A DNA stretch of 64,000 nucleotides. Source: Odobenus rosmarus divergens (lineage: Eukaryota > Chordata > Mammalia > Carnivora > Odobenidae). The translations under genes were made by a program, and so were the position numbers. The notes beneath the pieces are model-generated. The model did not search any database. It saw only the letters and a program-made list of their open reading frames with translations, and was not told where the DNA came from. Shown here one piece after another: positions 1 through 64,000 of the stretch. Numbering within the stretch: position 1 is the first letter of the stretch; each line of letters opens with the position of its first letter. The stretch spans positions 5,814,344 to 5,878,343 of the forward strand of contig NW_004450267.1 of the NCBI RefSeq assembly GCF_000321225.1, written 5' to 3'.

Positions 1-505
1 GTGCACCCCAATGTTTATAGCAGCAATATCCACAATAGCCAACTATGGAAAGAGCCTAGAAGTCCATCAACAGATGAATGGATAAAGAAGATGTGGTATA
101 CAATGGAATATTATGCAGCCATCAAAAACATGAAATCTTGCCATTTGCAACAACGTGGATGGAACTAGAGGATATTATGCTAAGCGAAACAAGTCAATCA
201 GAGGACAATTATCATATGATCTCACTGATATGAGGAATTTGAGAAACAAGACAGAGGATCATAGGGGAAGGGAGGGAAAAATGAAACAAGATGAAACCAG
301 AGAGAAAGACAAACCATAAGAGACTCTTAATCTCAGGAAACAAACAGGGTTGCTGGAGTGGAAGGGGGTGGGAGGGATAAGGTAACTGCGTGATAGACAC
401 TGGGGAGGGTATGTGCTATGGTGAGCACTGTGAATTGTGTAAGACTGATGAATCACAGACCTGTACCCCTGAAACAAATAATACATTATATGTTAATAAA
501 AAAAA
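1..505 (+). mobile_element. L1 3' end, sense
   Basis: Carries the end of L1 ORF2 (frame reading MNGWIKK..MWYTMEYYAAIKN) followed by a carnivore L1 3' UTR ending in a TTATATGTTAATAAAAAA-like tail. The 5' part lies beyond the window edge. Confidence 0.85.
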
Positions 506-1265
506 CAAATATACAATACAGTATTGTTAAATATAGTCACCTGTGCTGTACATTACATCCCCAATATTTATTCATCTTATTACTGGAAGTTTGTACCTTT
601 GGACCACCTTCATCCATTTCCCTCCTTCCCCACACCCCCACCTCTAGCAACCACCAATGAATCTGTTCTCTGTTTCCATGAGTTTGACTTTTTTAGACTC
701 CACATATAAGTGAGAGCATACAGTATTTGTCTTTCTCTGACTGACTTATTTCACTTAACATAATGCCCTCAAGGTCTATCCATGTTGTCACAAATGGCAG
801 GATTCCCTTTTTAGGGCTGAATAATATTCGTGCGTGCGTGTGTGTGTGTGTGTGTGTATCACATTTTCTTTATCCATTCATCTATCAATGGATACTAAGG
901 TTATTTCTATGCCTTGGTTATTATAAATAATGCTGCAGTGAACACCGGGGTACAGATATTTCTTCAGCATCCTGTTTTTGTTTCCTTTCGATATATACCC
1001 AGAAGTAAAATTGCTGGAGCATATATATTTCTATTTTTAATTTTTGAGGAATCTCCATACTGTTTTCTACAATGGCTGCACCACTGTATTCCCAACAAAA
1101 GTGCACAAGCGTTCCCTTTTCTCTACATTCTCACCAACACTTGTTATCGCTCTTCTTTTTGATGACAGCCCTTCCAACAGGTGTGAGGTGATAACTCATT
1201 GCAGTTTTGATTTGTATTTCCCTGATGATTAATGATGCTGAGCACCTCTCCATGTACTTTTTGGC
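506..1265 (-). mobile_element. L1 3' fragment, antisense
   Basis: Reverse complement of L1 ORF2 end and 3' UTR (antisense of the TGAATGGATAAAG and AATACTGC regions). It lies tail-to-tail with the preceding sense L1. A (GT)n tract at 829-858 lies inside it. Confidence 0.8.
829..858. repeat. (GT)n microsatellite
   Basis: About 15 GT units with two GC-containing variants, inside the antisense L1 fragment. Confidence 0.85.
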
Positions 1266-1564
1266 CACTGCCCTATTCTATTTCCATACCAGTCCTTAGA
1301 GATATCTCAAGATAATTAAGATGCACACAGGACTTAGATGGCCATTAAAATGCCATTTATTGTTATATTGTGAGAAACTGCCATCACAGAGGCCAATTGA
1401 CCACCAACTTTTGCTTCAATGATTCTCCATCTCCTATGCTTCCTTAGGGTTAATCTGACCTATTCAGACTGGCACAGTTTTCACATTCCAACAGGTTACA
1501 ATCAAATCTTGCAGGCCTGAGAGCAGTTTGCTTACTAAAGTAACTTTGCATATCTATGTTCTGA

Positions 1565-2203
1565 TTTATTCTTTAAAAATTTTTTTTTATTTAAACTCAA
1601 TTTAATTAACATATACTGTATTCTTAGTTTCAGGGCAGAATTCACTGATTCATCAGTTGCCTATAACACCCAGTGCTCATTACATCACCCAATTACCCGA
1701 TTCCCCAACCCCCTCCCCTCCAGCCACCCTCGGTTTGTTTCCTAGAGTTCAGCATCTCTTTTTTTTTTTTTTTTTTTTAAGATTTATTTATTTATTTATT
1801 TGAGAGAGAGAGAGAGAATGAGAGATAGAAAGCACGAGAGGGAAGAGGGTCAGAGGGAGAAGCAGACTCCCCGCCGAGCAGGAAGCCCGATGTGGGACTC
1901 GATCCCGGGACTCCAGGATCATGACCCGAGCCGAAGGCAGTTGCCCAACCAACTGAGCCACCCAGGCGCCCGAGTTCAGCATCTCTTATGGTTTGCCTCC
2001 CTCTCTGTTCTCATCTTATTTTATTTTTCCTTCCCTTCCCCTAGGATCCTCTGTTTTGTTTCTTAAATTCCACATATGAGTGAAATCATAAGGTATTTGT
2101 CTTTCTCTGACTTATTTTGCTTAGCATAATACCCTCTAGTTCTATCCATGTCATTGCAAATGGCAAGATTTCATTCTTTTTGATGGCTGAGCAATATTTC
2201 TGA
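1565..2203 (-). mobile_element. L1 3' end, antisense, split by a SINE
   Basis: Antisense carnivore L1 3' UTR (TTAACATATACTGTATT, CCTAGAGTTCAGCATCTC, CCACATATGAGTGAAATC). A SINE at 1761-1971 interrupts it. The same L1 segment recurs at 19.6 kb and 58.2 kb. Confidence 0.8.
1761..1971 (-). mobile_element. CAN-SINE
   Basis: Antisense SINEC: T-tract, AAATAAA complement, then GAGCCACCCAGGCGCCC. Perfect target duplication GAGTTCAGCATCTCTT at 1745-1760 and 1972-1987. Inserted into the L1 above. Confidence 0.93.
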
Positions 2204-3197
2204 TTTATTCTTGATCTTACAAGCTTAACTGTCAAAGAACATCATGATAAATTCTGAAAGCAGACACCAAGTGCCCCATCATCCTACTAGGCTGTGATTC
2301 CAAAATTATATAAAGAGTACTGAAATCCTAGAAACCTTAGCATTCAGATCTACTACCAACTTCTAGACAAAGTTAAGGAACTTTCCTTCCCCACACTATA
2401 ATGTCCCTAAGATACCAAAGCTACAAAAGAATGTGGCTCTTACTCTAAGATATACCAAATCATTTATATTTGGTATATGCTTAAAGAAAAGTAAGCTTTA
2501 AAAATTTTTGATTTACATAGCTAGTCTATTTACCGTCTTTACCTTTTGAGGATCCTTTACCCTAATGATACAGTTACCACTTTCAGAGAGTTGAAATGCT
2601 AAATTCAATTGAAGCCCATACACAGTGGTTGAATTAATCTATTCATACCTGAATCTTAGATGCAAGTAAACAGATCACCATGAGAAATCAAATATGCCCC
2701 TGCGTTCTTGACCACATTTTCAGCAAGTAAGGTCATTCTTTCTTGGGTTAAACCTGTTTGGTAATAATTATTTGAGTAGTATCACCTTGGATTCATATGT
2801 AACCTTTATCTGGGCAAAGGTAAGGTCTTTGAAGTATATTAGGTTCAAAGTAGACCTTTGCAGATCCACTTCTGCAAGTTCACTGAGTGCTTTCCCTTAA
2901 TCACCATAAATATTCTTGCTATTCAAGTCTTTCTAAGCATCTCACCCTGTGCCAAAGAAGAACCAGGCTTAACTGGCAAGGAACAGCATAATCCATCACT
3001 AGCTGAATCACTTTCATCAACAACCTCAAAATAAAGTCCTATGTATTTTCCTTTGGGAGGATTTTGACTTCATTCCTCCTTTAAAGAGAAACAGAAATTG
3101 CTTAAGCAACTCAAATAAGGTTATTCAAGGAAAAAGTTTTCCTAAATGCCAGCTCAGTCTTAAGCTTGCCAAGTCACAATCAGAAGTAACACTCAAG

Positions 3198-5684
3198 GGG
3201 CCAGCATTACCCTGATACTAAAACCAGATACACTACAAAAAAAAGACAGAACTACAGGCCAATATCTCTGATGAACATGGATACAAAAATCCTTAACAAA
3301 ATATTAGCAGACCAAGAGCAACGATATATTACAATAATCATTCACTATGATCAAGTGGGATTTATTTCTGGGATACAAGGGTGGTTCAATATTCACAAAT
3401 CAATCAGTGTGATACACCACATCAAGAGAAAGAATTAAAAAACTACATGATCATTTCAATAGATGCAGAAAAAGCATTTGACAAAGTACAACACCCATTC
3501 ATTATAAAAACCCTCAACAAAGTAGGTTTAGAGGAAACATACCTCAACATAATAGAGGTCATATATGAAAAACCCACAATGAACATCATACTTAGTGTAG
3601 AGCTTTTCCCCTAAGATCAGGAACAAGACAAGGAGGTCCACTCTCACTGCTTCTTTTCATAGTACTGCAAGTCCCTGGCCACAGCAATCAGACAACAAAA
3701 AGAAATAAAAGGCATCCAAATTGGTTCCTTATTTGCAGATGACATGATGCTATTTATGGAAAACCCTTAAAGATTCCACCAAAATACTATTAGAAGTGAT
3801 AAATGAATTCAGTAAGATCACAGGATACAAAATCAATATACAGAAATTCATTGCTTTCTATACACTAATAATGAAGTAGTAGGAAGAGAAATTAAGAAAA
3901 CAATCCTATTTATAATTATAAAAAAATAATAAAATACCTAGGAATAAACTTAACCAAGTAGGTGAAAGACATGTATTCTGAACACTATAAAACACTGATG
4001 AAAGAAATTGAAGACAATACAAACAAATGGAAAGATATTCCATGCTCATGGATTGGAAGAACAACTACTGTTAAAATGTCCATACTACCCAGAGCATCTA
4101 CAAATTTAATGCAATTCCTAACAAAGTATAAACAGCATTCTTCACAAAACTAAAACAAATAATCCTAAAAATTGCATGGAAACATAAAAAACCCCAAATA
4201 GCCAAAGCAATCTTGAAAAAGAAGAAGAAAACTGGAAGTACCACAATCCCAGATTTCAAGATATACTACAAAGCTGTAGTAATCAAAACAATATGGTACA
4301 GGCACAAAAACAGACACACACATCAATAGAACAGAAATGGAGAGCCCAGAAATAAACCCATGATTATATGATCAATTAATCTTTGACAAAGGCGGCAAGA
4401 AGATGTAATTGGAAAAAGTCTCTTCAAACAATGGTGTTGTGAAAACTGGACAGCTACATGAAAAAGAATGAAACTAAACCATCTACATATACACAAAATA
4501 AACTCAAAATGGATTAAGGACCTAAATGTCAGACCTGAAACCATAAAAATCCTAGAAGAGAGCAGAGGCAGTAATTCTCTGACATCAGCTGTAGCAATAT
4601 TTTTTCTAAATATGTATCCTGAGGCAAGGGAAACAAAAGCAAAAATAAACTATTGGGACTACATCAAAATAAAAAGCTTCTGCACAGTAAAAGAAACCAT
4701 CAACAGAACTAAAAGACAATCTATAGAATGGGGGACAATATTCACAAATGACATATCTGATAAAGGGTTAGTATCCAAAATATATAAAGAAGTTACAAAA
4801 TTCAACATCAAAAAAATAAATGATCCAATTAAAAAATGGGCACAAGACATGAATATTTCTCCAAAGAAGACATACAGACGGCCAACAGACACATGAAAAG
4901 ATGCTCAACATGACTCATCATGAGGGAAATGCAAATCAAAACCCCAATGAGATATTATTCTACACCTGCCAGAATGGCTAAAATCAAAAATACAAGAAAC
5001 AACAAGTGATGGTGAAGGTGTGGAAGAAAAAGGAACCCTCTTGCACTGTTGGTAGGAATGAAAAGTAGTGCAGCCACTGTGGAAAACAGTATGGAGATTC
5101 CTCAAAAGATTGAAAATAGAATTACCATATGATCCAGTAATTCCACTACCCATATTCTTTGGGTAATATGAAAACACTAATTTGAAAAGATATATGCAAC
5201 CCTATGTTTATTGCAGCATTATCTACAATAGCCAAATTATGGAAGCAGCCCAAGTGTCCATTGATAGATGAATGGGTAAAGAATGGTTATATACACACAC
5301 AATGCACTATTACTTAGCCATACAAAAAATAAAATCTTGCCATTTGTGATAACATGGATGGATCTAGAGAGTATAACACTAAGTGAAATAAGTCAGGCAG
5401 AAAAAGACAAATACCATATGATTTCACTCGTATGTGGAATCTGAGAAACAAAACAAACAACAACAAAAAGAGACAAATCAAAAAAAACAGACTCTTAACT
5501 GAGAACAAACTGATGGTTACCAGAGGGGAGGTGAGTGGAGGGAATGGGTGAAATAGGTGAAGGGGATTAAGAATGCACTTATCATGATGAGCACCGAGTA
5601 ACATATAGAATTGTTCAATCCTATATTGTATTCCTGAAACTAATCCAACACTGTATGTTAACTACACTGGAATTAAAAAAAAAA
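3198..5684 (+). mobile_element. L1, 5'-truncated, degenerate ORF2 and 3' UTR
   Basis: Sense L1 that begins inside the reverse-transcriptase domain, with the catalytic FADD box at 3732-3743. It runs through several stops and frameshifts to the C-terminal part (4468-4896 is the longest intact piece), the 3' UTR and an A11 tail. Diverged target duplications AGTAACACTCAAG (3185-3197) and AGTGATACTCAAG (5685-5697) bound it, so it is a single old insertion. It cannot encode an active transposase. Confidence 0.88.
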
Positions 5685-5721
5685 AGTGATACTCAAGATG
5701 AAAACAGAAAAGTTAAAAGCA

Positions 5722-5935
5722 AACGTTATTTATGTATTTTTTATTTCAGAAAGAAAGAGAGCGCATGCATATGCAAGGGGAGGGGAGGTACAGAGGGAGA
5801 GGGAGAGAGAATCCTAAGCAGGCTCTACACCCAGCGTAGAGCTGGTGTGGGGCTGGATGTCATGACCCTGAGATCATGACCTGAGTCAAAATCAAGAGTT
5901 GGACGCTTAACCAACCGAGCCACCCAGGTGCCACA
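5722..5935 (-). mobile_element. CAN-SINE, older copy
   Basis: Antisense SINEC with a diverged middle; the head complement CCGAGCCACCCAGGTGCC ends it near 5932. Confidence 0.8.
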
Positions 5936-5939
5936 CAAA

Positions 5940-6075
5940 TACTATTTTTTCTATGCCCCAGGTGATATATGGAAGCGTCAAATCACTATATTGTACACCT
6001 GAAACTAATATTACACTATGTAACCAACTGGAATTTAAATAAAAACATAAAAAATAAATAAAATAAAATAAAAGG
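5940..6075 (+). mobile_element. L1 3' UTR end, sense
   Basis: TATTGTACACCTGAAACTAA and CTGGAATTTAAATAAAA are typical of the L1 terminus; it ends in an A-rich (TAAAA)n tail. Confidence 0.7.
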
Positions 6076-6584
6076 TGCTATGCCATATAACTAACACATA
6101 ATCACTAAAAATAAGTGAAATATATGACAAATAATAAATACATAATAAGCAATTATAAAGTGAGAGTCAATCCAAGAAACACATATTAGCATATCTTGGA
6201 TCGCCAGTGCCCTTTTTAGGAAGGACAAGGCAATAGCTTCAACTCATTGGCATACCCCCTCCACAGTGTGCCATTTATCTGCAATGAACTGTGGTATCTA
6301 CCTGAAATCAAGACTGAAGGTCAGGTTGTCCCAAGTCAGATTATGATTTGATCCTTGAAATGTGAAGGTATGTGATATCTAAATGATGGAATATCATGAA
6401 ACCATTAGAATCTTTGATTAGGAAAAGTTTCCAAAGTTAATGATATATTAAAGTACAAAAGGCAGAATATAAAATTGTATTTATGATCTCAACATAAAAA
6501 TACTGAGAGAAATGGAGATATGTAATAATGGTTACCTCTGGTTCTGTGAGGGAAATATAGAGGAGAGAAACTATTTAGCCCTTC

Positions 6585-6800
6585 CTTTTTTAAAGTTTTT
6601 TTTTTTATTTTTAAAGATTTTATTTATTTATTTGTCAGAGAGAGAGAGGGCACACACAAGCAGGAAGAGTAGCAGGCAAAGGGAGAAGCAGGCTCCCCGC
6701 CAAGCAGGGAGCCTGATACAGGACTCAATCCCAGGACACTGGGATCATGACCTGAGCTGAAGGCAGATGCTCAACCAACTGAGCCACCCAGGCATCCCTG
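6585..6800 (-). mobile_element. CAN-SINE
   Basis: Antisense SINEC with target duplication TTTAGCCCTTC at 6574-6584 and 6801-6811. Confidence 0.92.
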
Positions 6801-7911
6801 TTTAGCCCTTCATAAACAGTTCTAGCAATCAATGAAAGATCAAGAATCTGAACAAAGTTAGCAAACAAGAGGCTGGAAAGTACCATCAAGGATTTTTTAA
6901 ATCCCAAAGTGTCAAGGGCATCTTATGCTGAAAGATTGTGGTCAGGCAAACACCTGGGACTTTTAATACCAAAAAGCACTCCCTGAAAAGAAGTGATAGG
7001 TTCCTTCTTTAAAGTGGAGGAAAACATAGTTAAGTGAAATAATTATTGGTAACATTTAAGTAACAAGAGACTACCACATTTAATTTGTTTAATTTTCTTA
7101 TCTGGCTCTATATTTTCTGGTTTTAATTATATAGTATTTAACTAATAAAGTATGCAGTTAAATATTTATGATGTTTTTAAGTAAATAATGCTTATAGAAA
7201 AAACATGCTTGACTTTACTATAGTCTCTCAGCTCTGGGGCACCTAGGAGAACCTAACCATTGGCTAGTCCCATCTCTTTAATGGCTGACAGCAGAATCTT
7301 AATGTCTGGGTGGGGGAATAAGTAGTACTCCTAGGCATGCCTGTAACTTCAAATCTATTCAACAAATGCCTCACCAATCACACTACATTTGAATGATATC
7401 AAATTTACTGAATTTCAACAATGAGCAGATTTACCAAAAGGAAAATCCCTTATGTCAGAAACCTAACCACTGATGTTGTACAAACTCCTCGGTATGGAGT
7501 TCAAAAAGTCTCCATCGTGTATCCCCAATCTAAATACCAACTTTCCCACTCTGTACTCCTCAATCTGAAAATAGTCTCTCTCCCTACCACACTCTATTAT
7601 AAACATGACAACCTCATACCTACTTCCATGGTTTTATTTATGCAGACATTTCCACTTAGAACGCTTCTTGTTTCATTCAGGGATTCAGGTTCAGCTCTAG
7701 TTCAACCTTCTCCTAAGATATTCTAAATAATCTGACCAGCTATAACTCCTGTTAGAAACCCCATAATATATGCTGTCAATATACCATTCCTCCTGATGAT
7801 CCTTTAAAAAAATTGCTATTTATTATTATATTTTATGTGGTTTGTTTCCTTAAGGACAGAGACCGTGTCTTTTCTATTTCTTATGTGTTGTGATAAGAAG
7901 GAGAGAGAAAA

Positions 7912-8050
7912 TGTCATGCAGCAGAAAGAGAACAAGGTTCATAATCAGGCCAACCTGAATTTGAATCCTAGCTTTCCACAAACTAGCTATGCATCCTTGG
8001 GTAAGCCATTTAAATTCTTTAAGCTTCAGTTATCTCAGTGTAATTGATAA
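7912..8050 (+). repeat. MIR fragment
   Basis: The core TTGAATCCTAGCTTTCCAC..ACTAGCTATG and TGGGTAAGCCATTTAA matches the sense MIR core region. Ancient and diverged. Confidence 0.6.
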
Positions 8051-8296
8051 CCTATAGAAAGCACCATCAAAGGGTAGATAATATTCCTTCTCTTTTCTCT
8101 GTCCTTTTCCCTCTTTGAATTTCCATTGCACAAATATAACTCCAACTACATCAGAAGGGGTACCTGAATAAAGCCTTCTTACCCATTCCACCTCAGAGAA
8201 AAATCTGCCAAAAACTATCTAGGATTGGACAGTCTGCAACACAAATTAAGACTTGTCACTGTGCTCTGCATCTAAAGAATATCTCAACTGATTTTA

Positions 8297-8492
8297 TTTT
8301 TTTTAAGATTTTATTTATTTATTTGACAGAGAGAGAGATAGCAAGAGCAGGAACACAAGCAGGGGGAGTGGGAGAGGGAGAAACAGGCTTCCCGCCGAGC
8401 AGGGAGCCTGATGCGGGGCTCGATCCCAGGACCCCGGGATTATGACCTGAGCTGAAGGCAGACGCTGAACGACTGAGCCACCCAGGCACCCC
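8297..8492 (-). mobile_element. CAN-SINE
   Basis: Antisense SINEC with target duplication ATCTCAACTGATTTTA at 8281-8296 and 8493-8508. Confidence 0.93.
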
Positions 8493-9062
8493 ATCTCAAC
8501 TGATTTTAAACCAGGGTCAAATTGCCTCTTAGTAAGCACAGATTCCAAGGCCTGATCATGCTCAGGGTACTCTTGCTTAAGCAGGAATGCTAGGAAGACT
8601 TCCTTAGATTTGGAGATACCTTGTATATAACAGAGACTCAAAATCTGCTTACTTAATGGAATGGTAGAAACAGAAGGTTTTATTGCAAAACAATAAGGTT
8701 AATTTCCTGAGTCATAGAAGAAAGCCAATCTCATTACCTGACAGTCACACCTTATGTTGTCTGGGTAGCAGAATGCTTTACAAGCAAGGTAAAGAAGGCA
8801 CACACCATCCCTTCAAGAGCAAAGGCACAGGAGGAAAGACAGTGCTTCAGTTGCCTCCAGTTTTAGGGATACTACTTTAAAGTAAAAGCTAATCATCATT
8901 ACAACTAAAACTAGATTATCTTAAATATTGCTGAGGCAAAGAAAAAGCAAAAGAACATTATAAAAAATCATTTTTAAAAGATGACAGAATTAAGATAAAA
9001 CAGATATGAAATAAAAATAAAAGTCAATGAAATAAACTCAACTATTTAAAACAAAACAGCCA

Positions 9063-9262
9063 GGGTGCCTGGGTGGCTCAGTTGGTTAAGCAACTGCCTT
9101 CAGCTCAGGTCATGATCCCAGAGTCCTGGGATCGAGTCCCACATCGGGCTCCCGGCTCATCAGGGAGCCTGCCTCTCCCTCTGATCCTCTCCCCTCTCAT
9201 GCTGTTTCTCTCTCTCTCTCAAATAAATAAATAAAATCTTTAAAAAATAATAAATAACAAAA
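9063..9262 (+). mobile_element. CAN-SINE, subfamily with CTGATCCTCTCCCCTCTCATG
   Basis: Sense SINEC from GGGTGCCTGGGTGGCTCAG to an A-rich tail; ACAGCCA flanks it on both sides. Confidence 0.9.
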
Positions 9263-9354
9263 TAAAACAGCCAATCAAGCAAAAAGTAAGCAGAAATTAT
9301 GGTATTACATCAAAGTTGCATTCAAGGCAAGAATCATTTAAAAAGACAAAGAAG

Positions 9355-9542
9355 GGTGCCTGGGTGGCTCAGTTGGTTAAGCGACTGCCTTCGGCTCAGG
9401 TCATGATCCTGGAGTCCTGGGATCGAGTCCCACATCGGGCTCCCTGCTCAGCGGGGAGTCTGCTTCTCCCTCTGACCCTCTTCCCTCTCATGCTATCTCT
9501 CATTCTCTCTCTCTCAAATAAATAAATAAAATCTTAAAAAAA
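9355..9542 (+). mobile_element. CAN-SINE
   Basis: Sense SINEC with target duplication AAAAGACAAAGAAG at 9341-9354 and 9543-9556. It is the same subfamily as the copy 300 bp upstream, though each copy has its own flanks. Confidence 0.93.
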
Positions 9543-9626
9543 AAAAGACAAAGAAGCCATAATGAAGATGTAGCTCTCACTAATTTTATGTATCTAATAA
9601 CATGGCCTCAAAATATATAAAACAAG

Positions 9627-9828
9627 GCCTGGGTGGCTCAGTCCGTAAAGTGGCCAACTCTTGATTTCGACTCAGGTCATGATCTCAGGGTCATGAGATC
9701 CAGCCCCAAGTTGGGTTCTACGCTCAGCATGGAGTAGGCTTGAGATTCTCTCTCTCTCTCTCCCACTCTGCCCCTCCCCATCCTGTGCACTCACACACTC
9801 TCTCTCTCTAAAATAAATAAATCTTAGA
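9627..9828 (+). mobile_element. CAN-SINE, old subfamily
   Basis: Sense SINEC with the older middle CTCTTGATTTCGACTCAGG and a TTGGGTTCTACGCTCAG segment. Followed by an AT dinucleotide tract. Confidence 0.85.
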
Positions 9829-9906
9829 TATATATATTATATATATGTATATTTACATAATATATACGTTATTTACATAATATATGTGCTATATATGTAT
9901 ATATAT
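9822..9906. repeat. AT-rich simple repeat
   Basis: Imperfect (TA)n/(ATGT)n tract grown from the tail of the preceding SINE. Confidence 0.75.
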
Positions 9907-9962
9907 GTAAAACAAAACATACACATGAAACAAAAACTGCAGAAAATATAAAAAGAAAGTTG

Positions 9963-10072
9963 AGGGGCACCTGGTTGGCTCAGCCGGTGGAGCATGAGAT
10001 TCTTGATCTCAGGGTTGTGGGTTCAAGTCCCACCTTGGATGTAGAGATTACTTAAAAATAAAATCTTAAAAA
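9963..10072 (+). repeat. Short tRNA-derived SINE
   Basis: About 110 bp with tRNA-like A box (TGGCTCAGCCGGTGGAGCAT) and B box (GGTTCAAGTCCC), then GATTACTT and an A-rich tail, without the CT-rich middle of SINEC. Pol III type promoter, old copy. Confidence 0.8.
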
Positions 10073-10829
10073 AATGAAAATAGAAAATAAAAAACAAAGG
10101 TAATGGGAGATTAATTTTCAGATTATGAAAACCAAAAGTAAAAGAATGACTAGAAGAGCTGAATAATATTATATATAATAAGGTTGTTCTTTAAATCTAG
10201 AAAGCTACATCCTGAAGAACACTTTTTTTTAAGCATAGGACATTCACAAAAAATAGCCTTGTACTAAGGTACACACAATAAAAAAAAGTCAATCAATCCT
10301 CTTAATCAGAAGAAATACAAGCATATTCTCTGGCCAGAAAGCAATAAAACAGTGAGCAAATAATAAAAGTAGAACAAATAGGAAAAAAAAACTTGAAAAA
10401 TTTAGAACTCTCAAAGGACTCTTGAGGAGGCAAAAATAAAGTCATGGTATTGAAGGGGGTGGAGAGGGAATGATGTTATGGCTCTTAATGCTTTCTTCGC
10501 AAAAGCATCCAAGTGAGAAAGCTCATAAGGAGACTGTCTTAGAATCTTTTAGAAATTACGGGATTCTGCTATTTTCTAGTAAAAAAAAAAATCAATCATC
10601 TCTTTGCTCCTACTATCTAGCAAGATTTCTGTGAATTTCATGGCCCCATAAATTTTGAGGAAGTTTGTCAAGTCCCTATTTAGTTACTAATAATTTATGA
10701 TTTCCTTTAATAATCTTCTCTCCTCTCAATCAAGCATGGGTTAAACTTCAAGTGAGCCTGATGCAAAGGAACTAAAAACATGTAAGCATGACCTAGCTGT
10801 TTCCGAAAAACTCAGAATTAAATCTATAA

Positions 10830-11039
10830 CAGCATTGTTCAATTGAACTTTCTATGATGCTGGAAATGTTCTGTATGTGTGCTGTCCATTATGGCAGCCA
10901 CTAGCCCCAGTAGCCATTAAGCACTTGAAATCTGGTTAGTGTGACTAAAGAACTGAAATTTTAAATTTTATCTAATTTTAATTAATTTAAACTTAAATCG
11001 CCACATGTGGCTAGTAGCTATTATGTTGGACAGAGCTGG
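10830..11039. mobile_element. hAT-type non-autonomous DNA transposon
   Basis: Starts CAGCATTGTTCAATTGAAC and ends TGGACAGAGCTG, approximate terminal inverted repeats. The internal CCACTAGCCCCAGTAGCC and CCACATGTGGCTAGTAGC are known from Charlie-group MER elements. Confidence 0.7.
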
Positions 11040-11152
11040 TCTATAACCACTCAGGTAGGTTGGTAAAATTTAGGGGGGGAAAGATTACAAAACACACACA
11101 AAAAGACTTCATTTAATAAAAGAAGTGATAAAGCAGCTATAAAAAACAGAAC

Positions 11153-11385
11153 AGGGGTGCCAAAGTGGTGCAGTCAGTTAACCAGCCTACTCCTGGTTTT
11201 GGCTCAGGTCATGATTTCAGGGTCCTGGGATCAAGTCCCATGTCAGGCTCCACACTTAGCTCAGTGTCTGCTTCAGGATTCTCTTTCTCCCTTTGCCCCT
11301 CCCCCAGCCTGCTTGTGCTCTCTCTCTCTCTCTCTCTCTGTAAAATAAATGGATAAATCTTTAAAAAAATAAAAAAAAAAAAAGG
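11153..11385 (+). mobile_element. CAN-SINE, diverged
   Basis: Sense SINEC with a changed head (GGGGTGCCAAAGTGGTGCAG) and a (CT)n tract before the AAATAAA tail. Confidence 0.85.
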
Positions 11386-12633
11386 AGAACAGCTGTAGGG
11401 AGGATAGATACTGGGAAAAGCTTCAGCTTAGGGTCCCTGCTGTCTGCTGATAGGCCTCTCTTTCCTGGGTTCTGACGATAGCATGCCCCCCCCACAAAGC
11501 TTCAAGAGTATGTCGCAGGGTAGGGGGGCAATGGGCAATGAGGGTAGGTGTACTAATAACTGGACTAGCAGCATGGATGGCTCAAAAATTATTTGATCCT
11601 CCTGCTTTACTACTAGTTCTATATAAACTGTCAACCCCTACCTTGGTCAAAGAAAAAAGAGAAAGAAAGGGAAGAAAATAGAAAATGAAGATAAATGTAA
11701 AAAAATGAAAATGAATAGGGAGAGAGGGAAAAAAGAGGCCCTTCCAAAGGCAACGGTACCACTGGCCCCTGCCCAACTATAAGAGGCATGACCAAACTGT
11801 TAAGGTTTCCATTCCTTGAATAAATACTCATTGAATGTCGATTATGTTAGGCACTGGGCTTAGGGTGGGTAAAGAGGAAGAGTCCCCATCTCTCAAGGTA
11901 TTCAGAACGAAATGGGGGAAATGGGCACTTCCATAACTATGCTATGCAGAGAGAAGCGTTACAAAGAAATATGGCAAAGGGCAGGTCAGGGACGCCTTCT
12001 AAAGGAGCATTATTTAAAAGACGACTAATAGCCTTCCAGGCAAAGGAGGAGGGACTGCAGGGAATGTGGAGAAGCGAGAGTGGTGAGGAAGAACACATAA
12101 GAGGGAGTGAATGCCACGGTTTTGTAACCGGGAACTTCGTAGGGATTAAAGTGCAGACTAAATGTCAAGGACGAGTTTTACCTATTTTCTATTTTTCTAT
12201 AAGAAAATACTAAACATCTCTACACAAAATACTATAGTAACTTTGCTTCCAAAAAATTAAGGTGGTGGCTATGTGGAGGCTGTTTGGAATGAGGGCCAAA
12301 GTTCAGACTGGAAGGTCAGTTAGGAGGCTACTGAGATAGTCCACAACAAGAGATAAGGGTCCTCAATGAATTTATTGTTTATATGTGCCCAGAATTCATG
12401 TCCCTTTCTTTTGGGAACAGAACTCTCCTTTTCCACAGGGGAATCACCCCTCTGCCAATTACTCTGGTCCATGAAGTTCCAAGAAAGTATACCCTTGCCT
12501 CAAGATCCAGGGTTGGGCACGTAATTCAGGCCTGACAGAGCAGCATATCCCATACCCTCACTATAAGAAGGGGAACATAACTCAGGTCAATCCAAAAATA
12601 GCCAGCCTCCGATTTTTTGCTTTTGTTATACCT

Positions 12634-12676
12634 GTTAGGATTGCTTTGTTTTGTTTTGTTTTGGTTAGGATTGCTT
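12634..12676. repeat. 13-bp direct repeat flanking a (TTTTG)n tract
   Basis: GTTAGGATTGCTT at 12634-12646 and 12664-12676, with a 17-bp (TTTTG)-type tract between. Confidence 0.93.
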
Positions 12677-13504
12677 AGGGTTATCCTGTAGAAAGTCTGC
12701 CTGAGAATGAAATCAACACACAGGGAAGAGGAGCCCATGGATAGGGACAAATTCTTGGTTAAGTACCTACAATTGGCCATGCCTGGAGCAATACTACTCC
12801 CTGGAATTTTTAGTAATATAAGCAAATCTATTTGGAAATGGAGAAAAAAAAATAAAGCTTCCAGAGAAAAATCAGGAAAAAAATTCATAGGACCTGGAAA
12901 CTGCCTGGATATAGGAAATGAAGAGGAAAGTATCAAATTTCACCTTGAGGCTTCTGGGTTTGCTGACTGAAAAATGCTATTAACTGAGACAGAGAACAGA
13001 AGATGAAAAGGTTTTAACCAATGGACTGAGCTCAGTTCGGAGACACTAAAAAGTATTTTAATAGTTGAATTTTGACTCTATCTGCATCACTGCACCAGGA
13101 AAACTGCATATAGCTGGGTTCCAAGTTCAGACTGCATACCCCAAGCAGTCTAGGGTGGCAGAGCAATGCTAGAAGAACCATTGCTTTCATTGTTTAGTAG
13201 TTTCACCAGACAACCTCCAAACAACTGGCACTCACTACCCAACTAAAGAAAGAGAAGCATTATCCCTAAGCAGTATAGCATTTTGCTAGAGTGATGACTA
13301 GCTAGATGAAAATTAAGGGAACCTATGAAATAACTACACTCCAAGGATAAAGTGAAAAGCTAGGCTAACACCCCCCTCCTCAGTGTGCTGAACTCACAGG
13401 AGCCATAGAAGGAGGAAGAACAAGCTGTACAATTGAGAACAGCAACCAGAAAGCACATACCCATCTTATTTCAAGAAAACGGGAGGAGACAGCAAGTAGA
13501 CTTT

Positions 13505-13660
13505 TTTTGCACTTAGCACATACCAGGCACTCCATGAAGAGTTTCATGCACATTGTCTTATCAAAACCTCACAAGTTACCAGTCAGGAAGGCATTATATT
13601 TTCCGCTCAGATGGATGAGGCAAATTAAGTAGTAGAATTAGGATTCAAATGCAGGTCTAT
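13505..13660 (-). repeat. MIR fragment
   Basis: Antisense MIR: CATACCAGGCACT, CAAAACCTCACAAG, and GGATTCAAATGCAGGTCT near the core. Confidence 0.6.
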
Positions 13661-13747
13661 CTGGTTATAAAGCTTATGCACATTTCACTACATCAACCAC
13701 TTTCAGAAAATATATTGATAAGTTTATCCTTTATATATAAAAATGAG

Positions 13748-13941
13748 GGCGCCTGGGTGGCTCAGTTGGTTAAGCGACTGCCTTCGGCTCAGGTCATGAT
13801 CCTGGAGTCCCGGGATCGGGCCCCCCTTGGGCTCCCTGCTCAGCAGGGAGTCTGCTTCTCCCTCTGACCCTCTTCCCTCTCGTGCTCTCTATCTCTCAAT
13901 CTCTCTCTCTCAAATAAATAAATAAAATCTTTAAAAAAAAA
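13748..13941 (+). mobile_element. CAN-SINE
   Basis: Sense SINEC, young-looking (GGGCGCCTGGGTGGCTCAGT), with poly(A) tail. Confidence 0.92.
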
Positions 13942-13956
13942 AAATGATGCCATCTC

Positions 13957-14145
13957 CAGATGCCTGGGTGGTTCAGTCAGTTAAGTATCCGACTCCTGAT
14001 TTCAGCTCAGGTCATATCAGGGTCATGGGATTGAGCCCTGCATCAGGCTCCGTGCTCAGCACAGTTTGCTTGTCCCTCTCCTTCTGCTCCTCCCTGCTCA
14101 TGCTCTCTCTCACTCTCTCAAATAAGTAAATAAAATCTTTTAAAA
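13957..14145 (+). mobile_element. CAN-SINE, older subfamily
   Basis: Sense SINEC just after the previous one. The near-repeat AAATGATGCCATCTC / AAATGATGCCATTTC (about 13943-13957 and 14146-14160) is its target duplication. Confidence 0.88.
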
Positions 14146-14453
14146 AAATGATGCCATTTCATCATGAAGATTTTTTTCTGAATTGGGTATTTTATTGACC
14201 ATAGACAGTTAGGTTAGCAATGACCCAGCCACAATACATCAATTCTCAGGCACAGGTATGTATATGCCAGTTGTCTGTTTGGAGCTAAGGAGGCCTTTGG
14301 TGCCATGAAGCCTCATTAAACAACACATTCTGAGTTAACCAGCCACCAACAAAGAGCAGGCTATAGCAACAATACCAGTGACCTTGCGGGGACAGTCCCA
14401 CTGCAGAAATTAAATTTTGACTAGAGTTCTTGGTTAAGAGGCAAGCATTAGAG

Positions 14454-14638
14454 GGGCACCTAAGTGGCTCAGTCGGTTGAGCGACCAACTCGGGTTGTGA
14501 TTGAGCCTAGTGTTGGGCTCCACACTCGGCAAGGGATCTGCTTGGGATTCCCTCCCTCTCCCTCTGCCCCTCCCCCTGCTCTACATGCACTCTCTCTTCT
14601 CTCTCTGGTGAATAAATAAATCTTTAAAAAAAAAAAAA
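14454..14638 (+). mobile_element. CAN-SINE with internal deletion
   Basis: Sense SINEC lacking the CTCAGGTCATGATC block after the head; flanked by AGGCAAGCAT on both sides. Confidence 0.88.
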
Positions 14639-14804
14639 GGCAAGCATGGAAAAAATAATAGAGAGAAAAATATACCTGCAAAGGAGGTATACAGAAAAAT
14701 ATACCTGCAAAGGCCATTACATCATTCACATACTGGCCTGAATGATAGGCAAAGAATGCTATAAAATTCATTATCTTATACATTTCTTTGTCCCAGTATA
14801 TTAG

Positions 14805-15062
14805 CATGAGAGGCAGCATAGAGTAAGTATTAAAAGTGCAGACTCTGAAGCCAAATTGCCTGGGCTTGAATCCCAGTTCCACCAGGTTTCACTGTAGGAA
14901 CTTGGCAAATTATTTATCCTGTTCATGTCTCAGCTTCCTCATCTATTAAATGGGGATAATAATAATACCTGTATCATACAGTTGTCATGAGAAGTAAATA
15001 AATTAATACTCGTAAGGCTCCTAAGCAATGCCTGGCATGTGATAAGTGTTTATTTAATAAAT
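14805..15062 (+). repeat. MIR, long copy
   Basis: Nearly complete sense MIR: GCTTGAATCCCAGTTCC, CTCAGCTTCCTCATCTAT, AAATGGGGATAATAATA, GCCTGGCATGTGATAAGT. Confidence 0.8.
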
Positions 15063-16238
15063 AACTAACCCAACTAGATGGGGAGGAAATGTGAGCTTGA
15101 ATTTCCAACCCAGCCTCTCCCACATGAACTGGTAAAGGAAAAGAAAAATGAACCAAAAACTTGTTTAAAATTTATGGGACTTTTCACATGAAGCATTTCA
15201 CAGACATCTGGAGGAAGAATAAATAGCCAAATATACATAAGCAGAAACTGAAACATGGAAAAGGGAAGTAAGATGTTCAGTTTTACTGAACTCATCATTC
15301 ACACATCTTAGGCAGGAATCCAGTCTTGTCAGTCCACATTTTGTACAGCAGGCCACAAGCTAACAGTGTACATAAAAGAAGAGTCAAACTTAAAAACAGC
15401 CAGGTCTTCACCTGGGCACAATATCTCATTAATTTCCCCCTGCTGATATTTTCTCACTGAAGCAAACCCTAAATATGGGAAGCACCCACACAGAGATTAA
15501 GTCACCATTTATTCAAAGCAGTTTCTAAAATCTTAACTCCTCCATTTCTAAAGGGTATGAACTGGATGACAATAGTTGCATATAAATAAATGTGAAATTG
15601 CTTAATTGCATTGTGGGGAAGGAGAGAAGGGTTTGAAGATGAAAAGGAAATGACAGAGAGATCCTGCCACTCTGACAGAGGCATGCACACAATTTCTAGT
15701 TTCATTAGCAAGCCCCCTCCCCCACACCATGGGCCATTACAATCGTCCACTTTTATACACAGGCCCTCCTTCTCGTCTTCTTCCTCACATTTGTCCCTAC
15801 CTAAGCTTCTTTCCAGGCCAGTCATAACGCCTAACCTTTGCGCCCAGAAATTCTTACAACACCAACCTTCCTAATATTGGTCCGACATACTGTCACCGCC
15901 AAGTTTCACTTGGGCCATCAACCTTGAGCCCTACTCCTATCTATAGACTCTGGCCTGTAAAATATCACCAAAGCACCTCTCAACAGCCACCTCCTCTCCT
16001 GCTCCCCCTGCCCTCAGCATATCCTACCCACACTCATTAAACCCGTTCCCTCGTCCGTCCTATCCACGCCCTGACAGTCCCTCTTCTCACAATTTCTTCC
16101 CAAACAAGTCGCCCAAAGCAGTCGCCCTAAAGTCTATCATGCCCGACACTTCTCTCGGTGCTCTCCGAGCCCTCCCAACCCTCCCGGCGGTTCGGTGCAT
16201 CCATCTGCCCCCGACTCCCCGGGCCCTTCCCAGCCCAC

Positions 16239-16303
16239 CTGCTCTCCTCCGGCAAGCGCTCCTCGCAGCCGCCGAGCTCCATTCCCGCGCCCTCTGGACG
16301 CAT
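16239..16303 (-). CDS. RUBCN: RUBCN (Rubicon) coding exon 1, partial gene
   Basis: Rubicon is a cytoplasmic/endosomal protein of about 970 residues that binds the Beclin1-UVRAG-VPS34 complex, restrains autophagosome maturation and is needed for LC3-associated phagocytosis (family knowledge). Read on the minus strand from the ATG at 16303, the exon encodes 21 residues beginning MRPEGAGMELGG and ending EERLPEES, which I recognise as the Rubicon N-terminus. It then gives two bases of codon 22 and a GT donor at 16238-16237 in the context AG|GTGGGC. The phase fits the Arg codon that follows in Rubicon. The start ATG has a weak context (C at -3); Met8 at 16282-16280 has a strong one (G at -3, G at +4). 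The frame stays open upstream but has no ATG there. All later exons lie beyond the left edge or were not found. The gene is head-to-head with FYTTD1, about 12 kb away. Confidence 0.88.
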
Positions 16304-16640
16304 CCGGGGCTGCGACGTCGCCTCCTCTCTGAAGGGAGGCGTCCCTGCCGCTTCGTCCCTCAGGGCTCCCGAAACCCCAGGGAACGGAGGAGGCACCCTC
16401 GGTAGGTGGGCTCAGGGTGATGCACTACACCCGGGTTGACAGCAGGCGCGGTGATTGCTGTCTCAGCTGCGGTTCCTAGCCCTGCCACCCCCACTTCCGG
16501 CTCCAAGAACTACAACTCCCAGCAAGCACTTCGAAGACTCGGCCGCTCCCGGCATGCTCCGCCCTGTCCAATCCGAGGCTGCGCTCGCGGCGGATGAAGA
16601 CCCTGGCTGCGTGCTCGCGGGCGTACACTAGGCGGGGAAC
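16304..16640 (-). promoter_or_regulatory. RUBCN: RUBCN CpG-island promoter and 5' UTR
   Basis: GC- and CpG-rich sequence directly upstream of RUBCN exon 1, with no TATA box. Visible elements are an ETS-type ACTTCCGG at 16493-16500, a ZNF143/THAP11-like ACTACAACTCCCAGCA at 16509-16524, and a CCAAT box at 16568-16572. All lie within about 80 bp, a typical housekeeping promoter layout. The exact transcription start cannot be read from the sequence. Confidence 0.7.
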
Positions 16641-17737
16641 GTAAACATTAGTCTCTGGAATACGTAGGGGTGCAAAACCTTGCACGCTCCTGTCACACTT
16701 CACACTTGGACCAGACGGCATCAGAAGTCTAGACTGGGGAATAACGCTGGTCTTGATCCAAGTACCGTTAATCCCATTTCTGCCTACCCTGGCTTAACAC
16801 CTATCGGTGATGTTTGAGGACCTCAAGTATTTGAATGGAGAGCTCACAAACTGAAGAGCACAGGTTGCAAAGGAAAAGCAGGAGGAGAGGCTTTTGGGGA
16901 AGGTTTTCTGGAGATCTGATGTCAGAGTAGAGTTTTTGAGGATAAGTATGAATTAGCCAGGAAAAGAGAAAGTGGAAACTGGCCTGGGCATAAGGAAGCA
17001 TGCTGGTTTGGGAAGTACTGGTTCTGAGTAGTAGTAAGAGCTGGAAAGACGTAGGGAACAGAGTGGTGTTGCTGAGCAGACACCCTAGATCATGAAGTGT
17101 CATTCTAAAGAGTTTGGGTTTTATCCTTAGAACAATTAAGAGCGAGTTAAGAATATGCAAATCAAGAAGTGATTTGACCAAACCTGCTTAGAAAACTACT
17201 TTTGACAACGTGGAGAGGGAATGGGGTATGTACCATGTTGGAGATAAGAGTGGAAGAATGAATAGGAGAGGAGACTGAAAATCCCTATAGAGGCCAAGCA
17301 GGTAATGCCAATGAGTGAAGTGAGCTGGTTGTAGGAGAGTGGCAGAAACTCTGAACTGGAAAGCTCATCCAAGAAGGAAGGTCTCACCTTTTCTATAATT
17401 GAATGTTGCAAAATGGGCATATAGGCCTAGAATTGCCTTGTACTCTGATTTTGCAATAGAAGCTGGAGTCTGCATCTTTAAGTACAATTTCTCATTTTTT
17501 AAATATTGGTAACAATTTTTTTTTATTGTAAACATTACACAGGCCAAAAAAAAGTTTGTAGGCTAAATGTGCCTTTGGGTTACTAGTTTGCAAGTTCAGG
17601 CCTGAACTGGGGCAGTAGGGAACAAGGAGGTTGGGATTAGTGCAATGGTAAAGCAATAGAATCAATACTACTCTGTGAAGGGGATATCTAGGTTAGCTCC
17701 ATGGAAAACTAGTTACTCTGTTGAAAATAATATATAG

Positions 17738-17942
17738 GGGCACCTGGGTGGCTCGGTCGTTAAGCGTCTGCCTTCGGCTCAGGTCATGATCCCAGGGTCC
17801 TGGGATCGAGCCCCGCATCGGGCTCCCTGCTCCGCGGGAAGCCTGCTTCTCCCTCTCCCACTCCCCCTGCTTGTGTTCCCTCTCTCGCTGTGTTTCTCTC
17901 TGTCAAATAAATAAAATCTTTAAAAATAAAAATAAAAAAATA
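17738..17942 (+). mobile_element. CAN-SINE, subfamily with CTCCCACTCCCCCTGCTTGTG
   Basis: Sense SINEC; ATAATATATA flanks both sides. Confidence 0.92.
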
Positions 17943-18011
17943 AAAATAATATATAACTTCCAGGAATTTTCAAACCCGAGAAAACTTTTTTGTGAATTAA
18001 AAGTGAAGTGA

Positions 18012-18215
18012 GGGGCGCCTGGGTGGCTGAGTCATTTGGCAGCTGCCTTTGGCCCAGGTCATGATCCCAGGGTTCTGGATTGAGCCCCGTGTTGGGCTCC
18101 CTGCTCCTTGGGAAGCCTGCTTCTCCCTCTCCCACTCCCCCTGCTTGTGTTTCCACTCTCGCTGTCTCTCTCTCTCTCTCAAATAAATAAGATCATAAAT
18201 AAATAAATACGAAAT
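18012..18215 (+). mobile_element. CAN-SINE
   Basis: Sense SINEC, same subfamily as the copy at 17.7 kb, with a short deletion in the head. Confidence 0.9.
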
Positions 18216-18689
18216 GAAGGAGCTTTTAAATCCAAGTTATGATTTCCAACTTCCATTATATAAAAAATACTCTTCGTTCAAACTTTCTCGTATTTTCCTA
18301 CTAAAGGATTATACTTTTTAGAAAGGGGCAGTGTTAATCACTGGGATTTTCCTTCTATTTCTACAAATGTATGAACTTCATTTTTGTCATACAGTATAAT
18401 CCCAAGTTAATGCCACATGATCTTAGCATATTTACATGAAAGTCTGCTTTATTAGGAAATTCTAGAACTAAAATTGTAAAAAGTCTCAGAGAGTTGTGTA
18501 GTAAAAGTTCTGGGAAAAGTTATACCCAAGTCTGGGTTTACACATAATTAAAGCAGTCAGTTAATAAATATGATAATAACCTACATTAGCCATGTGTCCC
18601 CCTGTCCCATCCTTCTGCTTTCCCTCACCCCAGTTGGCCATATCCTGAGTCCCTGCTTTATGATTATACTGCTTCCCTTTTTATGGTTT

Positions 18690-19110
18690 CTTTGTATCAA
18701 TTTATATACCTAGAAATTATTTTTTAAATTTTTGTGTTTTAACTTTATAAAAAGGATATTGAGCTGTATTTATTCTTTGAGGCCTTAGTTTTTTTACTTA
18801 ATATTACACTGATAAGATTTATTCACATTATCATATGTCACTGTAGTTCATTGATTTTGACTGCTATATAATAGTTCATTGTGTGAATACACCAGTTTAT
18901 TCATGCCATCTTTCAGTGATAGGCATTTGGGTTGTTTCCAGGTTTTTGCTATTGTAAACATTGCTGCTATTAATATTCTTTTACATGTGCCCTCTTGTAT
19001 ATAAACAAAGGTTTCTCTTGGATACATACCTAGAAGTGGAATTGCTAGGTCTAGGTCGTAGGGCTATTGTCTATTCTAGCTTTTGTTTTGAGTGGTGGGT
19101 TTGTAGGTGC
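18690..19110 (-). mobile_element. L1 fragment, antisense, old
   Basis: Contains TTGGGTTGTTTCCAGGTTTT, TGCTATTAATATTCTTTTAC and ACCTAGAAGTGGAATTGCT, the antisense of the L1 ORF2 end and 3' UTR. Confidence 0.65.
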
Positions 19111-19607
19111 ACAGTTTTCAAAATAACGACTTATGATGTTATAACTAATTATAATTAGTTACTTAAAATAAAGAAAAAATTAAAATAAAATAATTAACTA
19201 ACCAAATGAAAATGGGCCATGCATGGAAAATGATGAGAGTATGTCATGAACCAAGGATTGTGATTAATCCAATATTGTGCTTCTGAGGCCCAAATGCAAA
19301 AACTGTCAAATATGCAAAAATATCTAGCATGAGGGTTCAATAAGTCACATAAAAGTAATGGCCTTACTTAGAACTGCTTGCTGAGGTAATATTTTAAAAG
19401 TAAAAAAACCTGAAGAAGTTTGTTTGATCTTGATCAGTGTTTTTGTTTTCAAGATCACCAGGATGCTAGTTTTATACAAATAGTAATAGGTCCTAGAGTA
19501 CCAATGGCAGAAAGCTAAATTCACTCAAGAATCAGTTATTCAAATAATGGATTTTTAAAGCTCATTACATTTACCAATTTGCCAAAATTTTGTTTTAAGT
19601 AGTCTGT

Positions 19608-19848
19608 TTTTTATTTTTTATATAAATTCTATTTAGTTAACATATACTGTATATTAGTTTCAGGGGTAGAATTTAGTGATTCATCGTTTGCATGTAACAC
19701 CCAATACTCATTATAAGTGCCCTCCTCAATGCCCATCAACCAATTACCCCATCCCCCACCCACCTCCCCTCCAGCAACCCTCAGTTTGTTTCCTAGAGTT
19801 AAGCATCTCTTAAGGTTTGCCTCCCTCTCTGTTTTCATCTTACTTTAA
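19608..19848 (-). mobile_element. L1 3' end, antisense
   Basis: Same L1 3' UTR segment as at 1565-2203 (TTAACATATACTGTATATTA, CCCTCAGTTTGTTTCCTAG), about 240 bp. Confidence 0.8.
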
Positions 19849-21015
19849 GAAGTAGGAAGTAGTCTTCTTAAATATATTCAACAAATATCAATTATAGTCA
19901 TGAATATGTTCTTTTTTATTATATTCACTAAAATTACTCTTAGCAACATTTTTAAAAATATTCAAATTTTAAAAGCTAAGGAATGGCTCCCACTGGCCAA
20001 GTCAAAAACACTTTGAGCATCAACATGAGTTAATCCATGAAATATATACATATCTACAGTATTTTCAAAGGCAAGCACAGCCCTTACACTCTTTACCCCT
20101 TTGCTTTTCAAAAGAGAATTTTTGAACACAGGATGAGTCTGAGTTTCTATGGAAACTTACATGCATATATAAGTAAGTATGCAAATAATAAATAAATAGA
20201 AAAGGGAAGAAAGAAAGGGGGGAGGGAAAACTGTTTTCCACAGTAGAATGTTAACTAATGAATGTAGAGGAATAATAGACTTAGAAAATCACTATTTTAT
20301 AGCCACCATTGTAATAATTGGTTCATGCAGGAATCATGAATGGATGCTAAAGCCATTAATGAAATTTGTTCTGAAACAGAATAGTTATACAGTCTCAAAC
20401 TATTTCCCCACAGATCATTTACTCATTAGAAATGGGAAAAAGAGGTACCTTTACAATAGAGAAATCTGGCAGACGTAACCTTAATTAGGTGATCAAAGTT
20501 AAAATCACCCATAAGACAAGATGACATCATGTGCCTCCTAACATAAGTCCTGAGAAGGACACAGCATCACTTACATAGTACTTGTGACAAAAGTGAATAA
20601 CCCGAATTTAATCACAGGGTAACAATAAGACAAAGTAAAATTGAAGGACAGTCTATATAAAACTGCCTTCAATCTTCAAAAATATAAATATCATAAAAAA
20701 CTAAGAAAAGCAGACAAATTTTATCAGATTAAAGGAGACAAAAGAGGCAGGACAAAGAAATGCAACATGTGAGCCTGGATTGGATCCTAGATTGGGAAAA
20801 AAAATGTTATAAAGGATAATTATCAGGATAATTGGCAAAATTTAAATATAGACTGTACATCGGAGAATAGAATTGCATCAATGTTATATTTTCTGAATTT
20901 GATCATTTTAGCATGATTATGTAAAAGAGTATCCTTAGAGATATATTCTATATCCTGATGTCTGCAATTTACTCTCAGATTGTCCAACAACAACAAATAA
21001 GAATTACAGCCGTCT

Positions 21016-21202
21016 GGGGGGCACTTGGGTGGCTCAGTTGGTTAAGCGTCTGCCTTCAGCTCAGGTCATGATTAGGGTCCTGGGATCGAGCCCCACGTCA
21101 GGTTCCCTGCTCAGCGGGGAGTCTACTTCTCCCTCTCCCCTGCCCCTTCTCCTGCTTGTGCTCGTTTTCTCTCTCTCTCAAATAATTAAATCTTAAAAAA
21201 AA
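21016..21202 (+). mobile_element. CAN-SINE
   Basis: Sense SINEC; AAGAATTACAGC occurs on both flanks as target duplication. Confidence 0.92.
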
Positions 21203-21340
21203 ATAAAGAATTACAGCGATACGTGTATCTGGATACCAATCTTCCTCCACTGACAATGGGGTTCCATCCTAATAAACCCATCATGAATTGAAAATATTAA
21301 TTGAAATTGCATTAATTGAAATTGCACCCAACACACAACA

Positions 21341-21527
21341 TGGGGCACCTGGGTCGTTCAGTCGGTTAAGCGTCTGCCTTCAGCTCAGGTCATGATCTTG
21401 GGGTCCTGGGATCAAGCCTCACATCAGGCTGCCCACTCAGCGGGGAGTCTGCTTCTCCTTCTGTCTCTTCCCTACCTGCTCATGCTCTCCTTCTCTCAAA
21501 TAAATAAATAAAATCTTTAAAAAAATA
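21341..21527 (+). mobile_element. CAN-SINE
   Basis: Sense SINEC from GGGGCACCTGGGTCGTTCAG to AAATCTTTAAAAAAA. Confidence 0.9.
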
Positions 21528-22287
21528 CATTTAACCTACTGAACATCATAGCTTAGCTTTAAACATGCTTAGAACACTTCCATGATTAGCCTACAGTTGA
21601 TCAATCCTATAACACAAAGCCTATCTAAATAAAGTTGACTATCTCATGTAATGTATTGAATAGTGAAAGTGAAACTGAATGGCTGTATGAGTACAGATTA
21701 GATGTAAATGTATCCGTGTTTATCCACCAGGTCACCTGGCTGACAGGGAGCTGGGCTGGCTGTTGCTGCCCAGCACCATGAGAGAGTATCTACTGAGTAT
21801 CACTAGCCTAGGAAAAGATCAAAATTTAGAATTCTTAATTCAGTTTCAACTGAATGCATATCACTTTCATACCATCATAAAGTCAGAAAATTCTGTCAAA
21901 CTGTAAGTTGGGGATTGTCTGTATAGAGAAAGCAAATGTGGCAAAACTTTAATAACCGGTGAATCTTGGTGAAGGGTATAGCAGTATTACACTATGTTTA
22001 CATTTTTCTAGATTTTGAAAATAGGCAAGGATTTTAGTATGGTTTTGTTTTCTCATGACTGCATCCTAAAATCAATGTGATGAAAATTTTAGTGTTTCAC
22101 TTGGAAATTTCTTTTATAATGATTAATTTCGAATATATTTTTAAGTTAATTTCTGGTTTTTTCCAGAGTTTAGCATTTTAAGAAGTCTTTAGCCAATTTT
22201 GCCAAAACAAATTCACTGACTCTACCAAATTTACTGATTTACCAAAATACTTGTTTTTCCTTTTCTCTTCTTTAAATAAAGCTTATA

Positions 22288-22390
22288 GGGCTGCCAGCCT
22301 GGCTTGGTCAGTAGAGCATACTACTCACGATCTCAGGGTAGTGATTTCAAGCCGCCGCTCGTTGGCTGTGGCGGTTACTTTTAAAAAATC
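22288..22390 (+). repeat. Short tRNA-derived SINE, degraded
   Basis: CCTGGCTTGGTCAGTAGAGCAT and TGATTTCAAGCC are decayed A and B boxes. It faces an inverted relative at 22.7 kb. Confidence 0.7.
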
Positions 22391-22399
22391 CCATTTGAT

Positions 22400-22582
22400 G
22401 GGCGCCTGGGTGGCTCATTCATTGGGTGTCTGCCTTCGGCTCAGGTCGTGATCCCGGGGTCCTGGGATCGAGTCCTGCACTGGGCTCCCTGCTCAGCAGG
22501 AGGCCTGCTTCTCCCTCTCCCACTCCCCCTGCTTGTGTTCCTGCTCTGTCTCTCTCTGTCAAATAAATAAATAGAATCTTTA

Positions 22583-22621
<39 letters not shown>

Positions 22622-22629
22622 ACAAAAGA
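22400..22629 (+). mobile_element. CAN-SINE with (TAAA)n tail
   Basis: Sense SINEC bounded by a perfect 17-bp target duplication AAAAAATCCCATTTGAT (22383-22399 and 22630-22646). Confidence 0.95.
22582..22624. repeat. (TAAA)n microsatellite
   Basis: About ten TAAA units in the tail of the SINE, likely length-variable. Confidence 0.9.
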
Positions 22630-22667
22630 AAAAATCCCATTTGATATGAACTGCTATAAGCTTTATT

Positions 22668-22770
22668 TTTTTTAAAAAAGATTGTATTTATTTTTTAAAG
22701 TAATCTCTACACCCAACCCCAAGGTCAAGAGTCACATGTTCTACCAACTGCGCCAGCCAGGCACCCCTCA
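22668..22770 (-). repeat. Short tRNA-derived SINE
   Basis: Antisense copy: TAATCTCTACACCCAACCCC, then CCAACTGCGCCAGCCAGGCA (complement of the A-box end). Confidence 0.82.
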
Positions 22771-22995
22771 AATGGGATGATTTTTAAAGCTTTTGAAGAA
22801 TTTTGTCAGATCTTTATTGACTGGTTCTAGTCTGTCTTCACAGCAACATTTCTATTTTAACTATTCCACTTTAACTATTCAGTATTGGTTAATTTATTCA
22901 ATTGTATGGGAAAGCTCATTGTCATCCATGGGTAATGCATACACATTCAGAAATTAAGAAGTTACAATGAAATTTTTAAAAAATCTTATTTCCAG

Positions 22996-23217
22996 GGGCA
23001 CCTGGGTGGCTCAGATGGTTAAGCATCTGCCTTCAGCTCAGATCATGATCCCAGGGTCCTGGGATTGAGCCCCACATCGGGCTCCTGGCTCAGTGGGGAG
23101 TCTACTTCTCCCTCTCCCTCTACCTCTCCCCCTGCTCATGCTCTCTCTCTCTCTCTCTGTATCTCTGTGTCTCAAATGAATAAATAAAATCTTTAAAAAA
23201 TAAAAAATAAAAAAATA
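22996..23217 (+). mobile_element. CAN-SINE
   Basis: Sense SINEC; AAATCTTATTTC occurs on both flanks. Confidence 0.92.
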
Positions 23218-23323
23218 AAAATCTTATTTCTAGGCTAAGCAAATCCTTAACACATTTAAAGAATATTCAATAAGTCGCTGTCTCAGCTCTCTGAAACTCT
23301 AGCTGAATAAACCTGAGCCAAGA

Positions 23324-23481
23324 GAATGGATCCTCTCCTGAGGGAAAGAGAAAGATGAGAGTCCAGCCATGGCTCTTGATCCCAGAACAAGGAGGCCAAG
23401 GGGCAAAGGGAGAAGAAGCATGGGGAAAAGAAAGAATGCCTAAAGACCCCATGACTCTGGAATCCTGGCTTTCCAGAACCT
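23324..23481 (+). repeat. Source-like copy of a 158-bp dispersed duplication
   Basis: Non-repetitive sequence (starting GAATGGATCCTCTCC, ending TTTCCAGAACCT) that recurs at 25163-25320 with about four mismatches. No coding signature. Confidence 0.95.
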
Positions 23482-24095
23482 TCCTAGATCACCAAACTGT
23501 CTAGTACAAATCAAGGATATATTTTTTAAAGGAAACCATGGTGTAAATAAGGAGAAACTGTGACTTACACAGATTTATGTAACTTTAGAAAATTCCACAA
23601 CTGGTCATTCAGTGAATTGACTAGAATCCTTGGTTGACAGGATGCCTACCCTGCCCAGAGAAGACAAAGCCTCATAAGAGGGACTGAACTAGAGATCCAA
23701 CCCCTGAGTCCAGTAAGAATTCCACTTCAAGTTCACTTGCCCACCCAGAGTAAGGTCTCTAGTCAGAGAAAACTGATGGTCAGGGACACAGAGACCAGTA
23801 ATGCCTTTGGCTATGCCTGCAACCTGGCCTGTCAGGTATCTGCTGTTCTGCTCTGCTGTATCACTGTACTGTAGCAGTATCTTTCACATAGTAGGAACTC
23901 AAACTCTGTTTGAACAAATAAATGAATGAATGAATCCTAAGATTAAAAAGCAGAAGACTAGAACAGTGAGAGGAGCTTAGAACCAAGGAAAAGGGCAACA
24001 CAAAGAGGAACAGGTATAGCAAAGCGGCAAAGAAAAAGTTACTGCAGCAGAGACATTGGCAAATGGGGTAGAACGAGAAGAACTGAGCAGCAAGG

Positions 24096-24290
24096 GCGAC
24101 TGGGTGGCTTAGTTGGTTAGGCGACTGCCTTTGGCTCAGGTCGTGATCCCGGAGTTCTGGGATCGAGTCCCGCATCGGGCTCCCGGCTCGGCGGGGAGCC
24201 TGCTTCTCCCTCTGACCTTCTCCCCTCTCATGCTGTTTCTCTCTCTCTCTCTAAAATAAATAAATAAATAAATCTTTAAAAAAAAAAAAA
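24096..24290 (+). mobile_element. CAN-SINE
   Basis: Sense SINEC with a perfect 18-bp target duplication AAGAACTGAGCAGCAAGG (24078-24095 and 24291-24308). Confidence 0.95.
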
Positions 24291-24554
24291 AAGAACTGAG
24301 CAGCAAGGAGAAGAAAAACTGTACTGGGCATGCAAGTAGCTTAAGGGATTCAAGTATAATGATAATAGCTATACCTAATACATACTATACCTACAGGTGA
24401 TACAAATTATACCTAACTCCCTTAGTATCCCAGTGTAATATAATTTTTATAAATTTACAAAAGTACAAAAATCCTCTTCTGAAAAGCAAGAGTTGATACC
24501 AAAATCAGACAGACATTACAAGGAATGGAAACTACACATCAATATCACTCATGA

Positions 24555-24752
24555 GGGGTGCCCGAGTGGCTCAGTTGGTTGGGCGTCTGCCTTCGCCTCG
24601 GGTCATGATGCCAGGGTCCTGGGATTGAGCCCCGCGTCAGGCTCCCTGCTCAGCAGGGTGTTTGCTTCTCCCTCTCCCTCTGCTTCTCTGTCTCCCACTG
24701 CTTGTGCTCTCTCTCTCTCTCTCAAATAAATAAACAAAATCTTTTTAAAAAA
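24555..24752 (+). mobile_element. CAN-SINE
   Basis: Sense SINEC with target duplication ATCACTCATGA (24544-24554 and 24753-24763), inserted in the L1. Confidence 0.93.
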
Positions 24753-25132
24753 ATCACTCATGAAAAGAAAAACAATATCCCTGACAAAGCATTAGCAAAC
24801 CAAATCCAATAATATATAAAAATGATAATACACCATGACCAAGTAGGTTTCTCCTAGAAATGCAAGGGTAGTTCAACATCTGAAAAAAATAATAAAAATT
24901 TTAAAACCCCATTTGGTCATCTCAATAGGTGCAGAAAAATACTAGATAAAATTTGACATTCACTCATGATTAAAACTCTCCGCAAACCAGGAATAGAAGG
25001 AAACTTCTTCAACCTGACAAAGGGCACCTACAAAAAAATCTAACATAATGGTGACAGATAATGCTTTCCCCCCGGGGTTTGTCATAAGGGAAAGATCTTC
25101 ATTTCACCTCCCCTTTTAAATATGGTACTGGA

Positions 25133-25464
25133 GGGGCGCCTGGGTGGCTCAGTCAGTTAAGCGAATGGATCCTCTCCTGAGGGAAAGAGAAAGATGAGAG
25201 GCCAGCCATGGCTTTTGATCCCAGAACAAGGAGGCCAAGGGGCAAAGGGAGAAGAAGCAGGGGGAGAAGAAAGAATGCCTAAAGACCCCATGACTCTGGA
25301 ATCCTGGCTTTCCAGAACCTGAGCCTTAAGCTCAGGTCATGATCTCAGGGTCCTGGGATGGAGCCCTCATTGGGCTCCCTGCTCAGCAGAGAGCCTGCCT
25401 CTCCCTTCCCCCTGCTCAAGCTCTCTCTCTCAAATAAACAAATAAAATCTTAAAATAAAAAAAT
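25133..25464 (+). mobile_element. CAN-SINE interrupted by a 158-bp copied segment
   Basis: The SINE head (GGGGCGCCTGGGTGGCTCAG to TTAAGC) ends at about 25162. 25163-25320 is a copy of 23324-23481. The SINE resumes with CCTTAAGCTCAGGTCATGAT and runs to its A-rich tail. A perfect target duplication AAATATGGTACTGGA (25118-25132 and 25465-25479) bounds the whole, so the SINE itself inserted normally. Confidence 0.95.
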
Positions 25465-27119
25465 AAATATGGTACTGGAGTCCCCAGGCAGTGTAATCAG
25501 GCGAGCAAAAGAATAAAAGTCATACAGATTGGAAACAATTAGGCTGAGTGAAGTAATCCAAACTAAAAAAAGAATATATACTATATGATTCTACTTATAT
25601 AAAATTCTGGAAAATGCAAATTAATCTGTATGATCAGTGGTTGCTTAAGTAGTGGTTGGGGAAAGGATTATAAAGGAGCACAGGAAAACTTTTGGGGATG
25701 ATAGATACATTTATTATCCTCTTTATGGTGGTGTTTTTGCAGGTCTATATACCATATGCCCATATAAACTGCACACTTTAAATATGTGTCTTTTATTATC
25801 TATCAATTACACCTCAATAAAGCTGAAAAAAGGGGGACTTAGAGGAAATATCAAACTAATAAAAATAAGTTAAGGAGTGAAATACGTGAAATGTGCTTAC
25901 GTTTGAAGAGAATGTAGATCTCTATGCACATTTTGAGAAGAGAGCCACATGTTGATAGAAGGTATGATGTTGCCGGATTTAGTAAAAGTAAAAATATAAG
26001 ACTCCCAGTTAAATTTGAGTTTCAGATAAATAATGAATAACTGTTTAATATAAATATATCCTAAATATGGCATGCAACATCCTGTAGTAGAGAAATTTGC
26101 TATTTATTCATTGTTTATCTGAAATTCAAATGTAATCAATCTCATATTTTATCTGGCAACTCTAGACATTGTCTTATGTATGCTGTATGAAATCAAGCCT
26201 CTGAAAAGACAGGTACTTGAATTCCATGTTTATTCTGACTTAGATGAAGCTGCTGAACTACTGTACTCCAGACAATGACTATATATTCAGTGTCCGGCGC
26301 AGTACTGTACTTATTCACAGTAGCTACTCAAAAAAAAATTTTTTTTGCTCTGCAACTGTATGAAGATAGGAGCTGAATCCATCTTTACTCATCATTTTAT
26401 CCCCAGAGCCTATTACAATGCTTGGTGCTCAATGATTGTATAATTAAATGAATAACTGCCTTTCATGCCCCAGAAAATGAGGAGTTGACCTTTTAACTCC
26501 AGCCCTTATGGCTGGCAGATCTACTTCTTAGATGAGCTCCAGTTCTGATTTCTAGGTTTGTCTTCCACTCCACTTTTGCTGTATGTGTCTCAGGTTGCTG
26601 TTTTGTTTTCTACTATTTTGATGTGACTGACCTATCCTTACACAATGTTTCTCATTTCCTTGTTTTTCCCTTTGGAATCTGGGTGACTACTCTGAGACTC
26701 AGACCCTCAGCCTTTGGGGAAATCTCAAAGTCTGAAACACAACAGCTAGGATTGCTTAATGAAACATTGGGGCATGTTCCCTTTAAAGTTAAGGAGATTT
26801 GGAGTCGAGCTTCAGTTCTGGGGAGAAGATCAGGATAAAAGGGAATCTTTATATATATTGGTGGTGGGTAGGATTTTATACATTTGGGATTTTTCTTATC
26901 TGTCCTATGAATACCTGAAGTACAAAATGCATCCAAACTCTAAATGCATTACTTTTCTTCCATAACATTAAGAACTTAGCCTAATGTTCTTTCCTGTAGA
27001 TTACTTCCACAAATAAGCAGAGATTATAGAAATTATTTCTAGGGAGAGAATGATATTGTGAAGAAAAATGTTTCATGCATAGATTTTAGAACCATAAGAA
27101 ATCCAAGAATAATTACGTA

Positions 27120-27235
27120 TGATGTATGTATTTAGTATAACTACTTCTTGTTTTGCGGATGAGTATGAGATCCAGACAGTCTCCCAAGTTCATACAGTGA
27201 ATGACTGAAGTGAGTGAAAAAGGTACCACTCAGTA
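27120..27235 (-). repeat. MIR fragment, weak
   Basis: TTGCGGATGAGTATGAGATC and CAAGTTCATACAGTGAATGA resemble the antisense MIR 3' half. Confidence 0.45.
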
Positions 27236-28399
27236 AAACCTAGGTCTCTCTCATACTTTTATCTCTATAACCCATTTTCCCTAGTTTTTAGTAGTCAGGG
27301 GGAGGGGTGGTGGCTGTTGGGTGGAATAGTAATAAAATCAAGCACATTGTGCTAAAAGCATATATGCTACTCTCCCAGACAAGCCAAATATTGTTCTTGG
27401 GGCTTTTTAGTCCAAACCTTCCTTTACCATTAAAGTTTCTTGCACCCCTTCATAGGTGTGTCCTGAGCTGATTCACTCTTCTGTGGTTTTATTTTTGTCT
27501 TGGGGAAAAAAATAATTAAGTACAGGCTACCATGGTTTTGAGATGCTTTAGGTCACTGGTTCATCTCTATGCAAAAAGAAATTTTAGGAAGTGGACAGGA
27601 GGAAGGTGGCAGAGATTTCTAAACGGACGGAATACCTGTCCCTGGTTTTTTCCTTAGATGCAAATGCTTTAGATAGTTTTAAGCTGTTATGAGGGTGATA
27701 TAACCTAAATGCTCCCATATAAGCACAGTTGCTTTGGAGGAGGAGAAAGAGGTAAGAAGAGAGGGAATATCATGTTTTGTAAATAGGGAAAAAAAAGTTA
27801 TTATGCAGGAATTCATAAAATATTAAAAAGTTTTCCTACAAGGATGATTAGAAAGAAAACGAATCCTATCAGTTCCCAACGCAAATGAATTAGAGAAAAA
27901 TGCAGCCAAACAAGCAGAGGTACTTACTCCCCTCCTAAGGGAAGATGAGGTGTTATTAAGGTAGCTAGTACCGTGTAAAATGTTTTAGAGTGCCGGTTGA
28001 GAAGTGGTACAGATGCAGGAAACGTTAGCATTTGCTTTTATTGGTAAAGTGACGCAAGAATTGTTACTGCAGCTTTTGCTCTGCATCCAGACGTGGCGAC
28101 TCCGCATGTTGCAGGTGGAGGAGCTGCCTGGGAGAGGGGAGCTCTGCAATCTAAGCCCTTATGGGGTCTATCCTGCTTCTGAGGCTGCATTGCAGTGGGG
28201 TGTGAAAGGTTCGTGTGTATCAAAGCTTAGGGGGCCTTTCTGAAGCAGGACGGAGTCGAAGGACACGGAGGAACACAATCTCATTTAAGGCATGCGATCC
28301 TGAGGTGCTCAAGAGTCCAGTATCCCCCAAATTGGGCGTAAAGGAGAATAGCTAAAACAGCGGCCTTTGCAAGCGTCCAGAGCAGCGGGTGCAATGTTT

Positions 28400-28631
28400 C
28401 CTCCTGTCCGACAAGGGCCGCTAAGAGCAAGCCCGGGCGTGGGGCCGCTCTCGCCGGCCGCTCGTCTCTGTAGCCCCTCTCCCCGCCCGCAGCCGCGGGT
28501 GGGAGAGCGAAGGCGCCGCTAGCACGCGTGCGCGCTCCCTCGGTGCAGCTAGTCTGCGTGCGTGAGTGGGAGGTGGCAGGCCTCGGTCTCCGGCCTTCTC
28601 CGCTGACTGTTCCAGCGCGACGTCCCCGGCC
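28400..28631 (+). promoter_or_regulatory. FYTTD1: FYTTD1 CpG-island promoter and 5' UTR
   Basis: Strong CpG enrichment begins near 28400 and runs through exon 1 into intron 1, to about 29330. No TATA box is seen. A GC-box-like CCCCGCCC lies at 28481-28488 and a CpG-rich alternating purine-pyrimidine stretch near 28520-28535. The start codon at 28632 has G at -3. The reading frame is open for 22 codons upstream but starts with GTG, so an upstream start is unlikely. Confidence 0.7.
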
Positions 28632-28737
28632 ATGAACCGGTTTGGTACCCGGTTAGTGGGAGCCACGGCGACCCCACCGCCGCCGCAGCCGAAAGCCCGC
28701 AGCAATGAAAACCTTGACAAAATTGATATGTCTTTGG
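28632..28737 (+). CDS. FYTTD1: FYTTD1 exon 1 (coding part)
   Basis: Encodes residues 1-35 plus the first base of codon 36. It begins [14 protein letters not shown], followed by a run of four prolines. The donor is G|GTAAGG at 28738, phase 1. The exon ends inside the UAP56-binding motif, just after Met-Ser-Leu. Confidence 0.96.
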
Positions 28738-31700
28738 GTAAGGAGCCGAGTTGGACCGAGTGGGAGTGGGGGGAGGGTGTGGGTGGAACCAAGTACCGCG
28801 GTTTGTGGGGGAAGGGGCGGTTGGCCGCAGTTGTCTGTTGAGTTTTTCTTTGCGGGTGGGCGGAACCAAGTGAGGGCCCACGGGGACAGGGGGAGCGCCA
28901 GCTGGTGCGGTGGTTGAGCCGGAGGGACCCGGCGTCCCCTCGGCGGGGCTGTGTCTGAGGAGGGGCAGTGGGGGCGGGCGGCGCTGCGGGCTAGGGGTTT
29001 TGAGGGTCGAGGGGCGCTACCACTCGCGGAAGACCGCGGCTCTTTGTGAGGAAAACTCCGGGCTTTCCCCTCAAGCGTGTTCGCTGTCGGCGGTGTCAGG
29101 GGAGCGAGGGAAACATCCTTGCTGAAGAAAGCCCTTTGAGAGCCCAGCCAGGTCTGCGTTCGGTTAAGAGTCGCTGGTTCAGGAGAGGGCTCGTTGGGCA
29201 TTTGTGTGGCCAGGCCTACGCCTGGCGCGGGGCGGGCAGCGCAGAGACGCCCCCGAGAGTTGGCCATTTCTGCCTGGCGCCAGACCTCGGGGCCACAGCG
29301 GGGGGGCCACATCGGGGCGCCCACCCTGGAGCGTTTGTCAGAATATCATTAGGCAATGGCTTCATTAGATGGTTTTATTAGGAGGTGCCTAGAAAGGCGC
29401 TCTCTCTTTATCTAGGCCGCAAAGTTAGCTAATTAGGAAAAAAGCAAAGACCGAAGGAGAGATTCACATGGATTAATGGGAAGCCGGGTGAAGCATGGGG
29501 TCCAGCCCCTATAAGGAAGAGTGGAGTGCTTTGGTGAGGATTTTGTAGAAAGTAGGAGGGTCGGTGATTCAATTAAACATTCAGACCTAACACTAGTGAG
29601 GCACTAGCCCCTGGATTAGCTGGTTTAAAAGTTAACCAGCTTTTTGTCAAGATTCAAGTTACCATTATCAGATGTGGTTCTGCCTGCTCTTTTTGTGGCC
29701 TATAGTTTTTCGGATAAGTGTTTGAAAAGTACCTGACAGGTGGATACAGAGGTGTAACTTTTCCAAGGAAGGTATTTTTCTTTTTTGCTGTGGTTTATCT
29801 GCTAAGTTTTAAGTCAAAAATCAAAAACTCTTGGATTGCTGCGATTACCACACATCAGAATCTAATATGTGGATTAAGTAAATCATCAGAAATAATAGGT
29901 TTGGCCTCAAGTCTTGTCTTGCTGATAGTAGTGAACTCTAAAGAAATGAGAAATCTTTTCAGCTAAGGCCAAGAAGAATTTGATAACGAGTATTTATTGA
30001 GTGCTTACCACCTTGCAGGCACTGATCTAAACATCTGATGTGTGTTAACTCGGTTTAGTCTCCTAATAACTCTATGAGGTATGTGCTCCTAATGATAAAA
30101 AGCATGGAATCCAGAACCACACTGTCTTCATTTCAAATCCCCTGCCACTTACTACCCTTTGGTCACAGGCAAAGTATTTCTCAGTGCTTCATGTGTAAAA
30201 AGTGGTAGTAGTGCTGGTCTGTCTCAGAGGGTTGCTGTATTAAATGAGTCAATAGGCATATATAAACCGCTTAGAACAGTACCTGGTACACAGTAAGCAT
30301 TATATTTACATAAACACACTATATAAGCCATTGTTGTTATTTCTGTTTTACGAAACCTGAGGCATAGAGAAATAACTTGCCCCAAATCATACAAATAAAA
30401 AAAAACTTATAGATGTTGCTGGAAGTGTTAAACATGTATTATCATAACCAATACATTTCTTAAGTTTCTAGGTTTTTTTGTATTATTTTGTTTGGTTAGG
30501 ATGTTCAAGTGAAGAAAATGGAGGGATAATTCTCTTTGAAGTAGAAACGAAGTGCTATGATAGATAGCTAAAGTAGACATTGGTTTCTTTTCTCTCCTCC
30601 AAGAATATATAGCATTCTTTCAGATTCCATTTTTTTTAATTGAGGATTTTACAGAAATGGGATGAAGAAATGGTACTTTTTTTTTTAGTAGTCTCTACAC
30701 CCAACCTAGGGCTCAATTTTATGACCCTGAGATCGAGTTGCATGCTCTTCTGACTGAGTCAACCAGGCACCCTGAGATGATACCTATTTTAGACAGTTAC
30801 TATGCTTTGTAAATATTCCACTTTATCAGGTCTGCAGAGGTTTAGAATCTGATTTTTGTTTTAAATGGTGGCTGTATGAATTATATGAATATTCTTATAG
30901 AATATCTACCAAGGTTACCGATAGCTGGCCTCATTGTGGTTCAGTTTCTTATTTTGAAAATGGGTATTATAATACTTCATAGAATTGTTGTGAGAATTAA
31001 ATGAATACTTGTGAGAACAACGCTTCTTAGTTACTACTGTTTTTATTACCATGTATATATCCCTAATGTCATGGAAGAAATTTTTTCATAAAAGTAGCTC
31101 ATTGTAATGGGATTTTTGTTTTTTTCTGATACATACCCTGTCTACCTGAGTAGGAGAAAGCCATTTTCTTCTTTTAGATTGGAGGAATCCACAGTCAATC
31201 ATTTAACTTGAAGATTTAGATAATAAAACATTTAAATATAAAGCAATTTTATATTTCATATGTTTTGCTACTTTTAATTTTATGTTTATACTTTATAAAA
31301 TGCTGTATTTTAAAATAAACCTGGTTAGTCAAAATTATATTTTGCCTTTTTTTTTTTTTTTAATGATCCTCAGCAAATTCATTTTTTTGGTGTACTCTCA
31401 TGGCTCTGAGATTTCATACTTCTGGGGAAGAATAAGTAGCACCTTATCAAAGGAAAGTAGTGTTTCAAAAGTGTTCGAAAGTATTCCCTTTCTGCCCCCT
31501 GAGAATATAACATGTTCATGTATCTGATTTCATGAAACTTTTTTTTTTTTTAAAGATTTTATTTCTTTATTTGAGAGAGAGCGAAAAAGAGCACAAGTGG
31601 GGAGTAAGAAGGGGCAAGATGGAGAGGGAGAAGCAGACTCCCCGCTGAGCAGGTAGCCCAGTGCTGGGCTGGGTCCCAGGACCTTGAGATCATGAACTGA

Positions 31701-34700
31701 GCTGAGGGTAGACGCTTAACCAACTGAGCCACCCAGGGGGCCCTGAAAACTTTTTATTTTAAAACGAATGTTTTTGAGTGTCTTTTACTTGGATGAATTT
31801 ATTTTAGGGGAAGGACTGACCTCAAGAAGATAACAAAGTACTTTGGGAAGATTTGAATTATTTTAATGAATATTTGTGATTAAGAATCTTGAAGATTACT
31901 GGTGGGTTAGGTAGGTAATACATAAGGAAGGATTCCTATAATATATAATTCCTTCTTTTACTTCAGAGAAGACTAATTATATTAATATAGTTGTTAGGTT
32001 CTTGTGTTTAGAGCAGTTTGGAAAAAATAATTGAGGTTAATTAGTTTTGTGAAATTTTATTAAGTTGTTGACCAGGCTTATTTGCTTTATCAATCATCAA
32101 AATTAATATTGGAGTTGGGACTGTGGACAAAGTATTTGGATATTTCTTAAATGAGTATTTTTGGATTCTAGTAATCTTCTTTTAACATTGGTAAATAGAA
32201 ATCTGAAGTACATTTAGTTTCCTGATCTTCATATTGTTGTGCTGTGGTATTAGAACAATGTAATGTTTGTAAATTACTTTGGGAGAGTTTAAAAGTGTTT
32301 TTGAAAAAAATGAGGATTTGAAAGATGAGGTAGAAAGTAAAGTAAGGTAACCCTGAATTACTTTGCTAGAGGAGTAGAGAACTCATTATTTTCTTTTTTA
32401 CTATACCTTTATTATGTACTTGTTTTATTTCATATTAGCTATTTACTTGTCTGTTTCCATCAATAATTTTAAACTTAACTGAGAAAAGGGACCAATTTTA
32501 CTTTTGTTGTTTTTATTCTAGCACAGCCTGTCACATACATTCATTGTACATAGTATATGCTCAGTAAATATTTGCTGAATTGAGGTGAATTTCTTTAGAG
32601 ATGTACTCTTTTAATTGAATGTTTTTTTGTTTTTTTACTGCCTATGGTTTTATTGGAAGGTGGTCTTTAAAAACTAGATACTTCTGTGATTTTGGAAAGT
32701 AAATATGAGTAGTTTTTGTAAACAGGCTTTTGTTTATATGCATCAGGTAAAGAAATACTGCAGATAACAGAAATCTTCATTAATTGGTAGATCTGCTTTG
32801 GGCTAGTGAATTGAACTTTTCCTACAAAACTTCTTCAGTGCTGCAAGTATATTGGCTGATTTGAGTTTTTATCTTATTATTATCTTATGAAAGTGCTTTC
32901 AAAGTAGCAAAGAAGTTAGGGACATAGGAAATCTATTAACTAGAAAATGAGACTGAGTAATCGAGTCATTAGGTTAAAATGAAAATAATCATCACATTTC
33001 CTGTATCACAGATGATATCATCAAATTGAATCGAAAGGAAGGAAAGAAGCAGAATTTTCCGAGACTAAATAGAAAACTCCAGCAAAGTAGTACCCGGCAA
33101 TTCAGGATGAGAGTGCGATGGGGAATCCAACAGAGTTCTGGTAAGTTTTACAAGTAAGCTTTAATAAAGAGCTATTTTGCGTGGGTTCGTAGTATGCTAT
33201 CTTTAGTACATACTTAAAACATGGAGGAAATATATTAGTACCCTTTGTGATTTGTATTTACTCTCAGGTTTTTGTTTAATCTTGAAATCTGGTAAACATT
33301 TTAAGTTGCTTTAAATAGGTGATAACCCTGTTTTTTAAAAACATTAGGTCATTTTTAAGGTACCCTCAGTATAAAAATAGCATAAATTATATTTAGGACT
33401 ACAGAATTGTAAAGGATTTTACATATCATGAGGTTTTATCTCCTTCCCAGTTAGGTATTTCTTTTTTTTTTTTAAATTTTATTTATTTTTATTTATTTGA
33501 CAGAGAAACAGCAAGAGAGGGAACACAAGCAGGGGGAGTGGGAGAGGGAGAAGCAGGCTTCCCACTGAGCAGGGAGCCCAATGTGGGGCTTGGTCCCAGG
33601 ATCCTGGGATAATGACCTGAGCGGAGGGCAGATGCCCAATGACCGAGCCACCCAGGCGCCCCGCTCCTTCCTAGTTTAACAGTCTATCTGGTGGATAATT
33701 ACATAACTCCAGCATACATATATCCAGTGAATGAGCATACTACTTCACAGGACAGCTCCATTATTGGAGACAACTCTATTTACTAGGAAGTTTTCTTAGT
33801 TTGAAGTAAATCTTGCCCACCTGTTAATTCTACAGAGTTACAGGAAGCAAACTCTCTTTTCTATATGAGAACTTTTTAAATATGTGGGGACTAGGGGCAC
33901 CTGGGTGGCTCAGTTAAGCGTCTGCCTTCAGCTCAGGTCATGATCCCAGGGTTCTGGGATTGAGCCCCACATCGGGCTCCCTGCTCAGCGGGAAGCCTGC
34001 TTCTCCCTTTCCCACTCCCCCTGCCTGTGTTCCCTCTCTCGCTGTCTCTCTCTCTGTCAAAAAAAAAAAAAAATGTGGAGACTATTCTGCATGGAAAATA
34101 CTTCCAGACTCTTTGTATTATCATCTAGGGCTTCTAGGATTTGTTAAATATTCCAAAGGTAACACTCAGAATTGAGTGTCTTAGAAGTGACCTAATGATC
34201 TTGGAACTCTACATATACAGTTATTTTTGGCAATTTGGAAGCTTATTTATTTACAGCCATCTTGTTCCAAAATGGATTTAAGGCTGTAACAGAGTCCTAT
34301 TAATTGTATATGACTCATTCATTTTTTTTAGCAGTTATATCAGTGTTTTAGAATAAATCTTTGTTCAAATTAAAAAACTCTAGATCCTTTTTACACATGT
34401 AAAAAATGTTTGATGAACTAGCTCCTAAGTTGACTTTTATCCTGTATGTTAAAAAACATAAAAAATAATTACCTGTGGGCTGAGGATGATTATAATTAGT
34501 TCTTTATCTAACAGTTAATATGCCATCATACCCTCAAAGTATGTCTGTAACTGAGGTTAGACCCTACACAAAATTTTATTCTTCTCTAATTTCTTAAAAA
34601 AAAAAAAAATTTACTCATTTGGGAGAGCGAGCGTGTATGTGCCTGAATGTGTGTGTGCTTGTGAGTGGGGGGAGGGGCAGAGGGCGAGAATCCCAAGCAG

Positions 34701-37700
34701 ACTCCCTGCTGAGCAGAGCTAGATGCGGAACCTGATGAGGGACTCCACCCAGGGCTCAACCCCACGTCCCATGAGATCACGACCTGAGCTGAAACCAAGG
34801 GTTGGATGCTCAACTAACTGAGCCACCTAGGCGCCTCTTCTCTAGTAATTTCTTAAACTGAACCCAAGCAAGTAAATTTTGTGACAGATATTTAGCATAG
34901 CAAATGAATTTTTAATACTAGTGTATTATATTTAAAGATTCTTATTAAATGTTACTCAGCATACCATATTTTATACATGATTTGCTTTAAAATAATTTCA
35001 GAGTTCACAGAAACCAGAAATATATTTCTTTTCACTAGCCACATGTTAAATACATGATAAATGCACTGAATTGACCAGTTCTCAAAGGTATTTAGAGATG
35101 TGATCTTTTACTTCAAGGAATTTCTAGTAACAGAGAGAGGACAAAAAACATGGAGTTGAGAAATGTCATGAGAGAAATTCCAATAGTACCATAGGACTTT
35201 AGATAGATTTTGTGCTAAGAAAATCAGTGGGGATTTAATGGATAAGGTGAAATAGGATCTGGTCCATGAAGGATCAGAAAAGCTTTCCTTTTATGGGGGT
35301 TATGATCTGAGCTTTAAGATAAATGATACCGGGGGGCAGCTTAGGATCTTATAAGATTGAACCTGTGCTTGTTTGTTCTCTGGTTACATGTGACAGAGCC
35401 TAAAATAGAACATCTACTTCTGTCACTGAATGTGCAGAGAGATAGAAGATTGTCTCAGACTCATTGGTTAGAAGTTCAGATTTCCACATTGTAATGTCAG
35501 TGAGGATGTTAGCTTGAGGTAAAAGAACATGTAAGATAGAGAGCCTTTGGCAGACTCTCAATAAATTATTTATTTTTTAAAGATTTTATCTTTTTAAGTA
35601 ATCTCTACACCCAACTTTGGGGCTTGAACTTAAAACCCTAAGGTCAAGAGTCACATGTTCTACTGATGGAGCCAGCTAGGTGCCCCTCCGAATAAATTAA
35701 TTTTGATGGCTGAACAAATAAGTGTATAAAAATCTTCCTAATTCTTGGCCCAAAATATAATTTAGTCACTCATTAAATACTTGTATAAACAACCTGAATA
35801 TTCTTCAGTGGTTGAATAGTATACAGCATCGGTTCAAAGTGTTGTTCAGGGACCCTGGGGAATCCCCAACACTCAAGGGGTCCACAAGGTCAAAACCATT
35901 TTTATAATAATACTAAGACATTGTGTTTTTACTGTTTACCCTTTCATGAATGTTTTCCAGAGTCTACATGACACCCTGTGATAATTAAATTGAATGTGGT
36001 AGCAGATATAAGAATCTAGCTATCTTTATTAAGGTAGACACCAAAGAGATTTGCAAAAATACAAAACAGTGCTATCATTCCTTTTAAATAGTTTTGGGAT
36101 TTTGGGGGAAAATAATTGTTATTTTTCATTAAAAATATGTTATTTGCCCTGTAGTGGGTTTATTATTGTTGCTTTAATGAAATAACAAATAGCTTTTAAA
36201 TGTTTTATTTTTCATTTCTAGTATGATAATATCAATAAACATAAACCCACAGAAACAAAAATTCTGGAGTTCTCAATAATTAGGAGTATAAAGGGGTCCT
36301 GAGGGGCACCTGGTTGGCTCCGTTGGTTAAGCAGCTGCCTTCAGCTCAGGTCATAATCTCAGGGTCCTGGGATCCAGCCCCACATCAGGCTCCTTGCTCA
36401 GTGGGGAGTCTGTTTTTCCCTCTCCCTCTGCCCCTTCCCCCACTTGACTGTCTTTCTCTCTCTCAAATAAATACATAAAATCTTAAAAAAACAAAAACAA
36501 CAACAAAAAACAGAGGTCCTGAGACCAAAAAGTTTGAGAATGGTGTTTCTTTCAGAAGTAGAAGAGACGGGAATATTTGTATGTTGCTTTGGAAAGGAGC
36601 CAGTAATATGACTGCATTCACTGTGATTCGACATTTCCCAAAAACCCCTAAAATCTTTGTGTAGGTGATCAGACTCCAGAAAGTACTGAGGCAAGTTGAT
36701 AAGTGTATGAGAGAAATTCACAAAGGGATTGCGCTAAGGATGCAAACATAAGATGAAAATTCCCATCTTTAGTTTTAATTGTCAACCTTGGTCATGCCTG
36801 TTGGAGCTTTATAAACTAGACTGATGCTCTGGCTGCACTCCATTTCTACTCAAGCAGAATCTGTAGAAGTTGGGCCTAGGGATTTTTTTTTTTAAGCTTC
36901 ATATGTGGTTCTGATACATGGCTAGGGTTAAACTGCTCTAGTATAGCTGAAAATGAAAGGATTTTCATAGAGGTAGTAGTTGAAGTAATTAAGAATGAAG
37001 ATACGCTGGAAAGACAGGAGAGAACTTTCTAGAGGGGCTGGAATGGATGAAAACTGAGAAAAGATGGGGCGCCTGGCTGGCTGAGTCTGTAGAGCATGAG
37101 ACTCTTGATCTTGGGGTTGTGAGTGCAAGCCCCACATTGGGCGTAGAGCTTACTTAAAAAAAAAGCCAAGAAAGGACTTACCATATTAGATGATGTCTTT
37201 AGTATCTCTATGATGCTTTTTATAAGGCACTTACAGTAGGTAAGAAGGGAGAGAATTGGGACAGTATGTATAGGTCTTTCTTTATGAAACGTGACAATGA
37301 AAGGGTGAAATATAGAACCATTGCTAAAATTGAGGTACAGCTGGTGAAGTTTGTTTCAAGGTATAAAGGGAGGGAGGGGGAAGGGATGATCTAAGCTTGC
37401 TAGAAGGTAGAGAAGCCACTCGTAGAAAGAAAAGTGGAAAGGATAATGAGTATGAGAGCAGTGACTATAGCAGTCAGAAGTAGAAGGCACCCAGGAATAG
37501 ACTTATGTCTTATACTTTCTCCTTTTAATCAGTTTTATTCTTGCCTCATCTGAGCTTAAAACTTTGGTATAATAATGGATTCCTTCTTTCTTTAATCTTT
37601 CTCTTTGCTAATTCATTCATTCTTTTGGAATACTTTCAAATTTCTTTGTTCCACTCCCCATCCTTTATCATGTCATGTTTGAGTACTACAGTAGCATCTG

Positions 37701-40700
37701 AAATGGTCTCACTGCCTTCTTTCTCCCTCTTTCATTCAAAGATACTGCTTCTAGGCTGATGTAACCTGATCATGAATTCTGTGACCCCTCATTCTTTGTC
37801 AAGTGTATTCTTTATCCCCCCATAAAGCCCACTGATTTTTTTTTTTTATAAAGCCCACTGATTTGAAGCCACCGCATTCATTTAATTCTTTTTCCTAAAC
37901 TGTATCTCAATATGCTGTGGTTACCCATGTCTTTGTACTTGTAAGTTTGTTTATCTCCCTAATCAAATTTTGTCTGTTTTATAATGCCTAGCTGAGAGCC
38001 CACTTTTTCTGTAATAATTGTTCTTTTCCTCTTTGGAAATGTATCCTAGATTATATTTTTTACCTTTTATTCTTTAGTTTTTATATTACAGTTTGGAAAG
38101 TGTTCAGTTTTTGGAGCCATACTAACTTGCACCTAGATTGATGGCTGTGCGATTTTCTAACTGTGACAATCTGGGTAGTCAGTGTTTTTCACCTCACTTT
38201 GCTCACCTGCAAAATTAAGATGTTATCATCAACCCCACCAAGTTCTTAACCTTTTTTTTTTTTTTTAAAGATTTTATTCATTTATTTGAGAGAGAGAGAA
38301 TGAGAGACAGAGAGCATGAGAGGGAAGAGGGTCAGAGGGAGAAGCAAACTCTCCGCTGAGCGGGGAGCCCGATGTGGGACTCGATCCTGGGACTCCAGGA
38401 TCATGACCTGAGCCGAAGGCAGTCGCTCAACCAACTGAGCCACCCAGGCGCCCAACCCCACCAAGTTCTTGTTTAAAGTACTCAGCACAGTGTGTTAACA
38501 GAGTTAACGGTATCTGTTTCATATTTAATACAAATAAAAATAACAAGTAGTTGTAAATTTAATTTAGATATACAGGTTCCCTCAACATGCTTAATCTTTA
38601 TTTGGTTGCAATTCTAGAAGGAAATCACACATAGAACAACAATAATTTGGTTTCAAAGGGTACCTGGCTGTCTCAGTCAGAAGAGTGTGTGACTCCTGAT
38701 CTCAAGGTCATGAGTTCGAGCCCCATATTGGGTGTAGAGATTACTTAAATAAATAAAACTTTAAAAAACCCCAATAAATTTGATTTCACAATTTAAAAAA
38801 TTGTGTCTTTATTGCTTTTCCCCTGGGTATAAAAGTAATCAGTACTTTAGGACTGAGGCAGAGTACCCAAGAAAGGAACAAATCTGGAAGAACTCCCTGT
38901 CACATGGAGTTGCCATTCTGGTGGAACTCACTAGGAAGCCACCTGTGGGGGTGATGCAACTTAAATTCAATGGAGGATGAGTATGGCCAGAACTATAGTG
39001 ATGCCTAGGACTAGATCTGGACAGATGCCTAAGGCCCAGCATTGAAGGTGTCACTCACACTCAGATTTTGTGCCCTTGGTGCTTCTCTTGCCTCACCAGT
39101 CTCAGCTTGCAGCGGAGGGATAATGAGTACCACTAGGTTTTCTGTGCCCCAGAATAAGTCTTGAAGTGTACACTGGAACCTGAAAGTAAAAATCCTTTCT
39201 CTAGAGTCTCTCCAGTGCCCTCTATTTACAAAGCTTATCATTGTGCCTGCTGGTAAGAGAAATGTTCCTGTAATAGAAGCAGGGCAGTAAAGAGTGAATT
39301 GGGAGTTGAAAGGCAATAAATTGGTAAATGGTTCAACTATTATAACACGTTTTCCTATCTTGTTGAGCTCTGTTCTCAAAATAGGTACACTACACAAAAG
39401 CATTCTGGAATTAGGTAAGTTTGGGAATACATACACTATTATCCCCAACTTAGAGATTCATTACACACATTAGTCCTAAGAAATCCTATAGTAAAGAAAA
39501 CAATTTTAACTATTTTTAGTTTGGCCATGAAACTTTTCTGTTAGAAAACCTGTTACCATATTGCAGGTGTGTAGTATTATACAGGGATACCATTCTAAAG
39601 ACATTCCCCCCAAAATAAGAATTCCAGATTAGAAATGCACAGGGCACCTTGGTGGCTCAGTCAGTTAAGCCTTTGGCTCAGGTCATGATCACGGTTCTGG
39701 GATTAAGCCTTCCATGGGGCTCCCTGCTCAGTAGGGAGTTTGCTTCTCCGTTTCCCTCTGCCTGCAGCTCCCTCTGCTTGTGTTCTCTCTCTCTGTCAAA
39801 TAAATAGATAAAATCTTAAGAAAAAAATAAAAATGCCCAGTATCACAATTGTTACTTAGCATGGTTCTCTGGAATTTCTGGTCACTGCATTAAGACATAG
39901 AAGAATTTGAGGTGCAGTTAGAAAAAAGAAGACCATATCATTTGCAGGTGATAAGTTGTTGCTCAGTAATCCCAAGAAAATAATTTGTTTTTTTCCCCCC
40001 AAGAAAATAATTCGAAAGACTATAGAACTAAAAAAGTAAGTTCAGTGGGATGGTCAATTAAAAGGTATTAATTAAAAACTTCAGTAGCTTTTGGTAATCC
40101 CAGGAATGACAATATGAAAATTACTGTTAGAAAAGGGATCTTTTTTTTGTGATTGACAACAAAATATATAAAATATGTAGGAGTAAACTTAAGAAAACTG
40201 AGTTTAGTGATGAGAAGCCTTGAATAAGTGGCAAGACATACTGTGTTCATGAATATTGTAAAGATGTCAATTCTTAAAAAATTACTTGTAAATTTAATAT
40301 AATTCTTTCAAAGTACCAAAGGATATTGGGGTGCCTGGATGGCTCTGTTGGGCGTCTGCCTTCGGCTCAGGTCATGATCCCGAGGTCCTGGGATCGAGCC
40401 CCGTGTCGGGCTCCCTGCTCAGCGGGGAGCTTGCTTCTCCCTCTCCCTCTGCTGCTGCCCCTGCTTGTTCTCTCTCTCTCTCAAATAAATAAATAAAATC
40501 TTAAAAAAAAAAAACTATTAAAGGATATTAAAACTTGACCCCAGAAAACGTACTTATGAACATGACAGTTCACGAATGGAAGAATAGCTAGCCAAAAACA
40601 CATGGAAAATGTCCATTCTCACTAGTAAACTACCAAATAAGACAAGATTTTTTTTTTCAAATACCAAGTGATAAAGATTAAAGAGAATATTCAGTATTGT

Positions 40701-43700
40701 CAATGATACGGAAAAAGTGGCACCCTTATATTCCTGGGAATATGAATAAATACAGTCATTCTAAAGGGGATTTTTTTACAACATGAATCAAAATCCTTAA
40801 TTTGCTTTACTATTTGATATAGCATTTCAACTTCTAGAAATTTATATCTTGAAGAAGTAATCAGATGTGTATGAAAATATTACCTCTAGAAATCTAGAAA
40901 AATGTAAATTTGACTTGCTATTTACTGTTTTTTTTTTTTTTAAGATTTTATTTAATTATTCGACAGAGAGAGACACAGCGAGAGAGAACACAAGCAGGGG
41001 GGTGGGAGAGGGAGAAGCAGGCTTCCCGTTGAGCAGGGAGCCCGATGGGAGCTCGATCCCAGGAGTCTGGGATCATGACCCGAGCCAAAGGCAGACGCTT
41101 AATGACTGAGCCACCCAGGCGTCCTTATTTACTGTTGATTAAACCTATGTCCTTGTAATGTTCTTAGTGCATATTACTGATACTTTGCAACTCTGTAAAA
41201 TTAGAGGTAAATTTATATATAATTGGTAGTTTTTTCAATTGTCCAGTAGAAAAAATAAACCTGAAAATCATGCTTTTTTCCCCCTATAAGACATTTACCA
41301 GTTTTCTGTCTTAATGTAGCTATCTTATTTAAACATTCCTTTTTTCTGCCCCTGAATATAAAATCCAGCTTTTTCGAGTTCTTTGGAACTGGATTTGTTG
41401 CCCTGCTATGCTCTTACTAATGAGTTAAATAAGTTTGTTGCATCTTCACCTCCCCCGCCAGAAAATGTTGTTTATAATAATTTAACATTAGAAGTAAGTG
41501 AAGTGATCATTGTGAGGTTTTTGGATCAAGTATGGCACCTTAAAAAAATAATACAATGGGGGGAACCTGGCTGGCTCAGTGGGTAGAGCATGTGACTCTT
41601 AATTTCAGGGTCATGAGTTCAAGCTCCTCGTTGGGCATGGAGCCTACTTAAAATAATAATAATACAAGGAAAGAATATTAAAGGCATGAGATGATATTTA
41701 CAATGCAGTGTTAATGCACATTACAAAATAGTACATAGGCTATGAAATATGGTTGCCAGGAAGATTGATTCAGTGCACCTTCTAGGCACTTGGTAGTACA
41801 AAATTATGAATTACCTCTGTGATAGTCTTTTGAGTTGCTTAAAAAATAGTTGAAACTAAAAATGTTAACTTTTTAAGTGTGTAGGAATAAAAGAAAAGAG
41901 TAGCAAGAGATGTAATGTTAGTGGTTATCCCAAGATAGTGGGATAATGGGTGACTTTTATTTTCATTTGTACTTTATATTAAAGATTTCTGCAGTGGACA
42001 TGTTCGTTTTTTTGTAATTAGAAAATATTTAGGGGCAACTGGGTGGCTCAGTCAGTTAAGTATCTGCCTTTTTGGCTCAAGTCATGTTCCCAGGACCCTG
42101 GGATCGAGCCCCACATCGGGTTCTCTGCTCAGGGGGGAGCCTGCTTCTCCCTCTGTCCCCTGCTTGTGCTCTCTCTGGCTATCTCTCTCTCTCAAATAAA
42201 TAAATAAAATCTTTAAAAAATATATTAAAATAAGATACACAATGGAAAGGCAAAGTCAAGTTTTGTCACATGCCACAGAGATTAAAATATATTCTTTGGA
42301 GCTCAATAGGGTCTTTAGCAAAAGCAATTTAAATACAGTAGAAATGAAAATAAGCCAAATTGCAACATAGTAAGTAAATGGGATATGAGATAGTGACCCA
42401 CTCAAGATCATTATTGTTCAACAGAAATAAAATGTGAACCACATATGAATATGTATTTTATTTAACCCAATATATCCAGAATATCTTTGCAGTATATAAT
42501 TAATACAAAGTTATTAATGAAATATTGTACTTTTTTGTTACATCATAGTTCAGACTAGACGTATTTCAAGCATTTAGTAACCTCATGTTAGTGGACACCA
42601 CATTGCACAGGGAAAGTTGTTCATTGAGAAAGTAATGCAAGAGAGTATAGATACCAGGGAAATATAAGAATCTTATAGTCCTTTGCAGTCCATTACAGTA
42701 ACAGAACCCTTAATGGTGCAGTTTATTGCCTCTTAAAAAATGAAATATGTAATTTCAAAAGAAATACATGTAAATAATGCAATAATATTATGTAATAGTA
42801 ATATAAGAAATATAATATAAATAATAAATGAAAAATGAAACCCTCATACCTTCCACCCTGCTTAAGAAATAGAATACCCTATGACCTGTGTGCCCTTCAG
42901 TTGCATTTTTAGATTGACTTTTTTTTTTTTTAAACCTCCTACAGGTTTTGGCAAGAATAGTCTGAGCCGTAGAGGAAGAGTAATGCCCGGAAAGAGACGT
43001 CCTTATGGAGTTATCACTGGCCTTGCAGCTAGGAAAGCAACTGGAATTCGAAAAGGAATTAGTCCTATGAATAGACCACCTCTAAGTGATAAGGTAGGAT
43101 GATGGCTTAATCCTGGGTCAGATACCCTTTTCCTTTACTTGTGCTGTTTCTGTGAATGAGTAGAATATTTTCATTTAGAGAGTATTTTAGTCTATGGCCA
43201 TACCACCCTGAACATGCCTGATCTTGTCTGATCTGGAAGCTAAGCAGGGTCGGGCCTGGTTAGTACTTGGACGGGAGAGAGTATTTTATTTGAATATTTT
43301 GATTTTTTTTTTTTTTATGTAGTGCTTTGGATCTTATGTAAAAAATAAAAATCGTCATTCATGAAGAATACCTAAATTTCCACGTTCTTATATAAAATTT
43401 ATGTAAAATTTTTTATAGGTTTCTGATTTCCTTTGCCTGTGTGTGTTTGTGTATGTACAGTTTTTAACAGGTTATTGAGGTGTAATTTTATACTATAAAA
43501 TTCATCTTTTTAAATGTACAACTCAGTGAATTTTAGAAAATTTAGAGTTGTACAATTATAACAACAATCTAATCTTAAAATAGTTCTATCACTCTAAAAA
43601 GAAATCTCATGTCCATTCATAGTCCTACCTCATCATTTACCTCAGACAACCACTAATGTACTTTCTGTAGATTTTCTATAAATTTGCCTTTCTGCACCTT

Positions 43701-46700
43701 TCATATAAATGGAATCATAGGACTATATGTGGTCTGGTATTTAGTTATGGTGTTTTCCTTTTTTATTACCAAATAATATTCCATTATATGGATATACCAT
43801 ATTTTGTTTATTCATTTACCAGTTGCTGGACATTTCATTTATTTCCAGTTTTTGGGTATTATGAATAATGTTGCTGTGAACACAAGTAAGTCCGTATGGG
43901 CATAGGTTTTTATTTCTCTGGGGTAGATATCAATTTTTAATTAGACTATAATTATTTACCCATTATAAGTTAGCTACTTTTCAGATTTTAACTGAAGTTT
44001 TACTTCTCAATGAGTAATTTTTGAATTGGCAAAAGCATTCCTTTAAATAGCTTCACAAGTGGTTTTTCTTCTGCTTCTTAAGTTTCATAAGTTTGAGCCA
44101 CCAAGGAATTCCATGTTCTACTCTTCTATTTTTTAATGTTTTTAGTTTCTCTGATCATGCAAGTAATACATACTTGTAAAAAAAAAATTCAGGACTTCAT
44201 TCTTTAAATTAGCTTTAATGTGCATATTCTGGTTAAGAGCCACAACTGTCTTAGATTCCATTAACTTTTCAATTCTGCCACCACCAACAGTTGTTTTTGC
44301 CTCTAAAACTTTATCACAGAACTTACTGTTTGTTAAAAATTGGAAAAAAGGAAAACATTAATAAGATATGGATACTGGAAGGGAGGTTGGGTTTAACTAC
44401 TGCCTAATTACTTGACCCAGTAAAAATACTAAATTACTACGTGGTAGTCTTTTGAGTTGTTTGAAAACAGTGAAAATTGACCATCTTAATTATAGAATGC
44501 TAAGAATATACTGAATAGTAAGATCTGTTTATTCAAAGTTAAATGATTTTGGCAAAGGTAAGGTTTGAAAAGTGCTGTTTCTTAAAACCCTTTCCTCAAC
44601 CTGAATACAGATTGATAGTCTGATTAGGAGGACAAAATATAGTACTTGTGAAGCAGATTATTTTCCAGCAAATTAGAAACTTATTTACATATAAATAACT
44701 CATATTATCTTTTTCTATTCATTAAACAAGTTACTTAAATAACTTAAATTGCTTTGAATTGTTATATGTACTTAGGAATTTTACACCTTAAAAAAATGTT
44801 CTGACCATAATTAGATGTTGTTACTTTCTCTCTCACTTTCCATAGTTTATGTGAATCGGTGAGATTTTCTTAACCTGTGAAGTGAATGACTGAGTGGGAA
44901 AGATAGCATACTCATTTATATAACTAGTGTTTACTGAGAGCAAGTGGCTGTGCTAACAAGGGAATAGTTGTCTCCAGGAATGATTTCTTTTTTTTTTTTT
45001 TTTGGTTTTTTTTTGGTTGTTGTTTTGTTTAGAGTCAATTTAAAATACCTGTCAGGTAAAAGTTGTGTTTAGGTTCTTTAGGGGTTCTTCCAGTGACCTA
45101 TATAATTTTGTCAATGTCAATTCTATAACTTTTTTCTTTTTGATTCAGAATTTCCCAAAGCTTGAGAGTATGTTATGTTCCATAGAACTTTAAAAATTTT
45201 TTTTAATTATCTTTTAAAATATTTATTAGAAAGAGAGAGTGAGAACATAAGCATGGAGGAGCGGCAGAGGGAGAGGGAGAAGCAGACTCCCTGCTAAGCA
45301 AGGAGCCTGATGTGAGGCTTGATCCCAGGACCCCGGGATCATGACCTGAGCTGAAGGCAGACGCTTAACCGACTGAGCCACCCAGGTGCCCATGTTCCAT
45401 AGAACTTTTAACTTGACTTTGGTAATGGTAAACCATTTAATACTTCTGTGAACCTAAAAAGTTGTGTATAGCAGTTATTTTAGTAGTTATAATGGGTAGT
45501 TTTAATCACTTGTCTGATTTTAACAATAAAAATGTCTCCATACTATGGAATTCTATTTAGTAATAAAAGAGGAATAAATTAATACATACGACAGCATGGA
45601 TACACCTCAAAACATCATGCTAGTAAGCAAAAGGAAAACACAGTACTATGTTCTGTGTGATTCCATTTATTTGAAATTGTAGAAAAGGCTAAACTATAGT
45701 GACGGATCAGTCATTGCCTCAGGTGGGAATCAGGTCAGGGAAGGGAATTGACTGTAGAGGTGCACAAGAAAATGTTTGAGAGTGAGGGCACTGTTCTATA
45801 TCTTGATTATGATGTGGTTATATGATTATATGTTATTATTCAAATTCATCAAATTGTAAACCTAAAATTTTATTGTATGTAAATAGTGCCTTAGTAAAAT
45901 TAACATAAAATTTAAATACCTTAAAGTTTTTCCACTCAAATAATTTTTTATATCAAAATTATTTTGAAAGAAAAACTTTCTTTACACTTTTAAAAAACAC
46001 ATTTATACGTATATACGAATCTTAGATCCATGGAATACGTTCAGCAAGTATTGATGGATTGTTTTCCTAGTCTGTGTTTTCATCATTTAACTAATGTGAT
46101 TGAGTACTGACTATGTGCTAGATGTAAGGAATTCTGCAGTAACTCAGTAGAAAATCCCTCCTGGAGAACTGAGATAAACATTAAATAAATTATCATACAA
46201 ATAACTGTATGGTTATAATAAGGCAAGTATTTTGAAGGAAAAAAATGTGACAACAGCCTAAAGGGAACTTATATTTACCCATAAAATGATACTTAGGTGT
46301 TATTATTAAAGACAGAATACAAAGCTTGGAATAGGTTATTAGTCTAATGTCATAGCATTTCCCTTATACTCTTGCTATTCTTTATCCCTGTTTTTACATT
46401 TACTTCTTTTCCAAATGTTTGTGAAAATGAAGACTTATAATTTTTGTGTTTTTTAGTCAATTGATGTTTATGAAATACTTCTCATATGCTTAGAAATATA
46501 AAGTAATCTGGATTAAGTTTTAGATATGGCTTATATTGCCAAGAACTTCTGAAGAAGCTTCATGGAAAATATGGAAATCTGAATTAGGCTTTAATGCTGG
46601 ATTGAATTTATATATGTGAGGGAGAAAGTGTACATTTCATATGCTTATTTTCTTGATTCCTTTTTTTCTCTGTTAACCCCCTACTCAGACTACTTTACTG

Positions 46701-49700
46701 TCATAACCTCTCCTTTTTCTTACACATTTGTTTTGGAACTTGGCCCTCTTATCCCTTCACTTTGTAATCAAAAATCATGTTTATATAAGTGATCCCCTAA
46801 TTTACATTTCTGGCTTCCTGATTCTTCTCTTGAGCTCCAGGACCATGTTTCCCTATAACCTGTGCATCCCCCAGAGTACCTCAAACTGATCATGTCCAAA
46901 ATAGAAAAAATTCATTTTTCTATTTGAATTCTCCTTTTGCTGGAAGTATTTTAAGTATGATGTCGTTGGGGCGCCTGGGTGGGTCAGTCATTTAAGTGTC
47001 TCCCTTTGGCTCAGGTCCTTATCCCAGTGTCCTGGGATCAACCCCGCTTCGGGCTCCCTCTTCAGCGGGAAGCCTGCTTCTCCCTCTCCCACTACGCCCT
47101 GCTTGTGTTCCCTCTCTCACTGTGTCTCTCTCTGTCAAATAAATAAATAAAATCTTTAAAAAAAAAAAAAAAGTATGATGTGGTTGCTGTCTTTTCAGTC
47201 GCTTAGACTGGAGATATTATTAGAGTCATTTTAGCTTCTCTAACGTGCGCATCTAAGCAGTCTCTGTCCATTCTGCTTCAGAAATGTTAATTGTGGTAGG
47301 GTGTATAGCAAAAAGCAATCTGATTAACATAGTTTTTTGCCTTCTGAAAGAATATAGAACGGTATTTTCCAGCATTAAAAAGGAAGGCCAACCTTCTGAG
47401 ACAAAATGAAGTACAGAGAAAAGCAGTTGCAGTTCTCAAGAGACCTAACCAGTTAAATAGAAAGTAAGTACTCAAATATGATAATACTATGTTATCCTGA
47501 ATATACACTTCTTGCACTAAGTGATCAAATGAATATACTTGTAGTGGTCATTTTCAAGACCGATATTTAGGATGTCTTATCTGAACATCCAACATGGAAG
47601 CATTCAGTAATGGCTTTCTTATTTCTTAGACCCAGTATTACTGATGAATTTAATAAATTGTAAACTTTTTAAAAAAAAGCATCACTCTGCTTCATTATTT
47701 CTGTTTACATACAGAATAAAATTACAAATGTGATTGTTTAGGTAAAAACACTTCTGCAGGAATTACTCAAAATTGGGAATTCTGAAAACTAAAATTGTTA
47801 GTCTCAATTCCTTTTTTTTTTTTTTTAAGATTTTATTTATTTATTTGACAGACACACAGTGAGAGAGGGAACACAAGCAGGGGGAGTGGGAGAGGGAGAA
47901 GCAGGCTTCCCGCTGAGCAAGGAGCCTGAGGTGGGGCTCGATCCCAGGACCCCGGGATCATGACCTGAGCTGAAGGCAGACGCTTAATGACTGAGCCATC
48001 CAGGTGCCCCTGTCTCAATTACTCTTAATAGAACAGTGTATTTGTGGAAAAAGCAGACTATAAAGAATTCTGCATGAATGTTTCTTAAGCTGAATTTTTT
48101 TTTAAAGTAACGTGGGACTCTGAATCACAACCCCAAGATCAAGAGTTCTTGGGCAACTGGGTGGCTCAGTTGGTTAAGTGACTGCCTTTGGGCTCAGGTC
48201 ATGATCCCGAAGTCCCAGGATTGAGTCGAGTCCCTCAGCGGGGAGTCTGCTTCTGCTTCTGACCCTCTCTCCTCTCATGTGCGCGCTCTCTCTCTCTTTC
48301 TCAAATGAATAAATAAAGTCTTTAAAAAAAAAATAAAGTTACATGCTTTATTCAGCCAGCCAGGCGCTCCATAGCTGAGATTATTTTTATGTTAAATTGA
48401 AAGCATAACAGAAACTTAAAAATTATGACCTATTGTTATGGCATTCTGTTCTCTGTAAGGATAAAATGGGCAGAAAGGAAGTTGATAAACTGCTCAGTGT
48501 CTATATTATTTTAGTTTCAAATACCATTTATTCATCTCTTATAGAAGGTAATTCAAAAATAAAAAGGAACTCTGAAATGAAGTTTTTTGTATAAGTGGAA
48601 TGGCTGGAATTACAGTTTTACTTAACTATCATCTCTTTTGGGAATCTTTTGGTATAGTACCTTTTGGAAAATGGGAACTTCTCAAACAAGAACTGTCCAT
48701 TACATGAGGCATTAATGACCCATGTTAATTGGGCTAGCTAGGAAAATTTGAGTCTAAGATTGGAGGTAAGATTAGGCAATCTGTTAAGTGTTTGTTTATA
48801 AAAAATAAATACCTAGATAAATATGAAAAATTTGTTTTCTCATATTTTACCGACTTCATATAGAAATTAGAAGGGAACTGGTGAAAGTCAAGCCAAATAT
48901 AATTGAGAGTACGTTTCTCTGTGTAAAAGAACAAGCAGTGGGAAGACTAAGTTTCTATGTGATTTATATTAATATATAAAGGTTTCTGAGTGAGAATGGA
49001 AGAGAAAACCGTAGATGTTATTTTTCAAGATTTTCTGTTTACTTTTGGGTTTCAGCAGTTTGACTATGATGTGCCTAGGTGTGATTTTCTTTTTACTAAT
49101 CCTGTAAATTGTACATACATGTTTTTCAATAAATTCAGGAAATAGCATTAAAAATGTTGTTTTTAATGTCTTCAGAAGAAATCTTCTATGTTGGAATATT
49201 CAGAATTAGGTTGTTATGTAGCATGCTACAGAAAGATACTTATAAATTGAATCTCAGTAGCTTTGTGTAAATAAGAAAATAATTCAGAGTCTTTATGTGT
49301 AGTGTACCTCAAATGTTCAGCCTATGAATTTAACTGTTTTTGCTTATTTTTTCTCAGGATGTTTGAAAATTGTGAAATGGCTGAGACTATTCATGGTATG
49401 TGTGTTTTTGTTGCAGAAATAACATTCCAGCCAATTTTACCAGGAGTGGAAATAAATTAAGTCATCAGAAAGATACTCGTCAGGCAACTTTTCTTTTTAG
49501 AAGAGGCCTAAAGGTATAAAAAACCCTTGTTGGTGGTTTCTATTTACTCAAAGGATCTTGAACACCTACCTCTAGTAGTAATCCTCAGTCATGGGTATGG
49601 CCCATGGTTGAGGTAGGGGTTGGGTTTGGGGTATGGAGACTGTGACATTAGATTAGTTCTTTTGGTTGTTTATTTTTTCTCTTCTCTTGTTGTCATCAGT

Positions 49701-52700
49701 AGCAACATCTTATGAGTTTAACATGCTACTTAGGTATAAATTGGTTTCACCATTTGTTCTGTTATAGGAACCCCAACAAAGACGTATTGCCAGAATAGGC
49801 ACATGCCTCTCTTGCATTCATACATACACCACACTGGGTTATAAAGTTACAGAGCAGGATCGCTTTTTGGATTCAGATCCTCTGCTTTCTATGGGATCTA
49901 CTGCTTTTTTTTTTTTCCCTTCAGGTTCAGGCCCAGTTGAACACAGAACAACTGCTAGACGATGTAGTAGCAAAGAGAACTCGTCAGTAAGTTTCAATTT
50001 GTTTTTCAAGATGTCATTTCAAAATTCCCAGAATAATAGCAACCCAGATTACTATGTGCTCTGGTCCAGAAGGAATTAAATGGGACCCAAAGTATATTAA
50101 CCCTTGAGCCTGAATAGATAAATCCATTTTGTTTTTTGTTTTTTTCCCCAAAAGCCTTTTGCATTTTCACATGTCCGTCTTACGAGTTTTAGGAACAAAT
50201 ATATCACTCTATTTAAAAAATAATAATAATAGCCTATTCCATTTTAATGAAATAAATCTTTATTTTCTGTAAGTGCTTTTATATAAGTGAACCTATTCAG
50301 GGAATAAATAGAAGAAAATCCAGTAGAGCATTTAGAAAACTTGTAAACCTTTAATTTTATAATAGGATGTTTTTCCTCTTCACATATTCTTTTCTTCCCC
50401 CCTAAGCCCATAAAAATTGTCTGTTAGAATTGCACTTCCAACATGTGAGTTGTAATTCTGATTCCATCAGTGTGATCAGGTTTTGAGATTAAATTATTTA
50501 AAACTATGGCTACTTTTTGGAAAACAGAATGGGTAAAACATCATGTTAGTCCAGATGCGATGGCAGCTATAATTGAGCAGAGTGTAAGAAAAGAAACTAT
50601 TTGAACTTGATGTTGATAATACTCTTTTGCATGGGAGTCATGGCATTGGAAACCATAAGGAAAGAAATAATCATAAGCTATTTGCTTCTGCAATGAAGAA
50701 TGTTTATATAATTGTAATAATATAAATGCTGTTTGTCTTGAACTTTTGAGAATCAACCTACAGGGGAAAAGCACATGATACTTTATTTGGTTAACAAGAT
50801 GGTGAAAATGTCAGATTTTGAGTAGCATGAATATAAAAGTAGAGCTGATAAAAAAAATGGGAGGTACAAAGTGAGAGAAGAGGTGAAAGGAAAGAATAGA
50901 GTTACTATTATCCTTTCATAGAAAGTTGGGAGGGGATGGTGTTGAGAGAGATTGAAAGAAAGAGAATTAAGAGACCGAAAGATTTAAGATTATTTGGAGT
51001 TATAATTTGAAGTAAAATAGTGATATATAGATATCAAAATGTTCAGAGGTAGGTAAGGAAACTAGAGGATAGTGTGATAAGCTAAAACCTTATCATAGCA
51101 AAATATTGTTACATACACATCTTGTATAGTGAACTAGAGGTAACTAGCAAGTGGTAAAAATAGGAAAGGTTAAAATTGCTGCCATTGAGGAGCAGGAAGG
51201 TTCTGCTTCTGGGGAGCAGGAAGTGGGGGAGAAAACTAGGAAGTGTTACTTTTCATTAGAAGCCTTTCTGTATTATTTAATGTACATATATTTGTTATAC
51301 TGAAAAATAATAAATTTAAGTGTCTAGTTCCTATACCCAAGATGCTGATTAGTTATATTATGGTGGGTCTTAGTATTTTTTAAAAGCTAAGAAAAAGTGA
51401 TGGCTACTTTAAAATGTATGTTTTTTTGTGGAATACACTAGAGGTTTTATAAACTTCCACTTTAATGAAGTTTTTGGTTTTTTGAAACTAGATGGCGGAC
51501 TTCCACGACAAATGGAGGAATTTTGACTGTCTCTATTGACAATCCTGGAGCAGTGCAGTGCCCAGTGTAAGTCTTTTATTGTGCAGAAATTATAACCTCT
51601 CAGTGAAATAGGTAATAGAAAAGCATTGGACTTCTACTCATGATGTCAAGTTAAGATAAACTGAGACAAAGATAAAAGTAATACTTGTAGTACAAGATGG
51701 AAATAGTGTATTATAAAGTTAAAGTAAAAGCTCTCTTGATTCCTGGTTCTGTATCCGTAAAGTAGCCACTTTTAACAGTTTTATGTTTTTATTAAAAAAA
51801 TGGTGCATGTATACTAAGTAGTATATACATTTTTTTGTATGTATAATGATAAATGAGGGAATGCTATATATATATATCCTTCCTTCTTTCTCCTCCACCC
51901 CCCGGTATATTTTGGATGTCTTTACTTTTCAGTACCTACAGATCTGCCTTCTTTTTAAAGGCTTTCTGGTGTGTTCTTTTATCTGAATGACCTTAATTTA
52001 GTTAACCATTCCATTATGTTTATTGCATTGTAAACTTTCTAGGTTTGTGTAGTGTTTGATCTCTTCAGCCATTTTAATAAATGAAGAAAAGAGAGGATGA
52101 GTCCCCAATCATTCCAAATTGTTGAAAAGTTTATAGTTCTACTTAAAGAGGTATTCTATGAGTGATAAAATTTTAGTCTCTAGATTAGTCAAGAACCAGG
52201 TACAGTAGTACCCCCTTTGTCTGTGATTTCACTTTTCATGGTTTCAGTTACCCAGTCAACTGTGCTCTGCAAACAGATAGTCCTCCTTCTGACGTATTGT
52301 CGGAAGATCAGTAGTAGTAGCCTAACAACTACAGCACAATTCCTACATCATTCACCTCACTTCATCTCATCATGTAGGCATTTTATCATCTCACATGGTG
52401 AGTACAACATATTTTGAGAGAGGACGGGAGAGAGACCACATTCAAATAACTTTTATTACAGTATATTGCCACAGTTATTCTGTTTTACTATTTGTTATTG
52501 TTAATCTCACACCATTCCTAATTCATAAATTAAACTTCATCATGGGTATGTATGTATAGGAAAAAACATACAGTATGTTTAGGGGTTCAGTACTATCTGC
52601 AGTTTCAGGTATCTACTGGTGGGGTTGGGGGGCAGTCCAGGAATGTATACCCTATGGATAAGGGGGGAGTGTTGTACTTTTTTTTGAGAACACAAAATAG

Positions 52701-55143
52701 CCCTATACGTTGGAATATGTGTACAAGTCAAGATGTCTTAGGTACCAAATGATTTATTTTTCTTTTGATTATTAAGCTTGTCTGATTTCATTTTAATTTT
52801 TTTTCTAATAGAACTCAAAAACCACGGTTAACTCGTACTGCTGTACCCTCATTCTTGACAAAACGGGAGCAATCTGATGTAAAGAAAGTTCCTAAAGGTG
52901 TCCCCCTACAATTTGACATAAATAGTGTTGGAAAACAGGTAAAAAAAAAAATTTTTTTTTTAAATTTCTGTGGGCCATTCATTGAGAATATTTTAATTAA
53001 TTTAAAAAAATGTGTAATAAATTAAATAGGGTGTCCTAAGTCTCCTCAGTTCTGGGAAGCTAGATTGATCTACTTTCTGTTTTTTTTTTTAAGATTTTAT
53101 ATTTAATTTTTACTATTTCTTTGTCAGATAAAGAGAGAGCAGGCACAAGTGGGGTGAGGGGCAGAGGGAGAAGCAGGCTCCCTGCTAAGCAAGGAGCCCA
53201 ATGCGGGGCTCCATCCCAGGACCATGGGATCATGACCTGAGCTGAAAGCAGACATTCAACCAACTGAGCCACCCAGGCGTCCCTACTTTTGTTTCTATAG
53301 ATAAGCCTATTTTTTGGCCATTTCATATGAACAGAATCATACAATATGTGATCTTTTGTGACTGGCTTCTTTTACTTAGCATAGTATTTTCAAGTTCCAT
53401 CCATAGTGTATGGTCTTTTTATTGCTGAGTAATGTTCCATCATATGGATATATCATATTTTATTTATTCATTCATCAGTTGGTAGACACTTGGGTTGTTT
53501 CCATTCTGTGACTTTTGTGAATAATGCTCATCTGCACATTCATGTACATGTCTTTTGTATGAGTAGATGTTTCCATTTCCTACAAGTGGAATTGGTAGGT
53601 CATATCATCTATGAACTGCCAGACTTGTTTTCCTAAGTGGCTGCACTGTTTACATTCCTTCTAGCATGTATGAGAGTTCTAAATTTCTCCACATCCTCAT
53701 CTACATTTGTTATTATCTGCCATACTTATACCAAGTGTTTGTGAAATGGTGTATCTCACTGTGGTTTTGACAGTTTTTATATTATATCAACTTTGTGTCT
53801 TGTGATCTTGCTAAAATTCACTTAACTACTTGAGCAATTTTGTAGATTCCTTAGGATTTTCTTTGTAAACAATCATATCATCCTCCAAATTACTTTCCAA
53901 TCTTTAAACCTTTTCTATTTCTTCTTTATTGTGATGGCTAGAACCTTCAGTACAGTGTTGAATAGAAGTGGTGAGAGCATGGTATGCTTGCCTTGTTCCC
54001 ATGCGTGAGGAGAAAGCATTAAATATTTCACCATTGAGTATGATGTTAGCAGTAGGATTTTAGTAGATTCTCTTTATCTAAAGTTGAGGGAGAGTTCCCT
54101 TTATTCGTAATTGACTGAGAATTTTTATCATGAATGGATGTTGGATTTTGTCAAATGCGTTTTTTTTTTTGTATCTGTTGTAAGAGTGTATGGAATTGAA
54201 AATATGAAGTATGGACAGAAGTTTGACCAAGTTTGTTTTACTTCTTTTTATTTTATTTTGTCATGGTTACTTTCCTTTCAGAAATGGTGACTTATAATTT
54301 GGTTGTGCTTTCTGTTGTTAATCAAAAACCAGATGTTGATTTGAATTTGATTTGAATTTCTGTGAGGAACTCACAAATCCAAGAATTCATAGAAATTCAA
54401 GAAAATACGTTTCGGGGATGCCTGGGTGGCTCAGTCGGTTAAGCGTCTGTCTTCAGCTCAGGTCATGATCTCAGGGTCCTGGGATCTAGTCCCACATTAG
54501 GCTCCTTGCTGCCTCTGCCTTCTCCCTCTGCCTTCTGCACCCCCTGCTTGTATGCACACGTGTGCTCTTCCTCCCTCTTTCTGATAAATAAATAAAAACT
54601 TTAAAAAAAAGAAAATATGTTTCAAATATTCCCAAGTGTAAATATATCTTAGGTTTATCAGAGACATCACTAGAATTTGTGGTAGTGTTTATAGGGCCTG
54701 AAAATAATTCAGATAGAGAAACTCCTGGATGTATGACTTGTGGGCATTATAGTAATGTGTTTTATATAGTATATAATATAGGCATTTATAGTGGTTAGGA
54801 GATAGAGATTGTGAGTCAGATCACCAGGTTGAAATTCTGGAACTGCAAGTAGGCAAGTTAACTAACTTCTCTAAACTTCACTAAATTCACCTGTTTCATA
54901 TGGTTTTTGTTAGAGTTAAATAAGTTTGTATGCATAAGTATTTAGGAAATGTTGCTTTGAATTACCATTATGATCACATTATTGTTCTTAAGTAAATGTG
55001 GCTAACTTGTCAAGTTGTTAATTTTTTTGTTTTGTTTTCTCTAGACAGGGATGACTTTGAATGAGCGATTTGGGATCCTGAAGGAACAAAGAGCCACTCT
55101 CACGTTTAACAAAGGAGGAAGCCGTTTTGTAACCGTGGGATAG
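28632..55143 (+). CDS. FYTTD1: FYTTD1 / UIF, complete gene of nine coding exons
   Basis: UIF (UAP56-interacting factor, forty-two-three domain protein) is a nuclear mRNA export adaptor that binds the DEAD-box helicase UAP56/DDX39B and passes mRNA to NXF1, partly redundantly with ALYREF (family knowledge). Joining the exons at 28632-28737, 33012-33140, 42945-43093, 47351-47463, 49417-49513, 49925-49986, 51492-51566, 52812-52938 and 55045-55143 gives 957 nt: 318 codons plus TAG. This equals the length of the human protein as I know it. Residues 28-44 contain the UAP56-binding motif, with core MSLDDIIK at 33-40. The rest is Arg/Lys-rich and lacks folded-domain signatures. All introns are GT-AG and all exon phases agree. 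No frameshift or early stop is present, so the gene looks functional. Confidence 0.96.
29978..30390. repeat. MIR interrupted by a second MIR
   Basis: Antisense MIR 3' half TATTTATTGAGTGCTTACC..CTCTATGAGGTATG at 29985-30090 and its core-side continuation GAAACCTGAGGCATAGAGAA at 30350-30390 flank a sense MIR (about 30100-30300: TTTCAAATCCCCTGCC, GTACCTGGTACACAGTAAG). Confidence 0.6.
30676..30774 (-). repeat. Short tRNA-derived SINE
   Basis: Antisense: AGTCTCTACACCCAACCTAG and CTGAGTCAACCAGGCACCC. Confidence 0.8.
30840..31035 (+). repeat. MIR fragment
   Basis: GGTTCAGTTTCTTATTTTGA, AAAATGGGTATTATAATAC and TTGTTGTGAGAATTAAATGA are the sense MIR 3' half. Confidence 0.6.
31540..31743 (-). mobile_element. 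CAN-SINE
   Basis: Antisense SINEC with T14 tract; TGAAACTTTT / TGAAAACTTTT flanks. Confidence 0.9.
33012..33140 (+). CDS. FYTTD1: FYTTD1 exon 2
   Basis: Encodes residues 36-78, starting [15 protein letters not shown], which completes the UAP56-binding motif, and then an Arg-rich stretch containing [12 protein letters not shown]. Acceptor CACAG|AT at 33011, donor TCTG|GTAAGT at 33141, phase 1 at both ends. Confidence 0.96.
33455..33663 (-). mobile_element. CAN-SINE
   Basis: Antisense SINEC about 320 bp after exon 2; CTCCTTCCCAGTT / CTCCTTCCTAGTT on the flanks. Confidence 0.9.
33894..34072 (+). mobile_element. CAN-SINE
   Basis: Sense SINEC missing a few head bases (CAGTTAAGCGTCTG); ATGTGGGGACT / ATGTGGAGACT flanks. 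Confidence 0.9.
34595..34837 (-). mobile_element. CAN-SINE, old subfamily
   Basis: Antisense SINEC with a long GTGTGTGC-containing middle, flanked by diverged copies of TTCTCTAATTTCTTAAA. Confidence 0.85.
35569..35690 (-). repeat. Short tRNA-derived SINE
   Basis: Antisense, target duplication AATAAATTA at 35560-35568 and 35691-35699. Confidence 0.83.
35827..36543. mobile_element. hAT-type (Charlie-like) DNA transposon with SINE inside
   Basis: Left end GGTTCAAAGTGTTGTTCAGG and right end GAGACCAAAAAGTTTGAGAA form imperfect inverted repeats of the TTCTCAAAgTGTGGTC type. The interior (AGATTTGCAAAAATACAAAA, AACATAAACCCACAGAAAC) matches MER1-group elements. A SINE splits it near its right end. 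Confidence 0.7.
36304..36512 (+). mobile_element. CAN-SINE
   Basis: Sense SINEC with GGGGTCCTGAG / GAGGTCCTGAG target duplications (36293-36303 and 36513-36523), inside the hAT element. Confidence 0.92.
37065..37166 (+). repeat. Short tRNA-derived SINE
   Basis: GGGGCGCCTGGCTGGCTGAG, TAGAGCATGAGACTCTTGAT, GAGTGCAAGCCCCACATTGG, then an A9 tail. Confidence 0.85.
37822..37864. repeat. 17-bp direct repeat flanking a T9 tract
   Basis: ATAAAGCCCACTGATTT at 37822-37838 and 37848-37864, separated only by nine Ts. Confidence 0.95.
38100..38228 (+). repeat. MIR fragment
   Basis: Sense MIR-like core ACTAACTTGCACCTAG..GGCTGTGCGATTTTC and CACTTTGCTCACCTGCAAAA. Confidence 0.6.
38248..38453 (-). mobile_element. 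CAN-SINE
   Basis: Antisense SINEC with a perfect 17-bp target duplication AACCCCACCAAGTTCTT (38231-38247 and 38454-38470), placed in the end of a MIR. Confidence 0.95.
38657..38772 (+). repeat. Short tRNA-derived SINE
   Basis: GGGTACCTGGCTGTCTCAG, B box GAGTTCGAGCCCC, GATTACTTAAATAAATAA tail. Confidence 0.84.
39644..39831 (+). mobile_element. CAN-SINE, truncated head
   Basis: Sense SINEC; AGAAATGCACAG / AAAAATGCCCAG flanks. Confidence 0.88.
39971..40012. repeat. 15-bp direct repeat flanking a short T-rich tract
   Basis: CCCAAGAAAATAATT at 39971-39985 and 39998-40012, with TGTTTTTTTCCC between. Confidence 0.93.
40328..40519 (+). mobile_element. CAN-SINE
   Basis: Sense SINEC with target duplication AAAGGATATT (40318-40327 and 40520-40529). 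Confidence 0.93.
40929..41124 (-). mobile_element. CAN-SINE
   Basis: Antisense SINEC; TATTTACTGTT occurs on both sides. Confidence 0.92.
41562..41662 (+). repeat. Short tRNA-derived SINE
   Basis: CCTGGCTGGCTCAGTGGGTA..GAGCATGTGACTC and GAGTTCAAGCTCC, ending in (AAT)n. Confidence 0.84.
42032..42222 (+). mobile_element. CAN-SINE
   Basis: Sense SINEC from GGGGCAACTGGGTGGCTCAG to AAATCTTTAAAAAA. Confidence 0.9.
42409..42611. mobile_element. MER3-like hAT DNA transposon
   Basis: GTGAACCACATATGAAT, TTTTATTTAACCCAATATAT and a right end ..GTGGACACCACATTGCACAG match the MER3 layout as I know it. It ends about 330 bp before exon 3. Confidence 0.78.
42945..43093 (+). CDS. FYTTD1: FYTTD1 exon 3
   Basis: Encodes residues 79-128, very basic, with the run [15 protein letters not shown] and later [17 protein letters not shown]. 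The acceptor is CTACAG|GT at 42944 behind a 12-T polypyrimidine tract. The donor is AAG|GTAGGA at 43094, phase 0. Confidence 0.96.
43190..43275 (+). pseudogene. 5S rRNA retropseudogene, 3'-truncated and tail-less
   Basis: The segment matches 5S rRNA from its first base (GTCTATGGCCATACCACCC) to the conserved TTAGTACTTGG region, about 88 of 121 positions, with scattered C-to-T changes and one lost base. The last third of 5S is missing. The copy lies between perfect 13-bp direct repeats AGAGAGTATTTTA (43177-43189 and 43276-43288) and has no A tail. This fits an L1-mobilised tail-less pseudogene. It lies in FYTTD1 intron 3 and should not be functional. Confidence 0.92.
43440..43935 (-). mobile_element. 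L1 fragment, antisense, old
   Basis: ATTGAGGTGTAATTTTATAC, AATGGAATCATAGGACTATA and TATTATGAATAATGTTGCTG are the antisense L1 3' UTR and ORF2 end. Confidence 0.75.
45192..45391 (-). mobile_element. CAN-SINE
   Basis: Antisense SINEC; ATGTTCCATAGAACTTT on both flanks (17 bp). Confidence 0.93.
45528..45910 (+). mobile_element. L1 3' end, sense, old
   Basis: TACTATGGAATTCTATTTAG, TGTGATTCCATTTATTTGAA and GTTCTATATCTTGATTATGA follow the L1 3' terminus order. Confidence 0.7.
46085..46250 (-). repeat. MIR-like fragment, weak
   Basis: GATTGAGTACTGACTATGTG resembles the antisense MIR 3' end. The rest is too diverged to be sure. Confidence 0.45.
46967..47171 (+). mobile_element. CAN-SINE
   Basis: Sense SINEC about 180 bp before exon 4; AGTATGATGTCGTT / AGTATGATGTGGTT flanks. 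Confidence 0.92.
47351..47463 (+). CDS. FYTTD1: FYTTD1 exon 4
   Basis: Encodes residues 129-165 plus two bases of codon 166; it starts [16 protein letters not shown]. Acceptor TGAAAG|AA, donor GAAA|GTAAGT at 47464, phase 2. Confidence 0.95.
47812..48010 (-). mobile_element. CAN-SINE
   Basis: Antisense SINEC; GTCTCAATTCCT / GTCTCAATTACT flanks. Confidence 0.92.
48096..48371 (-). repeat. Short tRNA-derived SINE split by a later CAN-SINE
   Basis: Antisense halves 48096-48146 (CACAACCCCAAGATCAAGAG) and 48338-48371 (CAGCCAGCCAGGCGCTCC) belong to one short SINE. Confidence 0.8.
48148..48337 (+). mobile_element. CAN-SINE nested in an older SINE
   Basis: Sense SINEC (GGGCAACTGGGTGGCTCAGT to AAAGTCTTTAAAAAAAA) with AGAGTT / AAAGTT-type flanks, in the opposite orientation to its host. 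Confidence 0.88.
49417..49513 (+). CDS. FYTTD1: FYTTD1 exon 5
   Basis: Completes codon 166 and encodes up to residue 198, including [14 protein letters not shown] and TFLFRRGLK. Acceptor TTGCAG|AAAT, donor AAG|GTATAA at 49514, phase 0. Confidence 0.95.
49925..49986 (+). CDS. FYTTD1: FYTTD1 exon 6
   Basis: Encodes residues 199-218 plus two bases ([20 protein letters not shown]). Acceptor TTCAG|GTT at 49924, donor CGTCA|GTAAGT at 49987, phase 2. The preceding intron is only 411 bp and carries no repeat. Confidence 0.95.
49987..51491 (+). other. FYTTD1: FYTTD1 intron 6
   Basis: 1.5 kb, GT-AG. It is one of the few stretches of this window without a young SINE. I see nothing beyond AT-rich intronic sequence. 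Confidence 0.8.
51492..51566 (+). CDS. FYTTD1: FYTTD1 exon 7
   Basis: Encodes residues 219-243 (Gln codon completed, then [19 protein letters not shown]), ending two bases into a Val codon. Acceptor AACTAG|A, donor CAGT|GTAAGT at 51567, phase 2. Confidence 0.95.
51567..52811 (+). other. FYTTD1: FYTTD1 intron 7
   Basis: 1.2 kb, GT-AG. About 40% is a Tigger-like DNA transposon (52203-52674). The remainder is unremarkable AT-rich sequence with a short (TA)n near 51870. Confidence 0.8.
52203..52674. mobile_element. Tigger-like (TcMar) DNA transposon
   Basis: Left end CAGTAGTACCCCCTTTGTC and right end GATAAGGGGGGAGTGTTG are inverted repeats of the Tigger type. A TA dinucleotide abuts each end. 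The interior is non-coding, about 470 bp. Confidence 0.8.
52812..52938 (+). CDS. FYTTD1: FYTTD1 exon 8
   Basis: Encodes residues 244-286, with [20 protein letters not shown] and an end of DINSVGKQ. Acceptor CTAATAG|AACT at 52811. The donor is CAG|GTAAAA at 52939, followed immediately by an A11-T10 palindrome that weakens the usual GTAAGT match. Confidence 0.95.
53083..53282 (-). mobile_element. CAN-SINE
   Basis: Antisense SINEC; CTACTTTCTGTTT / CTACTTTTGTTT flanks. Confidence 0.9.
53284..54190 (-). mobile_element. L1 fragment, antisense, about 0.9 kb
   Basis: CATATGAACAGAATCATACA, GTTCCATCATATGGATATAT and TGAATAGAAGTGGTGAGAGC follow the antisense of the L1 ORF2 C-terminal half. Confidence 0.8.
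54414..54610 (+). mobile_element. CAN-SINE
   Basis: Sense SINEC with target duplication GAAAATACGTTTC / GAAAATATGTTTC (54401-54413 and 54611-54623). Confidence 0.93.
54785..54960 (+). repeat. MIR fragment
   Basis: AGTCAGATCACCAGGTTGAA, TTAACTAACTTCTCTAAACT and CACCTGTTTCATATGG follow the sense MIR order. Confidence 0.6.
55045..55143 (+). CDS. FYTTD1: FYTTD1 exon 9 (terminal coding part)
   Basis: Encodes residues 287-318 ([20 protein letters not shown], ending GSRFVTVG) and the TAG stop at 55141-55143. The acceptor is CTCTAG|ACA behind a T-rich tract. Confidence 0.96.
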
Positions 55144-57658
55144 ATCCGTGTCAAAGGGACTTTTGAGAGATGACTCTGTTTTAAAAGTTGAATTGCTTGA
55201 AGAGTTCACAGAAATTCAAGAAACTTTATTTCAAAATATTCACAAGGCTAAATAACTCTTATTTTTATTTTTGAAGTTTTTTTTTTTAAACATGTATAAA
55301 TAATGCCCTGAAAGAATAACAGGGAATATACCTATCTGTTCTTAAGATTTCATGGTTGGCCCAGACAGAACAATTCTCTATTTGATTTCTTTGGTTCCTC
55401 ATGAAGCAGAAAGATAGAAATTGATTATTTTTATGATAGTGGTATTTAGGATCTCATCACTTTTGTCCATTTTTTACACTTTGCCATGGTAAATCTTGGT
55501 CTTCAGAGATATGAGTAGGGCCCTTTGTTGTTGTCACCTATCCTTTAATAGTGTTGATGTAATAAGTGCAGTTGACTTTTCTTCATTAGAGATATTAAAA
55601 AAAAAATCACTTAGAATTCCAGTTTTGAGTTTTAAGATTTTTGGGAATATCTGGAATTTGGTTTTCAGATGACATTAGGTTAATCCTCCAGAGTTGTTAA
55701 TCTTTAATAACGAACTTTTAACAAGAAATGTGACTCTAGGCATTAATCTTTGTTTAAAATGTTGATGTTTAAAGGCTATAAATAAATGTGTATTTACACA
55801 ATTATCTTGGATGAGAAGGTCCAATGTAAAAACCTGACAACTGTGTTAAAATGAAGAAAGCAGGAAAGGAAGTAGGTTGAAGACAGGTAACTGAGGTGAA
55901 AAACTTTAAAACCCAGGACATAGATACACTGTTTGAATTTAAGGTAGTCTTGAATCTAGTGTCCGTGAAGAATTCTTCAAATGATATTTAGAAGAATTAC
56001 AGTTATCAAAATGGATTGAGTCCCTTAGATATTTTGATGGTAAAATCAATAGCCATAAAGTCCTAGACTTCTTATTCAAAAAGTTAAATTTTATAAGCTT
56101 TTTAAGCTTGCTAATTAAACAGTATACAGTTTCAAAATCAAAAACATATTTGTATATGTCACAAAGAAAAAAATCCAAAATGGTAATAGAGTTACATTGT
56201 AACTTTGTTTTACACCTTTCTTGTATAAAATTCAGGCATTTATGGTGAGAGGGTTTTTTTTTTTTCTCCTACACTCTGGAGGAGTGGAAGGAATTAATCT
56301 GTTGTGCCAAGCTAGTGCTGAAAGTCCTCAGATGGTTGTATCGTATAAGTTACAGTATAATGCCAAAATGCAGCAGCATATTCCAGCTACAAGTTCAGTC
56401 ATTTTGAAGCTTAACCTTTTGGTTTGCTATAATGTTAAAACCTCTAAGTAGGTATTAGTTTCCCTAGAGTATATTGGTGTTGGTTTTCCCTGTAAAACAA
56501 AACAAAACATTCAGTTATCACTTTTGCCTGCATTGCATTGTTTAGTAGACGTCATTCTTTTTCTGTCATGCTCCTTGGGTTACTTGGTTTACGCTAGCCA
56601 CGGAAAAGTATCAATAACAGTTTCATGCTTATACCAAAGAATTAAATCTAATCCTTAATATCTGGTATTTTGCCAGTAAGTCTACTGATAAGGGATTATT
56701 GGAAGCCAGTCACACAATTTGAAAATAAACTCTAGTCTCCTTAGGCCGAGGACTCATTGCAAAACATTTTTGCAAGTACAGATGCTTAGATTTCATCCAT
56801 TAACAGTCCATTTTATTTTAAACTGGTTTAGAATTACTGGTAGCTTATTTTAAGGCAAAGGAAAAACAACTGAGCACAAATTTGCTGTCTGAACAGTTTG
56901 TGAAAATATGGTATAAAGATGCTTTCATTTTTTTATTTTAAATATTGTACAGAGCTTTATTAATGTCATTTTTCTTGAAAACCTTAAAAATTGTCCCAAA
57001 TATTGACATTAACATTGCATCAAACAACAAAGTGTCTTTGGTATATTAAACTTTTGCTCTTTGTGCATCTCTAATTTCATTTTCTTTTTAAATATAAAAT
57101 TTTGCCTTTGTTATAACTAAATTAAAATTCTTGAGTGCTAACATGTTGTATATAAACAAAAGAATATGCTTTGTTGGGGGAAAATTTCCTTTCTTGGAAT
57201 GTGGTTGTAGTCATCCTTTTCAGTTCTTAAATTTTGTTTTTAAACAGGATACAACTTAAAATTTCCTTTGCATCAAGGTGTATGCAAAACATTGATGCAG
57301 TGCATCACAAAATGAAAGTTTGTATTTAATGAGGAGATGCTTTACACTGTACTTTTTGGTGTTTTTTGGAAAAGTTACAAATTTAGATCTATTCTGAAGC
57401 TGTTCATTTTTAACAAATAAAATGTTACAGGTCTCACATTTATTCTTAGCTATAAAGATTGAGTTGTGGTTTTTAGATTGTTCTATGTTACAAAGAACTT
57501 TGTAGTGATTATATTTATAATTTTTAGGGTTTGAAAAACTGCCTACCAATTAAATTGTTAAATCAGTCTAGACTCATATTCTAATTGCCTTTTGACCATT
57601 TCATTCATAAGCTCCAACCAGGAAGTAAGCCAGGAGGAGTTTAAAATAAAGAAATAAA
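55144..57658 (+). other. FYTTD1: FYTTD1 3' UTR and candidate polyadenylation signals
   Basis: AT-rich sequence after the stop, free of young SINE or L1 insertions, which suits a long 3' UTR. AATAAA hexamers occur at 55781-55786, 57416-57421, 57645-57650 and 57653-57658. The copy at 57416 is followed within 50 bp by GT-rich sequence and looks the best distal signal. The one at 55781 could give a short form. The true 3' end cannot be decided from sequence alone. Confidence 0.55.
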
Positions 57659-58207
57659 TTTACTTAGGATGCAGAATTTCAAGCTAGATGAACCTTTCAA
57701 TTCAAGATCATCCATTTCAACTTCTCTGTCTACATCTTAGTTAAGTGAGGTTCAGCTTTTTAAGACTTATATGTGAGAGAGTCACTTTTTGAGCTCAGGT
57801 CTTTTAATTCTCAGTTCATAATAAACTGCTTCTGTGACCTGAACACCCAAAGAAAGTAGTGGAATAATGTTTGGCTGTCAGACATCTAAGAAATGGTAAT
57901 AGCCGTGCTTTAGCATTTGTAGCATGGTAAGTAAATCTACTTCCCATGATTACTGAGACTTCATTACTTCGGTATTAAAATTATGTAGATGTCTTAGAAG
58001 AGGCCAGTGTTCCTAAGTAGACGTTATGTATTTTTTTTTTCTAATAGGCATTAATTTCACAATTTAAATTACAAACATCATAAAATACTTTTAAGTATAA
58101 AGAAACTTATAGGCTGCGTTGCCCAGTGATAATTTCTTGGTAAAATAAATATATCCTGTTTTGCTGTCAGCTTTATAATTCACACAGTATACACAGTTTC
58201 AGGATAA

Positions 58208-58396
58208 TTTTTAATTTTAATTTTTTTTATTTTAATCACCCAGTACTCATGGCAAGTGCCCTCCTTAATCCCCGTCACCTATTTCACCCATCCCTCCACC
58301 TACCTCCCTTGTGGTAACCATTTCTTTATAGTTAAGAGTCTTTCTTGGTTTGTCTCTTTTCCCTTTGCTCCTCTGTTTTGTTTCTTAATGTGTCGG
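58208..58396 (-). mobile_element. L1 3' end, antisense
   Basis: CACCCAGTACTCATGGCAAG, CCACCTACCTCCCTTGTGGT and CTCCTCTGTTTTGTTTCTTA are the antisense L1 3' UTR, a third copy of this segment in the window. Confidence 0.75.
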
Positions 58397-58729
58397 GGTA
58401 TTTTTGTCCTGATTTAGATTTACAACTATAAGGAGGTAAGAGAGAAAAATATAGCTGACTTTGGACTACAAAGAATTAATACCATACATTCTGAATACAG
58501 GCAGTATCAGGGCAGAAAATGATTTCTTCATTTCTGATTTTTGAACTTTCATCAGAATTATGATCTATTAGTCACTGTATATAAAAAAGTGATTTAAGCT
58601 TCCTTTTAAAGACAGTTTTTACGTAGATCAATTTGAAGTTTTTCCCTTTTAAAAGTGATAATAAAGCCCAAGAATTTACAATAGGAATTTTATACTATCG
58701 TGGGCTATTAATAGGGATTTAAAGATTTT

Positions 58730-58895
58730 TTTTTAAGATTTTATTTAACACAGATCACAAGTAGGCAGGCAGGCAGAGGGAGAAGCAGGCTCCCTGCTGA
58801 ACATGGAGCCTGATGCGGGGCTCGATCCCAGGACCCTGGGATCATGACCTGAGCCAAAGGCAGACGCTTAACCAACTGAGCCACCCAGGCGTCCC
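58730..58895 (-). mobile_element. CAN-SINE, internally shortened
   Basis: Antisense SINEC with GTAGGCAGGCAGGCAGAGGG replacing much of the CT-rich middle; AGGGATTTAAAGATTTT / AGGAATTTAAAGATTTT target duplication. Confidence 0.92.
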
Positions 58896-58932
58896 AGGAA
58901 TTTAAAGATTTTCTTATAAATTGTTGACTTCT

Positions 58933-59132
58933 GGGGTGCCTGGGTGGCTCAGATGGTTAAGCATCTGCCTTTGGCCCAGGTCATGATCCCAGGATCCTGG
59001 GATCGAGCCCCACATCAAGCCCCACATCGGGCTCCTGACTCAGCGGGGAGACTGCTTCTCTTTCTCCCACTGCCTCTTTCCCTGCTCATGCTATCTCTGT
59101 GTCTCAAATGAATAAAATCTTTTAAAAAAATA
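58933..59132 (+). mobile_element. CAN-SINE with a small internal duplication
   Basis: Sense SINEC with target duplication GTTGACTTCT (58923-58932 and 59133-59142). AGCCCCACATC is repeated at 59006-59016 and 59018-59028. Confidence 0.92.
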
Positions 59133-59283
59133 GTTGACTTCTAACACCTCTTTTTTCCCCTGCATTACGTTACTTCTATCAAATCTATTACCAAAAAGCT
59201 TGATGAAACCAGGAAGTAATACTATGCTGGAGCTGAAATTCCTTGTTCTGAGCTGTGTTTTGGATGAGGTTTACTGATGTTTA

Positions 59284-59488
59284 TTTTTTTATTTTTTTTT
59301 TTAAGATTTTATTTATTTGAGAGAGAGAGAATGAGAGAGAGAGAAAGCACATGGGGGGGGAGGGTCAGAGGGAGAAGCAGACTCCCTGCTGAGCAGGGAG
59401 CCTGATGGCGGGACTCGATCCAGGAACTCCTGGATCATGACCTGAGCTGAAGGCAGTCGCTTAACCAACTGAGCCACCCAGGCACCCA
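59284..59488 (-). mobile_element. CAN-SINE
   Basis: Antisense SINEC with a perfect 17-bp target duplication AGGTTTACTGATGTTTA (59267-59283 and 59489-59505). Confidence 0.95.
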
Positions 59489-62240
59489 AGGTTTACTGAT
59501 GTTTAAAGATGAATAGGAAATTAATTCCCTAGTGTATATGTGTCTAATTTCTACTTCTGTTTCCACTTTAATGAGAAGAAAATCATATTGTCTAAATTTT
59601 CTTGTATAAAGTTTTAAAAAGTTATTAGCACTGCTTATTAAAGGAGTCAGAAAGGGAGGAACCAAACATTTATTGAATGTATTCAACAAGCCAGTTTCTG
59701 TGCATTACATTTGAAGAGCGTAAGATTGGTCAAGATTTTAATCCCACTGCTTTTGAGTTTATAAAAATGGAGTCTTAAAGGAGTGACCACAAATATTTCT
59801 AGTGAGTAGAAGAAGGGGGAAAGGATTTTATTTCTGCATGAGGTAGTGAGATACAGAGCTGGAAAATTCTTCAGATTTTGAGTGAAACTATTGCCCCTGG
59901 TATTCATTCAATGAGAACTTTCAGAGAAGCAGGAAGTTCTCTGTATCAATTCCTAACGTTCAATAACCCTCACTGCCTATTTTTTTCAGCTCCTGCTTCC
60001 AAACCACAGAGCGGTTGTAGAATAAGTTATAGGCCCCTGTAGCCCTTTTGCTCATAGCCTTTTTGCAACTGTTCCTCATCACCTTTATTCATCACTAGAC
60101 ACTTTGGTGAAATCCGCACAGTGATTCCATTTCCTGTATCTCATTCTCACAAGATGATCTCACTTGTTTTATGGGGAAGACAGTAGGTTGAGAATTCCCT
60201 CAAATTCTACCTTTGTAGATGAGAGCTGAAATCCTTAGAAGTCTTAAAAGTTAACACCTTGATCTACTTTTCTTCCAGCCTCTCTTTACCTAGGACTTGT
60301 TCTTAAGTATATATAGCATCTTCATTTCTCCTCCTATCCACAGGCTTTTCTTTTGGACTTCAAATACCTATAGATTTGTCTACCCTGTTCTAAAAAAAAA
60401 AAATGTGTTTTTGTCTCCAACCAAGCCTTCTTTTTCATAGTAGTATATAACCTCTGCTGTGTTAGTACATAACTCATCTGTGTCTGCTTCCATTCATTCT
60501 TAGCTCCTATTAAAATACTCAGCTCTGGGGTATGGAAGGTAATTACAGAGTTTAATGTATTAATGACCTTAAAATGTAGTTTGGTAGACAAAGTAACATC
60601 AATCTATAAACTTGGTCAGAAGTTCAGAGACCAGGATTAGCATGGTATGTTGCAATTATGAGATACGTGTGTAGGTAGGTAGGAAGAATGAGGCCATATT
60701 ATGGAGAACTTGTTAGAAGAATTTAGTGTAAATGTGGAAGGTAATAGGTAATCAAATTCAGATGACATAACGGTGCATTTTATAAAGGTATCTGGTAACT
60801 AGCATTGTAGCGTTAATATGGAATATGATTATGCTTTTAGTCAATGTAGTTGAAATATTTCTTAAAAAAATACAAAATGAGGTCCTGCTCTTAAATAGCT
60901 TAAAATCTTTCTGAGAAGAACAATTTAGAAAGAATAATGAAAAACATATTGGATAAGTTTTTTTGACCTGACACATCACTTGCCATTGCAGTGACCCATG
61001 CTCATCACAGACATTGATAATCGGTCATGGAATTTGCTGCTGAAGATCCTGGAATGTAGTATTAAGAGTTCATAGAACAACTCTCTGAGCAACTGTTACG
61101 AATCAACTTTGTCACTAAGATTAAATGTTTTTACAATCTCTTCCATCTAGGAGTTGGGGGAAGTGCTAATCAAAGTTTCATTGAAGAGTTGGGCTTTGAA
61201 TGATAGGATCTCCAACCTTATTTTCTTTTGCTGGCTCATGAAATTTTTTGGCTTTGGCCTTAAATGTTCTCCACACGGACCATTATAAATCATACCTGGG
61301 TGTGTTCATGCTGATACTCCTCCCAATCTGGAATATTGCTCTCACCTTCCTACTATTGCCTATTTCATAGTCCTTCAGATTTTAGCCAAAACCATTCATC
61401 CATGATACAGATTGCTTTTCTCTGAATTCTGATAGCTTAACCCCACTACCTCTACTCAGCCTTTTTTTTATCCTCTAATTGGTATATTTGTCTGGATTAT
61501 TAGATTGTAATCTCCTAGGAAATGGGGCCTGACAGCCTCTTTTATTTCCCACAAATACTAGTCGATTGACTGTAGGGGAATTTACATCATGTAGTAGGAA
61601 TGGCTTAAATGTGTAAAAGAGTATGCTGGAGACTGGCTACAATGTAAATGAGGCCTAATTGGTTTAAAATGAAGTAGTGGCTTCCAGTTTTTCAGTAACA
61701 GTGATTTTGTTTCTTCCATTCTATTTCTAATTCCCACATTTAGATTATAGTCAGATCATTTTTTTCCCTCAATTTTCGTTCCAGACAAAAATTTTAGACT
61801 TTAATGCCGTTCATCCTGATTTGTTCAACAATAAAATCTTGCCTAAAGGACAGATACTATTTAAAATGTTTATTTTTGTTAAGATCTATTTTATAAAAGG
61901 GAGGACCCAAAACATATAACACTTTCAATGAGGATCATGAGTTTGGGAGCCAAGTTAGCACTTATTTTTCCCTCTGACAATAGTAGTTCATAAATCCACG
62001 TCTCCATCTAGATCACTTGGTGTATAGAATGACAGCAGTTGGGAAAACGTTTTATAGGTCGTATCCCAGGGTTCCCTCCTCTCATTGCCTATGTTTCTAG
62101 TAGCAACAGTGTTGAGAAGCCCTAATTTAATTCTTAATCTAATCCTCCGGTATTGAGGGAGGAAGGCAGAGGAAGTTTCTGTGAGGAGCGTTGTCTGAAA
62201 GATTTTTTAGTAGAGGCGTGTTAAAAATGATACTGGGAGT

Positions 62241-62455
62241 CTAGAGGACGGTGCTGCTCCAGATATATGAGTTCCGTTTTAATTTCGCTTGAAATCCTCG
62301 ACGTGGGCGGAGGCGAGCGCCTGGATGTGCGGAGGGCCACTGCAGCCCTGCCCATCGAGGGAACCGTCCGGGGTCGGATTGCCCCTTTCCCCGCCCACCC
62401 ATCAGTTCTGGCAGCGCATGCGCTGAGCCGCGGGCTGGAGAGTTGTCGGCTGGAA
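62241..62455 (+). promoter_or_regulatory. LRCH3: LRCH3 CpG-island promoter and 5' UTR
   Basis: CpG-rich and TATA-less. A 12-bp palindrome AGCGCATGCGCT at 62413-62424 is a good NRF1-type site, 32 bp before the start codon. A GC box CCCCGCCC lies at 62389-62396. An in-frame ATG at 62267 is also present in this stretch. Confidence 0.7.
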
Positions 62456-62717
62456 ATGGCGGCCGCTGGCTTGGTTGCTGTGGCCACGGCTGCAGAGTAC
62501 TCTGGCCAAGTAGCATCGGGAGGTAACCTCTCCGGTGTTAACTGCGGCCCAAGCTCCGGGACAGGCTCTGGTCCTGGCCCGGGTTCGTGGAGCCGCTCCC
62601 TCGATCGAGCGCTGGAGGAGGCGGCAGTGACCGGGGTGCTGAGCCTGAGCGGCCGGAAACTGAGGGAGTTTCCCCGGGGAGCGGCCAACCACGACCTGAC
62701 GGACACCACCCGGGCGG
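62456..62717 (+). CDS. LRCH3: LRCH3 coding exon 1, partial gene
   Basis: LRCH3 (leucine-rich repeat and calponin-homology domain protein 3) is a cytoplasmic protein that works with DOCK7 and MYO6 in a complex acting on septins (family knowledge). The exon encodes residues 1-87. It starts MAAAGLVAVATAAEYSG, then has a Gly/Ser/Pro-rich stretch, then the start of the LRR region with LEEAAVTGVLSLSGRKLREF (residues 53-72), and ends LTDTTRA. The donor is GCGG|GTGAGT at 62718, phase 1, which would make an Asp codon with the next exon as in the known protein. The ATG has G at -3 and G at +4. The LRRs and the C-terminal CH domain lie beyond the right edge. Confidence 0.93.
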
Positions 62718-64000
62718 GTGAGTGGGGCATGGGGCATCCCTGCAGAAGAGGAGCCTGGGGCGCGGCGGGAGGCCCCTCCAGCCGGTGGGAGGATTCGGGG
62801 GTAGTTCCAGCAACCGGTTCCATAGCTTCTGGTTGGGACCCGAGTAACGGGGAGAAGCCGACTGCCCCAACCCGGCCAGCCCCCCAGGCCTGCGGGCCAG
62901 ACCCCGAGCCTAGGGCGAGGCGGCGGACTGCAGCATCTCTCGGGAAAGAGGACCGTAGGGATAGATGGGTAGTGTTTTACTCTCCTAGAAAATTTAACTT
63001 CTGCCGCTGCTGAGGTAGACCCTTGCCCCGCCCCGGTTTCTGCAGGCCCTTTCAGATTTGGGATGCCAACCTTGCTGAGATTTGGGATTGTAGCTCTCTC
63101 TTAATAGATCAGAGCAGCACTGGTCACTGCGTTGTCGGGGAAGTATTGATCTGAGCACTGACGTTTCTTCGAGAGTTGTTTTTAAGGTGAATCCTAGGCT
63201 GTAACTTTTCTTTCTCTGTCTTTATCTGGTTGACTTAGGAGAGTTAACTTGTGGAAATAACTGGAGCCAACCTTCAGACTCGCATTACTTTTCTCCTCAT
63301 GCCCTCCCAGAAAAGTTGAGGGAAGAAAAGATACATATATTGCCTACCGTGTCTGTATTTAATGCTTTTTAAAAATAAACATTACTTTGTTTTATACATA
63401 TTTTTGAACACAGGAAAGGTAATAAGGAATTGGGTATTATTTGGTTTTCTTAGTTGTAGAGAACAATGTCTGGTGACTGAGGCGTTCAACATAATATGTT
63501 TTTCTTGTGTTTAAAATATAGCTTCCTCAGGGAGTAGATTAAAAACTGAGTCTATTCATGTTTAACACAAAGGAGGAAAAAAAAAATCCCTTCATGTTTG
63601 TATAGTATGATGTAGTTAAGTATTTGATTTTGATATAGTTTTTTGCAATGAAAGAATGTATAGTACTTTGTGTCCTATATTTATTCCATTTTACTTTATT
63701 TTAAAATTTGTTTTAATAATTTTCTATGTGCACTTACTAAAGATTGATGAGTATTACATATGATTCACTTGTGTTAGAAAAATAAATGGAACTGTTAAAC
63801 TACTTCAAGAAACTTCTTTCCGGAGAAACTTTCACTCTGGTGTAAAATGGAAGAAAGTAAATGTCTAATTATTTAATCTCTTTTTGGAAACAGTTGTACT
63901 GAAGATAGTTTGTATTTTTTAGTGAGTGTTATAAAAATTAAGCTTTCTTGCTAAGGTAAATATGAACAGCCACTTGCCTTTTGCGTATGTTCTGATAGAC
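62718..64000 (+). other. LRCH3: LRCH3 intron 1, 5' part
   Basis: Begins with GTGAGTG. The first 220 bp are still CpG-rich; the rest is AT-rich with no interspersed repeat or exon recognised. The intron runs off the right edge. Confidence 0.8.

What the first reader, a model, noticed from the sequence alone, without database searches (positions are those of the whole stretch)
25118..25479. SINE carrying a 158-bp near-identical copy of sequence 1.8 kb upstream
Bases 25163-25320 match 23324-23481 over exactly 158 bp with about four substitutions and no gaps. The copy sits inside the head of a CAN-SINE that still has a perfect 15-bp target duplication at its outer ends. So either the SINE landed first and a templated insertion then repaired a break within it, or the SINE transcript/cDNA switched template during insertion. 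A few SINE bases at the junction (the expected TCT of GCGTCTGCC) are missing, which favours break repair. Both junctions fall in unrelated sequence except a shared G/GA.
Basis: seen in the sequence. Interest (0 to 1): 0.75.

Follow-up and report, generated by a model that had tools for sequence, protein, structure and literature searches.

The report
Circle-like DNA patch inside a SINE
A small jumping element in a carnivore-type genome was broken and patched with a nucleosome-sized copy of nearby DNA, and the order of bases at the patch's end suggests that the patch may have been a tiny DNA circle before it was inserted.

Summary
Bases 25163-25320 repeat 23324-23481 at 154 of 158 positions without gaps, inside a CAN-SINE with a 17-bp perfect target duplication. 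Genome searches with the block and with the donor plus flanks found these two places only (counts are lower bounds).

New here: the right junction is not random filler. AACCTGAGCC at 25316-25325 is identical to 23310-23319, just upstream of the donor start, and occurs nowhere else in the window. The donor is flanked by AACCT repeats that delimit a 167-bp unit. The insert equals that unit opened once, rotated, minus 4 bases: 163 bases, 4 mismatches. None of 78 other aligned SINEs carries GA at this spot.

The best reading is capture, in a break, of a nucleosome-sized DNA circle (microDNA) closed by microhomology; polymerase slip-back would give the same order. Circle-mediated duplication is known for kilobase-scale segments; this would be its microDNA-scale counterpart. 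The permuted tail is only 5 bases, so the circle is plausible, not proven. Relatives could not be searched.

The parts
25117..25133 (+). left target-site duplication TAAATATGGTACTGGAG of the SINE (first and last base ambiguous); preceded by TTT
   Evidence: family D11, 17 of 17 identical; sequence
25134..25162 (+). SINE head, GGGCGCCTGGGTGG...GTTAAGC
   Evidence: (D6)
25163..25320 (+). main block of the insert, copy of 23324-23481, 4 of 158 differ; its first G is shared with the SINE (GCG)
25321..25325 (+). GAGCC, matches 23315-23319: the permuted end of the insert; GCC is shared with the SINE, GA is not in the SINE
25323..25463 (+). SINE body and A-rich tail, resumes at GCCTT; TCT (or GTCT) of the SINE is missing
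25464..25480 (+). right target-site duplication
   Evidence: family D11
23324..23481 (+). donor of the main block, intact
23315..23481 (+). 167-bp donor unit that would form the inferred circle, GC 51% against 38% for the window
   Evidence: circle inferred
23310..23314 (+). AACCT, left direct repeat of the unit
23477..23481 (+). AACCT, right direct repeat of the unit; the circle junction would lie here
23320..23323 (+). AAGA, the only 4 bases of the unit absent from the copy: inferred opening point of the circle
   Evidence: inferred

Best explanation
A full-length CAN-SINE inserted first by LINE-type target-primed reverse transcription (inferred from its A-rich tail and 17-bp duplication). 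Later the SINE was broken about 30 bp from its 5' end, between TTAAGC and GCCTT, losing TCT or GTCT. The break was patched by a DNA fragment copied from 1.84 kb upstream (shown: source, orientation, near-identity, intact donor). The patch was most likely a microDNA: a 167-bp fragment (23315-23481) closed into a circle through its AACCT end repeats, opened once at 23319/23324 with loss of AAGA, and joined to the SINE ends through 1-bp (G) and 3-bp (GCC) microhomology (inferred from the permuted order). I put break repair in an existing SINE at about 0.9, and the circular intermediate at about 0.5, which is the confidence given here.
For: AACCTGAGCC spans the right junction (25316-25325) and occurs in the 64-kb window, both strands, only there and at 23310-23319, ending 5 nt before the donor start. 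Rotating the 167-bp unit reproduces 163 bases of insert with the same 4 mismatches. A simulated random donor plus random 2-nt filler gives such a 10-nt match beside the donor start in 8.3e-5 of 300,000 trials. GA is not seen as a SINE variant: of 78 other SINEs aligned, 65 have CT before GCC, 10 CC and none GA; 'GAGCCTTNNGCTCAGG' has one match in 264 kb, this locus. Total microhomology of 5 bp or more flanks a random 167-bp unit in 0.7% of placements. The insert is one lap minus 4 nt, as a circle cut once predicts; for a slip-back the exit would fall within 5 nt of the entry in about 4% if uniform over a lap (my assumption). Germ-cell eccDNAs centre near 180 bp or its multiples, are GC-rich, and are attributed to microhomology end joining (PMC10581685: abstract, passages, section 10). 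A donor left intact fits the proposal that microDNA formation need not leave a deletion (PMC8599734, passages).
Against: The permuted tail is 5 bases, of which only GA is independent of both microhomologies, and I noticed the match after the fact. If the match could lie anywhere within 500 bp on either strand, chance rises to 2.4% of 100,000 trials. Only about a third of germ-cell eccDNAs had perfect homology of 1 bp or more, mostly shorter than 5 bp, and that paper regards germ-cell eccDNAs as products of cells likely dying and barely tied to germ-line deletions, which speaks against frequent return to chromosomes. One case only. The age difference between SINE and insert is not significant on the strict count (P 0.13), and the perfect 17-bp duplication suggests a SINE that is not very old.
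Confidence: 0.5

Rival explanations
1. Serial template switching (MMBIR/FoSTeS or polymerase-theta type repair) without a circle: synthesis left the SINE, copied 23324-23481, slipped back 167 nt on AACCT, copied GAGCC, and returned to the SINE on GCC.
For: Every step has microhomology: imperfect AAGNG with final G, then AACCT, then GCC. Multi-step switching is an established repair outcome (recalled; named as a model in passages).
Against: Needs two coincidences that a circle gives for free: slip-back to just upstream of the entry point, and exit within 5 nt of it (about 4% if uniform).
Confidence: 0.27
2. Simple templated insertion: the 158-bp block was copied into the break and GA is non-templated filler; the flank match is chance.
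For: Class 2 templated insertions show microhomology and non-templated bases at junctions (PMC5110952, parts 1 and 2 of 4).
Against: The chance of a 10-nt junction-spanning match beside the donor start is about 8e-5, or 2.4% in the loosest search.
Confidence: 0.15
3. Template switch during the SINE's own reverse transcription: cDNA left the SINE RNA, copied the block, and returned to the SINE RNA.
For: The SINE is full length with a perfect duplication; a perfect 17-bp duplication and only 4 insert differences do not demand two dates.
Against: Needs two switches and a return to within 3-4 nt of departure; the SINE appears older than the insert (ratio 2.9-3.9; 1 of 6 testable CpGs intact), though the strict count is not significant.
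Confidence: 0.04
4. Capture of a reverse-transcribed circular RNA: on the minus strand the AGGTT junction can be read as AG|GT back-splicing.
For: GGCTCAG|GTTCTGG fits a back-splice at one of the ambiguous positions (sites printed).
Against: Any repeat containing AGGT fits automatically; the sites are poor: CAG|GTTTAT, and 44% pyrimidine in the 18 nt counted before the acceptor.
Confidence: 0.04

Closest known systems
eccDNA-mediated segmental duplication (Durkin 2012 cattle, seen only as cited in PMC9527254 and PMC9132208; Chicote 2020 PMC7450558; Takahashi and Innan 2020 PMC7188851)
   Same: Copy inserted elsewhere with block order B-A instead of A-B; microhomology and short indels at the junctions.
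   Different: Takahashi and Innan start from segmental duplications (over 1 kb) and Chicote from large ones; here the unit is 167 bp, the second block 5 bp, and the site 1.8 kb away inside a SINE.
Class 2 templated sequence insertion polymorphism (Onozawa and Aplan, PMC5110952)
   Same: Break-repair signature: micro-deletion and microhomology, no poly(A) or duplication around the insert itself; size within the 73-414 bp of their experimental inserts.
   Different: Their donors are distant regions and the template is argued to be RNA; here the donor is local and the order is permuted.
microDNA / germ-cell eccDNA (PMC8599734, PMC10581685)
   Same: Size of about one nucleosome, GC-rich unique donor, short direct repeats at the ends, donor not deleted.
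   Different: They are seen as free circles; here the trace is a chromosomal insertion.
MMBIR/FoSTeS template switching
   Same: Short microhomologies and return to the original template.
   Different: Does not by itself predict a unit-length, once-opened order.

Membership tests
CAN-SINE | conserved head and body shared with other copies | tested here: met
CAN-SINE | A-rich tail and target-site duplication | tested here: met
   17 of 17 bp; tail
eccDNA-mediated duplication | syntenic order changed from A-B to B-A in the same direction | tested here: inconclusive
   met at base level, 163 bases with 4 mismatches, but the second block is 5 bases
eccDNA-mediated duplication | microhomology or short indels at fusion and insertion junctions | tested here: met
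   AACCT at the fusion, G and GCC at insertion, 3-4 SINE bases lost
eccDNA-mediated duplication | size over 1 kb, as in the segmental duplications searched so far | tested here: not met
   167-bp unit; definition from PMC7188851
microDNA | free circle demonstrated | not testable with these tools
   no circular-DNA sequencing data at hand
Class 2 templated sequence insertion | no duplication, poly(A) signal or tract at the insert; microdeletion and microhomology | tested here: met
   read from the sequence
Class 2 templated sequence insertion | donor in a distant genomic region | tested here: not met
   donor 1.84 kb away
Class 1 (LINE-type) insertion of the block | own target duplication and poly(A) | tested here: not met
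   none seen at 25163-25325
circular-RNA-derived pseudogene | back-splice junction at real splice sites | tested here: inconclusive
   AG/GT can be read but the sites are weak

The most novel reading that the evidence does not exclude
A base-resolution fossil of a single nucleosome-sized microDNA circle reintegrating into a mammalian germ-line chromosome as a patch at a break, which would make many 'templated insertions' of 100-400 bp candidates for circle capture.
Probability: 0.45. Interest if true: 0.7.

Novelty: new variant of a known kind. Interest (0 to 1): 0.5.

Why it matters
Germ cells hold many nucleosome-sized circles (PMC10581685), but I found nothing at hand on whether circles of this size return to germ-line chromosomes. 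A SINE is a good recorder: its uninterrupted sequence is known from many copies, so lost and gained bases can be read exactly. The signature found here (unit-length copy, permuted, donor flanked by short repeats) can be searched for in any genome and would turn the question into a count. Even if the circle reading fails, the case documents local, multi-junction templated repair inside a retroelement.

Tried and rejected
Known repeat family: rejected, two genome matches only, block alone or with flanks. Chance similarity: rejected (E 2e-75). Assembly duplicate: unlikely given 4 substitutions and the rearranged junction, but reads were not available. GA as a natural SINE variant: 0 of 78 aligned SINEs have it (65 CT, 10 CC, 1 AG, 1 TT, 1 gap). 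Of 56 loose pattern matches in 264 kb one other, preceded by CTTTGA, ends in GA, but it lies at another part of a SINE; TCTGAGCCTT occurs once at -26573, in no SINE context. Homology-guided copying from the SINE upstream of the donor (head near 22994): rejected, the copied block begins about 330 bp after that head and contains no SINE. Tandem duplication followed by deletion: would need a deletion end within a few bases of the duplication end. Dating SINE against insert: direction as expected, strength weak; the target ranks 23 of 79 in non-CpG divergence, so it is not unusually old, and one of its 6 counted differences is the junction itself. Relatives: no match of one 36-nt pattern in viral or prokaryote contigs; the own-genome tool has no relatives here.

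Full report
What is there. One SINE occupies 25134-25463 between 17-bp identical target duplications, 25117-25133 and 25464-25480. It starts after CCTTTT/AAAT, like the TTTT/A preference of LINE-dependent insertions given in PMC5110952. Twenty-nine bases into the SINE, a 158-bp block identical at 154 positions to 23324-23481 interrupts it; the two lie in the same direction, 1,839 bp apart. The block, and the donor with its flanks, have no further match in the genome search (lower bounds).

Base rate. In 264 kb of contiguous sequence (9,304 N), a self-comparison kept 2 low-copy local pairs of at least 40 bp and 85% identity within 30 kb: this one and an 80-bp inverted pair 18 kb apart. Such copies are rare here but not unique.

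Junctions. Uninterrupted SINEs read TTAAGC-GTCT-GCCTT (among 56 loose pattern matches in 264 kb, not all of them SINE heads, the commonest preceding hexamers are GCGTCT 21, GCATCT 10, GCGACT 7). The interrupted one reads TTAAGC-[GAATGG...AACCT]-GA-GCCTT. On the left only G is shared in register between SINE and donor, with AAG matching two bases before. On the right the donor continues TCCTAG, so GA belongs neither to the donor's continuation nor to the SINE: of 78 other aligned SINEs 65 have CT, 10 CC, 1 AG, 1 TT and 1 a gap there, and none GA. The pattern GAGCCTTNNGCTCAGG has one match in 264 kb on either strand, this locus.

The templated junction. The ten bases AACCTGAGCC across the right junction (25316-25325) occur in the window, both strands, at one other place, 23310-23319, ending five bases before the donor block begins. 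AACCT is also the last five bases of the donor block (23477-23481). So the donor holds AACCT twice, delimiting a 167-bp unit, and the insert runs from 23324 to the second AACCT and on into what follows the first AACCT, stopping at 23319. Taken as a circle closed at AACCT and opened at one point, the unit gives 163 bases of insert with 4 mismatches, the same four as in the main block; the missing four bases, AAGA, are those between exit and entry. In simulation with random donors and random 2-nt filler a 10-nt junction-spanning match beside the donor start arose in 8.3e-5 of 300,000 trials; allowing anything within 500 bp on both strands raises it to 2.4% of 100,000. The match was noticed on inspection, so the smaller number is optimistic.

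Order of events. The SINE resumes in register, losing TCT or GTCT, and nothing marks the block as a retro-insertion of its own. A switch during SINE cDNA synthesis would need to leave and return within a few bases of the same RNA. Divergence agrees weakly: 4 differences over 2 x 163 lineage-sites in the insert against 4 of 114, 6 of 145 or 7 of 145 in the SINE by three ways of counting, ratios 2.9, 3.4 and 3.9, P 0.13, 0.053 and 0.025 (core counts, the 3' arm differences and the 145 sites by eye). If the SINE rate is taken as known without error, 4 differences or fewer have P 0.011 to 0.0005, which overstates the case. One of 6 testable CpGs is intact in the SINE; 19 of 79 SINEs, itself included, keep as small a share or less. 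By plain non-CpG divergence it ranks 23 of 79, so it is not among the oldest, and the perfect duplication also points to a SINE of moderate age.

Mechanism. Circle capture explains unit length, permutation, AACCT repeats and one opening point together. It fits what is published on microDNA: microhomology-dependent formation, with donors proposed to be restored rather than deleted (PMC8599734, passages); germ-cell circles centred near 180 bp or its multiples, GC-rich, attributed to microhomology end joining (PMC10581685, abstract, passages and section 10). Against it, the same paper finds perfect homology of 1 bp or more in only about a third of circles, mostly under 5 bp, and sees them as products of cells likely undergoing death, barely associated with germ-line deletions. 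The unit is 167 bp with 51% GC, at the 90th percentile of the window. Serial template switching with slip-back on AACCT gives the same product at the price of two positional coincidences. Untemplated GA is simplest in steps but leaves the ten-base match to chance. None of these was shown by experiment; the shown part is the sequence relation.

Precedent. Order-changed duplications through circles are published for large human segments (PMC7450558, abstract and passages; PMC7188851, abstract and the first of three parts of its text, which takes segmental duplications over 1 kb) and for an SVA-linked case (PMC9132208, passages, which calls the characterised events few). Searches for microDNA with reintegration and direct repeats (8 papers), eccDNA with circular permutation, insertion and germline (none), circular intermediate with dispersed duplication and insertion (none), eccDNA with templated insertion (4 papers), two of microDNA, eccDNA and insertion polymorphism (10 of 178 listed), eccDNA with sperm, microhomology and nucleosome (10 of 11 listed) and eccDNA with SINE, reinsertion, evolution and breakpoint (2 papers) showed me no title or abstract start that describes a microDNA-sized germ-line reinsertion. 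The library lacks most subscription journals and I did not read most of those papers, so this is not proof of absence.

Setting. The site lies about 3-5 kb left of a CpG-rich stretch whose plus strand encodes MNRFGTRLVGATAT...KARSNENLDKIDMSL (28566-28838), which I recall as the start of FYTTD1; Pfam's FYTT family matches it at E 0.00091 with 19.1 bits, just under its cut-off of 21. An ORF at 62231-63010 resembles the LRCH3 N-terminus from recall; Pfam finds nothing in it. No function is proposed for the insert; it is most likely neutral (inference).

Verdict. A real, well-preserved templated insertion; break repair in an existing SINE about 0.9; circular intermediate about 0.5. Interest 0.5, rising to 0.7 if relatives or a genome-wide scan bear out the circle.

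Noticed in passing
94,006 to 93,927 bases left of window start (C4, within L013; donor 112,183 to 112,104 left, in L011): An 80-bp inverted copy, 91% identical, of a sequence 18 kb away abuts L1-like sequence (L1 naming recalled): perhaps a second, older local templated insertion.
   Followed up: partly
window 39663-39690, SINE: Another SINE reads GTTAAGCCTTTGG, lacking GCGTCT at the same spot where the studied SINE was interrupted.
   Followed up: no
window 28566-28838 (+) and 62231-63010 (+): ORFs in CpG-rich stretches: the first looks like the first coding exon of FYTTD1 (Pfam FYTT 19.1 bits, below the cut-off of 21), the second like LRCH3 (recalled, no Pfam match).
   Followed up: partly
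window 9969-10041 and 37071-37143 (+): Two tRNA-family matches in Rfam (43.2 and 30.8 bits); gene or tRNA-derived repeat not settled.
   Followed up: no
window 4468-4896 (+): A 142-aa ORF that reads like a piece of LINE-1 ORF2 (recalled; no significant Pfam match).
   Followed up: no
window 16001-16500: A stretch with GC 0.65 and CpG ratio 0.77 away from the two promoter-like islands.
   Followed up: no
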